Assembly: GCF_002868845.1 (NCBI RefSeq)
Contig: NZ_PKUB01000046.1
Location: 686-48,044 of the forward strand
Length of the DNA: 47,359 nt
DNA from: Desulfuromonas sp.
GTDB lineage: Bacteria > Desulfobacterota > Desulfuromonadia > Desulfuromonadales > BM501
Direction of reading: 5' to 3'
Positions 1-47,359 of the stretch are shown here, in pieces (the stretch's first letter is position 1; the number at the start of each line of letters is the position of its first letter). The notes under the pieces were generated by a model. The model saw nothing but the letters and a program-made list of their open reading frames with translations. It did not search any database and was not told the DNA's origin. Made by a program: the position numbers and the translations under genes.

Positions 1-1
1 G

Positions 2-805
2 CTGAACGTCCTCGACTTCGAGAAGTTCTCCGCCCTGGCCAGGGAGATGGGGGTGCCGCTGATCGTGGACAACACCTTCCCCACCCCCTACCTGTGCCGT
101 CCCCTGGAGCACGGCGCCGACATCGTGATCCACTCGGCCACCAAGTACATCGACGGCCACGCCACCAGCGTCGGCGGGGTCATCGTCGACGGCGGCAAGT
201 TCGACTGGACGGGGGGCAAGTACCCCGAGCTGACCGAACCCGACGCCAGCTACCACGGCCTGCGGTACACGGAGAAGTTCGGCCCGGCCGCCTACATCGT
301 CAAGGCGCGCGCCCAGTACATGCGCGATTTGGGGGCGACCCCGGCGCCGATGAACGCCTTTCTCTTCAACCACGGCCTGACCACCCTGCCCCTGCGCATG
401 GAGCGCCACAGCGCCAACGCCCTGGCGATTGCCAAGTTCCTCGAGGGCCATCCCCTGGTCACGTGGGCCAACTACCCGGGCCTGGAGAGCCACCCGAGCT
501 ACGCCCTGGCGCAGAAGTACCTGCCCCTCGGGCAGAGCGGCGTGCTCTCCTTCGGCATCAAGGGAGGCCGCGAGGCCGGCGTCAAGTTCATGGAGGCGAC
601 CGAACTCATCGCCCTCGTGGTCCACGTCGGCGACGCCCGCAGCTGCGTGCTGCACCCGGCCAGCACCACCCACCGCCAGCTCACCGACGAGCAGCAGGTC
701 GCCTCGGGGGTCACCCCCGACCTGATCCGGCTGTCGGTCGGGATCGAGAACGTCGACGACCTCATCGCAGACATCGAGCAGGCTTTGCAGGCGAGTCAGG
801 GGTAA
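2..805 (+). CDS. O-acetylhomoserine sulfhydrylase, C-terminal part (cut by window edge)
   Basis: PLP-dependent Cys/Met-metabolism enzyme of the O-acetylhomoserine aminocarboxypropyltransferase group, which makes homocysteine (or methionine) from O-acetylhomoserine and sulfide or a thiol in the cytoplasm. The frame is open from base 2, so the N-terminal part lies outside the window; an internal ATG at 47 should not be taken as the start. Visible signatures are the PLP-aspartate stretch LIVDNTFPTP, the Schiff-base lysine motif SATKYIDGH, and the conserved C-terminal HPASTTHRQL and IRLSVGIEN. The product resembles the complete paralogue at 1644-2933 over its whole visible length but is clearly not identical. 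It ends in TAA and is followed by a strong intrinsic terminator, so the two paralogues are probably separate transcription units. Confidence 0.9.
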   Translation: MNVLDFEKFSALAREMGVPLIVDNTFPTPYLCRPLEHGADIVIHSATKYIDGHATSVGGVIVDGGKFDWTGGKYPELTEPDASYHGLRYTEKFGPAAYIVKARAQYMRDLGATPAPMNAFLFNHGLTTLPLRMERHSANALAIAKFLEGHPLVTWANYPGLESHPSYALAQKYLPLGQSGVLSFGIKGGREAGVKFMEATELIALVVHVGDARSCVLHPASTTHRQLTDEQQVASGVTPDLIRLSVGIENVDDLIADIEQALQASQG

Positions 806-819
806 TTGCCCGCCGACAA

Positions 820-869
820 CTTGAACAAACGGACGGCCTCCTTCTCGGGGGCCGTTTTTTTTGTTCAAG
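820..869 (+). terminator. Intrinsic terminator after first sulfhydrylase gene
   Basis: Nested hairpin: outer arms CTTGAACAAA (820-829) and TTTGTTCAAG (860-869), inner arms ACGGCC (833-838) and GGCCGT (850-855), with a T run at 855-862. It starts 15 nt after the TAA stop. The A-rich left arm also lets it work on the opposite strand. Confidence 0.85.
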
Positions 870-888
870 CGATACCCTGGAAGGCGGT

Positions 889-934
889 CTCACGCCCGTT
901 CGCTTCGCTCACTCAAGACGCAAAGCCGCAAAGG
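889..934 (+). repeat. Intergenic repeat unit A, copy 1
   Basis: 46-nt unit beginning CTCACGCCCGTTCGCTTCGC and ending GCCGCAAAGG. It matches copy 2 at 1315-1360 with a single mismatch. It shares its start (CTCACGCCCG) and its end (GCCGCAAAGG) with unit B, so A and B look like diverged members of one family. Confidence 0.85.
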
Positions 935-949
935 AAGTCCTGAAACCGT

Positions 950-998
950 CTCACGCCCGCTCGCTATGCTCGCTCATGGCCGCAAAGGTCGCTAAGGA
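950..998 (+). repeat. Intergenic repeat unit B, copy 1
   Basis: 49-nt unit beginning CTCACGCCCGCTCGCTATGC, repeated at 1377-1425 with one mismatch (C versus T near the 3' end). It contains a short self-complementary core, GAGCGAGCATAGCGAGC when read on the minus strand. It lies 15 nt after unit A, the same arrangement as in the second copy. Confidence 0.85.
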
Positions 999-1073
999 TA
1001 TCCAAGGCCAAAAGCCTCTTTTCTGTTAAAGGCCAAATGCTGTCCCCCCTCTCGCCGCCGCCGGAGCGGAGCG

Positions 1074-1142
1074 GATGAATTTGGGGCTAAGCGGACGATT
1101 GTCCGAAGCCGCAGGCGAGTTCTCGTCCGCGCCCAATTCATC
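1074..1142. repeat. Long imperfect inverted repeat (hairpin element)
   Basis: The left arm GATGAATTTGGG (1074-1085) pairs with CCCAATTCATC (1132-1142) with one bulged T. Inside it GCGGACGA (1091-1098) pairs with TCGTCCGC (1123-1130), and CGGAC-GATT-GTCCG (1092-1105) is an alternative local hairpin. The two nested stems make a strong foldback in either DNA or RNA. Function unknown; it resembles REP- or MITE-type intergenic elements in form only. Confidence 0.7.
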
Positions 1143-1165
1143 TGCGCAGCAGAGGGAACCCGCTG

Positions 1166-1262
1166 TCGCCGAAGGCGATGGCGGGCAAGACGTCGGGGGC
1201 GCCCCGGGGTCCAGGGGATGGGGCGGTCAATCCCCTGGTCGCCTGCGGGGGCGAGTCCCCGC
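1166..1262. repeat. Run of short GC-rich hairpins
   Basis: Three local stem-loops follow one another: TCGCC-GAA-GGCGA (1166-1178), CCAGGGGA (1211-1218) with TCCCCTGG (1231-1238), and GCGGGG-GCGAGT-CCCCGC (1245-1262). None carries a T run, so they are not ordinary terminators. They may belong to the same intergenic element as the larger hairpin just upstream. Confidence 0.6.
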
Positions 1263-1314
1263 GGTTGGTCGGTTATGGTTCACCACAATCGCAACCCACC
1301 CCGAAAAACCCTGC

Positions 1315-1360
1315 CTCACGCCCGTTCGCTTCGCTCTCTCAAGACGCAAAGCCGCAAAGG
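1315..1360 (+). repeat. Intergenic repeat unit A, copy 2
   Basis: Second copy of the 46-nt unit at 889-934, one mismatch, in the same orientation and 426 nt downstream. Confidence 0.85.
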
Positions 1361-1376
1361 GAATCCTCAAATCGGC

Positions 1377-1425
1377 CTCACGCCCGCTCGCTATGCTCGC
1401 TCATGGCCGCAAAGGTCGTTAAGGA
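1377..1425 (+). repeat. Intergenic repeat unit B, copy 2
   Basis: Second copy of the 49-nt unit at 950-998, one mismatch, same orientation, 427 nt downstream. The A-to-B spacing is 15-16 nt in both copies, so the pair behaves as one composite unit. Confidence 0.85.
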
Positions 1426-1578
1426 AACCGGAAACCAAACGCTGCTCTTTTCCCCTGGGCCTCCGCGCGCCTACGGTGCTAATCCTTCGACAGGAGGCCT
1501 GTCCCCCTGCATATATCCCCCCCAAGACCCGATTCGCTCAACCTCTCTGGTATAATTTTGGGGAACAAAAACTTATTC

Positions 1579-2933
<1,355 letters not shown>

Positions 2934-2957
2934 GGCTTTTACGGGGGATGAAACGAC

Positions 2958-2987
2958 AAAAGCGGATCCTGCAACGGATCCGCTTTT
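2958..2987 (+). terminator. Intrinsic terminator after metY
   Basis: Perfect 12-bp stem AAAAGCGGATCC (2958-2969) and GGATCCGCTTTT (2976-2987) around a six-nt loop, 24 nt after the stop. The AAAA and TTTT ends make it potentially bidirectional. Confidence 0.9.
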
Positions 2988-3055
2988 GTATTGGGGCCGG
3001 CGACCCCTTGTTTGTCCGCGAGGGCACGACCTCCCCTTCATGAAAAGCCTTTTTA

Positions 3056-3084
3056 TTGCCCTGCCGGACCCCTCATGGTAATGT
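3056..3084 (+). promoter_or_regulatory. Possible promoter of lpxL
   Basis: TTGCCC (3056-3061), 17-nt spacer, TAATGT (3079-3084). The -10 hexamer is poor (3 of 6), so this is only a candidate. It sits between the metY terminator and the lpxL start. Confidence 0.3.
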
Positions 3085-3130
3085 TCCGTGGTCGATTCGA
3101 AAAGACTCACTCGCCCAGGACCCACCTCCC

Positions 3131-4042
3131 ATGCCGAAACGCTTTCTGAAAAACATCGCCGAGTACGGAATGTTCCTCGTTCTGGCCCTGGTTGTCCGGG
3201 CCCTGCCGCGAGGGGCCGCCTTCCGCCTCGGCACCCTCCTCGGCCACCTCTCCCGGCACCTGCAGCCGGGCAGGCGCCGCACCGCGGCGGAAAACCTGCG
3301 CCTGGCCTTCCCCGACATGCCGGAGAACGAGGTGCGCGAGACGCTCCGCAAAATCTTCGTTCACCTCGGAACGAGCGGGGTGGAGATGCTGCGGCTCGAC
3401 CTGTTCAAGGGAAAGGCGGACCTGGAGAAGTATTTTTCCTTCGAGGGGATGGAGCACCTGGAGGAGGCCTTCGCCATGGGCAAGGGAGTCTTCCTGCTGA
3501 GCGGTCACGTCGGTTTCTGGGAGGTGGGGACCTTCTTCATGCCGACCCTCGGCTTTCCCGTCGACTTCGTCGCCAAGAAGATGAAAAACCCCTACGTGGA
3601 CCGTTTCTTCACCCGGGTGCGGGAAGCGGCCGGGGGGCGCTGCATCGACAGCAAGAAGGGGGCGCGCAGAATCGTCCGTTCCCTGGCCGAGAACCGCGCG
3701 GTCGCGGTTTTGATCGACCAGCACGCCCGGCCGAAGGAGGCGGTGGTGGTCGATTTCTTCAACCGCCCGGCGCACACCACCCCGATCATCGCCCGCATCG
3801 CCATGAAAAACGGCACCCCGATCGTCCCCGTCTTCGTCCACCGCACACAGGACAACCACTACCGGGTCACCATCGAGCCGATGATCCTCCTGGAGAAAAA
3901 GTCCGACGAAGAGGCCGTCACCCGCGGGACCTCCCTGCTGACCGGGGTCATCGAGGCGGCGGTCCGCGAGGACATCAGCCAATGGTTCTGGGTCCACCGC
4001 CGCTGGCGGGCGCAGAAACCGCCGAAAAAGACGGCCGCCTGA
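3131..4042 (+). CDS. lpxL: Lipid A late acyltransferase (LpxL/HtrB family)
   Basis: 303-residue inner-membrane-associated acyltransferase of the LpxL/LpxM family, which transfers a secondary acyl chain from acyl-ACP to a Kdo-lipid A precursor at the cytoplasmic face. The HX4E catalytic motif is visible as H126 to E131 in SGHVGFWE, and residues 12-24 form a hydrophobic N-terminal anchor. I chose ATG 3131 (MPKRFLKNIAEYG) because an in-frame extension to 3056 would add 25 atypical residues and overlap the putative promoter; AGGA at 3117-3120 is the likely ribosome site. trmL follows after 37 nt and is probably cotranscribed. The sequence does not show which acyl position is modified. Confidence 0.88.
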   Translation: MPKRFLKNIAEYGMFLVLALVVRALPRGAAFRLGTLLGHLSRHLQPGRRRTAAENLRLAFPDMPENEVRETLRKIFVHLGTSGVEMLRLDLFKGKADLEKYFSFEGMEHLEEAFAMGKGVFLLSGHVGFWEVGTFFMPTLGFPVDFVAKKMKNPYVDRFFTRVREAAGGRCIDSKKGARRIVRSLAENRAVAVLIDQHARPKEAVVVDFFNRPAHTTPIIARIAMKNGTPIVPVFVHRTQDNHYRVTIEPMILLEKKSDEEAVTRGTSLLTGVIEAAVREDISQWFWVHRRWRAQKPPKKTAA

Positions 4043-4079
4043 GGCCCGCCCCCCTTTCCCACCAGGAATCCCGCCGGCC

Positions 4080-4556
4080 ATGCCGTCAGAGACCCCCTTT
4101 CACATCGTCCTCATCGAACCGGAGATCCCCCCAAACACGGGGAACATCGCCCGGCTGTGCGCGGCGACCGGAACCGCCCTGCACCTGGTCGGCCCCCTCG
4201 GGTTTTCCCTCGACGACCGCTACCTGCGCCGCGCGGGCCTCGACTACTGGCCGGCGGTGAAGCTGCAGCGCTGGGACAGCTTCGACGAGCTGGCCCGGGC
4301 CCACCCGGACGGCCGCTTCTGGTACGCCACGAAACGGGCGAAGATCTCTTACGCCGATGCGGCCTTCGAAGAGGGCGACTTCCTCGTCTTCGGCAAGGAG
4401 ACGGCCGGGCTTCCGGAGGCGCTGCTGGAGAAGAACCCCGGACGGGCGATCCGCATCCCCATCTTCACCGAGGCGGTGCGCAGCCTCAACCTCTCCACCG
4501 CGGCCGGCATCGTCCTCTACGAGGCGCTGCGCCAGGCCGGACGCCTGAGCGACTAG
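4080..4556 (+). CDS. trmL: tRNA (cytidine(34)-2'-O)-methyltransferase TrmL
   Basis: 158-residue SPOUT-class methyltransferase that methylates the 2'-OH of the wobble nucleotide in certain leucine tRNAs using SAM; such enzymes work as homodimers with a trefoil knot. Family landmarks are the N-terminal LIEPEIPPNTGNIARLCAATG, the central VFGKETAGLPEALL, and the C-terminal knot segment IPIFTEAVRSLNLSTAAGIVLYEALRQ. Length matches TrmL (about 155-160). The gene is read after lpxL and ends tail-to-tail with ogt: its TAG at 4554-4556 overlaps the TAG of ogt by four bases, sharing the palindrome CTAG. Confidence 0.93.
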   Translation: MPSETPFHIVLIEPEIPPNTGNIARLCAATGTALHLVGPLGFSLDDRYLRRAGLDYWPAVKLQRWDSFDELARAHPDGRFWYATKRAKISYADAAFEEGDFLVFGKETAGLPEALLEKNPGRAIRIPIFTEAVRSLNLSTAAGIVLYEALRQAGRLSD

Positions 4557-5083
4557 GCGCCTCCCTTCCTTTCGAAATCGAGCAGCCACGCCTTGGTGGC
4601 GATCCCCTCCCCGGCCGAATAGCCTGTCAGCTTCCCCCCGGCCCCCATCACCCTGTGGCAGGGAATCGCCAGGGGGTAAGGGTTGGCGGCCATGACCCGG
4701 CCCACGGCCCGGGCCGCGCCGGGACGGCCCGCCAGAGAGGCCAGTTTCCCGTAGGCGACGGTTTCGCCGTAGGGTACGTTCGCCAGGGCCAGGGAGACCT
4801 GTCGGGCGAAAGGACTGAGCCGCGCCAGGTCGAGGGGGAGGTCGAAGGAGCGCCGCTCCCCGGCAAAGTACTCCTCCAACTGCTCCGCGGCCGCGTCGAG
4901 GACGCCGCCGGCGCCCGGCACGGCATTCGGGTGGCGTTCAGCGATCTCTTCTTCGGCGTCCGCCCTGTTTCCCCGGAGAAGGAGCTCCACGAGGGTCCCC
5001 TCCCGGGCGACCAGGCCGACCCACCCGACCGGGACCCGGCAGAGGGCGTAGGCCGTCCCTTTCCCGACATCCCCCCTGTTCAT
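4553..5083 (-). CDS. ogt: Methylated-DNA--protein-cysteine methyltransferase
   Basis: 176-residue suicide DNA-repair protein that moves the alkyl group from O6-alkylguanine (or O4-alkylthymine) onto its own cysteine. The acceptor is C142 in the motif IPCHRVMGAGG, followed by the conserved LTGYSAGEGIATKAWLL helix; the DNA-binding helix-turn-helix is around VPYGETVAYGKLASLAGRP. The N-terminal third is the usual variable domain. ATG 5083 gives the family length, overlaps the murJ stop in an ATGA junction, and has AAGAGG just upstream. The same frame stays open for another kilobase inside murJ, but that extension is antisense-frame noise. Probably translated by coupling with murJ. Confidence 0.93.
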   Translation of the reverse strand: MNRGDVGKGTAYALCRVPVGWVGLVAREGTLVELLLRGNRADAEEEIAERHPNAVPGAGGVLDAAAEQLEEYFAGERRSFDLPLDLARLSPFARQVSLALANVPYGETVAYGKLASLAGRPGAARAVGRVMAANPYPLAIPCHRVMGAGGKLTGYSAGEGIATKAWLLDFERKGGA

Positions 5084-6651
5084 CCTCTTCCCCCGAGCCG
5101 GCCCCGAACCATAGACAGCGCCTCGCGCGCCTCGGGAATCCCCAGCGCCAGGCACCCCAGCCCGTAGACGAGCACCCCGGCGGCGAGGCCGCCTCCGAGA
5201 ACCGCCCCCTTCGCCAGGGCGGCGCCGGGAACCGCCCAGGCGCCGTAATCGAGGATATGCCGCACGACGAGGACCATGAGGGCGGTGACGACCCCGACCC
5301 GGGCGAGGCTCCAGGCCAGGGGACGAAGCCCGAGGGGGCCGACCTTGCGGCGCAGCGCCACAAGGAGGGCCAGGCCGTTGAAGGCCGAGGCGAGGGTCAG
5401 GGCGACGGCCAGGCCGACGTGTCCCAGCGGCCCCATGAGGGCGAGGCCGAGGCCAGCGTTGACCAGCAGGGTCCAGAAGGAAATCACCACCGGGGTGCGG
5501 GTATCCTTGCGGGCGTAGAAGGCCGGCACCACAACCCGGCTGACCCCGACGAAGAAGAGACCCGGGGCGAAGGCGGCCAGTGCCGCGGCGGTCTGCTCCA
5601 CGTCGCCGAAGGAGAAGGCCCCCTTCATGAAGAAGAGGCTGTAGACCGGCTCCGCGCAGAGGACCAGCCCCGCGGCGGCCGGGACCGTCACCAGGGCGAT
5701 CAGGCCGAGGGCGAAGCGCAGCGATTCCTTCACCCCCTCCCCTTCCCCGAGGGCGGCCTGCCGGCTCATGGCCGGGAGGACGGCCTGGGCGAGGGCGGCG
5801 ACGAAGATGCCGTTCGGAAACTCGAAGAGGCGCTGGCCGTAATACAGGTAGGAGACGCTCCCCTCCGGAAGGAAGGAGGCGAGCAGGCGGGTCACCACGA
5901 CATTGATCTGGTAGATCGCCACACCGGCGATCCCGGGAAGCATGAGGCGGGCGATCTTGCCCACGGCGGGATGGGCGAAGCTGAAGTCGAGGCGCAGCCG
6001 GATCCCCTTGCGCCGCAGGACCGGGAACTGGGCCAGGAGCTGGACCGCTCCGCCGATCACCACCCCGATCGCCAGGGCGGAGATCGGAATCTCCATGACG
6101 GGAGCGAGAAACCAGGCGGTCGCGATCATGCACAGGTTCAGAAAGAGGGGCGAGAGGGCGGGCAGGAAGTAGTGCCCCAGCACGTTGAGCACGCCGGTGA
6201 CGAGGGCGAGGAGGCTGACGAAGAAGATATACGGGAACATGATCCGGTTGAGCAGGTCGGTAAGGGCGAGCTTCCCCTCGACGGCCCCGAATCCGAAACC
6301 GATCCCCCGAACGATCCAGGGAGAACCGACAATGCCGAGCAGGGTCACGACCGCCATCACCAGCAGGAGCAGGGTCCAGCAGACCCGGGCCACCCTCTCG
6401 GCCTCCTCCCTGCCCTGCCGGTGGTAGACGTCGGCGAAGGTGGGGACGAAGGCGGCGGTCAGGGTGCCCTCGGCGAAGAAGCGCCGCAGCAGGTTGGGGA
6501 TCGTGAAGGCCATGAAGAAGGCGTCGGTGCCGAAGCCGGCTCCGAACCAGGCGGCCACCACCATGTCCCTGACCAGGCCCACGACGCGGCTCAGGGCGGT
6601 CGCCGCTCCCATGACTCCGGTAGCGCGCGATATTTCCTTCTTCTCGGACAT
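5080..6651 (-). CDS. murJ: Lipid II flippase MurJ (MviN)
   Basis: 523-residue polytopic inner-membrane protein of the MOP superfamily, which flips lipid II from the cytoplasmic to the periplasmic side for peptidoglycan synthesis. Family features are the N-terminal ATALSRVVGLVRDMVVAAWFGAG with its conserved arginines, RRFFAEGTLTAAFVPTFADV, and about 14 hydrophobic segments spread over the whole length. Size is typical (about 510-525). ATG 6651 opens directly into MSEKKEISRATGVMGAATALSR. It overlaps ogt downstream by four bases. It is divergent from rpsT across a 237-nt region that holds the rpsT promoter and a 9-bp palindrome which could belong to murJ control. Confidence 0.95.
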   Translation of the reverse strand: MSEKKEISRATGVMGAATALSRVVGLVRDMVVAAWFGAGFGTDAFFMAFTIPNLLRRFFAEGTLTAAFVPTFADVYHRQGREEAERVARVCWTLLLLVMAVVTLLGIVGSPWIVRGIGFGFGAVEGKLALTDLLNRIMFPYIFFVSLLALVTGVLNVLGHYFLPALSPLFLNLCMIATAWFLAPVMEIPISALAIGVVIGGAVQLLAQFPVLRRKGIRLRLDFSFAHPAVGKIARLMLPGIAGVAIYQINVVVTRLLASFLPEGSVSYLYYGQRLFEFPNGIFVAALAQAVLPAMSRQAALGEGEGVKESLRFALGLIALVTVPAAAGLVLCAEPVYSLFFMKGAFSFGDVEQTAAALAAFAPGLFFVGVSRVVVPAFYARKDTRTPVVISFWTLLVNAGLGLALMGPLGHVGLAVALTLASAFNGLALLVALRRKVGPLGLRPLAWSLARVGVVTALMVLVVRHILDYGAWAVPGAALAKGAVLGGGLAAGVLVYGLGCLALGIPEAREALSMVRGRLGGRG

Positions 6652-6712
6652 GGCCAGACGTATCTCTCCGGACTGCAGGAAGGCCGGCCGAGGCCGGTCC
6701 GATTCGACCGAG

Positions 6713-6736
6713 AGGGATTATTTTTTTATAATCCCT
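6713..6736. repeat. 9-bp palindrome in the murJ-rpsT intergenic region
   Basis: Perfect inverted repeat AGGGATTAT (6713-6721), a T6 loop, and ATAATCCCT (6728-6736). It lies 62 nt upstream of murJ and about 65 nt upstream of the rpsT promoter. It could be an operator or part of the murJ promoter region; I see no matching full promoter. Confidence 0.45.
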
Positions 6737-6800
6737 ACACCTAGGTCTCTATCTACCTGAATAACATACCATTTAAGACAAACATTGGACTTATTTTATC

Positions 6801-6829
6801 TTGACTCCAGTCCTCCCGGGTGGTATAAA
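6801..6829 (+). promoter_or_regulatory. Sigma70 promoter of rpsT
   Basis: TTGACT (6801-6806), exactly 17 nt, TATAAA (6824-6829). Both hexamers match the consensus at 5 of 6 positions. The rpsT start is 59 nt beyond the -10 hexamer. Confidence 0.8.
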
Positions 6830-6888
6830 TCTTCGCGTCGGGGGATGACCCGTCACCATTCCAAAACACTTCCAAAAGGAGACAAACC

Positions 6889-7155
6889 TTGGCCAACCAT
6901 AAGTCAGCGATCAAAAGGATCAAGCAAAACGCCAAACGCCAGGCCCGCAACAGCCATATCCGATCGACCATGCGCACCTTCGTCAAGCAGCTTCGCACCG
7001 CCGTTGCCGGCGGCGACGTCGAAGCCGCCAAGGTCGCCCTGGAGCGGGTCGTGCCCTATATCGACAAGGCTGCCACCAAGGGGGTCATTCACAAATCGAC
7101 CGCCAGCCGCAAGATTTCCCGCCTGACCCGCCTGGTGAACACCATCCAGGCTTAG
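6889..7155 (+). CDS. rpsT: 30S ribosomal protein S20
   Basis: 88-residue basic protein of the small ribosomal subunit, typical S20 in length and content: N-terminal [20 protein letters not shown], a helical middle, and C-terminal [17 protein letters not shown]. The start is TTG at 6889, fixed by the family N-terminus and by AAAAGGAG (6874-6881) upstream. A TTG start for rpsT is notable because E. coli rpsT also uses a weak UUG start linked to autogenous control; whether that applies here is inference. Strong promoter upstream, strong terminator downstream. Confidence 0.97.
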
Positions 7156-7177
7156 TTCCGACACAGCAAAGCATTTT

Positions 7178-7207
7178 AAAAAAGGGGCCCTCGAGGCCCC
7201 TTTTTTT
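7178..7207. terminator. Bidirectional terminator between rpsT and holA
   Basis: GGGGCC (7184-7189), loop CTCGA, GGCCCC (7195-7200), flanked by six A on the left and seven T on the right (7201-7207). It therefore serves both rpsT (+) and the convergent leuS-lptE-holA operon (-). Confidence 0.92.
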
Positions 7208-7210
7208 CGT

Positions 7211-8215
7211 TCAACGCCCGCCCCCCTGACCCACCAGACCGTACAGGAGCCTGTCGAGCAGGGCCCCTGGACTGCCGCCGCTCGACTTGAGAGCGAGGTC
7301 GGTTTCGAGAAAAAGGTTGAAGGCTTCCCGATACTGGGCCGCGTTAAAGCGGCTCGCCTGCTCGGCAATATCCTTCATGAAATAGGGGTTAACCCCGATC
7401 CGCCGCGAAAGTTCTTTAAAAGGCACCCCCTGATCCTGCAGTGACCGTGTCTTCCAGAGCTGACGGAAATGACGCACGAGCATCGACAGGACCACGAGCG
7501 GAGCGACCCCCTCTTCGAGGAGTCTGCGCAGCAGCCTCGTCGCCTCCCCGAGCTTTCGCCTGCCGAGGGCGTTGGTCAGATCGAAGATGCTGTCTGCCCG
7601 GGTGTCGGAGACGATGGCCGCCACGTCCCCCTCTTCGGCCAGGGTCTTTTCCCCCATGTACTGAAAAAGCTTGGAGAGTTCGCCGTGGACTTCCTGCAGG
7701 TTGGTCCCGACCCGCCGGCAGAACAGGGCCATGGCCTCTTCGGTCAAGGAGCGCCCGGCCTGCCGCGCCTGTTCCTTGACAAAGGCGGGGATCTGGTTGT
7801 CGTAGAGCTTTTTGAACTCGACCAGGGCGCCTCGCTTGCGGAACTCCTGGTAGAACTTGCGGCGCCCGTCGATCTTATCGGCAACGAGGACGAGAACGGT
7901 TTCGGGAACGGGGTCCTTCAGGTAGGGGAGCAGGGCGTCGAGTTCGGCGGCCTTGAGGTGCTGGGCGCCCCTGACGATCACCAGTCGCTGCCGAGCGAAA
8001 ACGGGCAGGGTGCGCACTTCGTCGAGCAGGGCTCCGGCGGTCGCCTCGCGGCCGTCGAAGCTGGTCAGGTTGAAGTCCCTCTCCGCGGGGGGGACGGTGG
8101 CGTCCCGGACCCTTCCGAGGGCCTCTTCGAGGGAGAACGTCTCCTCCCCGTAGAGCAGGAGCAGCCCCGGGACCTTGTGCTCATTGAGGGCGCGATTGAG
8201 TTCACCGACTGTCAT
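7211..8215 (-). CDS. holA: DNA polymerase III subunit delta
   Basis: 334-residue clamp-loader subunit that opens the beta sliding clamp. Delta has an AAA+-like fold without a nucleotide-binding motif, and none is seen here. Recognisable parts are the N-terminal LLLYGEETFSLEEALGRVRD, LVIVRGAQHLKAAELDALLPYL, and the C-terminal collar region with RRLGV-like RRIGVNPYFMKDIAEQASRFN. Length matches the family. It is the last gene of leuS-lptE-holA, 18 nt after lptE, an order shared by many proteobacteria, and ends next to the shared terminator. Confidence 0.93.
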   Translation of the reverse strand: MTVGELNRALNEHKVPGLLLLYGEETFSLEEALGRVRDATVPPAERDFNLTSFDGREATAGALLDEVRTLPVFARQRLVIVRGAQHLKAAELDALLPYLKDPVPETVLVLVADKIDGRRKFYQEFRKRGALVEFKKLYDNQIPAFVKEQARQAGRSLTEEAMALFCRRVGTNLQEVHGELSKLFQYMGEKTLAEEGDVAAIVSDTRADSIFDLTNALGRRKLGEATRLLRRLLEEGVAPLVVLSMLVRHFRQLWKTRSLQDQGVPFKELSRRIGVNPYFMKDIAEQASRFNAAQYREAFNLFLETDLALKSSGGSPGALLDRLLYGLVGQGGGR

Positions 8216-8233
8216 GGTCTACCCGGAGGTGGT

Positions 8234-8743
8234 TCAGAAACGGTTCACGACGCGAAAGTAAAGTTCTTCGGCAATCCGCTCGGCGGCGAGGGCGGTGGCG
8301 GTGGCCTCGTTGTCCTCCTGAAGGGCCTTGTCGTCGGCAGCGGGATACTCTTCGCTCCAGGCGACCTTCCCCTTCCAAAGGACCTTGCCGTCCCGGCCGC
8401 GCCGCATGACGGCGTTGATCGTCACTTCAGAGCGGTACTCGGTGATCTCGTCGAGGGCGTCGTAGGAGATCGGCAGAGTGGTGTACGACTGGACGGTGCC
8501 GGACAGGACCGCGTCGGCCGCCTTCGCATCCTCGCTCAGGCGCCACCCGCCGCGCCGGGAGAATTGCTCCACCACACGGTTGGTCACGGTGTTCTCGAGA
8601 AACGGCTCGGTGGAGCGGTTGGCGAACATGTCCACGTAAACCGTCTCCAGGCCCTCGGGACGGGAGGCGCCGTCCCAGCCGAACCGGTAGCCGCAGCCGC
8701 CGAGCAGAAACAGCGCAAGGGCCAGGAGCAGGAACCGGCGCAT
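8234..8743 (-). CDS. lptE: LPS-assembly lipoprotein LptE
   Basis: 169-residue outer-membrane lipoprotein that plugs LptD and helps insert lipopolysaccharide. The N-terminus [17 protein letters not shown] is a lipoprotein signal with the lipidated cysteine at position 17, followed by GYRF, the classic LptE beginning. The fold segment VDMFANRSTEPFLENTVTNRVVEQF is typical. ATG 8743 overlaps the leuS stop by one base (TGATG), so translation is probably coupled. The open frame runs further upstream inside leuS, but that part has no family similarity. Position between leuS and holA is the usual one. Confidence 0.92.
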   Translation of the reverse strand: MRRFLLLALALFLLGGCGYRFGWDGASRPEGLETVYVDMFANRSTEPFLENTVTNRVVEQFSRRGGWRLSEDAKAADAVLSGTVQSYTTLPISYDALDEITEYRSEVTINAVMRRGRDGKVLWKGKVAWSEEYPAADDKALQEDNEATATALAAERIAEELYFRVVNRF

Positions 8744-11298
8744 CAGCCGACCACGACGTTGACCAGCCGGCCGGGCACGACGATCACCTTGCGCAGGGTT
8801 TTGCCATCGACGAAACGGGCCACGTTGGAATCGGCCAGGGCGGTCTTCCTGACGGTCTCCTCGTCGGCATCTGCGGGAACCGTCACCTTGCCCCGCATCT
8901 TTCCGTTGACCTGGACCACGATGGTCTTTTCCTGCTCGGCCAGAGCCTCTTCGACCCAGGCGGGCCATCCCGCCTTTTCGAGTCCTCCTTCATGCCCGAG
9001 GCAGCTCCAGAGCTCCTCGCTCACGTGGGGAACGAAGGGCGCCAGTAGCCGAACGACGGTCTCGAGGGCTTCTCGCAGGGTCGCCGGGCACTCCGCCTTC
9101 GCCTCGAAACCGTAGATGGCGTTGACAAGCTCCATGACCGCGGCGATGGCGGTGTTGAAGTGAAAGCGCCCGTCAACGTCCTCGGTCACCTTCTTGATGG
9201 TCCGGTGGGTCTGCCGGCGCAGGGCCCGGCCCGCCTCTTCGAAGGGGGCCGTGGAGCCGGCTTCGGGCAGGGCGTCGAGGTTTTCGGAGACGGCCCGCCA
9301 GACCCGGTTAAGAAAGCGGTAGCAGCCCTCCACCCCCTGCTCGTTCCATTCCAGATCCTTCTCGGGGGGAGCGGCGAAGAGGGAGAAGAGCCGGGCCGTG
9401 TCGGCGCCGTAGCGCTCGATGAGGCTGTCGGGGTCGACGACGTTCTTTTTCGACTTGCTCATCTTCTCGTTGCGGCCGGTCTCGGCCTCGCTGCCGCAAC
9501 GGGCGCACTTATCGTCCCGCACCTCCTCAGGCAGCAGCCAGCCGTGCTCGGGGCAGGAGCGGGTCTACATGCAGACCATCCCCTGGGTGAGAAGGTTCTT
9601 GAACGGTTCGTCGACCTCCATCATCCCCAGGTCCCGCATCACCTTGGTGAAGAAGCGGGCGTAGAGCAGGTGCATGACCGCGTGCTCGATCCCCCCGATG
9701 TACTGATCGACGGGCAGCCAGTACTCGGCGGCCTTCCGGTCGACGGGCCCGGAGGCGAAACCGGGGCAAGCGTAGCGGGCGAAATACCACGAGCTCTCGA
9801 CGAAGGTGTCGAAGGTGTCGGTCTCGCGCCGGGCGCTCTGCCCGCAACGGGGGCAGTCGACCTTGTAGAACGATTCGTTGGCGGCCAGGGGGCTGCCCCC
9901 CTCGCCGCTGAACTCCACGTCGTGGGGCAGGACGACCGGCAGGTCCTGCTCGGGGACCGGGATCACGCCGCAGGCGTCGCAGTAGATCACCGGGATCGGG
10001 GTTCCCCAGTAGCGCTGCCGGGAGACGCCCCAATCCCGCAGGCGGAAATTAACGGTCTTCTTGCCGAGTCCCTTCTCATCGAGGAAGGCGGCAATGCGTT
10101 CCTTGGCCTCGTCGTTGCCGAGCCCGTCGAACTGCCCGGAATGGACCATGGTCCCGGGGCCGGTCCAGGCCTCTTCCATCTGCTCCGGGTCGAGGAGGTC
10201 CCCCTCGGGCTGGATCACGACGGTCATGGGAAGGTCGTACTTGCGGGCGAAATCGAAATCGCGCTGGTCGTGGGTCGGAACCGCCATGACCGCGCCGGTG
10301 CCGTAGTCCATGAGGACGAAGTTGGCCAGGAAGACCGGCATCCGTTGCCCCGTCACCGGGTTGATGCAGTAGGAGCCGGTGAACACGCCCTCCTTTTCCA
10401 GCTCGTCACTGGTCCGCTTGAGCTTGTCCTGTTTCTTGACCCGGGCGATGAAGGCCTCGACCTCGGCGCGGCGCTCATCGGTGGCGAGGGCGAGGGCCAT
10501 GGGGTGCTCCGGCGCCAGGCTCATGAACGTGGCCCCGAAGAGGGTGTCCTGCCGGGTGGTGAAGACCCGGATCGTCTCTGCGGAACCTTCCCGGGGAAAG
10601 TCGATCTCACAGCCGAAGCTCTTGCCGATCCAGTTGCGCTGCATGGTCAGAACAGGCTCGGGCCAGCCGGTCAGGTTGTGCGTTTCCTGAATCAGCTCCT
10701 CGGCATAGTCGGTGATCTTGAAAAACCACTGCTCGAGTTCCTTCTGCTCGACCCCTGTATCACAGCGCCAGCAGCAGTCATCCTCGACCTGTTCGTTGGC
10801 CAGGACGGTCTGGCAGGCCGGGCACCAGTTCACGAAGGAACTCTTCTTGTAGGCCAGCCCCCGTTCCAGCATGCGAAGGAAGATCAGCTGCTCCCATCGG
10901 TAGTAGTCGACGTCACAGGTGGCAAGCTCGCGGTCCCAGTCATATGAAAAGCCCATCTTCTTGAGCTGGACGCGCATGTTGTCGATGTTTTCGTAGGTCC
11001 ACTTGGCCGGGTGGGTGCCGTGCTGAATGGCTGCGTTTTCTGCGGGCATCCCGAAAGCGTCCCACCCCATGGGGTGGAGCACGTTATAGCCTTGCAGGCG
11101 CTTGAAGCGGGCCACGACATCGCCGATGGAGTAGTTCCGGACATGCCCCATGTGAATCCGCCCCGAGGGATAAGGAAACATCTCGAGAAGGTAGAATTTC
11201 CGGCGGTCCTCCTCTTCGGAGACCTTGAAGGTCTGGTTCTTGACCCAGATATCTTGCCACTTGCACTCAATGGCAGCGGCATCGTATCGATCTTGCAT
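8743..11298 (-). CDS. leuS: Leucyl-tRNA synthetase, interrupted by an in-frame TAG
   Basis: Class I synthetase that charges tRNA-Leu. The full span is 851 codons, normal for bacterial LeuRS. In order: HMGH at 49-52 (HIGH motif), the large CP1 editing domain with [14 protein letters not shown] and [12 protein letters not shown], the second half of the catalytic domain, KMSKS at 612-616, the helical anticodon domain, and the C-terminal domain ending [13 protein letters not shown]. Codon 578 (9565-9567) is TAG. Similarity continues in the same frame on both sides (LLTQGMVCM, stop, [15 protein letters not shown]), so this is a point nonsense codon rather than a frameshift. The first possible restart, GTG at 9522, has no properly spaced ribosome site. 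The start ATG 11298 has GGAGGAAAC just before it. Base-call error, suppression or a genuine split are discussed in the findings. Confidence 0.9.
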
Positions 11299-11379
11299 GT
11301 TTCCTCCACGGTAGTGTGGGAAGGGCGGCTCGTGTGGCGACGCGGGCGGCGGGACCGGTTGTATCTCGAAACAAACAGG

Positions 11380-11398
11380 AAAACCGGCCGAAGCCGGT
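11380..11398 (-). terminator. Probable terminator of infA
   Basis: Read on the minus strand: ACCGGC, tetraloop TTCG, GCCGGT, then TTTCC. The 6-bp stem with a stable UUCG loop lies about 140 nt after the infA stop, within the 241 nt between infA and leuS. The T run is short. Confidence 0.5.
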
Positions 11399-11539
11399 AT
11401 CTATCGGAAGGAGTCCCCGAGGGGAAGGGGCGCCAATAGCCGTCCCCTCTTCCTGCCCCCCTGCCCCCGAATCTTCTCTTTACCGGGCAGCGCCGGGAGG
11501 GCTCGTTTCGGAGGGAGGGTTATGGAAGGCTCAGGGCCC

Positions 11540-11758
11540 TTACTTTTCCCGGTAGGTGATGCGCCCCCGGGTCAGATCGTAGGGGGAGAGCTCGACCGTC
11601 ACCCGGTCCCCGGGAAGGATGCGAATGTAGAACTTGCGCATCTTGCCAGAGATGTGGGCCAGGACCACGTGTCCGTTGTCGAGTTCGACCCGGAACATGG
11701 CGTTGGGAAGGGGCTCGATAACCTTCCCTTCGACTTCTATCGCTTCTTCCTTTGCCAA
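11540..11758 (-). CDS. infA: Translation initiation factor IF-1
   Basis: 72-residue OB-fold protein that occupies the ribosomal A site during initiation. The sequence [29 protein letters not shown] through [15 protein letters not shown] is standard IF-1. The start is TTG 11758: it gives the family N-terminus and length, and AAGGAGG (11764-11770) lies at the right distance. A GTG one codon upstream would be too close to that site. The gene has its own promoter (11819-11848) and stands apart from the usual ribosomal-protein operon location, at the downstream end of the chemosensory operon. Confidence 0.96.
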
Positions 11759-11818
11759 CACAGCCTCCTTGCGTGTTCGATAAATGAAAATCCTTGAATC
11801 GATTGAAAAACCGGGGCC

Positions 11819-11848
11819 ATTAAACATGAACGCCCCCCCGGTTGTCAA
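11819..11848 (-). promoter_or_regulatory. Sigma70 promoter of infA
   Basis: On the minus strand TTGACA (11848 to 11843), 18-nt spacer, TTTAAT (11824 to 11819). Perfect -35 and a 5-of-6 -10 hexamer, 61 nt before the TTG start. Its presence separates infA from the che operon upstream. Confidence 0.7.
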
Positions 11849-11886
11849 GCCCCTGACTGTCCCGCCTCTGTCCCCCCCGGGGGAGC

Positions 11887-12267
11887 TCAACCGGGCAGGT
11901 TCAACAGCCTTCTGGCCGTCTCCAGGATCCGGGCGGTCTGAATCGGCTTGGTGATGTAGTCGTTGGCGCCGAGGGCCAGCGCCCGTTCCCGGTCTTCTTC
12001 CGCCCCCTCTGTGGTGATAATAACAATAGTGACGTCCTTGTAAAGAGGATCGTTGCGGGCCAGGCTGACCAGTTTCAGGCCATCCATGATGGGCATGTTG
12101 ATATCGGTGAAAATCATGTCGAACTTCTCGTTGGACAGCTTTTTCAGGCCATCCACCCCGTCGCACGCCTCGGTGATGTCCAGCCCTCGAATCCGCTTGA
12201 GGGCGAAGAGAATAAGCTGGCGCATGGTGGGCGAGTCTTCGACGACCAGTACTTTGTATGCGGACAT
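11887..12267 (-). CDS. CheY-like single-domain response regulator
   Basis: 126-residue receiver domain with no output domain. Conserved residues are the acidic pair E10-D11, phospho-acceptor D55 in FTDINMP, the switch threonine in IVIITTEGA, and the lysine in YITKPIQT. It should be phosphorylated by the CheA of this operon (inferred from position and family). It is the last gene of the operon, 18 nt after the GAF protein, and closely resembles the CheY at 22672-23040 in the segments around the phosphorylation site (TDINMP, followed by a TEG triplet before the lysine). Confidence 0.9.
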
Positions 12268-12285
12268 GGAATTCCTCCCAGAATC

Positions 12286-13116
12286 CTACTTGGTCAACAT
12301 TTCAATAAAACCCTGGATGGTGGACAGCTTCCGCTCGGACTCCGAATAGAGCTTGGAGGAAAAAATGGCGGTCGCGGCATGTCCGGCCAGCAGGGTGAAG
12401 AGTTCATAATCGAGTTCGGCAAACTTGTTTTTCTGCACGAGAAGCTTGTAGATGACGATGACCCCGATGACATGCTCCTTGATCTTGAGGGGGATGCAGA
12501 CCAAGGGGTGCTGGAAGTCCCGGACGTAACCCTCCATATCGTCGATGAAGTAGTTATCCCCGGTCTCCGCCATCTGACCGATGAGCCCTTCGCCGAGATG
12601 AATGGTCGGGATTTCGGAGGACTCGATTCCTTCGCTGGCCACGGCCTGAAGGATGTTGGTCTTTTCGTCGAGGAGCATGATCGAGAACTCCTCGGCCCCG
12701 ACCAGGTTGATGACGATTTCGGTGATCACCTGCAGCACTTCGCGGAAATCGAGGGTCGAATGGAGCTGGTAGGACGCTATGTAGAGATTGGCCAGGCTGT
12801 TGTTCTCGGTCTCGACCTCCAGGTAGCGGTTGGCGAAATCGAGGTTCTCGGCCTCGACATGCTTGATCCGGTCGAGTATCTCCTTCTTTTCAGACTCCAG
12901 CACGGCGAGGCGCTCGCGCATTTTTTCGAATTCATCGTCGGACGAACTGCCTACGTCCCCACTTTTCTTCGCCGCTTCGTTCAGGTCCAGGACCTGAAAG
13001 CGCAGGCGCTCGTTTTCCTTGAGGAGGTCCTGAGTGAACTCTGCCCCCTTCTTGAACATGTGCAGAAATTCCTCGGCCCGCGAGGCCGTCCCCCTATTAT
13101 CGTCCTGATCGCTCAT
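12286..13116 (-). CDS. Coiled-coil GAF domain protein
   Basis: 276-residue soluble protein. Residues about 25-115 are rich in E, K, L and N with heptad spacing (predicted coiled coil). Residues about 125-260 form a GAF domain: the stretch [30 protein letters not shown] and [23 protein letters not shown] are typical. GAF domains bind small ligands or mediate dimerisation; no ligand can be assigned. It may feed a cytoplasmic signal into the pathway, which lacks any encoded chemoreceptor. ATG 13116 is preceded by GAGGAG at 7 nt; a TTG five codons upstream is less likely. A 114-nt gap separates it from cheB, the longest inside the operon. Confidence 0.8.
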
Positions 13117-13230
13117 TCCAGCTCTCCTCAAGCGGAAAAGATTGAACCGCTGGCGGGCATCCTATCAGCCTGCCAGAAAAATTGCCAGTTTAGAAAATCC
13201 CCCTTCGCGCCGTTCCACCAGCGCCGAAGG

Positions 13231-14310
13231 TCACCTCCGGCGGCCAGCCTCGCACCAGCGAAGGATCTCTTCGCCCATCCGCGGCAAGGCCACGACCTGG
13301 TCGACCTTTCCTGTCGCGATGGCCTCCTTGGGCATCCCGAACACCACACTGCTCTCCTCGGCCTCGGCCAGGGTCGCGCCGCCGGCATCCTTGATGGCGA
13401 TGATCCCCTTGGCCCCGTCGTTGCCCATTCCGGTCAGGACCACCCCGAGAATACTCGGCCCGAAGGCCTCGCTGGCCGAGGCGAACATGACGTCAACCGA
13501 AGGGACATAACGCTGGTCGGGACCGGGGGACACCACCGAGGCCACGACCTTGTCCCCCCTGGAGCGGAAGAGAAGGTTCTTTCCCCCGGGGGAAATGAGC
13601 ACCCGCCCGGGTTTCATGACATCGCCGGAGCGCGCCTCTCGAACCTCCAGGGCGCAGACCTTGTCAAGCCTCTCGGCGAAGGCCCGGGTAAAGCCGGGCG
13701 GCATGTGTTGAGATATGGCGATGCCGACCGGGATCGGCCCCTTGATGGCAGAAAGGATCTGCTGCAACGCGGGGGGACCACCCGTGGAGGCGCCGATGAC
13801 GATCTGCCTGAAAGGCCCCTCCCCGCCGACCTCCCATTTCCGACGACTGCGGCCTGCCACGACCTGATCGGCGCCGAGGGCCGAAAGGGACCGGGCGAGA
13901 ATTTTATTCATGTCGGTGCAGGCGATCTGGCGGACCTTGCGCACCAGGTCATCACGAATATTGGCCAGTGCGGGGGAGATCTTCCCCGGAGGCTTGGTCA
14001 CGAATTCGACTGCACCGAGTTCCAGGGCCTTGAATACGCTGGAATCCTCGCTCCGGGCCGAAACCACGATCACCGGGGTGTGCCGTTTCTGCATAACCAC
14101 GCGCAGGAAGGTGAACCCATCCATGCGGGGCATCTCCAGATCGAGGGTAACCAGGTCCGGCTCCAGGTCGAAGAACTTCCGCAGCCCCTCCTCTCCGTCG
14201 CAGGCATAGCCGACGACCTCGATCCCGGGAACGACCTCGAGCATTTTCACGATGGTTCTGCGGTTGTAGGCCGAGTCGTCGACCACCAGGACCCGCACCT
14301 TCTTGCTCAT
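13231..14310 (-). CDS. cheB: Chemotaxis protein-glutamate methylesterase CheB
   Basis: 359-residue two-domain protein. Residues 1-120 are a receiver with D57 as phosphorylation site (LDLEMPRMDG). From about 165 comes the methylesterase domain, with catalytic S175 in VIGASTGGPPA, the histidine in SQHMPPGFT, and the aspartate in LTGMGNDGAKG. It removes methyl groups from receptor glutamates, and can deamidate glutamines, when phosphorylated by CheA. Its ATG overlaps the cheR stop in an ATGA junction. The presence of an intact cheB/cheR pair implies that a methylatable receptor exists elsewhere in the genome. Confidence 0.95.
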   Translation of the reverse strand: MSKKVRVLVVDDSAYNRRTIVKMLEVVPGIEVVGYACDGEEGLRKFFDLEPDLVTLDLEMPRMDGFTFLRVVMQKRHTPVIVVSARSEDSSVFKALELGAVEFVTKPPGKISPALANIRDDLVRKVRQIACTDMNKILARSLSALGADQVVAGRSRRKWEVGGEGPFRQIVIGASTGGPPALQQILSAIKGPIPVGIAISQHMPPGFTRAFAERLDKVCALEVREARSGDVMKPGRVLISPGGKNLLFRSRGDKVVASVVSPGPDQRYVPSVDVMFASASEAFGPSILGVVLTGMGNDGAKGIIAIKDAGGATLAEAEESSVVFGMPKEAIATGKVDQVVALPRMGEEILRWCEAGRRR

Positions 14311-15182
14311 GCCCGGCCTCCCGCAGTCTGCCCGAGGCCCGGACGCTGGTAAACCATGTCATGAGTGTAGTGCCGCAGCACAAAGGCGTTGCTGATGTTC
14401 ATAAGCGATTCGGAATGCCCCAGCAAAAGGAAGCCCTCGGGCCGGAGCCGGTTGTGAAAACCTTCGACCACGCGGCGCTTGGCCGCGAGGTCGAAATAGA
14501 TAATGACGTTCCGGCAGAAGACCACGTCCATGGTTCCGAGAAGGGCGACCCGGGAAGAGTAAAAGAGGTTGAGATGGCTGATGCTGACCAAATTCTTGAC
14601 CCGGTCCGCTATCTGGAACTTGCCATTGACTTCGGTGAAAAAGCGCCGCTTGTAGGAGGGCTCGGTACTCCGGAAGGAGGAATCGCCGTACTCACCCTTG
14701 CGGGCGAGCTGAAGCACGCGTTGGCTGATATCGGTTCCGACGATCTCGATCTGCCAATCGTGAAAGGAGGGGTCATCCAGCAGGAGCATGGCGATGGTGT
14801 AGGGTTCTTCGCCCGTGGAGCACCCCGCGCTCCAGATCCTGAGCCGCTTTTCCCCGAGGGTTTCTTTGCGCCTGCGGATTTCGGGAAGGATCTCGTCCGT
14901 GAAGGTCTTGAGCTGAAAATCTTCACGGAAAAAGTACGTCTCGTTGGTGGTCAGAACGTTGATGACCTCGGTGAACTCCTGATCCTTGTCCTGGTTGTAA
15001 CGCAGCAGGTAATAATATTCCTTGAAATTCTTCAACCGGTGGTGCCGGACCCTTTTGCCGAGGCGTTTTTCAAGCAGGTACTTGGAGTCCTCGGTAAAGT
15101 GGAGCCCGCAATGCTGATACACCAGGTCCCTGAGCAGTCGGAACTCCTCTTGGTCCATGGGGATTTCGGGGGCAAACAGCAT
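14307..15182 (-). CDS. cheR: Chemotaxis protein methyltransferase CheR
   Basis: 291-residue SAM-dependent methyltransferase that methylates receptor glutamates. The N-terminal helical domain contains LVYQHCGLHFTEDSKYLLEKRL. The catalytic domain has NETYFFRE, IWSAGCSTGEEPYTIAMLL (SAM binding) and DVVFCRNVIIYFD. No TPR extension is present. I chose ATG 15182 (MLFAPEIP), eleven bases after the stop of the HEAT gene; ATG 15158 (MDQEEF) is possible but has no ribosome site, and the still longer open frame overlaps the HEAT gene and has no similarity. Confidence 0.93.
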   Translation of the reverse strand: MLFAPEIPMDQEEFRLLRDLVYQHCGLHFTEDSKYLLEKRLGKRVRHHRLKNFKEYYYLLRYNQDKDQEFTEVINVLTTNETYFFREDFQLKTFTDEILPEIRRRKETLGEKRLRIWSAGCSTGEEPYTIAMLLLDDPSFHDWQIEIVGTDISQRVLQLARKGEYGDSSFRSTEPSYKRRFFTEVNGKFQIADRVKNLVSISHLNLFYSSRVALLGTMDVVFCRNVIIYFDLAAKRRVVEGFHNRLRPEGFLLLGHSESLMNISNAFVLRHYTHDMVYQRPGLGQTAGGRA

Positions 15183-15192
15183 AATGGAAGGA

Positions 15193-17205
15193 TTACCCCT
15201 GTGAAATGGGCCACTGGGCCAGAAAATCGCGGATCTCCGCCTGAACCAGGTCATCGTCCTCGACCCGCAGGCGGCGTTCGAGGTGGGGCCTGCTCGCCGG
15301 CCCTTCCAGGAATCCGAGGATGCGGATAAAGGTACTTCGCACTTCCCGGTGACGATGGTTGAGCAGTCCGTCCAAAGACGCGGAGATCCAGTCCCGGAAT
15401 CCCCGCTCTCCAAGCATTTTCAGGGCCGCGTTCACAACCTCCACATCTTCGTGGCCAAGAGCATGAACGAAATGGAGGGAATACTTTTCGAAATCGAGAA
15501 CTGCAAGAGTCTCCAGGGCGGCAATGACCACCAGGCCGACGGGGTCGTGCAGGGCTTTTTCGATCACGGGAACAGGCGCCTGTGCGCCGAGCAGGCCGAG
15601 GGACCTCACCGCCGCTGTGCGCACCCAGGGATCTTCGTCCTGAAGGGCCAGTTCGAGGGGGCGGCTCGCCTGAATATCGCCGGCGCTTCCGAGCACCTCG
15701 GCGGCCAGCCGCCTCACCTCCTTGTCCTCATCGGTCAGGGCCAGCATCAGTACCGGCAGGTGTCCCGCGATCGGTTTTCCCTCCAGGGCGCAAATCGCGG
15801 CCCGTCGCACCGTCTGTGAGTGGTCCTTGATGGCTAAAGCCAAAAAACCGTCGATCTCTTCGCCCTCGAGACGGCCCAGGACCCGAACGGCCAGAGTCCT
15901 CAGGGATGGGTCATCGTGTTCGAGGAGATCCTTCAGGGCGGTCACCGTCTGGGCGGGAAAACTTGCACCAAGCAGGGAGAGTGACTGAAGAGCCGATTCA
16001 CGAACTTCGTCGGACGGGTCCTCAAGGGCGGTGAGAAGACCGGCAAAGCTCGCCGGATCATCGAGCTTTCCAAGGGCCCGGGCGGAAATTGCCCGAACGT
16101 CCTGGTCATCGTCGGACAGCCCTTTCAGCAGGACCGCTGTCCCTTCCCGGCAACCCGTCTCCCCGACCGTGTAGGCCGTCATAACCCTGGCGAAGCTCTC
16201 CAGGCCGTCCCAGGCGGGCAGCAGCGTCCGGGCCGCATGGGGACCGAGGGCGACCAAGGCCCGGGCCGCCTCTTCCCTCAGTTCCTCGTCGTCGGCCAGT
16301 TCGAGCAGGCGACGGCTGTGGCGTTCATCGCCCAACAGGCCCATGAGCCGGACCGCTGCCAGGCGGACGCGGGGGTCGCCGCTGCCCAGAAGCTCCCCGG
16401 GGTCGAGCGCCGCGGCGGCTCCCCCCTCCGGGCGCAGAGAAGAGAAGGCGTCGTGGGAAATCCGCTGTGAAAGACTCTCCAGGGCCACGGCGGCGGCCTC
16501 GCGAACCGTGCGCATTTCGTCCCCCAAACCGCCGGCCAGGGACGCGACGGCGTCGGCTCCGCCGACCCGGCCAAGGCACTCGAAGAGGGCCTTTCGCAGC
16601 AGGGGCTCTTCCTGAAGGGGAAGGAGTTTTTTGACATCGACCGGGGCGCCGATGCGGCCCAGGGCGTCGAGAATGGTGTACCGGAACCAGAGATCGGCCG
16701 TGTCCATGACGTCCACAAGGTGGGGGACCGCCTCGGGCAGTCCGAGCTTGCCGAGGTTCTCCGCGGCCGCCTGGCGCACGTTCTGGTCGGCATCGGCAAG
16801 AGCGTCGATCATCGTCTGCAGGCAGCTTCCGTCCCCGATCTCCCCGAGGATGTCGAGAACGAACTTGCGCACGTCCTGCTCGTCGCTGAGAACCTCCTTG
16901 AACAGCAGGGGCAGGACAGGCTGGCCGAGGCGGACAAGGATTTCGACGGCTGCGTTGCGCTGGCCGGCATTGTCGTGCTCGTAGAGCAGCCGGGCGACCT
17001 CTCCGGCAAACCTCTCGGGAGCGGGCCGGGAGAGGAAAATCTCCGTCGCCTCCTTGCGCACCCGCCAACTGGAGTCTCCCATGGCGCGGTACAGGCAGGG
17101 ACGGACCTCTTCCTCCGGAGCGTTGCATATCTCGTTGAGAATCCCGAGCCGCTCTTCCTCCTGCCCCGACTCCAGGATTTCAAGAATCTTATCGACCTTC
17201 TTCAC
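15193..17205 (-). CDS. HEAT-repeat protein of the chemosensory operon
   Basis: 670-residue all-helical protein built almost entirely of HEAT (PBS-lyase-like) repeats of about 31 residues. Recurrent patterns are D-x-x-V-R-x-A-A-x-x-L-G-x-L-G, for example DQNVRQAAAENLGKLG, DEVRESALQSLSLLG and DKEVRRLAAEVLGSAG. No catalytic motif, signal peptide or membrane segment is seen. Such superhelical proteins act as scaffolds or binding surfaces. Its place between the zinc-ribbon regulator and cheR, with 8- and 10-nt gaps, suggests it binds a member of this pathway, possibly a phosphorylated regulator (inference). The start is GTG 17205 with AGGTG upstream. Confidence 0.87.
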   Translation of the reverse strand: MKKVDKILEILESGQEEERLGILNEICNAPEEEVRPCLYRAMGDSSWRVRKEATEIFLSRPAPERFAGEVARLLYEHDNAGQRNAAVEILVRLGQPVLPLLFKEVLSDEQDVRKFVLDILGEIGDGSCLQTMIDALADADQNVRQAAAENLGKLGLPEAVPHLVDVMDTADLWFRYTILDALGRIGAPVDVKKLLPLQEEPLLRKALFECLGRVGGADAVASLAGGLGDEMRTVREAAAVALESLSQRISHDAFSSLRPEGGAAAALDPGELLGSGDPRVRLAAVRLMGLLGDERHSRRLLELADDEELREEAARALVALGPHAARTLLPAWDGLESFARVMTAYTVGETGCREGTAVLLKGLSDDDQDVRAISARALGKLDDPASFAGLLTALEDPSDEVRESALQSLSLLGASFPAQTVTALKDLLEHDDPSLRTLAVRVLGRLEGEEIDGFLALAIKDHSQTVRRAAICALEGKPIAGHLPVLMLALTDEDKEVRRLAAEVLGSAGDIQASRPLELALQDEDPWVRTAAVRSLGLLGAQAPVPVIEKALHDPVGLVVIAALETLAVLDFEKYSLHFVHALGHEDVEVVNAALKMLGERGFRDWISASLDGLLNHRHREVRSTFIRILGFLEGPASRPHLERRLRVEDDDLVQAEIRDFLAQWPISQG

Positions 17206-17213
17206 CGTTTCAC

Positions 17214-18107
17214 CTATACCGTGGAGGCCAGCTGAAGCTCCCGCTGCTGCCGCTCAATAAGGGCGCTGAAGGCGTTGCCCAGGAAATCCTCCTGCCGGGC
17301 AAGTTCGGGAGCGACCCGTTGGTTGAAGAGGCGACGCCCCTCTTCAATCTCTTCGGACAGCAATTCAAAAAACGTGCCACCACGGACCCCCTCCTCGACC
17401 CGGTCCTGATTATACAGGACAATATCAGAGACGATGATGTGAGCGAGACGGCGGGCCTTGTCTTCCTCACCGGTCAGTTCCGTGGCCGATTCGCCCCCTT
17501 CGGTCCTGCGCAGAGCCTCATCGAGTTCCTGGCGCTCTTCAGCCACGGCAGTGCCCTCCCCGGCTGCAACGGGCGGCGCTGGGGCTGGGGCCTCGACCCC
17601 GATCCCGACCAGTTCGCGAATCTTCGGAACCAGATCGCCGGGGATGTGGTGCTTCTCCAGGTAATCGTCGGCGCCGTAGAGGGTCTCGGGCCTGCGTTTG
17701 TAGGCCGTTTTGTTGTAAATAGACGACAAGAGGATGATTTTAACTTTTTCGAGTCCGGGGGTGTGACGGATCTTGTCGATCACCTCGAAGGCAAAAACCC
17801 CTTGCAGACCGACGTCGAGAAGGACCACATTGGGCCCGAGTTCGGCGATGGACCGCAGGGCCTGATGCCCGTCCTGGCAAGCGGTGCAGGCCATCCCCTC
17901 CTTATCGAGAAGGCGACCGATGGAGCCGCACAGGTCCAGGTCACTGTGGCACACAACCACCCGCAGGCCGGAAGGGGGTTGGGGCGCAGGGGTGTCGACC
18001 TTGAAAACCCTCTGGCAACGGGGGCACTTCAGAGAGACACGTTTGCCTTGAATTCGCCGGGGCTCGATGCGAAAGCGGGTACGACAGGCGGGGCAACTCA
18101 GAGTCAT
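17214..18107 (-). CDS. Zinc-ribbon plus receiver domain protein
   Basis: 297-residue protein. Residues 1-40 form an MJ0042-type zinc ribbon with two CxxC pairs (CPACRTRFRI and KCPRCQRVFKV). Residues about 48-170 form a receiver domain: VVVCHSDLD at the acidic pocket, probable acceptor aspartate in VVLLDVGLQG, SS in ILLSSIY, and DDYLEKH containing the lysine. After an Ala/Glu-rich linker, residues 215-297 are helical and charged, with IIVSDIVLYNQDRVEEGVRGGTFFELLSEEIEEGRRLF. The C-terminal part has no name I recognise. It is probably a CheA target with a protein- or nucleic-acid-binding function; the zinc ribbon does not decide which. Confidence 0.82.
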   Translation of the reverse strand: MTLSCPACRTRFRIEPRRIQGKRVSLKCPRCQRVFKVDTPAPQPPSGLRVVVCHSDLDLCGSIGRLLDKEGMACTACQDGHQALRSIAELGPNVVLLDVGLQGVFAFEVIDKIRHTPGLEKVKIILLSSIYNKTAYKRRPETLYGADDYLEKHHIPGDLVPKIRELVGIGVEAPAPAPPVAAGEGTAVAEERQELDEALRRTEGGESATELTGEEDKARRLAHIIVSDIVLYNQDRVEEGVRGGTFFELLSEEIEEGRRLFNQRVAPELARQEDFLGNAFSALIERQQRELQLASTV

Positions 18108-18175
18108 CCTGTCCTCGCGGGGTTAGGGGCTTTGAAAGCGGGAAGCGGTTGCTGGAAGGGGTGCTGATGCATCGT

Positions 18176-18706
18176 TCATCCTTCGGCCGGATTGGGCAGG
18201 GGCGGGAGTTTTTCAAGATCGATTTTTTCTTCGCTGGAGAGGATTTTCTCCAGATCGAGGACCATGACCAGGTCGTCCTCCCGGCGGCATACACCGAGAA
18301 AAAACTGCGCCCCCCTTCCTTTCAGGAACTGGGGAGCGGGATGGACCTCTTGGCGGCCGTAGCGGCACACCTCGTAGACATCATCGACCAGAAGACCGAC
18401 GACCTTACCTCTCATGGCGCATATGATGATGCGCGTCTTGCGCCCCGGTTCCGTGACCGACTGTTCGAAACGTTTGCGCAGGTCGACCACCGGGATGACC
18501 GCCCCGCGCAGGTTAATGACACCCTCGATAAAGGCGGGAGCCTTCGGCACGGGAGTCAATTTCTGCGGCCGGATGATCTCCTTGATGCGGAGGATGTCCA
18601 GTGCGTAGGTCTCCTCGCCCACCCTGAAGCAGGCCAACTGGACCTCCTGGCGCACTTCCCCCGCTTCAATCGGGGACTCAGTGGACGGGCCGGGGGTGAG
18701 GATCAT
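18176..18706 (-). CDS. cheW: CheW adaptor protein (first of two)
   Basis: 176-residue CheW that should bridge receptors and CheA. After a 20-residue variable N-terminus comes the standard domain: VQLACFRVGEETYALDILRIKEIIRPQKLTPVPKAPAFIEGVINLRGAVIPVVDLRKRF, then a kinase-contact region and ILSSEEK. It is longer than E. coli CheW by its acidic C-terminal tail. The ATG overlaps the upstream cheY stop (ATGA), indicating translational coupling of regulator and adaptor. Confidence 0.93.
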   Translation of the reverse strand: MILTPGPSTESPIEAGEVRQEVQLACFRVGEETYALDILRIKEIIRPQKLTPVPKAPAFIEGVINLRGAVIPVVDLRKRFEQSVTEPGRKTRIIICAMRGKVVGLLVDDVYEVCRYGRQEVHPAPQFLKGRGAQFFLGVCRREDDLVMVLDLEKILSSEEKIDLEKLPPLPNPAEG

Positions 18707-19074
18707 TTTCCGACGAACCTCTGAATGGTTTCGATCACCATGGCGGATTTGAAGGGTTTGGTGATGTACCAGTCAGCGCCGACCTTTTCGCCGCGAGCCA
18801 TGTCCTCACGGCTTTTTTTGGCGGTCAGCATGATCACCGGCAGGTTCTTGGTGGCCTCGGCGGCCTTGATGCGGCGGCAGACTTCAAAGCCGTCGATCTC
18901 CGGCAGCATGATGTCGAGCAGCACCAGGTCCGGCACGTCCTCGGCAAGGGAATCTAGGGCGGCTTGACCGCTGGCCACTCCCTTTACTTCATATCCCTTG
19001 GAGGTCAACAGGATACTCTCGAGTTTGAGCAGGCTCTCCTCGTCTTCGACGATCAGGATTCTCTTGTTCGACAC
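18703..19074 (-). CDS. CheY-like response regulator
   Basis: 123-residue receiver. E10-D11 form the acidic pocket, D54 is the acceptor in LLDIMLPEIDGFEVC, T is in VIMLTAKKS, and K in WYITKPFKSAMV. The LPEIDGFEVCRRIK wording is closer to PilH/OmpR-type receivers than to the two other CheY proteins of the operon, which read NMPxxxGL. It may therefore have a different partner or act as a phosphate sink (inference). GTG start with AAGGAG 7 nt upstream. Overlaps cheW by four bases. Confidence 0.9.
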   Translation of the reverse strand: MSNKRILIVEDEESLLKLESILLTSKGYEVKGVASGQAALDSLAEDVPDLVLLDIMLPEIDGFEVCRRIKAAEATKNLPVIMLTAKKSREDMARGEKVGADWYITKPFKSAMVIETIQRFVGK

Positions 19075-19095
19075 CTGTTTTCTCCTTTCTCTACC

Positions 19096-19815
19096 TCAAC
19101 AAAGTTCTGCATCCAGAACGCTTGGCAAATGCAAAAGAATCATCATCCGTTCCTGATCCCTCCCCACCCCTTCGACCATGTCCCGGTCCAGGCCGGACAG
19201 AACGCCCGGTGGCGGTTCGATCTGCGCGGAATGGAGACGAACGACGTGACTGATCCGATCGACCAGCAGGCCCACGTGGCGATCCCCCTGCTGGCATATG
19301 ACGATGCGGGACATGGGTGTCAATTCTCCGACTCCCAGATTGAGACGTTTCTTCAGGTCGAATACCGGGGTGATGATCCCCCGCAAAGAGATGATCCCCA
19401 GAATGAATTCGGGGGCCCGGGGGATATCGGTGATCTCCCGGGGCTTGATGATCTCACCGACATGCTCGATATCGACGGCGTATTCCTCGGCGCCGAGGGT
19501 AAATGCCAACCACTGACGCAGGTCCCGGGTCTCCTCCCGACGGTGATCGATCAGGCCTTGAAGGTAGCTCTCCTCGGTGGCCAGGTCGAGTTCGGGTCGC
19601 CAGGCGAACAAAGCTTCCAGAGGATCTACTCCATCGGGTTCGTCCGGCTCAACCGTGCCCATGGAGAAGAACTCAGGTTCGTCCCCGACCTGAGGAGCCC
19701 CCTGGATGGAGGAAGCGTTGCGCACCGGAGCGGACTTGACCGGTGGCGGCCCTCCGACGTCCCTTGCCTTATCAGGCGCTTGCTTGGCTTTTTTTCGGAT
19801 TTCGGCGAGATCCAT
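19096..19815 (-). CDS. cheW: CheW-like protein with N-terminal extension
   Basis: 239 residues. The first 100 are a charged, low-complexity, probably disordered extension that includes LFAWRPELDLATEESYLQGL and the helix IDHRREETRDLR. The C-terminal 140 are a complete CheW domain: LAFTLGAEEYAVDIEHVGEIIKPREITDIPRAPEFILGIISLRGIITPVFDLKKRLNLG, ending LLHLPSVL. Two different CheW proteins in one operon suggest two docking modes or two receptor classes for the same CheA. ATG 19815 has GGAAGG just upstream. The previous gene ends 15 nt before. Confidence 0.9.
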   Translation of the reverse strand: MDLAEIRKKAKQAPDKARDVGGPPPVKSAPVRNASSIQGAPQVGDEPEFFSMGTVEPDEPDGVDPLEALFAWRPELDLATEESYLQGLIDHRREETRDLRQWLAFTLGAEEYAVDIEHVGEIIKPREITDIPRAPEFILGIISLRGIITPVFDLKKRLNLGVGELTPMSRIVICQQGDRHVGLLVDRISHVVRLHSAQIEPPPGVLSGLDRDMVEGVGRDQERMMILLHLPSVLDAELC

Positions 19816-19830
19816 CGATCCTTCCCCTCA

Positions 19831-20634
19831 TTAGCCCAGATTCAATTCACCCATGACCGCGTCCATGACCTCCGGGCCGATGCGGTGCGCTTCTCGCCCG
19901 AACCCTTCGAGCAGGGCCAAAGAGGCTGCATGGTTGATTTTTCGCGGGATGCCGCCGGAATAGTCAAAAATCCGTCCCACGGCCCCGGGCAGAAAGAGAC
20001 CGGGTTCCCCCCCTGCGACCTGCAGGCGATGATCAAGGTAGTCGCCGGTCTCGTCGAGGGTCAACGGTTTAATATCAAATTGCATGCCAATGCGCTGACG
20101 CAAAGGTTAGTAGACCCGGTGCGCCAGCCTCTTCCTCAATTCGGGCTGCCCCATCAGGACGACGCTCATCAGGTTGCGGTCGTCGAGTTGAAAATTGGTC
20201 AGCAACCGGATTTCGTCGAAAGTCTCCTTGTGAGGAACGAGCTGCGCCTCGTCGATGACCAGCACCGGACAAACCCCCTCTTGGTACAGACCGTAAAGCT
20301 CTCCACCGATCTGCTCCAGCAGATCGGTCTTTAACCGTGACGGTTCCTGAATCCCGAGGCGCCGGGCCAGGGTTCTGAGGAACTCCAGGGGCGTCAGACG
20401 CGGGTTGATAAAGAGGATGATCTTGTAGCCGTCCTCCAGCTGATCCATCAAGGCCCTGGAGAGGGTGGTCTTGCCGCAGCCGATCTCCCCGGTAAGGAGA
20501 ATCAGATCGCGCTCCTCGACGGCGTAAAGCAGCCTCGACAGACCTTCGCGATGCATTCGGCTTCCGAACAGAAAGCGCGGGTCGGGGGTTTTGCTGAAAG
20601 GCCTTTCGGCCAACCGGTAGAACCCCTTATACAT
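19831..20634 (-). CDS. ExeA/TniB-like AAA ATPase, interrupted by an in-frame TAA
   Basis: The full span is 267 sense codons plus the internal stop, the size of the ATPase module of ExeA/GspA-like proteins. Visible features are the N-terminal MYKGFYRLAERPFSKTPDP typical of this group, Walker A in LTGEIGCGKTTLSRAL, Walker B in VLVIDEAQLV, and the sensor region LMSVVLMGQPELRKRL. After codon 175 a TAA (20107-20109) interrupts the frame, and similarity resumes directly in the same frame as PLRQRIGMQFDIKPLTLDETGDYLDHRL, with GIPRKINHAASLALLEG near the end. Neither half would be a complete AAA module. Its start overlaps the end of cheA by eight bases, so it is part of the chemosensory operon; an ATPase of this kind is not a classical chemotaxis component. 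No membrane or peptidoglycan-binding segment is present. Confidence 0.82.
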
Positions 20635-22663
20635 AAAAGGCCGTATCTCCGCGCAGGGTCTCGCTCATCAGGCCACCGACATCGAGGACCAGGATGGTCT
20701 TCTGGTTGCCGAGGTCCGCCGCGCCGGCGATCCCCTTCACGAAGGAGAGGGAGCTGCCGAGAGACTTGATAACCACGTCCTGTTGGCCGAGCAACTCGTC
20801 GACAACGATTCCCATGCGTTTCTCGGCCAACCCGACCACTGCGACGAAACATCGCTGATCGCCCCTTTTGCTGCCCGCCAGCTGGAAAACCTCCCCGAGA
20901 CGCAGCAGGGGCAGTGTGCTTTCCCTGAGCTGAATCACCTCCCGGCGCTCGATGGTTCGAATTTCCCCGGGCTCGACCATGAGGGTCTCCATGACCGCGT
21001 TAATGGGGACCGCGTAGGTCTTGGTGCTGACGCGGATGATCAGCGCCTTGATGATTGCCAGGGTGATGGGAAGAGTGATGGTGATCGCGGTGCCTTGCCC
21101 CACCTTGCTGTCGATCTCGATCATCCCGGAGAGGGCGGAAATATTATTTTTGACCACGTCCATGCCGACCCCTCGGCCCGACAGGTCACTCACCTCTTCG
21201 CAGGTGGAGAACCCGGGCAGGAAGATGAGGTCATAGATGTCCTCCCGGCTCAGCTCGGTTCCCTCTTCGATAAGCTCCTTCTCCAGGGCCTTGCCGCGAA
21301 CCTTGTCGGGATCGATGCCGCGGCCGTCGTCGTTGACCTCGATCACCACGTGATTGCCCTTTTGGGACGCGTTCAGACGGATGGTCCCTTTTTCGGGCTT
21401 CCCTCTGGATTGCCGCTCCGCGGCGCTCTCGATGCCGTGATCGATGGCATTGCGGATAATATGCATGAGGGGATCAGAGAGGTCTTCGACGATAAGCTTG
21501 TCCAGCTCGGTTTCCGCACCGTGAATTTCGAGGGCGACCTTCTTGTCGTGTTCATGGGCCACCCGCCGCACGATTCGTGTCATCTTTTCGAAAAGCTGCC
21601 CGACGGGAACCATGCGCACCTCGAGAACCCCCTTCTGCAGCTCCTCCAATCGTCGCTCCAGGGTTCGGGTCGCTTTCTGCAGTTCGCCTGCAAGATCGCC
21701 GTTGCCGTCGAACTTGAGACGCTCGTTGATGGAGGCGATAGCCCCTTTGGAAAGGACCAGCTCGCCGACGATATTCATCAGGGAATCGAGCTTTTCGATG
21801 TCCACCCGCACCGTGCGGCTGATCGAACGCAGGGACTCACTGCCTGCGCGATCGTCCTCGTCAGCTACACTGGCGGAAGGGGGAGTTTCCTGGGCCGGCT
21901 CTTCCTTTGCCCCGGTTTTCTTTCCCTGGATCACCGCCTCCACCGAGAGGCCGTCACGGTCCAGACGGCTGGAAATCTGCTCGGGAGAGCAGGACGTCCC
22001 GATGAGTATCTGAAAGGCGATCTGGTCGCTGAGGTCTTCGGCGAGGGGAAGGGTGCTGATGACCTCCCATTCCTTCTTGAGAGTATCGGTGATTTCGGCC
22101 AACTCCACATCGAAGCTGCCAAGGTCGAAGGCGGCCTTGACCCGGACCAGGTTGCGACCGTTTTTGACGTTCTCCCAGAGCCGGTGCTCCTCGTACTCGG
22201 TCAGGACCTTGAGCAGCTCCGGATCGATTTCCTGCTCTGTCCCGCCGGGGCCGCCGGCTCCACCGCCGCCGAGAATGCTCTCGATGCGCCCGACGAGCGG
22301 TCCAAGATCGAGGGTAAAATCCTCATCCTCCCCCTTGCCCTGGACGATGCGGGTCAAGGTGTCGAGGGCCGCGAAAAGGGTCTCCATCACTTAGGCGGTG
22401 AGGGGAACCTTGCCGAGACGCAAGCTGTCGAGGAGATTTTCCTTGTAGTGGGCCAGCTGGGAAATATCGTCGAAACCGAACATCCCGGAGAGTCCCTTGA
22501 TGGAATGGGCCCCACGAAAGATGCTGTTGAGCAGATCGGGGTCGGTCTCACCTCCGGCCGCCTGATCGCCAAGGGCCATTAGATCGAGGTTGAGCTTTTC
22601 AATGATTTCCTCGGCCTCGCCCAAGAATTCCCGGACTGCTTGACCTGAAACCTTGTCCGCCAT
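20627..22663 (-). CDS. cheA: Chemotaxis histidine kinase CheA, interrupted by an in-frame TAA
   Basis: The full span is 678 codons including one internal stop. P1 (HPt) begins at residue 1, with the phosphorylated H53 in FRGAHSIKGLSGMFGF. Codon 91 is TAA (22391-22393), inside the last part of P1, and the frame continues VMETLFAALDTLTRIVQGKG. Next comes a Gly-rich linker and a conserved region (DPELLKVLTEYEEHRLWE to about IQGKK) in the usual P2 position. Then P3 dimerisation (KLDSLMNIVGELVLSKGAI), the P4 ATPase with MHIIRNAIDHGIE (N box), DDGRGIDPDKV (G1), LIFLPGFST (F box), GRGVGMDVVKNNI (G2), and a P5 CheW-like domain. No receiver domain is fused. The resumed part has no ribosome site and P1 would be cut short, so two natural genes are unlikely. 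ATG 22663 has GGAG at 5 nt. Confidence 0.9.
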
Positions 22664-22671
22664 CGATTCTC

Positions 22672-23040
22672 CTACCCGAGGTACTGCCTGACGAGGGTCT
22701 GAAGCTCGTCAGGGGAAAAGGGCTTGACCAGGTAAGCGTCGGCACCGAGCTTCAGGCCCTTTTCCCGGTCCCGTTCGCTTCCCTCGGTGCTGATAATGAA
22801 CAAAGGAGTGTTTTTGTAATTGGGATGGTTCTTGATAAAGCTGACGAGTTCCAGGCCGTTGATATCCGGCATATTGATATCGGTGATCACCAGATCGACC
22901 TTCTCCCTGGGGAGAATACGCAGGGCTTCGAAACCGTTGGCGGCCTCGACAAAGGAATAGTCGTCCATGGTCGCCATGGTGGAAACGATCAGCGAGCGCA
23001 TGGTCGGTGAATCTTCAGCGATCAGGATCTTCTTCGGCAC
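22672..23040 (-). CDS. cheY: CheY-like response regulator (cheA-proximal)
   Basis: 122-residue receiver. E9-D10 are acidic-pocket residues, D54 is the acceptor in VITDINMPDINGLELV, T is in LFIISTEGSERD, K in YLVKPFSPDEL. Its position directly ahead of cheA (8-nt gap) makes it the most likely principal target. GTG start at 23040 with GGAGG six bases upstream. It looks like the regulator at the far end of the operon (11887-12267), as though the two arose by duplication. Confidence 0.92.
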   Translation of the reverse strand: MPKKILIAEDSPTMRSLIVSTMATMDDYSFVEAANGFEALRILPREKVDLVITDINMPDINGLELVSFIKNHPNYKNTPLFIISTEGSERDREKGLKLGADAYLVKPFSPDELQTLVRQYLG

Positions 23041-23080
23041 GCAGGTCCTCCATCGAAAAATCAGGGGCTTGTCTCAGGGG

Positions 23081-24325
23081 TCAGACCCGCCCCCCCACAA
23101 GGCGCCGCTCGATAATGGCCCTCTCCATAGCCAGGCCGGCCTGGGAAAGAAAAATCTCGAACGCCTCGGTGTCCCCGATCGGTTTTTTCTCAGGGAGGTT
23201 GTCCCCGTAAATCAGGGCCACGACACGGCCTTCGCTGAGGATGGGCCCGAGGAAAATCTCTTCCGGAACCCCGCCGCCCAGTTGTTTCTGCAGATAGGCA
23301 TCCCAGGGGCTGTCCCCCGGTCGAACCCTGCAGGGAGAAAACTCCCGAACTGCCTCGGTGAGCCTCGAGGGCTCCTCCCGGGGAATCTTCATGCCCCGGA
23401 TCCGGACGTCCGCCATCTCCCGATCGAATTCTATACCGAACTGCCCTAATCCTACAATCTCATTTTCCTTGACCGAGAAGATCACCGCCCGATTCATCAC
23501 CTCGCTGGCGAAGCGAAGAATCAGCAGAACGACCCCACCACCAAGAGAAGGGTTGCTGAGTTCCTGCAGCATCCCCTTGAGCAGGTGAAGTCCGGGGGAC
23601 TTGGAGCCTTTGCCGGAAAGCGACACCTGATCGAGTTCACCCATTTCGCTGAGCAGTTCCGCACCGATATTAACGAGGGACGGAGACGGGGACGGGACCG
23701 GGGCCTGCATCGGCGGCGCAGAATCCGCCCCCTCGGCCAAGAGAGCCTCGAGGTTCAGGGTCGGCTCCTCCCTTACCGCAAGCGGTTCGCCGCGATGTCT
23801 CTTCTCGTCGAGAAGACGGCTTCCCTCCATGGCGAGCCATTGGGGATTGAGCCCCTCCTCAACGAAGAAAACAGGGGGATCGATCCCGGCGCCCCCCTCT
23901 TCAGCGAACCCGCAGGCTTCGTCGAGCCCGCCCAACTCAAAGGCGAAGGTCCCCTCCGCCCATCCGAAGAAGCTGAAGACAATCTTCTCGACCTGCTCTC
24001 TTGCGACCTGCTCTATGGCGTCCTTGGGGACCCCGAAACTCTCGCCGAGAATGGCCCCGAGGGACTGGCGGGTGGTGCCCCGTCTCTGCAGGTGCAGGGC
24101 GCCCTTGAGGGTCTCAAGGTCCACGACACCTTTGCGCACCAGGATGTCCCCGAGACCAGCCATGAAGAGACTCGACGTTGCCCGCGTCACCTGGCCGTCC
24201 TGGAAGAACATTTTTCCCTGCAGGCCGGGGCCCTCCAGAATCAGAGCCCCCGACTTGCGGCTGAGACTGACGATCTGAAGAATATCCCCCAACCCGAGAT
24301 CTTCGAGGTTGCCGACAAGACTCAT
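23081..24325 (-). CDS. DUF4388 (PATAN) protein with C-terminal GAF-like domain
   Basis: 414 residues, first gene of the chemosensory operon. Residues 1-110 match the DUF4388/PATAN pattern: LVGNLEDLGLGDILQIVSLSRKSGALILEG, then FFQDGQVTRATS and GLGDILVRKGVVD. Residues about 115-150 hold the FGWAEGTFAFELG element often seen after PATAN. A poorly conserved linker follows, and residues about 245-405 look like a divergent GAF fold (VVLLILRFASEVMNRAVIFSV to FLSQAGLAMERAIIERR). PATAN domains are known in proteins that work with CheY-like regulators; a role as a protein-interaction node is inferred. No membrane segment. Confidence 0.8.
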   Translation of the reverse strand: MSLVGNLEDLGLGDILQIVSLSRKSGALILEGPGLQGKMFFQDGQVTRATSSLFMAGLGDILVRKGVVDLETLKGALHLQRRGTTRQSLGAILGESFGVPKDAIEQVAREQVEKIVFSFFGWAEGTFAFELGGLDEACGFAEEGGAGIDPPVFFVEEGLNPQWLAMEGSRLLDEKRHRGEPLAVREEPTLNLEALLAEGADSAPPMQAPVPSPSPSLVNIGAELLSEMGELDQVSLSGKGSKSPGLHLLKGMLQELSNPSLGGGVVLLILRFASEVMNRAVIFSVKENEIVGLGQFGIEFDREMADVRIRGMKIPREEPSRLTEAVREFSPCRVRPGDSPWDAYLQKQLGGGVPEEIFLGPILSEGRVVALIYGDNLPEKKPIGDTEAFEIFLSQAGLAMERAIIERRLVGGRV

Positions 24326-24396
24326 GAATATTCGACCTGATCGTCCCCGCGACCCGGAGTACCGATCATAACAGGTTAAAATTAAACGGAAAAATT

Positions 24397-24425
24397 AATA
24401 TATCTCAGGTCAGTAGGGTTGTAAA
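24397..24425 (-). promoter_or_regulatory. Sigma70 promoter of the chemosensory operon
   Basis: On the minus strand TTTACA (24425 to 24420), exactly 17 nt, TATATT (24402 to 24397), 72 nt before the first gene. The surrounding DNA is AT-rich compared with its neighbourhood. The rest of the 236-nt region between der and the operon holds an 8-bp stem (24434-24441 with 24462-24469) without a T run. Confidence 0.65.
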
Positions 24426-24561
24426 GGATTTTTCCAGCGCCAGCCCGTTGCCTCCGCGGTCGGCGCTGGCTCATTCCCCGGCGAAAGAGGACTAGAGCCA
24501 ATCGTCCCTACAAAAAAGGCGCCCAGGTTGCCCTGAACGCCCCAATTCTGCCGGAGAGCAA

Positions 24562-25872
24562 TTACCGCTCCCTATCTTTGAAAACGAGGCGAATCGGCGT
24601 CCCCTCGAATCCGAAGACATCTCGAAACTGGTTGACCAGGTAGCGCTGATAAGAAAAATGGACCCCGTCGGCGCGATTGACAAAAATGACAAAGGTGGGG
24701 GGACGAACCGCCGTCTGGGTGGCATAAAAGAACTTGAGCCGCTTGCCCTGGAACATGGGGGGCGGGTGGGTCCGCTCGGCGTTGGCCAGGACCTTGTTGA
24801 GCGCCGAAGTGGACACCTTCCGGTTGTGCTCCGCTGCGACCCTCTCCACAAGGTTCATCGTCTTGGAAACGCGCTGTCCACTGAGGGCGGAGACGAAGAG
24901 AATGGGAGACGTCGGCAGGAACTTGAAGGCGAGACTGAGCCTCTCGACGAACTCACCCATGGTGTTCTTGTCCTTTTCCACCAGGTCCCACTTGTTGACC
25001 AGCAGGACAACGGCCCTTCCCTTTTCGTGCGCATAACCGGCAACGGTCAGGTCCTGGTCGGTAACCCCCTCTTCGGCGTCGATGACCACGAGCACCACAT
25101 GGGCGCGGTCCATGGCCTTGAGGGCCTGGATGACGCTGTATTTCTCGAGGCGCTGGCTGACCCTTCCCTTGCGCCGGATCCCGGCCGTATCGATGAGCAG
25201 GTAAGGTTTGCCGTTGTAGGTGAAGGGGGTGTCTATGCTGTCGCGGGTCGTCCCGGCGGCGGCGTTGGCCACAACCCGCTCGTAGCCGACCATCCGGTTG
25301 ACGAGGGAGGATTTGCCGACATTGGGCCGACCGACAATCGCCAGGCGAACCTCCTCGTTCCTGTCCCTGGGGGCCTGGCCCTTCGGAAGCAGGCGCAGCA
25401 GGGCCTCGATCAGGTCACCGATGCCGCGGCCGTGCTCCGCGGAAATCGAAAAAATCTGATCCACGCCGAGCCCGTAGAACTCGGCGACGCCCAGCTCCTG
25501 CTTCTCGCCGTCGACCTTGTTGACCACGAAGAGAACCGGCTTCTCGGCCTGGCGCAGCAACTGGGCCACCTCCTCGTCCGACGGGGTCAACCCCTCCTTG
25601 CCGTCCATGACGAACAGGATCACGTCGGCATCCTCGACCGCCAACTGGGACTGCTCCCGCATCTGCACCAGCAGGCGCTCCTGGCTGACGGGCTCGAAAC
25701 CGCCCGTGTCTATAAGGGTGAAGGGAGACTCGAAGCGGGTCACTTCGGCGTAGTTTCGATCGCGGGTCACGCCGGGAAAATCCTCGACGATAGCCCGGCG
25801 CCGGCCGAGTATCCGGTTAAACAGGGTCGACTTTCCGACATTGGGTCGGCCGACGATAGCGACAATGGACAT
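24562..25872 (-). CDS. der: Ribosome-assembly GTPase Der (EngA)
   Basis: 436-residue protein with two tandem G domains and a C-terminal KH-like domain, needed for 50S subunit assembly. First G domain: GRPNVGKST at about 8-16, DTGG, NKVD. Second: [24 protein letters not shown]. The C-terminal domain includes [20 protein letters not shown]. Length is normal. It follows era by 48 nt in the same direction and is likely part of the rnc-rSAM-era-der unit. I see no clear terminator after it. Confidence 0.97.
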
Positions 25873-25920
25873 GGTAATCTCTTTCCCCGCCGGGCCCTCG
25901 GCCCGGCCAAAACAAGCTGT

Positions 25921-26814
25921 CTATTCGTAGCCGAGTTCGCGGATCAGGCGCTCGGATTCGGTCCAATCCTTCTTCACCTTGACGAAAAGCTCCAGAAAAA
26001 CGCGGCAACCGAGAAACCGCTCGATTTCCCCGCGGGCGTCGATGCCGATCTCCCGGATCGCCCCGCCCTGCTTGCCGAGGAGAATACCCTTATGGCCCTC
26101 CCGGGGCACAAGGATCGCGGCCTGGATCACCACGAGGTTCTTTTCGGGCTTTTCTTCGAAGTTCTCAACCTGAACCCCGACCCCGTAGGGGATCTCCTGG
26201 CGAGTGCGCCGGAAGACCTTCTCCCGGATCATCTCGGCGGCGATGAACCGCTCGGGCAGGTCGGTGACCATGTCTTCAGAGTAGTAGCGGGGGCCTTCCG
26301 GCAAAAGCGAAAGGGCCTCCTTCACGAGATCATCTACCCCCTGCCCCTTGATCGCGGAGACGGGAACGATGGCGCGAAAATCGAAGAGCTTGGAGTAAGC
26401 GTCAATCTGGGCAAGAAGACATGACTTTTCTACCGTGTCGATCTTGTTGATGACAAGAACGACCGGTGCCTTGCCGGCGGAAAGGGTTTTCAGGATGAAC
26501 TCGTCCCCGCCGCCGACGCTGTCGCCGGCCTCCACCAGGAAAAAGACCGCATCGACGTCCTTGCACGCCCCCAGGGCCTGCTCCACCATGTACCTGTTGA
26601 GCCGCCCCTTGGCCTTGTGGATGCCCGGGGTGTCGAGAAAAAGGACCTGGGCGGAGGGCAGGTTGTGAATCCCGAGGATCCGGTTGCGGGTCGTCTGAGG
26701 CTTGTTCGAGGTGATGGCGATCTTCTGCCCGAGAATGCGGTTGAGCAGGGTCGACTTGCCCACGTTGGGCCGCCCTACAATGGCGATGAAGCCTGAACGA
26801 AACGATTTTTCCAA
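25921..26814 (-). CDS. era: GTPase Era
   Basis: 297-residue GTPase that binds 16S rRNA 3' ends and acts in 30S maturation. The G domain has [28 protein letters not shown] and NKID; the C-terminal KH domain has the signature HKGILLGKQGGAIREIG. Size is standard (about 295-300). It lies 15 nt after the radical SAM gene. Clustering of rnc, era and der, all involved in rRNA processing and ribosome assembly, fits a shared role. Confidence 0.97.
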   Translation of the reverse strand: MEKSFRSGFIAIVGRPNVGKSTLLNRILGQKIAITSNKPQTTRNRILGIHNLPSAQVLFLDTPGIHKAKGRLNRYMVEQALGACKDVDAVFFLVEAGDSVGGGDEFILKTLSAGKAPVVLVINKIDTVEKSCLLAQIDAYSKLFDFRAIVPVSAIKGQGVDDLVKEALSLLPEGPRYYSEDMVTDLPERFIAAEMIREKVFRRTRQEIPYGVGVQVENFEEKPEKNLVVIQAAILVPREGHKGILLGKQGGAIREIGIDARGEIERFLGCRVFLELFVKVKKDWTESERLIRELGYE

Positions 26815-26829
26815 AGTTCCTCCCGCCCC

Positions 26830-27843
26830 TTAGTGGGCCAGTTCGGCAAAATGGTAATTGCGCCCAGCGAACGCTACGTGCTCGCGGGACAGGTTGCGGT
26901 CTGCCCGGATCTCCCCGCCGGCGAAGCGGCGGAGGAAAACATCCCGGTTGTCCCTGCGGTGCCCGAGGGCATCGGAGAGGTCCGCCGGGTGGACCCGGAC
27001 CCGGGCCGATCCGGTCAATTCAGCCCCCCGCAGCAGGGCCCGCCGCCACAGGCGGGAACGGACCAGTTGACCGAAGGCCGGATGGTAGGGGCCGGCGACA
27101 AGGACGCCTCCGCCGGAGAGCGCCGGCGTCCCCTGCAGACCGAGACGGATCACCGGGACCCCGGCCCGCCGGCAGCGCAGCGCCATGTCGGCGCAGACCT
27201 CCACGGCCTCCTCGACCGTCCAGGGCCGGTACTGGCCGCCGCCGAAGAGCCCCTCCAGAGGCGTCCCGCGGACCACCAGGGTCGGATAGATGCGCAGAAA
27301 GTCGGGTTTCAGAGCCAGGGCGGTCTCAAGAGAGGCGATCGCCTCGGCCCGGTCCCCGCCGGGCAAGCCCGGCATCAACTGAAGCCCGACCCCCAGCCCG
27401 CGGACCCGCAGGCGATCGACCGCCCCCCGAGCCTCCGAGGGGCCATGCCCGCGCATCGCCGCTGCAAGCACCCGGGGCGAGAAGGATTGGCAGCCGATCT
27501 CCACCGTCGTCACCCCGCAGCGGGCCAGGCCGTCCACAACCCCCTCGTCCAGGGCGTCCGGACGGGTCGAAACCCGGATCCCGGCGGCCCTGCCGGCGCG
27601 CAGGCAGGTTTGGGCCACGGACAGGTAGTCTTCCCGGAGGCCGCCCGGAAGCATGGTAAAGGTCCCGCCGTAAAAGGCGATCTCCCCCTCTCCCCGAGCG
27701 GGGAGCATCTCGTGAAGCATGCCCGCGACTTCTTCGGGTTCGGGCCGGGAGGCCTGTCCTGAGTAACTTCGCTGGTCGCAATAGACGCAGCGCAGGGGGC
27801 ACCCGGCCAGGGGAAGAAAAATGGGGTAAATTGGCGCGGCCAT
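26830..27843 (-). CDS. Radical SAM protein of the Elp3/coproporphyrinogen-oxidase-like group
   Basis: 337-residue radical SAM enzyme. The [4Fe-4S] motif CxxxCxxC appears in PLAGCPLRCVYCDQR near residue 20; GGTFTML and IRVSTRPDALDEGVVDGL are the next conserved elements, followed by VEIGCQSFSPRVL and VGLQLMPGLPGGD. The C-terminal 60 residues carry a small extra domain. The wording of these motifs matches the Elp3-like/HemN-like family, but the substrate is unknown. ATG 27843 overlaps the rnc stop by one base (TGATG), and the gene sits between rnc and era, so an RNA-related substrate is tempting but unproven. Confidence 0.85.
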   Translation of the reverse strand: MAAPIYPIFLPLAGCPLRCVYCDQRSYSGQASRPEPEEVAGMLHEMLPARGEGEIAFYGGTFTMLPGGLREDYLSVAQTCLRAGRAAGIRVSTRPDALDEGVVDGLARCGVTTVEIGCQSFSPRVLAAAMRGHGPSEARGAVDRLRVRGLGVGLQLMPGLPGGDRAEAIASLETALALKPDFLRIYPTLVVRGTPLEGLFGGGQYRPWTVEEAVEVCADMALRCRRAGVPVIRLGLQGTPALSGGGVLVAGPYHPAFGQLVRSRLWRRALLRGAELTGSARVRVHPADLSDALGHRRDNRDVFLRRFAGGEIRADRNLSREHVAFAGRNYHFAELAH

Positions 27844-28541
27844 CAACCATCCAGCCGCTCAAGGGCCCGTAGGGCTGCCTCCTGCTCGGCGGCCTTTTTG
27901 GTCCTTCCCCGGCCTTCACCGACGGCCCGGCCCTCGAAACGGGCCTCTATCGTGTAACGGCGCTGATGATCGGGACCCTCGGCGTGGAGGAGGACGTAAT
28001 CGGGAGCCTTTCCATACCGTCCCTGCAGGTGTTCCTGAAGACGGCTTTTGAAATCGACCCCGCTCTTGCGCTGGGCCGAAAAGCGGATCGGTTCGCCGAA
28101 TAGGTCCTCAATGATCGGCCTCACTCTCTCCAGGCCTCCGTCGCAGAAAATCGCTCCGAGCAGAGCCTCCAAGGCGTCGGCGATGAGGCTGTCCTTGTCG
28201 CGTCCCCCGCTTCGAGCCTCTCCCTTGCCAAGAAGCAGCCCCCCCCCGAGGTCGAGGCCGCGCCCGAGCAGAGCCAGACTCTTTTCGCTCACCACCTCGG
28301 CCCGCACCCGGCTCAACTCCCCTTCGTTCCGATCCGGCAAGGCATCGAAAAGGGCGTGACTGACCACCAGGTCGAGGACCGCATCCCCCAGGAATTCCAG
28401 CCTCTCGTTGTGGGCGACGGAGCGCCCGGGCTGTTCGTTGCTGAACGATTTGTGGGTCAAAGACTCCCTGAGCAGTCCATGATCGCTGAAACGATACCCG
28501 ACCTTCTCCTCGAGAAGCCTTTCGCATTCTCTTCGATCCAA
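27843..28541 (-). CDS. rnc: Ribonuclease III
   Basis: 232-residue double-strand-specific endoribonuclease for rRNA precursors and structured RNAs. The catalytic domain contains the signature HNERLEFLGDAVLDLVV and the second acidic cluster DALEALLGAIFCDGG. The C-terminal dsRNA-binding domain runs from DFKSRLQEHLQGRYG to RTKKAAEQEAALRAL. I chose TTG 28541 because it gives the family N-terminus (DRRECERLLEEKVGYRF), has GGAG 6 nt upstream, and lies after the promoter at 28594-28622. A longer frame to TTG 28622 would begin inside that promoter. Confidence 0.9.
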   Translation of the reverse strand: MDRRECERLLEEKVGYRFSDHGLLRESLTHKSFSNEQPGRSVAHNERLEFLGDAVLDLVVSHALFDALPDRNEGELSRVRAEVVSEKSLALLGRGLDLGGGLLLGKGEARSGGRDKDSLIADALEALLGAIFCDGGLERVRPIIEDLFGEPIRFSAQRKSGVDFKSRLQEHLQGRYGKAPDYVLLHAEGPDHQRRYTIEARFEGRAVGEGRGRTKKAAEQEAALRALERLDG

Positions 28542-28593
28542 AGCCTTCTCCGTGAACTCGTCTGAAAACCGTGCGAAACCCCGCGTGGCGCCG

Positions 28594-28622
28594 AGTATAT
28601 CTGAAACGCCCACCTGCGGCAA
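28594..28622 (-). promoter_or_regulatory. Sigma70 promoter of rnc
   Basis: On the minus strand TTGCCG (28622 to 28617), 17 nt, TATACT (28599 to 28594). It is back to back with the tmk promoter, and its predicted transcription start supports the short rnc reading. Confidence 0.6.
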
Positions 28623-28651
28623 CGCTTCTCGACACCGAACCGGCTTTTTCC

Positions 28652-28680
28652 TTGCTTCTTCCCGGGGCCCTACCTATAAT
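28652..28680 (+). promoter_or_regulatory. Sigma70 promoter of tmk
   Basis: TTGCTT (28652-28657), 17-nt spacer, perfect TATAAT (28675-28680), 28 nt before the tmk ATG. This leaves a leader of only about 20 nt. Confidence 0.75.
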
Positions 28681-28708
28681 GACGCGATTATTTCCCGGCG
28701 GCCAATTC

Positions 28709-29356
28709 ATGTCTTTATTTATAACTTTTGAAGGAATCGAAGGCAGCGGCAAGTCAACCCAGATTGCCCTTCTGGCCGAGCGCCTGCGGGCCAGGGAGCG
28801 AACTGTCCTGACCACCAGGGAACCGGGCGGATGCACCATCGCCGACGCCGTCCGGACTATCCTGCTCGATGCCCGAAACACCGCCATGGTCCCCCGAGCC
28901 GAGCTGTTGCTCTACGCCGCGGCCCGGGCCCAGCACATCGAGGAGGTCATCCGGCCGGCCCTCGATTCCGGAACCACCGTGCTGTGCGACCGCTTTGCCG
29001 ACGCCACCCTCGCCTACCAGGGGTTCGGCCGGGGCCTGGACATGAAGGTTATCGAGGAGCTGAACGGCCTCGCTACGGGGGGCCTCGCTCCGGACCTGAC
29101 CCTGCTCCTCGACTTCCCCCCGGAAGAGGGTGTGCAGAGGGCCCTGCGCCGCAACGACTCCCGAAGCGGGCCGAACGAAGACCGCTTCGAACTGGAGAGC
29201 ATCGCCTTTCACCGGCGGATCAGGGAGGGGTACCTGGAGCTGGCCCGCAGGGAAGACCGGTTTCGGGTGGTCGATGCCCGGGGCTCGATCGACGAGGTTG
29301 CCGGGAGGATCGCCCGGGCGGTCGATCCCGTCCTGGCTGCTGGAGTACGGCAATGA
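28709..29356 (+). CDS. tmk: Thymidylate kinase
   Basis: 215-residue dTMP kinase, making dTDP with ATP. Walker A is FEGIEGSGKST (G9 to T17), followed by TREPGG, the catalytic DRFADATLAYQG, and the lid region RNDSRSGPNEDRFE. ATG 28709 gives the standard N-terminus MSLFITFEG; the open frame upstream runs through the promoter and is not coding. Its stop overlaps the holB start (ATGA), and the whole string tmk-holB-PSP1-metG-tatD is a conserved arrangement in many bacteria. Confidence 0.96.
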   Translation: MSLFITFEGIEGSGKSTQIALLAERLRARERTVLTTREPGGCTIADAVRTILLDARNTAMVPRAELLLYAAARAQHIEEVIRPALDSGTTVLCDRFADATLAYQGFGRGLDMKVIEELNGLATGGLAPDLTLLLDFPPEEGVQRALRRNDSRSGPNEDRFELESIAFHRRIREGYLELARREDRFRVVDARGSIDEVAGRIARAVDPVLAAGVRQ

Positions 29357-30321
29357 CCTTCACCCAAATTCTCGGCCACCAACGCCAGAAGTACATCCTC
29401 CGCAGGGCCGTCGCCAGCGGCCGCCTGGCCCATGCCTACATGTTCGAAGGCGCCGAGGGAATCGGCAAGCGACTGATGGCCCTGGCCCTCGTGAGAGCCG
29501 TCTTCTGCCTGAAAGGTACCGGCTGCGGTGACTGCACCGCCTGCCGCAAGGTGGATCACCACAACCACCCCGACCTGCACATCCTTGAACCGGACGGGGC
29601 GGCCATCAAGATCGACCAGGTTCGCGCCCTGCAGAAGGAGCTCTCCTTCCGCCCCCTGGAAGCTACCAAAAAGACCTGTCTCATCGACGGCGCAGAAAAG
29701 CTCAACCCGGCCGCAGGCAACGCCCTGCTCAAGACCCTTGAGGAACCGCCGGGCGACACCCTGCTGATCCTCATGACCCCCCAGCCCGAGGGGGTCCTGA
29801 GCACGATCCGTTCGCGCTGCCAGCGCCTCCCCTTCTCCCGGTTGGGCCGTGAGCATCTCAAGGAAGCCCTCGCTGAGCGGCTGGGGGTGGACGAGACGGA
29901 GGCGCACGTGCTGGCTGCGCTCTCCGAGGGTAGTTTCAAAAAGGCCCTGGGCAAACACCGCGATCTGTTCCTGGAGAGGCGCAAGGACCTCCTTAAAACC
30001 CTTACGGGCCTCAGCCAAGGGAGCATACTGCCACTTTTCGACCTGGCCGAGGCCCTGGCCAAGGAGAAGGAGAGCCTCCCGGACATTCTGGAAATTTTCC
30101 AGGCCTTCTTCCGGGACCTTCTCCTCTTTCACCACGGCCGCCCGGAACAGGAATTGGTCAACATCGACCTCCTGGAAACGATACACCGCAGGGCCGGCAG
30201 GGAGACCTATTCCTCCCTGCTGCGCAAGTTGGGGGCCATCAATGCCAGTCGCCAGCAACTCGACAGGAACGTCAACCGCCAACTTGCTCTTGACGTCCTG
30301 CTGATGCAGCTGGCAGCCTAG
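29353..30321 (+). CDS. holB: DNA polymerase III subunit delta'
   Basis: 322-residue clamp-loader subunit. The AAA+ domain has a P loop of the form FEGAEGIGKRLM, a zinc cluster formed by C52, C58, C61 and C64 (CLKGTGCGDCTACRK), the Walker-B-like LIDGAEKLNPAAGNALLKTLEEPP, and the SRC motif in IRSRCQRLPF that acts in trans on the neighbouring ATP site. The C-terminal collar is helical. Translation probably couples to tmk through the ATGA overlap. Confidence 0.93.
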   Translation: MTFTQILGHQRQKYILRRAVASGRLAHAYMFEGAEGIGKRLMALALVRAVFCLKGTGCGDCTACRKVDHHNHPDLHILEPDGAAIKIDQVRALQKELSFRPLEATKKTCLIDGAEKLNPAAGNALLKTLEEPPGDTLLILMTPQPEGVLSTIRSRCQRLPFSRLGREHLKEALAERLGVDETEAHVLAALSEGSFKKALGKHRDLFLERRKDLLKTLTGLSQGSILPLFDLAEALAKEKESLPDILEIFQAFFRDLLLFHHGRPEQELVNIDLLETIHRRAGRETYSSLLRKLGAINASRQQLDRNVNRQLALDVLLMQLAA

Positions 30322-30431
30322 GCCCCGCCGCCCCGGACCCAGTGAGGACAACCCCATGCACCCGATGTTCGCCCCCCGGGGGCCTTTTTCTCCCTACGGG
30401 CGAACCTCGTAACGACTCTGACGGGAATTTG

Positions 30432-31478
30432 ATGCGCATTGTCACCATAAAGTTCCGCGACGCCGGCCGTCGCTACGATTTCAACGCTCAGGACCTGGAG
30501 CTTGCAAACGGCGACCAGATCGTGGTCGAGACCGACCGGGGCAGGGCCCTCGGTACGGTTGTATCCCCTCCCCGCGAAGTGCCCGACTCGGAAATCGGCA
30601 AGGAAATGAAAAACGTCCTGCGCATCGCGCTGGACGAAGACCGGGAGATGGCGGACAACAACACTGCCCGCGAGACTGCCGCCTTCCGTTTCTGCATGGA
30701 TCGTATCCACCAGCGCAAGATGGATATGAAGCTGGTCCGGGCCGAATACCTGTTCGACGGCTCAAAAATCATTTTCTATTTCACTGCCGACGGGCGGGTC
30801 GATTTTCGCGAGCTGGTCAAGTACCTGGCCCACCACTTCCACACCCGCATCGAAATGCGCCAGATCGGCGTTCGGGACGAAGCCAAACTCACCGGCGGGA
30901 TCGGCATCTGCGGCCGCGAACTGTGCTGCTGCACCTTTCTTACCGAGTTCTCCCCCGTATCGGTCAAAATGGCCAAGGAACAAGGTCTGGCCCTCAATCC
31001 CAACAAGATCTCCGGTCAGTGCGGACGCCTTCTCTGCTGCCTCGGCTACGAATTCGAAACCTACTGCACGATGAAAAAGAAACTCCCCAAGTGCGGTCGC
31101 CGAGTCGAAGTGGAAGGCCGAGAGGGTGAGGTCATCAATCAAAAGGTCCTCGCTCAGAAGGTCGTGGTGCGGTTCGGCGACGGGCACACAGAAGAAGCCG
31201 CGGCTGACAGCCTGGGAGAGGCCAAGCCCAAGGACTCCCAGCGCCCAGGCGCCCAGTCCCGCCAGGGAGAGAACAAGGGGGAGACTGCTCAACCCCGGCG
31301 CCGGAAATCCGGCGGGGGTCAGCGACCGCAGCAGCGCAAGCAGCAGGGCGAAAGCTCCTCGCAGAAGCCTCAGACCAAGAAAGAAAGCCCCGCCCGCCCG
31401 GAAGACCGTCCCCAGGGAGACGGCACCGCCGGGAAAGACGGCAGGCGAAGAAGCCGTCGCCGGCCCCGGCGCAATTAA
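30432..31478 (+). CDS. PSP1/YaaT-family protein with a basic disordered tail
   Basis: 348 residues. The PSP1 domain occupies about residues 55-190, with a cysteine-rich core: ICGRELCCCTFLTEF followed by ISGQCGRLLCCLGYE. Residues 1-50 form a small beta-rich domain and 215-265 another. From residue 270 the tail is almost entirely Q, R, K, G, S and P and ends RRRSRRRPRRN, predicted disordered and RNA- or acid-binding in character. Relatives such as YaaT of Bacillus take part in sporulation phosphorelay and in RNA-decay (Y-complex) functions; which applies in this lineage is unknown. ATG 30432 gives the family start MRIVTIKFRDAGRRYDF. A 110-nt gap separates it from holB. Confidence 0.87.
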   Translation: MRIVTIKFRDAGRRYDFNAQDLELANGDQIVVETDRGRALGTVVSPPREVPDSEIGKEMKNVLRIALDEDREMADNNTARETAAFRFCMDRIHQRKMDMKLVRAEYLFDGSKIIFYFTADGRVDFRELVKYLAHHFHTRIEMRQIGVRDEAKLTGGIGICGRELCCCTFLTEFSPVSVKMAKEQGLALNPNKISGQCGRLLCCLGYEFETYCTMKKKLPKCGRRVEVEGREGEVINQKVLAQKVVVRFGDGHTEEAAADSLGEAKPKDSQRPGAQSRQGENKGETAQPRRRKSGGGQRPQQRKQQGESSSQKPQTKKESPARPEDRPQGDGTAGKDGRRRSRRRPRRN

Positions 31479-31494
31479 TCCCAGGAGAGAACGC

Positions 31495-33027
31495 ATGCCG
31501 AAGCGATTCTATGTCAGCACCCCTATTTACTACGTCAATGACGTGCCCCACATCGGCCACGCCTACACCACCCTCGCCTGCGATGTGCTCGCCCGCTACA
31601 AAAGAGCCTGCGGCCTCGAGGTCTTCTTTCTCACCGGTACCGACGAGCACGGCCAGAAGGTGGAAAAAGCCGCCCAGGCCGGGGGCGAAACCCCCCTCGA
31701 ACTGGCCGACCGCGTGGTCAAGCGCTTCCAGGCCCTGTGGGACAAGCTCGACATATCGAACACGGATTTTATCCGCACCACCCAGGAGCGCCACAAAAAG
31801 GGCGTCTCCGAGCTGTTCAAGATCATCGAGGCCAAAGGCGACATCTACCTGGGGGAGTACGAGGACTGGTACTGCACGCCCTGCGAAACCTTCTGGACCG
31901 AAACCCAACTGCTCGACGGCTGCTGCCCCGACTGCGGCCGCCCGACGGACCGGCTAAAGGAGGAGTCCTTCTTTTTCCGCATGAGCAAATACCAGGACGC
32001 CTTGGTCAAGCACATCGAAGAGCATCCGGACTTCATCCAGCCCAAGAGCCGCCGCAACGAGATCCTCAACTTCATCAAGGAGGGGCTGAGGGATCTTTCC
32101 ATCTCCCGCACCACCTTCTCCTGGGGCATACCGGTCCCCAGCAAGGAAGGACACGTCCTCTACGTCTGGTTCGACGCCCTGACCAACTACATTACGGCCC
32201 TTGGCTACCCCGAAGACCAGGAAGGGCACTTCGCCGACTTCTGGCCCGGGGACGTCCATGTTATCGGCAAGGACATCCTGCGCTTCCATACCGTCTACTG
32301 GCCCACGTTCCTGATGGCGGCCGGGCTGCCCCTGCCCAAGAGGGTCTTCGCCCACGGATGGTGGACGGTGGAGGGGCAGAAGATGAGCAAGAGCCTGCGC
32401 AACGTGGTCGAGCCGAATATGCTCATCGACAAGTACGGGGTCGACCCGATCCGCTACTTCCTGCTGCGGGAAGTCCCCTTCGGCCTGGACGGCGACTTTT
32501 CCCACAGCGCCCTCGTGCACCGGATCAATTCCGACCTGGCCAACGACCTGGGCAACCTGGTCAGCCGCAGCACCGCGATGATCGGCAAGTACTTCAAGGG
32601 GGTCCTGCCCTCTCCGGTGGAAAATGCGGACACGGACGAGGCCTTCATCGGCCGCTTCCCCAAAGCGCTGAAGAGCGTTGACACCCAGATGAACGACTTG
32701 TCCTTCCACAAGGCCCTCCAGTCCATCTGGGAGTTGATCAGAGCCGCCAACAAATACATCGACGACACCGCTCCCTGGACCCTGGCCAAGGATCCGGAGC
32801 AGGCCGAACGCCTCGGCACCGTCATGTACAACCTTCTGGAGGCCCAGCGCCTCATCGCGCTGCTGATCTCCCCCTTCCTGCCCGGCACCGCCCAGAGCAT
32901 CCTCTCTATTCTCGGCGCCCAGACCGGGGAGGCTCCCCTGGTCAGCGACACGGCCTGGGGAGGCCTGAAGCCCGGCACGGTCATCGAGAAGGCGCCCCCC
33001 CTCTTCCCCCGCATCGAAACCGATTGA
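31495..33027 (+). CDS. metG: Methionyl-tRNA synthetase (short form)
   Basis: 510-residue class I synthetase. HIGH motif HIGH at 19-22, the zinc-binding CxxC pairs CTPC and CPDC in the connective peptide, KMSKS at 296-300, then the helical anticodon domain to the end. The C-terminal EMAP/Trbp111 dimerisation domain found in E. coli MetG is absent, as in many shorter bacterial forms. ATG 31495 is preceded by AGGAGAG at good spacing. It lies 16 nt after the PSP1 gene. Confidence 0.96.
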   Translation: MPKRFYVSTPIYYVNDVPHIGHAYTTLACDVLARYKRACGLEVFFLTGTDEHGQKVEKAAQAGGETPLELADRVVKRFQALWDKLDISNTDFIRTTQERHKKGVSELFKIIEAKGDIYLGEYEDWYCTPCETFWTETQLLDGCCPDCGRPTDRLKEESFFFRMSKYQDALVKHIEEHPDFIQPKSRRNEILNFIKEGLRDLSISRTTFSWGIPVPSKEGHVLYVWFDALTNYITALGYPEDQEGHFADFWPGDVHVIGKDILRFHTVYWPTFLMAAGLPLPKRVFAHGWWTVEGQKMSKSLRNVVEPNMLIDKYGVDPIRYFLLREVPFGLDGDFSHSALVHRINSDLANDLGNLVSRSTAMIGKYFKGVLPSPVENADTDEAFIGRFPKALKSVDTQMNDLSFHKALQSIWELIRAANKYIDDTAPWTLAKDPEQAERLGTVMYNLLEAQRLIALLISPFLPGTAQSILSILGAQTGEAPLVSDTAWGGLKPGTVIEKAPPLFPRIETD

Positions 33028-33053
33028 CCCGGCCCGGACAGTTGACCGTTTCG

Positions 33054-33073
33054 AGGGGCGCCGCGGCGCCCCT
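33054..33073 (+). terminator. Palindrome between metG and tatD, possible attenuator
   Basis: Perfect 20-bp palindrome AGGGGCGCCGCGGCGCCCCT followed by TACTTTT. It lies 27 nt after the metG stop and 17 nt before the next start, so it could terminate part of the transcription or act as an RNA-stability hairpin. The T run is interrupted. Confidence 0.45.
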
Positions 33074-33090
33074 TACTTTTGGAGCCAGCC

Positions 33091-34479
33091 ATGACCGAAA
33101 CAGCGCCCCTGGTCGATACTCACGCCCATCTGGACAGCAACCAGTTTCGCGATGACCGCGAGGAGGTGATCGCCCGCGCGATCGAAGGCGGAATCAGCCA
33201 CATCCTGACCATCGGATGCGACCTGGAGAGTTCCCGGGCCAGCGTGGAGATCGCCCGCAGCCATCCCAGGGTCTATGCCGCCGTCGGCATTCACCCCCAC
33301 GATGCGGCCCAGGCCGACCCGGCGGGACTGCAGGAAATTGCCAGCCTGGTAGCCGAAAACGACAAAGTGGTCGCCGTCGGGGAAATCGGTCTCGATTTCT
33401 ACCGCGACCGCAGCCCCCGCCCTCTGCAGCGGGAGGCCTTTCGCCGGCAGATCCGCCTCGCCCGTGAAGCCGGCAAGCCGATAATCGTCCACGACCGGGA
33501 TTCACACGGGGAGGTGCTGCAGATTCTCCAGGAGGAGAACGCCGCCGAGGTCGGGGGAGTCCTGCATTGTTTCAGCGGCGACATCGCCCTGGCAAGGGCC
33601 TGCATCGGGATGGGCTTCTACATCTCCTTCGCCGGACCCCTGACCTACCCCAGGAACGAGGCCCTGCGCGAGGTCGCCCGGGCGATCCCCGCCGACCACA
33701 TGCTTGTTGAAACGGACTGCCCCTACCTCGCCCCCCAGCCCCTGCGGGGCAAGCGCAACGAACCGGCCCACGTACGCCATACCGCCAGGACCCTGGCCGA
33801 GGTCAAGGGCCTGACGGTGGCCGACATCGCCCGGATCACAAACCTCAACGCCCACTACCTGTTCGGCATCGGCGCGGTGGACCAGACCGCCCAGATCGCC
33901 TATCCCATCCGCAACGCCCTTTACCTCAACATCACCAACCGCTGCACCAACGCCTGTACCTTCTGCGCAAAGTTCAAGGACTACACCGTAAAGGGGCACC
34001 ATCTCCGCCTGGAGAAGGAGCCCACGGTCCAGGAGATAAAGCGGGCCATCGGCGAACCGGGCGACTGGGAAGAAATCGTCTTCTGCGGATACGGCGAGCC
34101 CCTGCTGCGCCTGGAACTGGTCAAAGAACTGGCGGCGTGGCTCAAGGAGCGGGGGGTCCGGGTGCGGGTCAACACCGACGGGCAAGCCAACCTGGTCCAC
34201 GGCCGCAACATCCTGCCCGAACTGGCCGGCCTGGTCGATGCCGTCTCCGTCTCCCTGAACGCGCCAGACGGGGAAACCTACCAGAGATGGTGCCGATCGC
34301 GTTTCGGAGTACCGGCGTACGAAGCCGTCAAGGAATTCCTGCGCCTCGCCGGGAAGCACATCCCCTCGGTGACCGCCACCGCGGTAACCCTGCCGGGGCT
34401 CGATATCGAGGCCTGCCGCTCGGTGGCAAAGGAACTGGGCGTGGAGTTTCGCGAGCGCGAATACAACGAGGTCGGCTAA
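33091..34479 (+). CDS. TatD-family nuclease fused to a radical SAM domain
   Basis: 462 residues, two complete domains in one frame. Residues 1-260 are a TatD-type metal-dependent hydrolase: DTHAHLD, VGEIGLDFYRD, IIVHDRDSH, LHCFSGD and ETDCPYLAP carry the metal ligands. Residues 265-462 are a compact radical SAM domain with NRCTNACTFCAKF (CxxxCxxC), FCGYGEPLLRLE and VSLNAPDGETYQRWC, matching the TatD-linked radical SAM family, which occurs as a neighbour or as a fusion. The reaction of the second half is unknown. ATG 33091 has GGAG (33081-33084). It is the last gene of the tmk-holB-PSP1-metG string. Confidence 0.93.
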   Translation: MTETAPLVDTHAHLDSNQFRDDREEVIARAIEGGISHILTIGCDLESSRASVEIARSHPRVYAAVGIHPHDAAQADPAGLQEIASLVAENDKVVAVGEIGLDFYRDRSPRPLQREAFRRQIRLAREAGKPIIVHDRDSHGEVLQILQEENAAEVGGVLHCFSGDIALARACIGMGFYISFAGPLTYPRNEALREVARAIPADHMLVETDCPYLAPQPLRGKRNEPAHVRHTARTLAEVKGLTVADIARITNLNAHYLFGIGAVDQTAQIAYPIRNALYLNITNRCTNACTFCAKFKDYTVKGHHLRLEKEPTVQEIKRAIGEPGDWEEIVFCGYGEPLLRLELVKELAAWLKERGVRVRVNTDGQANLVHGRNILPELAGLVDAVSVSLNAPDGETYQRWCRSRFGVPAYEAVKEFLRLAGKHIPSVTATAVTLPGLDIEACRSVAKELGVEFREREYNEVG

Positions 34480-34497
34480 TGTACCGCCCGATGAGTC

Positions 34498-34549
34498 CTG
34501 ACCATAAAGTCAGAGGAGTTCTGGCTGTTCACAGGCCCGCCAGGAACTC
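34498..34549 (+). other. Structured intergenic segment after the TatD-rSAM gene
   Basis: Two stems follow the stop: CTGAC (34498-34502) with GTCAG (34509-34513), and GAGTTC-TGGC (34516-34525) with GCCA-G-GAACTC (34539-34549). Further small stems continue to about 34615 (CGGGC-AAACC-GCCCG). No T run, no known RNA family recognised. It lies between two convergent genes. Confidence 0.4.
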
Positions 34550-34629
34550 GGCCGGGAAGACGGAAGGCGGACGGCAATAAAAACTGCCTGAATCAGCACA
34601 CGGGCAAACCGCCCGAGGCACTCGGGAGA

Positions 34630-35046
34630 TCACTCCCCGATGATTTTGACCAGGACGCGCTTTTTCCGGCGGCCGTCGAACTCGCCGTAGAAAATCTGCT
34701 CCCAGGGACCGAAATCGAGCGCCCCTTCGGTCACCGCCACCACCGCCTCCCGCCCCATGACCTGCCTCTTCAGGTGGCCGTCAGCGTTATCCTCGCCCAC
34801 GTTGTGGCGATAGCCGGATACGGGCTCATGGGGGGCGAGTTTCTCCAGCCAGAGATCAAAGTCGTGATGCAGGCCCGGCTCGTCGTCGTTGACGAATACC
34901 GATGCGGTGATGTGCATGGCATTGACCAGGACCAGCCCCTCACGAATCCCGCTTTCGGCCAGGCAGCGCCCCACGTCGGGAGTTATGTTGAGATAGGCCC
35001 TGCGCGTCGGCACCTGAAACCACAACTCTTTGCGATACGATTTCAT
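34630..35046 (-). CDS. YjbQ/UPF0047 family protein
   Basis: 138-residue single-domain protein of the UPF0047 family, which NCBI also labels secondary thiamine-phosphate synthase enzyme. The core [31 protein letters not shown] and [20 protein letters not shown] contain the conserved histidines and acidic residues of the active site, and [20 protein letters not shown] ends the fold. The physiological role is not settled: rescue of thiamine-phosphate synthase mutants has been described for relatives, but no thiamine gene is nearby. ATG 35046 follows GGAGGCGGGG. Confidence 0.9.
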
Positions 35047-35208
35047 CCCCGCCTCCCCCCGGCAAAGCCGGGCCGCCCTTTAATTAGATGTTGAATTAAA
35101 ATACATTCCGTGATATGCATGCTTGGTTTGAAGGCCTCGCTCACCCGACAGGGCCTTTTTTCAGTCCATCGGGGGCCTGCCCCGACGACAGGATCCGACG
35201 GGGCCAGC

Positions 35209-35236
35209 TTGACAAGCGGGTGATCCCCATCATACT
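35209..35236 (+). promoter_or_regulatory. Possible promoter of the Bax-like gene
   Basis: Perfect TTGACA (35209-35214), 16-nt spacer, CATACT (35231-35236, 4 of 6). It lies 66 nt before the start. The 256-nt region also holds a 7-bp AT palindrome TTTAATT/AATTAAA around 35079-35100 near the divergent yjbQ-like gene. Confidence 0.5.
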
Positions 35237-35302
35237 CAGAAGGAGACCCGAACACCCGCGACCCGGGGCCACCGCTCGCCCTGCACCAGCCTTATCCTTA
35301 AT

Positions 35303-36232
35303 ATGTTATCGCATCTGAAAAACATAGTATTGGCTCTTCTGGCGCTCCTTTCACTGCCCATGGTCGGCTGTACCGAAGCCCCCCCCGCGCAGGCCGAGGT
35401 GGCCGCCGAACAGGTTGCGGAGAGGCCCGTTCCCGCGCCCCCGGCGAGTGTCTCGCCGGCCGACCACCGTGAATTGAAAAAATTCCTCGCCTCCCACGGT
35501 TACGACTGGGACACGCTGGCCAACGGCGTTCCCGCCTTCATCCTGGAAATCCTGCCCGCCGATCTCGACCGCATCCCCCAGCTCAGCGAAAAGAAAAGGA
35601 TCTTCTTCCTCTCCCTGCTTCCCATGGTGCTCATGGCCAACGAGGAAATTCTTTCCCAGCGAGAGGAGTTGATCCGCCTCCTTGAGCTTCACCAGGAGAC
35701 GGGGGACCTCTCCGCAGAGCAGCGCGCCTGGATCGAATCCCTGGCCCGGTCCTACCGGGTCTCCGGAGATCCGTTGAACGCCCCCGGAGCCAGGAAGAGG
35801 CTGTTGAAAAGGGTGGACATCATTCCTCCGTCCATGGCCCTGGCCCAGGCCGCCAATGAATCGGGCTACGGCACTTCGCGCTTCGCGCGCCTGGCCAACA
35901 ACCTGTTCGGCGAATGGACCTTCTCCCCGGGAACCGGACTGGTCCCGAAGGACCGCCCCGCCGGCAGCATCTACGAAGTGCGCCGCTTCGCCACTCTCTA
36001 CGATTCGGTCAGGTCCTATTTCCGCAACATCAACACCCACCGGGCCTACTCCTCCCTGCGCAAACACCGAGCCGAAGCCCGTGCCGCCGGCCTGCCCCTG
36101 CGCGGCATCGACCTCGCCGAGGGCCTGACCCTCTACTCGGCGCGGAAGGAGGCCTATGTGGAAGAGATCCGGGCCATCATCCGCAGCAACGACCTGCACT
36201 CCCTGGCCACCGCCGCCCTGCGCAATTCCTGA
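35303..36232 (+). CDS. Bax-like glucosaminidase-family lipoprotein
   Basis: 309 residues. The N-terminus MLSHLKNIVLALLALLSLPMVGC is a probable lipoprotein signal with the lipid-bearing cysteine at 23, though methionine at -3 is not ideal. After an Ala/Pro-rich linker, residues about 130-300 match the Bax/mannosyl-glycoprotein endo-beta-N-acetylglucosaminidase-like group: IPPSMALAQAANESGYGTSRFARLANNLFGEWTF, with the likely catalytic glutamate in AANESGYG, then the GLTLYSARKEAYVEEIR end. It is expected to cut peptidoglycan glycan strands at the cell envelope (family-level inference). Convergent with the deacetylase gene, whose stop is only nine bases away. Confidence 0.87.
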   Translation: MLSHLKNIVLALLALLSLPMVGCTEAPPAQAEVAAEQVAERPVPAPPASVSPADHRELKKFLASHGYDWDTLANGVPAFILEILPADLDRIPQLSEKKRIFFLSLLPMVLMANEEILSQREELIRLLELHQETGDLSAEQRAWIESLARSYRVSGDPLNAPGARKRLLKRVDIIPPSMALAQAANESGYGTSRFARLANNLFGEWTFSPGTGLVPKDRPAGSIYEVRRFATLYDSVRSYFRNINTHRAYSSLRKHRAEARAAGLPLRGIDLAEGLTLYSARKEAYVEEIRAIIRSNDLHSLATAALRNS

Positions 36233-36241
36233 TCTCCCCGA

Positions 36242-37327
36242 TCACCGCTCCACCGTCCCCCTGCGAACCCACAACTGGCTGAACCAGTACCACCGCCTGC
36301 CGTCCAGGGACGGTGCAGTCAGGGTGTACTTGTTGCGCCTTCCAGAGAGAAGTTGCAGGGCCTGGACGCGAAACCTCCCCGGTGCGGCCGGATCCCGACT
36401 TATGCGTGCCTCGCCCTGCCCCTGAACGAAACAGCGCAGCCGGCTGAGATCGACCTCCCCGACGGGGATCTCCACGATCAGGACCGGCGGGTCCTCAGCC
36501 CCGATGATCGGGCTGACCGGAGAGACGACCTTCACCGCCAGGTGCCTCATGGCGAGTTTGTCCCGGAACCCCTCCAGGGTGGCATACGCTCCGCCCATGG
36601 GAAAGCGTGGGAGGGTGAAAAGATCCGCCCCATGGGCCGCAACCCCGGACTGCTGTGCCGCTGCGCCGGAGAACCCCAGGTCCCTGACCACCTCGAGCAG
36701 CCCGGGTGAATACTCCCCATAGGGGTAAGCGAAGAGCCGTGACGTCCCTCCGAGCTCCCGCTCCAGTTGCCGCTGGGCGCGGATCAAATCCCCCCCCACC
36801 CGCTCCCGCCATGCTTTGTCGTCCTCTCCGGGGAGATTTTCCACCAGGTAGGCATGGGAGGCCGAGTGATTCCCGATTTCGACCCCCTCCCGGGCCAGCG
36901 CCCGCAGCTCATCCCAATCGAGGTAGCCGGGAGTCCCGACGGCATCGGTGTTCACGAAGAGGGTCACGGGGAAGCCATGGCGCCGCAGCAGAGGCATGGC
37001 CCCCGAAAGGAAGCTCCGAAAAGCGTCGTCCACGGTCAGGCAGGCGCAGCGTTCCGGCAGGGGGTCTCCGGAGCGCAACCGATCCACAACCTCTCCGAGG
37101 GGCAGAACGGAATAGTCCCCCTCCCGAAGCTCCCGTAGCTGGGCGGAAAAGACATCGAGGGCAATGTTGGTCGAGGGGTAGCGGGCCTCGCCGAAGCGGT
37201 GGTATATGAAGATGTTGGCCTGACCTGCTGTTGCAGATGCGGCGAAGGCCTGGAGATATAGGGCCAGAAAAAGCCCGAGGCAGGCCAGGGTGCGGAAAAT
37301 GGCCACAAAGGAGATCGGGAATCGCAA
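36242..37327 (-). CDS. Exported polysaccharide deacetylase family protein
   Basis: About 361 residues. A hydrophobic stretch near the N-terminus (FVAIFRTLACLGLFLALYLQAFAASATAGQA) is a signal sequence with a possible AxA cleavage site. The NodB-like domain follows: IFIYHRFGEARYPSTNI, LTVDDAFRSF in the place of the TFDDG motif, IGNHSASH for the metal histidines, and RLFAYPYGEYSP. The last 90 residues are a beta-rich domain of unknown role. Motif 1 reads TVDDA rather than TFDDG, so metal binding may still hold but activity is uncertain. The start is ambiguous: TTG 37327 suits the signal peptide, while a longer frame to 37441 overlaps the upstream RSH gene. The two genes probably share a transcript. 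Confidence 0.8.
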   Translation of the reverse strand: MRFPISFVAIFRTLACLGLFLALYLQAFAASATAGQANIFIYHRFGEARYPSTNIALDVFSAQLRELREGDYSVLPLGEVVDRLRSGDPLPERCACLTVDDAFRSFLSGAMPLLRRHGFPVTLFVNTDAVGTPGYLDWDELRALAREGVEIGNHSASHAYLVENLPGEDDKAWRERVGGDLIRAQRQLERELGGTSRLFAYPYGEYSPGLLEVVRDLGFSGAAAQQSGVAAHGADLFTLPRFPMGGAYATLEGFRDKLAMRHLAVKVVSPVSPIIGAEDPPVLIVEIPVGEVDLSRLRCFVQGQGEARISRDPAAPGRFRVQALQLLSGRRNKYTLTAPSLDGRRWYWFSQLWVRRGTVER

Positions 37328-37359
37328 GGTCTCTTTCCGAAGCGAGGCAGGTCCCTGCC

Positions 37360-38815
37360 CTACGGCTTTTTCCGGACCCGACTGCGGAGATAGCGGCGGA
37401 TGGCGTTGCGAGCCTTCGGGGTGACCGCCCATTCGAGCCATTTGGGAAGAACCTGGGGGGAGTCCGCCCGTTCAATGGCAACCTGGTCGCCGTCCATCAG
37501 GCGGGATTTGAGCAGCCGGGTCTGGCCATTGATGCGGGCCCGGATGGCGCGCAGACCGAGTTGCTCGTGAATGTCGAAGGCGAAATCGAGGGCGCTGCTC
37601 CCCTCGGGAAGGGTGCGCGTTTCTCCTTGCGGGGTATAGACCTGGATGGAGGCGGAGGCCAGGCGCAGGCTCTCGGTATCGAAGGCCGACTCCCCCTCCA
37701 GAAGGGACCGCATCAACTCCTGGAAATTGTTCTTGCGGAACTCGAAGCCCGGCGCGAGAACCCCGGCCTCGTTGAACCGGGCCAACTTGCGGGTCGTCAC
37801 CTCAACGCGCATGCGGTACTTGCCCGCCTGGACCGTCGTCTTGAGGGCCTGGTAGCCGAACTGGGAGGGGACGTTGAGGTGGTCGCGCAACTTCCCGGGG
37901 ATGGGCGGGAAGAGGCTGTGCAGAAGCCCGAGTGCCAGATAGGCGTCCATGGTCCGGTCGACCTGGATCTCCAGAGTGTAAAGGGAGGAAAAACCGCGGT
38001 TCATCGATTGGGCTGCGGCGACGGCGAAGGGGCGCCAGCGGTCCTTCAGCAACCCGGGTAGCTTTTGCTGCTCGAAGGCGCCATGGATCTTGGAGCGAAT
38101 CCTCCTCAAGGGGGCTTCGACTTCCTTCATGAGCGCCTTGACGGCATTTTGGTAGCGGGCAGCCCGGTGAGGGTAGAGAACGGTGAGAGAAAGGGCGTCG
38201 AGCCGAGAGGCGACCAGGCCCATGCCGAGGTGGCGGGCCAGCGGAACGTAGACAGCGCGGGTCTCTTCGGCAATAAGCGACTGTTTTTCGGGATTGAGGG
38301 CGCTGATCGTCTGGAGGTTGTCGGTCCGGTCCCAGAACTTGAGGCAAAGGACCCGAACGTCCTCGATGGCCACCAGAAGCTGTTTGCGGTACGTCTCCGC
38401 CTTCAGGTCTTCCCGGCTGAGTTCGGCCCCGATGGCCTTGGTCAGCCCGTTCACCAGAAGGGCCACCTCGTCGCCGAAATCCGATACCACGTCGGCCAGG
38501 GTGACCGGGGTATCCTCCACCACGTCGTGCAGAAGAGCCGCGTTGACCGAAGCGAAATCCATCCAATGCCGGGCCGCCAGGTGGGCCACCCGCAGGGGAT
38601 GGAAAAAGTACGGCTCCCCTGATTTGCGCAACTGTCCGGAGTGGGAGGCGCGGGCCAGTTGAATGACCCGGTGAAGACCGTCGATGCCCCGGTCGAGCTC
38701 TTCCTCGCTCAGCCCCCCCCCCATAGTGGGTGACCAGCAACTCCATGATCTCGTTGACCAGGCGCTGCTCATGTCGCGCGTCATGGGTGGGCAATCGTTC
38801 CTCCGCTGCGTCCAT
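37360..38815 (-). CDS. RelA/SpoT-homologue (RSH), frame disrupted at a G10 tract
   Basis: (p)ppGpp-metabolising protein of about 485 residues when the shift is corrected. The N-terminal part (MDAAEERLPTHDARHEQRLVNEIMELLVTHY) and the rest (LSEEELDRGIDGLHRV...) are in frames that differ by one base at ten consecutive C (38713-38722, G10 on the coding strand). Hydrolase domain: FHPLRVAHLAARH and ALLHDVVEDTP (the HDxxED motif), both intact. The synthetase-like middle keeps PSQFGYQALKTTV but lacks the EIQIRT-type end, suggesting weak or no synthesis. A TGS domain (IQVYTPQGETRTLP) ends the protein; there is no ACT domain. ATG 38815 has GGGGGA five bases upstream, and a promoter lies at 38857-38885. 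An ATG inside the tract (38724) could give a shorter product in the right frame. Confidence 0.83.
38713..38722 (-). repeat. Mononucleotide tract (G10 on the coding strand)
   Basis: Ten consecutive C on the plus strand, read as G10 in the RSH gene between codons for THY and LSEEE. Nine (or six, or twelve) G would restore one continuous frame. Such tracts are prone to replication slippage and to sequencing error. Confidence 0.95.
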
Positions 38816-38856
38816 TCACGTCCCCCTGCAAAACCTACCTGCCTGACTCTGCCCTT

Positions 38857-38885
38857 ATCTTAATGGAGAACGGAGACCCCTTCAA
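38857..38885 (-). promoter_or_regulatory. Sigma70 promoter of the RSH gene
   Basis: On the minus strand TTGAAG (38885 to 38880), 17 nt, TAAGAT (38862 to 38857), 42 nt before ATG 38815. It supports the longer N-terminus and hence the reality of the frame break. Confidence 0.6.
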
Positions 38886-38948
38886 GACCGTTTTACGGGC
38901 AGGTTGACTCTTTCTCTTCGTCCTGGCTGCCTGTGACAAGGAAAACGA

Positions 38949-39581
38949 TTAACTGTCTCTCCGGCCCCCCCGCCGAAAGCGAAGCCCGCCCCGAAAAGGA
39001 ATGAACATGGGAACCTCTCTCTGGTAAATGCGGTATTCCTCGCCGAACTCGTCCACCAGCCTTTTCTCCTCCAGATGGGCGCCGATTACGAGGTAAAGGC
39101 TGAACACCACCGAGGTCACCAGGGCGGCCGGGTCAAGATCCCTCGCCCAGAGCAGGATCAGCCCGGCCAGGTACCAGGGATGCCGGACCATCCGGAGGAC
39201 GCCGGCTTTTTCCAGCCGGTTCTCGCTCGCCCGGGCTCCCGCCCCCAGGGATCTCTGGTTTCCCAGGCCGAGAAACTCCCTCACGGGGTAGGCCCTCGCC
39301 CCGCCCCAGAACAAGACGGCTGCGGCGCCCCAGAGGATCGCCTGGACAATAGTGAACGGCCAACTCCAGGACAGCAGGTTCCTCCCCTGCAGGCTCAGGC
39401 TCCAGAGGCCGAGAGGTATGAGGGTTGCCAGGGCAAAAAGGTTGTAGCAGAGGCGGTAGAGGCCTTCCCTCCTCCCCAGAAGCCTTCCGAGACGGGCCTT
39501 GACCCTCGGCGAGGCGAGCAGGGAATGGAGTGCGCACCAGATGCACCAGAGAAGGGCAAGAAGAGCAAGCGTCCCGTTCAC
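38949..39581 (-). CDS. Membrane methyltransferase of the isoprenylcysteine/NnrU-like group
   Basis: 210-residue integral membrane protein with four or five hydrophobic segments (LLALLWCIWCALHSLLA, LFALATLIPLGLWSL, FTIVQAILWGAAAVLFW, LAGLILLWA, VTSVVFSLYLVIG). The SAM-binding signature of the ICMT/PEMT-like fold is visible as MVRHPWYLAGLILLWA and HLEEKRLVDEFGEEYRIYQREVPMFIP. Family members methylate lipids, thiols or isoprenylated cysteines; the substrate cannot be told here (a thiol methyltransferase of the MddA type is one possibility). It follows the HIT gene by 48 nt. Confidence 0.82.
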   Translation of the reverse strand: MNGTLALLALLWCIWCALHSLLASPRVKARLGRLLGRREGLYRLCYNLFALATLIPLGLWSLSLQGRNLLSWSWPFTIVQAILWGAAAVLFWGGARAYPVREFLGLGNQRSLGAGARASENRLEKAGVLRMVRHPWYLAGLILLWARDLDPAALVTSVVFSLYLVIGAHLEEKRLVDEFGEEYRIYQREVPMFIPFRGGLRFRRGGRRDS

Positions 39582-39629
39582 ACCTTCTCTCCGATCGGGT
39601 GGGGGCCGTATCCCTTGGCGGAGAAGACG

Positions 39630-39974
39630 CTACCCGGGGGGCCAGCTCAGGTCGCGACCGCCGAGCAGGTGGAAATGAATGTGCCAGACCGACTGCCCGG
39701 CACCTTCGTTGCAATTATTCACCACCCGAAATCCCCTCTCGGCAAAACCGTGATCCCTGGCCAGCTTGGCGGCGACCCGGAAGACGTGCCCGACCAACTG
39801 GTCGTCGCCCTCAGTCAGGTCGAGGGTCGTGGGCAGATGCTTGCGGGGAAAGATGAGGTAGTGGTGAGGCGCCTGAGGGTCGATGTCCTCGACCGCCACC
39901 ACCATCGGATCCTCGTAGACGACCTTGCCGGGCAGTTCGCCGGCGATGATTTTACAGAAGATGCAGTTGTCCAA
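39630..39974 (-). CDS. HIT-family nucleotide hydrolase
   Basis: 114-residue HinT/Fhit-like protein that hydrolyses nucleoside phosphoramidates or adenylated compounds. The histidine triad is in SVWHIHFHLLGGRDLSWPPG, and the N-terminal DNCIFCKIIAGELPGKVVYED is typical of the bacterial HIT group. TTG 39974 gives the usual N-terminus and has AAGGAG eight bases upstream; GTG 39983 would add three residues. In either case the start lies inside the end of the large ATPase gene (23- or 32-nt overlap), so the two are translationally linked. Confidence 0.92.
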   Translation of the reverse strand: MDNCIFCKIIAGELPGKVVYEDPMVVAVEDIDPQAPHHYLIFPRKHLPTTLDLTEGDDQLVGHVFRVAAKLARDHGFAERGFRVVNNCNEGAGQSVWHIHFHLLGGRDLSWPPG

Positions 39975-42168
39975 CGTCCTCACTCCTTTCCTGAACCGGA
40001 ATGCGCGGTGCCGTCGATGGTTCCAAGGATATCACGTTCCAGCGCCTTTGAGCTGCGTACTTGAGGAGCCTCTCCTCGTGGGAGAAGAAAAGGATCTGGT
40101 GTTCGCGGCCGAGTCTCTCCAGGACCTTGAAAGTCTCGCCGAGCCTGGAGCTGTCCATGTTCACCAGGGTATCGTCAAGGAATAGAGGCAGGGCACGGTC
40201 GCGGGAAAGGTGCCGGGTCAGGGCAATGCGCACCGCGAAGTACACGGCGTCGACCGTGCCGCAACTGAAGCGATCGACCGGCTGCCAGTCGCCGCTCTTG
40301 GTTTTGAGCGCCAGAGAGAAGTCATCGCCGACCTTGATCTTGTCGTAGCGGCCGAGGGTCGCTCCCTTGAGTTGCCGCCCCACATCTTGAGCGAATTTGT
40401 CCAGGTAATTTTTTCGAAAATCCTCCACCGCCTCGGACAGCAGATCGTACCCAAGGGCGAGAGCCCTTTGCCGCTTGGCCAGAAGAGCCTCCCTTTCCCG
40501 GAGCCTGCCTCCCTCTTCCTCGATCCTCTTGCGATCCGTCACCCGCCCCTGAAGACGGCCTTCCTGCTGAGAAATTTCGACCAACCGCTCTTCGCGCTCC
40601 CTGATGCTATCGCCCAGGGCCCGAAGTTTCTCTTCGGCCCCGGGCAGATCTTCGAGGGGCATGACCTCTGCGCTGCGCAACGGCTTGTCCTGTTCCAGGC
40701 GCTCGTCAAGAACCGCCAACTCCCGAGTAAGGTCCTCCCGATCCCGGCTCAGTTCCTCTCCCTCCTCCAGAACCTTCAGCGCGCTTTCCACCTCGCTGAG
40801 CTGCCTGGAGAGGTCGCGGCTGCGATCGAGGTTCTTCTGCATCTTGACGATTTCGACGGCCGATGGGGACATGCCGAGCAGCTCGAAGCGCTCGTCGAGA
40901 CCGGCCAGCCTGGCCTGGGCCTCCTCGCGTTTGCGCTCGAGGACTAGCACCTGCCCCTGGATGCGGCCCCGCTCAGCCCGCTTGCGTCCCGCCTGCAGCA
41001 GATAGGCGACAAGGACCAGGAGAATCGCGATTCCCGCGCAGGCCAGAGCCGAGACCAGCCAACCCGGACGGATCCAGGCCAACCCTCCGCCAATGACGAG
41101 GAACAAAAACGAAAGCCCCGTCGGTGGTCCCCACGGCGGGCCCCGATGGGCAAGCAGCTTTTCCCTCAGGGAAGCGGCCTCCCCCTGCAGGCTGATCAGT
41201 TCCTTGCGGACCTCCTCCGCCTCCGCGAGCAGGACCGGCAGGTCACCGGGTATCTGCCGGGGCAGCCCGGTCTTACCCAGGGCACCCTCCAGTTCCTGGC
41301 GCTGCCGCTTGAGCTCGGAGACCTTTTCAGTCTGCCTGTTGACCCGGTTGAAGTCCCTGCGGAGAATCTCCTCCTTCTCCTCCAGCTGCCACTGCTTGCG
41401 CACCCAGGCGAGATACCGCTCGCCCTTGGCGTATTCCTCCCGGTCGGCCTCGATAGACGCGCGCAATTCCTCGATGCTGGCGCGCTGCCCTTCGAGTTCC
41501 CGGGCGGTCTCATCCCCTGCGAACCACTCTTTCTCCAGCCCCCCGAGACGCTCTCGAACCTTTTCGATCTCCCGGTCCTTGGTCTTGTCCTTTCCCCAAG
41601 GGTTGTGACGAGTGATGGCGAAGTGGTCCTCCTGCAGGGAAGCGAGGACCTTATCGTAATCTACTTCGACAAAACCGGATAAGAGCGATTTGATTTTCCC
41701 GGGAATCCCCCCCCGTCTTCCCGGCTCCAGGCTGCCCTGCCCGAAAAAAAGCGACGCCCGGAACACTTCGTCCTCGGCGATGCCAAGCAGGCGACAGAGC
41801 TGGGAGAGGTATTCGGCACGCTCGGAGGAACGCCCCCCCGGAGCGACCTTCCCCTCGAAATGATAAAGGGTCTGGTAAAGATCGTCCCGCTCGGTCAACT
41901 GAACATGGTCGCTTTGGATGTCCCGTTCGATCCGCACAGTGCGGCCGTTGCCTTCCAGGACCAGGGCGACCCCGGTCCCGCCATGACGCCCCCAGGGAAG
42001 GAACCGGCTCTTGTCGCGAACGCCGAACAGGGCCGCGGGAATGGCCTCCATCAAGGTCGATTTTCCGGCCTCGTTGGGTCCGGCGACCAGGTTCATGCCC
42101 TTCCGAAATTCGAAGGTGCGCTGTCCGAATTTCCCGAAGTGATTCAGTTCCAGGCTGCGAAGGATCAT
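39952..42168 (-). CDS. YhaN-type SMC/SbcC-like ATPase with membrane segments
   Basis: 738 residues, Rad50/SbcC-like. The N-terminal ATPase half has the P loop VAGPNEAGKSTLMEAIPAALFG. Two long coiled coils (about 180-330 and 400-580) surround a central hydrophobic stretch (FLFLVIGGGLAWIRPGW and ALACAGIAILLVLVAYLLQAG), two predicted membrane helices in the place where SbcC has its zinc hook. The C-terminal half carries the signature DRFSCGTVDAVYFAVRIAL and the Walker B LPLFLDDTLVNMDSSRL, then FFSHEERL. The pair with the phosphoesterase upstream (ATGA overlap) is the YhaO/YhaN arrangement; a DNA-end or DNA-repair role near the membrane is inferred. Confidence 0.88.
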   Translation of the reverse strand: MILRSLELNHFGKFGQRTFEFRKGMNLVAGPNEAGKSTLMEAIPAALFGVRDKSRFLPWGRHGGTGVALVLEGNGRTVRIERDIQSDHVQLTERDDLYQTLYHFEGKVAPGGRSSERAEYLSQLCRLLGIAEDEVFRASLFFGQGSLEPGRRGGIPGKIKSLLSGFVEVDYDKVLASLQEDHFAITRHNPWGKDKTKDREIEKVRERLGGLEKEWFAGDETARELEGQRASIEELRASIEADREEYAKGERYLAWVRKQWQLEEKEEILRRDFNRVNRQTEKVSELKRQRQELEGALGKTGLPRQIPGDLPVLLAEAEEVRKELISLQGEAASLREKLLAHRGPPWGPPTGLSFLFLVIGGGLAWIRPGWLVSALACAGIAILLVLVAYLLQAGRKRAERGRIQGQVLVLERKREEAQARLAGLDERFELLGMSPSAVEIVKMQKNLDRSRDLSRQLSEVESALKVLEEGEELSRDREDLTRELAVLDERLEQDKPLRSAEVMPLEDLPGAEEKLRALGDSIREREERLVEISQQEGRLQGRVTDRKRIEEEGGRLREREALLAKRQRALALGYDLLSEAVEDFRKNYLDKFAQDVGRQLKGATLGRYDKIKVGDDFSLALKTKSGDWQPVDRFSCGTVDAVYFAVRIALTRHLSRDRALPLFLDDTLVNMDSSRLGETFKVLERLGREHQILFFSHEERLLKYAAQRRWNVISLEPSTAPRIPVQERSEDVGQLHLL

Positions 42169-43295
42169 GCCTGCCTCCCACCAAACGACTGAAAGCGGAC
42201 CAGAACCTCACGAAAAGCGGCCTCGACCTCTTCCCTCTCGTTGGATGGAATCTGTTCCATAAATTCCCGGACCTTGCGCACGAAGACCCCCCTCACCGTC
42301 TCTTCTTCCTCGATCTGCTGGACAAACCGGCTGTCGAACATCCGGGTCCGGTCGCGGATCTCAAGATGAAAAAAGCCGTCGCGGCACCGTTCGAGCAGAC
42401 GTTCGGTCTCGATGGGGGTTTCGACGATCCCGGTCAGACTGAGGCGCAGCAAGAGGTCGGGGGAGGCCAGGTCGTCGATCGCACCGACGACCCCCTCCTG
42501 GCCGCCGCATGCACCCAGGTCAATGGTGCCCTTCTCCAGGCGGCGCCGGCCGACCTCCACCCTCTCGACCGAGGCCCCTGTCCCATCGAGGGAGACAATG
42601 GCGCACCAGCGCTGTCCTTCCTCACCGAACCGTTTTGCTTCCGGGGAACCGGGGTAGCAGCCGAGAACCCGGCCATCCTCTTCGAGAATTTCGAAGTTGT
42701 GATAGTGCCCCAGCGCCAGGTAGTCCAGCTCCCACCCCCGGAGTTCCTCCATGGTGAAGGGAAGGTCCTTTTGCCGGTAGTCCCATTCCGGACTACCCTG
42801 CCGAGAGCCGTGCAACAGGCCGATGTGAAGGGCTTCCCGGTCGCGCCGGACCATGGTGCCCAGGGCTCCCTCGGAGGCATGGGCCCGAAAAGCGAAGCCG
42901 TAAAGGAGCACGTCCTGTCCCCGGACCGAAAGGACGGCTGGTTCATCCACCCGGGGCCCGTCGAGAAGAACCGCGCCGGGAAAAGCGGTCTTCCGGTAGA
43001 CGGACTCCTCGGTGGTGACGCAGTCGTGGGTGCCGGGAAGCAGGACCGGGACGACCCCCTCTTCGACGAGACTCTGGAGCCCGGCCTGAACCCTTTCAAC
43101 GGCAGGGAGCGAAGGTTGCCACGAGTCGAACAGGTCACCGGCCACAAGGAACAGATCGACCTCCCTCTCCAGGGCCAGGTCGACGAGTCGGTCAAAGGTG
43201 ACGAGAAAATCGTCCCGACGGGCCTCTTCCCGATCCCCAAGGGAAGGAAAAGCCGCGTCAAGATGCAGATCGGCGGTATGCAAAAGGCGAATCAC
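42165..43295 (-). CDS. YhaO-type metallophosphoesterase (SbcD/Mre11-like nuclease)
   Basis: 376-residue calcineurin-like phosphoesterase. Metal-binding motifs are HTADLHLD (residues 6-13), LVAGDLFDSW, LLPGTHDC and LGHYHNFEI, in the order of Mre11/SbcD nucleases. The C-terminal 100 residues are the capping region. GTG 43295 was chosen because it gives VIRLLHTADLHLD and has GGGGGA five bases upstream; the open frame beyond it runs into tlyA and is not coding. It overlaps its ATPase partner by four bases. Expected to act with it as a nuclease-ATPase complex. Confidence 0.92.
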   Translation of the reverse strand: MIRLLHTADLHLDAAFPSLGDREEARRDDFLVTFDRLVDLALEREVDLFLVAGDLFDSWQPSLPAVERVQAGLQSLVEEGVVPVLLPGTHDCVTTEESVYRKTAFPGAVLLDGPRVDEPAVLSVRGQDVLLYGFAFRAHASEGALGTMVRRDREALHIGLLHGSRQGSPEWDYRQKDLPFTMEELRGWELDYLALGHYHNFEILEEDGRVLGCYPGSPEAKRFGEEGQRWCAIVSLDGTGASVERVEVGRRRLEKGTIDLGACGGQEGVVGAIDDLASPDLLLRLSLTGIVETPIETERLLERCRDGFFHLEIRDRTRMFDSRFVQQIEEEETVRGVFVRKVREFMEQIPSNEREEVEAAFREVLVRFQSFGGRQA

Positions 43296-43317
43296 GGAAA
43301 TCCCCCAAAACGTGTTT

Positions 43318-44109
43318 TCATGAACGGGACCCGGAGGCGGGTTCCCCGGCGGGCAATTCTCCCCCTTCCCCGGCGGTCCCCTTGCGCAGGTGGACCAGGA
43401 ACTCGCGGTTCCCCTTGGGCCCGAGGATCGGACTGTCGGTCGTCCCCAGCACCTCGCAGCCGAGGGCGCAAGCGGCCTCCCGAACCTTCTCCAACACCTC
43501 CCGGTGCTGCTCCTCGTCCCGCACCACACCCCCCTTGCCGACCTTTCCCTTGCCGACCTCAAACTGGGGCTTGACCAGGGCGACGACCTCTGCGCCATCG
43601 GCGAGCAGGGAGAGGGTGTTGGGGAGAACCTTTTCGAGGGAGATGAAGGAGGCGTCGATCACCGCCAGGTCTGGACTTTGATCGAGTCGACCTGCGTCCA
43701 GGTCGCGGATGTTGGTCCGCTCCAGGTTGACCACCCGCGGGTCGTTGCGCAGCTTCCAGGCCAATTGTCCGTAGCCGACGTCGACCGCGTAGACCCGGGC
43801 CGCGCCGCGCTGAAGCAGGCAGTCGGTAAAACCGCCCGTGGAGGCTCCGACATCGAGGGCCGCCCTCCCCGAAACCTTCACCCCGAAGGCCTCCAGGCCC
43901 TTCTCGAGCTTCAGGCCTCCCCGGGAAACGTAGGGGAGGTCTTCCCCCTTCAGGCGCAGGCGGGCATCGACTGGAAACCTGGTGCCGGCCTTGTCGACGG
44001 CATGGTCTTCAACGACGACCTTGCCCGCAAGGATGATGGCGCGGGCCCGCTCCCGGGATTGGACAAGACCCCGTTCCACCAACAGTTTGTCGAGCCGTTC
44101 TCTTCTCAA
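43318..44109 (-). CDS. tlyA: TlyA-family rRNA 2'-O-methyltransferase
   Basis: 263 residues. The N-terminal S4 RNA-binding domain is RLDKLLVERGLVQSRERARAIILAGKV; the FtsJ-like methyltransferase domain has ALDVGASTGGFTDCLLQRGA (SAM loop), YAVDVGYGQLAWKLRNDPRV and ALVKPQFEVGKG with the catalytic lysine. Members methylate 16S and 23S rRNA cytidines (capreomycin sensitivity in mycobacteria) and are sometimes labelled hemolysin A. The last 25 residues are a less conserved Gly/Glu-rich tail. It heads the unit tlyA-yhaO-yhaN-HIT, 22 nt before yhaO. Confidence 0.93.
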   Translation of the reverse strand: MRRERLDKLLVERGLVQSRERARAIILAGKVVVEDHAVDKAGTRFPVDARLRLKGEDLPYVSRGGLKLEKGLEAFGVKVSGRAALDVGASTGGFTDCLLQRGAARVYAVDVGYGQLAWKLRNDPRVVNLERTNIRDLDAGRLDQSPDLAVIDASFISLEKVLPNTLSLLADGAEVVALVKPQFEVGKGKVGKGGVVRDEEQHREVLEKVREAACALGCEVLGTTDSPILGPKGNREFLVHLRKGTAGEGGELPAGEPASGSRS

Positions 44110-44331
44110 TCTCCGGGTCCACAGGGAGGATGCGGCCGGCGTGCCGGCCCTTGGCCAAAATGGACTTCAAGGTAGCACAGGGGGGGGGCAGGAGCAACCG
44201 TTTTGCCCCTATCGAAGGGGCCTGAATTGTCTCTCATGGCGTGTATACTGAAAAGTGCCGGCGGACCGACGTCCCCTCTCGAAATGCCGGCTCCCGAATC
44301 GGGTTTTCTCCGTCTCGAAAGGAAGGGTCCC

Positions 44332-45099
44332 ATGGCAAGGCCCCCCGCGACAGGACGGCCGGAGGCGGCCCTGCCGCCAAGGCTTTGGAGTTGCATCGTC
44401 CTCGCACTCCTGACCGGGTTGGTGCTCCCTCCGCCCTGCCCCGATGCCGCCGCAACGCCTGGACCGGACAAGTTCCAGCGTTCCCGGGCGCGCATGGCGG
44501 AGCGACAGATCCGTGACAGGGGCATCACGGACCCGGCCACCCTGCGGGCCATGGCCGAGGTCCCCCGCCATCTCTTCGTTCCCCCGAAACTTGCGGCCAG
44601 GGCCTACGAAGACCTCCCCCTGCCCATCGGCTTCGGCCAGACCATCTCCCAGCCCTTCATCGTCGCATTCATGACCGAGCAGGTCCGCCCCCGTCCCGGA
44701 GTGCGCATCCTGGAAATCGGCACCGGTTCGGGGTACCAGGCGGCGGTACTGGCCGCGGCGGGCGCCGAAGTCTTTTCCCTGGAAATCATCCCCGAACTGG
44801 CGCAGAGCGCAGCGAGCCGACTGAAAAACCTAGGTTACACAGGGATCCGGCTGCGCGAGGGGGACGGCTACCACGGCTGGGCGCAGGAGGCCCCCTTCGA
44901 CGCCATCGTGGTCACAGCGGCAGCGGAATTCGTCCCTCCGCCCCTTCTGGAGCAACTCGCCGATGGCGGTCGGATGGTCATCCCCGTCGGCTCCCCATTC
45001 TTCGTGCAACGGCTCCTGCTGGTGGAGAAGGAAGGAGGGAAGACGAGCACCCGGGTCCTGCTGCCGGTTCGCTTCGTCCCCCTGCGGAGGCCCCGGTGA
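44332..45099 (+). CDS. pcm: Exported protein-L-isoaspartate O-methyltransferase
   Basis: 255-residue PIMT that methylates L-isoaspartyl residues in damaged proteins. The catalytic part runs from about residue 50: MAERQIRDRGITDPATLRAMAEVPRH, IGFGQTISQPFIVAFMTE and the SAM motif ILEIGTGSGYQAAVLAAAGAEV are canonical. It is preceded by a probable signal sequence (PPRLWSCIVLALLTGLVLPPPCPDAAATPG) that cytoplasmic PIMTs lack, so the enzyme may act in the periplasm (inference). ATG 44332 has GGAAGG upstream; an in-frame ATG at 44203 would add 43 residues ahead of the signal and is less likely. A TATACT box (44244-44249) precedes it but without a clear -35. Its stop overlaps the next GTG start. Confidence 0.88.
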   Translation: MARPPATGRPEAALPPRLWSCIVLALLTGLVLPPPCPDAAATPGPDKFQRSRARMAERQIRDRGITDPATLRAMAEVPRHLFVPPKLAARAYEDLPLPIGFGQTISQPFIVAFMTEQVRPRPGVRILEIGTGSGYQAAVLAAAGAEVFSLEIIPELAQSAASRLKNLGYTGIRLREGDGYHGWAQEAPFDAIVVTAAAEFVPPPLLEQLADGGRMVIPVGSPFFVQRLLLVEKEGGKTSTRVLLPVRFVPLRRPR

Positions 45100-47359
45100 G
45101 GCTGCCTGCGACGTTCCTCCTGGGAACCGCAGTGGCCCTTCACTCGGTGGCGATCATCTCCTTTCAGCTGGCCCTGATGCAGATCCTTTCCCTAACCCAG
45201 TGGCACCATTTCGCCGCCATGGTCATCTCCGTGGCGCTCCTCGGCTTCGGAGCATCGGGAACGCTCCTGGCCCTCGCCAGAAAAGCGCTCCTGAAACGGA
45301 TCGAATGGCTGCTCCCCCTGTGCCTGTTCGCCAGCGGGGCCGCCCAGCCTCTCGGGGTGAGCCTCTCCCACGGTGCCATGGGGGGATTCGACACCTACCT
45401 GCTCTTCGCAGAGCCCGCCCAGGCCGGACGCCTGGCCCTGGTCAACCTCCTTGCGGGGGTCCCCTTCTTCCTCGGGGCGCTGGCCCTCGGCCTCGTCTTC
45501 GTGCGCCACGTCGAGAGGATCGGGACCTTGTATTTCGCCAATCTCCTTGGCTCGGGCCTGGGAGGCGCGGTCGCCCTGCTGCTCCTCGGCGCCCTGGAAC
45601 CCGAGAGGCTGGCCCCGGTCACGGCTCTGTTCAGCATCGCCGCCGGCTGGCTGGTCCTTCCTCGCAAGGGGGCCGTCCCCCTCGCCGCGGCCGGGCTGTC
45701 AGCTCTGGCCGCGGCCCTGTTCCTGCTGGCCTGTCCCTCCCCCCTGCCCCTTTCCCCTTACAAGGATCTGAGTCGAGCCATGGACCTGCCCGGGGCGCAC
45801 GTCGACGCCCAGCGCCCCAGCCCCATGGGACTGGTCCAACTCGTCTCCGCCCCGGCCCTGCGCCATGCGCCCGGCCTGAGCCTCGCCTTCACCGGGGAAA
45901 TCCCGACCACGGCGGCCCTTTTTGTCAACGGAGACTGGTTCGGGGCGGTGCCCCGGAAGGGCCGGAAAGGCCGCCCCCATCTGCTCGACTTTACCACCTC
46001 AGCGCTCCCCTATGCCCTCAACGCCCCGAAAAGGGTCCTCGTCCTCCATGCCGGTACCGGCATGGAGGTAGCTCAAGCCCTTTCCCGGGGAGCGAAACAT
46101 GTGGTTGCCGTGGAGCCCCATCGTGCGGTCCTTGAAACCTTGGCGGAACTGTCAGCCGAGTCTCCCTACGGCGGCCCTGCGGTGACCGTCGCCGCGGTCG
46201 AGCCGCGCAGCTGGCTGGCAACGGACAACCAGCGGTACGACCTCGTCGTTCTGCCTTCGATCGGCAGCTTCGGCGGCGGGGTCGGGATGGCCGCCCTCCG
46301 CGAACAGAACATCCTCACCCTGGAGGCGTTCGGACAGATGTGGGACCACCTGACCCCCGAGGGGATCCTCTGCGCCAGCGCCTGGATCGACTACCCTGCC
46401 CGCGCCCCGCTTCGCCTGGCTGCAACCCTCGCCGAAGCCCTGGCTCTTCGAGGGACGGAAAGCCCTGCGGACCATCTGGCCGCGATTCGCTCCTGGGGCA
46501 CAATCACCTTCTGCGCAAGCCGCTCGCCCCTGACCGATGACCAACTGCGGAGAATCCGCATCCTTTGCGACGCCCTCCTCTTCGACCCGGCGCTTCTCCC
46601 CGGCCTATCGCCCATCGAAAGAGAACGCCATCACCGCCTGGAGGACCGGCGGTTCTTCTCCCTGCTCGAGTGGCTGATCGATCCTAACAGGGCCGGCCCC
46701 GAAACCGGCTCCCCCTTCCGCCTGAGCCCACCCGTGGACGACCGCCCCTTCTTTTCCCAGTTCGTGCGCCTGGCCCGTCTACCCGGCCTGGCCCGTCAGT
46801 TCGGCGACCGCTCGATTCCCTTTCTGGAGATGGGCTACTTTCTTGCCGTGGCCACCTTTATCCAGCTGGCACTATCGGCGGGAGCGCTGATTATTCTTCC
46901 CCTGGCGCGCATCGGCTGGCGCAGGGGGAAACGGCTGCGGATCTTTTTCTATTTCGGGGGGCTCGGCACGGGATACATGCTCGTGGAGATGGCCCTCATC
47001 CATCATTTCGTCCTTTATCTCGGCCACCCGATTCTCGCCGCCGCCGCGGTCATCACAACGGTCCTGACCTTTTCCGGCCTAGGCAGCCTGGCTTCCTCCC
47101 GGTCCGGGAAAACACCCTGCAGCCCGACCCGCGCCGCCGCCAGGGTCGCCGCCCTGCTCCTCATCTTCTCTTTCATTCTGAAGCCCCTGCTGGCCGAAAC
47201 CCTTTCCTTTCCCCTGGAAGCCAGACTCTTTTGCACCCTCATCCTTCTGGCTCCGCCTGCCTTCGCCATGGGCTTCCCCTTCCCCCTTGGCCTGAAACAC
47301 CTCGCCGGTCTACGCGAAGCGGATCTGCCCTGGGCCTGGGGGGTCAACGGCTGCCTCTC
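45096..47359 (+). CDS. Multi-spanning membrane protein with spermidine-synthase-like domain (cut by window edge)
   Basis: At least 754 residues, open to the end of the window. The N-terminal 220 residues hold about six membrane helices (VALHSVAIISFQLALMQIL, MVISVALLGFGASGTLLAL, LLAGVPFFLGALALGLVFV and others). Residues about 235-500 form a soluble domain with a Rossmann methyltransferase/spermidine-synthase fold, seen in RVLVLHAGTGMEVAQALSRGAKHVVAVEP and YDLVVLPSIGSFGGG. Helices resume from about 580. Proteins of this architecture are often annotated as spermidine synthase, but catalytic residues of the true enzyme are not evident. GTG 45096 overlaps the pcm stop (GTGA), suggesting a functional pair at the membrane. 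Confidence 0.85.
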   Translation, partial: MRLPATFLLGTAVALHSVAIISFQLALMQILSLTQWHHFAAMVISVALLGFGASGTLLALARKALLKRIEWLLPLCLFASGAAQPLGVSLSHGAMGGFDTYLLFAEPAQAGRLALVNLLAGVPFFLGALALGLVFVRHVERIGTLYFANLLGSGLGGAVALLLLGALEPERLAPVTALFSIAAGWLVLPRKGAVPLAAAGLSALAAALFLLACPSPLPLSPYKDLSRAMDLPGAHVDAQRPSPMGLVQLVSAPALRHAPGLSLAFTGEIPTTAALFVNGDWFGAVPRKGRKGRPHLLDFTTSALPYALNAPKRVLVLHAGTGMEVAQALSRGAKHVVAVEPHRAVLETLAELSAESPYGGPAVTVAAVEPRSWLATDNQRYDLVVLPSIGSFGGGVGMAALREQNILTLEAFGQMWDHLTPEGILCASAWIDYPARAPLRLAATLAEALALRGTESPADHLAAIRSWGTITFCASRSPLTDDQLRRIRILCDALLFDPALLPGLSPIERERHHRLEDRRFFSLLEWLIDPNRAGPETGSPFRLSPPVDDRPFFSQFVRLARLPGLARQFGDRSIPFLEMGYFLAVATFIQLALSAGALIILPLARIGWRRGKRLRIFFYFGGLGTGYMLVEMALIHHFVLYLGHPILAAAAVITTVLTFSGLGSLASSRSGKTPCSPTRAAARVAALLLIFSFILKPLLAETLSFPLEARLFCTLILLAPPAFAMGFPFPLGLKHLAGLREADLPWAWGVNGCL

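Follow-up and report, generated by a model that had tools for sequence, protein, structure and literature searches.

In a window of 47,359 nt from Desulfuromonas sp. (contig NZ_PKUB01000046.1; the window is the whole stretch of DNA that was analysed), we found that the AAA+ ATPase gene lying between cheA and cheW is real and conserved and forms an overlooked accessory to a chemosensory cluster of known kind, and that it probably serves the chemosensory system of its cheA. We give an even chance to the proposal that its product is a dedicated soluble AAA+ accessory of an EsnC/EsnB-type chemosensory system, which would load or remodel the CheA complex.

Structure of the ATPase gene and its cluster

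The original prediction described an ExeA-like ATPase which starts inside the end of cheA with an 8-nt overlap, carries a Walker A and a Walker B motif and is interrupted by TAA at codon 176, and all of these features were present (Table 1). In the ORF reading of the window the frame has 267 codons plus a stop on the minus strand; it opens with ATGTATAA, the final bases of which are the stop of cheA, the start ATG lies within the final 8 nt of cheA, and the regular stop is the TAA at 19831-19833. The minus strand of the ATPase, the TAA in cheA and a TAG in leuS did not appear in that prediction. The ATPase frame matched AAA_22 in Pfam (E 6.9e-25) and the read-through protein matched PF13401, the N-terminal AAA_22 domain, at E 2e-24. 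On the sequence evidence the frame is more than a chance reading, given the AAA_22 match, the overlap retained in all relatives and the conservation after the stop at the level of the relatives. The genes of the cluster are transcribed in the order DUF4388, cheY, cheA, ATPase, cheW, cheY, cheW, zinc-ribbon receiver, HEAT, cheR, cheB, GAF and cheY.

Table 1. Positions of the ATPase features and of the surrounding chemosensory genes in the window
Feature	Position	Strand	Remark
AAA+ ATPase, GspA/MshM type, soluble	19831..20634	-	TAA interrupts at codon 176
Overlap of cheA end and ATPase start, 8 nt	20627..20634	-	ATGTATRA in 25/25 relatives
Walker A GEIGCGKTT, residues 49-57	20464..20490	-	
Walker B VLVIDEAQ, residues 124-131	20242..20265	-	
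In-frame TAA of ATPase, codon 176	20107..20109	-	Glu there in 25/25 relatives
DUF4388 protein, opens the conserved cluster	23081..24325	-	
cheY-like receiver, upstream of cheA	22672..23040	-	
cheA (Hpt, dimerisation, HATPase_c and CheW domains)	20627..22663	-	In-frame TAA at 22391-22393
cheW, directly downstream of ATPase	19096..19815	-	
Receiver-domain protein, cheY-like	18703..19074	-	
Second cheW	18176..18706	-	
Zinc-ribbon and receiver-domain protein	17214..18107	-	
HEAT-repeat protein	15193..17205	-	
cheR	14307..15413	-	True start probably near 15200, where relatives align
cheB	13231..14310	-	
GAF-domain protein	12286..13131	-	
Third cheY-like receiver	11887..12267	-	

Conserved position of the ATPase gene after cheA

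Close orthologues of the ATPase were found in 25 of 37 related genomes of the order, with 71-83% of the first 175 aa identical, and the next best matches lay at <=44% identity. All 25 were uninterrupted, had cheA directly upstream and cheW downstream, and kept the 8-nt cheA/ATPase overlap (at two of these loci, L050 and L052, the contig stops farther along the cluster). The original prediction had named the same overlap with an uninterrupted frame in relatives as a check. This cheA, at E <= 1e-150, was likewise present in 25 of the 37 order genomes. The lists of the two genes differed in two genomes, G025 and G005, and eleven genomes had neither gene: G025 possessed the ATPase and its cheA was cut by a contig end, while in G005 cheA was present, the ATPase was cleanly absent and cheW came directly after cheA, which makes one of the 26 order genomes with this cheA. 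With two changes private to it among 186 columns that are otherwise invariant, the CheA of G005 showed no visible relaxation of constraint, and no compensating change stood out in its CheA, CheW or HEAT proteins. The gap in G005 lies at about 6816-6830 of L145, and with the ATPase present in its genus-mate G025 it offers a natural deletion for comparison.

A wider scan of named public genomes with alignment of the orthologues yielded 373 confirmed loci, of which the best 80 were kept, so that distant kin are unsampled. Among these best 80 of 373 loci, cheA was directly upstream of the ATPase in 80/80 and a CheW match was downstream in 79/80, the remaining one (L074) being cut by the end of the locus. 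The same 80 included Geobacter, Geomonas, Oryzomonas, Malonomonas and Desulfuromonadales MAGs, one locus labelled Chloroflexi (L084), where the contig was probably misbinned, and four of Nitrospirota type (L116, L125, L130 and L135). These four possessed the identical 8-nt overlap though their CheA identity was only 41-44%, and because the overlap is shared despite such identity, the sequences suggest that the che cluster moved between phyla. The overlap was exactly 8 nt in 43 of the best 80 of 373 loci, and Geobacter-type loci often had a short gap instead; six of the 80 values (801, 801, 801, 804, 53 and 107) are artefacts and the other 31 values differing from 8 were taken as spacings. A fixed stoichiometry with CheA, which had been proposed from the tight overlap, is therefore not upheld, since only 43 of the best 80 loci have an overlap of exactly 8 nt and the ATPase is missing from some cheA clusters.

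When 297 genomes were drawn evenly from across the phylum (cut-offs E <= 1e-90 for the ATPase and E <= 1e-130 for cheA), the ATPase was found in 18 genomes, between cheA and cheW in 18/18 and without this cheA in 0/18. This cheA was found in 26 of the 297 genomes, namely the 18 with the ATPase and eight without it, in which CheW followed cheA with no ATPase match between them. G098, which has cheA without the ATPase, belongs to the same genus as two ATPase-bearing genomes. The occurrence of the ATPase depends on this cheA and not the reverse, and because 1/26 order and 8/26 phylum genomes have the cheA cluster but lack the ATPase, the ATPase is not essential to the system. The original prediction held that absence from homologous che clusters would make the ATPase a chance neighbour; such absences do occur, in one related genome and in the eight phylum genomes, so that on a strict reading this objection holds in part, but the context is conserved far beyond this genome, and its conservation in the order, in the best 80 of 373 loci and in the phylum sample rules out a chance neighbour.

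Residues invariant in 80/80 of the best 80 of 373 loci were the Walker A G, K55 and T56, the Walker B D128 and E129, N147, R181 and R231, the last two of which we take to be the arginine finger and sensor 2. The Walker A Cys was present in 79/80 of the same best loci, a figure biased by the pattern used in the search, and loci found by profile also had Thr and Ser at this position.

In-frame stops of the assembly

Where relatives cover the stretch, its well-supported frames contained three stops and no more: the TAA of the ATPase, the TAA of cheA, which lies between Hpt and the remaining domains at a variable residue, and a TAG at 9565-9567 in leuS (11298 to 8743), where the residue is Glu in 21/21 relatives; a few further hits with one or two rows were judged to be frame-edge or antisense artefacts. 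leuS is the only LeuRS gene found in the genome. Elsewhere in the same genome, TAA or TAG occurred in 4 of 253 conserved-domain matches from four families (1/94, 1/42, 1/71 and 1/46). These four domain stops, L146, L177, L191 and L192, concern a response regulator, an ABC ATPase, a histidine kinase and a radical SAM protein. Sequence beyond the stops was as constrained as among the relatives, with an amino-acid identity in the ATPase of 0.657 vs 0.618 between relatives, and the window had 16 private changes at 1292 otherwise invariant columns, which is not above other genomes. One transversion class showed no significant enrichment (13/38 vs 138/602, p 0.12). The stops probably reflect wrong bases in the draft assembly of 3.7 Mb and 56 contigs, or else changes that arose very recently. 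Since 25/25 relatives have Glu where the ATPase has its TAA, and since the sole LeuRS gene is also stopped, an assembly error is the likeliest cause of the TAA; this reading rests on leuS and on the constraint after the stop, and not on the mutation spectrum. From the same comparisons, the full-length ATPase is probably the selected product.

It is improbable that the ATPase is a true pseudogene truncated at codon 176 in this organism: the TAA does stand in the assembly and the upstream cheA likewise has a stop, but the part after the TAA is constrained as in the relatives, and stops in this assembly are not reliable at face value because leuS and the 4/253 domain matches carry them too. According to the model, a real TAA would cost the ATPase its AAA+ lid together with the conserved R181 and R231. 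The two partial modules which the original prediction had envisaged for a real stop are unlikely, as the stop removes the whole lid and the part beyond it is still constrained. Decoding of TAA and TAG as Glu, under which the ATPase gene would be intact as written, is a far more remote prospect. The ATPase and leuS stops are both at Glu residues of the relatives (25/25 and 21/21), two of the four domain stops are at sites where the family presumably has Glu usually, and there is no TGA among the seven stops; against this, relatives vary at the residue of the cheA stop, the radical-SAM stop is apparently not at a Glu site, TAA and TAG also terminate normal genes here, and no TTA or CTA anticodon was present in the tRNAs found at 45 tRNA matches, a set which may be incomplete. 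After the family scans of the organism's own genome and the tRNA search, recoding of TAA/TAG as Glu was left unsupported.

Protein class and fold

The AlphaFold model of the read-through protein (pLDDT 93.9) is one AAA+ module with lid spanning residues 1-267, a complete predicted AAA+ fold for which the model and the domain search gave no membrane or cell-wall domain. By Foldseek the nearest solved folds were those of MuB filaments (E 6e-11), ORC/Cdc6 and TnsC, the top rows of VIA-align being tied at Z 20-21, and the best solved relative by sequence was MuB (E 7.7e-6). A GspA structure was absent from the VIA-align and Foldseek lists, which is uninformative on kinship. At E 1e-10, NCBIfam gave a single match, TIGR03015 (XrtA/PEP-CTERM-associated ATPase), whose 219.9 bits are below the curated cut-off of 324.5. 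Among characterised proteins, GspA/ExeA and MshM are the closest kin, and the assignment as ExeA-like was confirmed in that the protein is an AAA+ ATPase of the GspA/ExeA/MshM type. In a tree of 59 rows, one of which (L228) has a very long branch, the 37 che ATPases stood on one side of a branch with moderate support (76/84).

As modelled, the ATPase is a soluble AAA+ module of intact type and stands apart from GspA/ExeA, MshM and ParA-like proteins. It shares AAA_22 with GspA/ExeA of type II secretion assembly, and the GspA of its own genome (L137) is 39% identical over the N-terminal part; however, the ATPase is without the transmembrane and PG_binding_1 parts of GspA, and it adjoins cheA and cheW, with no gspB-like gene beside it. 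The own GspA matched PG_binding_1 at E 1.5e-11 and had a GspB-like (T2SSB-like) neighbour, a weak match below its cut-off. MshM is, like the ATPase, a soluble protein of AAA_22 type of about 270-280 aa with no further domain, but it belongs to another clade and stands in pilus loci with a secretin and an extension ATPase, whereas the ATPase stands between che genes in 25/25 relatives. Other soluble 280-aa members in the relatives were MshM in MSHA-type loci or stood beside GspB-like genes, the gene names around them being assigned by eye from translations. MshM has been described as dispensable for the amount of MSHA pilus in Vibrio cholerae in the available text of PMC4624765, which is a warning that ATPases of such kind can have subtle roles. 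With MuB/TnsC the ATPase has the AAA+ initiator-type fold in common (MuB 8xvb: VIA Z 20.0, rmsd 3.3, 229 aligned), but identity is about 20%, no transposase is nearby, che genes adjoin in 25/25 relatives, and the proteins of A1 are acidic (pI 4.9-6.2). Besides GspA, the search found a second superfamily protein of 311 aa in the same genome. It is another conserved soluble AAA_22 ATPase, encoded at L138:3470-4405 between a TPR-protein gene and mutL, with kin in L221 and L222.

Members of the ParA family have a deviant Walker A, and no ParA-type Pfam match was found for the ATPase at E 0.001. The likeness to ParC/ParP that had been drawn in the original prediction is functional at most: a gene in the che operon is an analogy with the array positioners ParC/ParP and PpfA, but ParC (ParA-like in the accessible part of PMC5706961) and PpfA are ParA-like, whereas this protein is an AAA_22-type AAA+ ATPase with Walker A GEIGCGKTT.

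Relation to the Esn system of Geobacter

The order CheW - ATPase - CheA of GSU2220-GSU2222 in the electrode sensing network (Esn) of Geobacter sulfurreducens, as given in the sources available, equals that of the window, and from this locus-tag order we infer that GSU2221 is the orthologue of the window ATPase. In the available part of PMC5585712, a transposon screen for growth on electrodes gave -2.1 for GSU2221 ('ATPase'), -2.4 for GSU2220 (esnB, CheW), -2.8 for GSU2222 (esnC, CheA) and -2.4 for GSU1704 (esnA, receptor), and pilus genes were also found in this screen. Clean deletions of esnA-D abolished growth on electrodes and left Fe(III) oxide reduction normal; as far as the same text goes, clean deletions were made for esnA-D only and the ATPase is not in the strain list (PMC5585712). 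The effect of GSU2221 in the screen could be polarity on the downstream cheW. The window comes from another lineage, and the electrode-growth effect is that of G. sulfurreducens. A later source names Esn as GSU1704, 2220, 2222 and 3376 and leaves out the ATPase in the part available (PMC13194489). The literature searched contained no study of the Esn ATPase by itself.

For the beta-group che clusters found in Geobacter and in other delta-proteobacteria, the available text of PMC2577667 (Tran et al.) describes a lack of mcp genes, conservation across species and, for a Geobacter cluster, an unpublished effect on the extracellular matrix. Such clusters have cheA, cheW, cheB and cheR and no mcp gene, as in the window, and we infer that the window cluster belongs to the beta group. 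The available text of PMC2577667 contains neither GSU22 tags nor HEAT or ATPase, which leaves its cluster 5 without a match to locus tags; the accessible part of PMC3543383 describes receptor classes only, and PMC10782961 has no mention of AAA.

Function of the ATPase and its alternatives

Loading or remodelling of the CheA complex is the most likely role, because of the Esn and beta-group literature together with the kinship of the protein. The ATPase is probably translated directly after CheA, through the overlap in this order and close spacing elsewhere. By analogy with its relatives GspA, MuB and TnsC, it may oligomerise with ATP, could act as a matchmaker which loads or remodels the complex of CheA, CheW and receptor, the HEAT protein perhaps taking part, and may be released upon hydrolysis. 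A role in building or positioning the array, as the original prediction supposed, is plausible. The bolder picture, in which the chemosensory array has its own AAA+ loader, a MuB/TnsC-like ATP-driven oligomer co-translated with CheA that would assemble, position or dismantle CheA-CheW-receptor arrays, is offered tentatively. To our knowledge, no ATPase of this class has been described as a factor of chemotaxis arrays, and the literature searches showed none. If the ATPase acts on the array, an AAA+ motor builds or turns over some chemosensory signalling complexes, which would be a new control layer; it would also fill a missing part of the pathway for electrode colonisation by Geobacter, where the screen shows an effect in the part of the source available.

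The main rival to the CheA-complex role is an envelope target on the output side: the ATPase might, in the manner of GspA or MshM, help to assemble or regulate an envelope structure (a pilus, a secretin or a matrix exporter) under chemosensory control, its operon placement ensuring that target and signal are made together. We regard this as possible but doubtful. The nearest characterised kin, the MshM genes of relatives in MSHA-type pilus loci, the extracellular matrix effect in the available text of PMC2577667 and the pilus genes in that of PMC5585712 speak in its favour, but domain searches found no pilus, secretin or export gene among the cluster genes of the window, and the same genes recur in the 25 relatives (a comparison with window genes as the only queries). 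Further, the ATPase has neither the membrane nor the peptidoglycan-binding part of GspA and is never apart from this cheA in the best 80 of 373 loci or in the 18 phylum loci. A passenger gene that stays beside cheA through operon inheritance, having no signalling role, would agree with the loss of the ATPase in several lineages while the rest of the cluster is visibly unchanged. This is an unlikely account in view of the 76% mean column identity of the ATPase over 26 sequences, the 25/25 identical overlaps, the same place in two phyla and, in the accessible part of PMC5585712, the Tn-Seq effect for the G. sulfurreducens gene.
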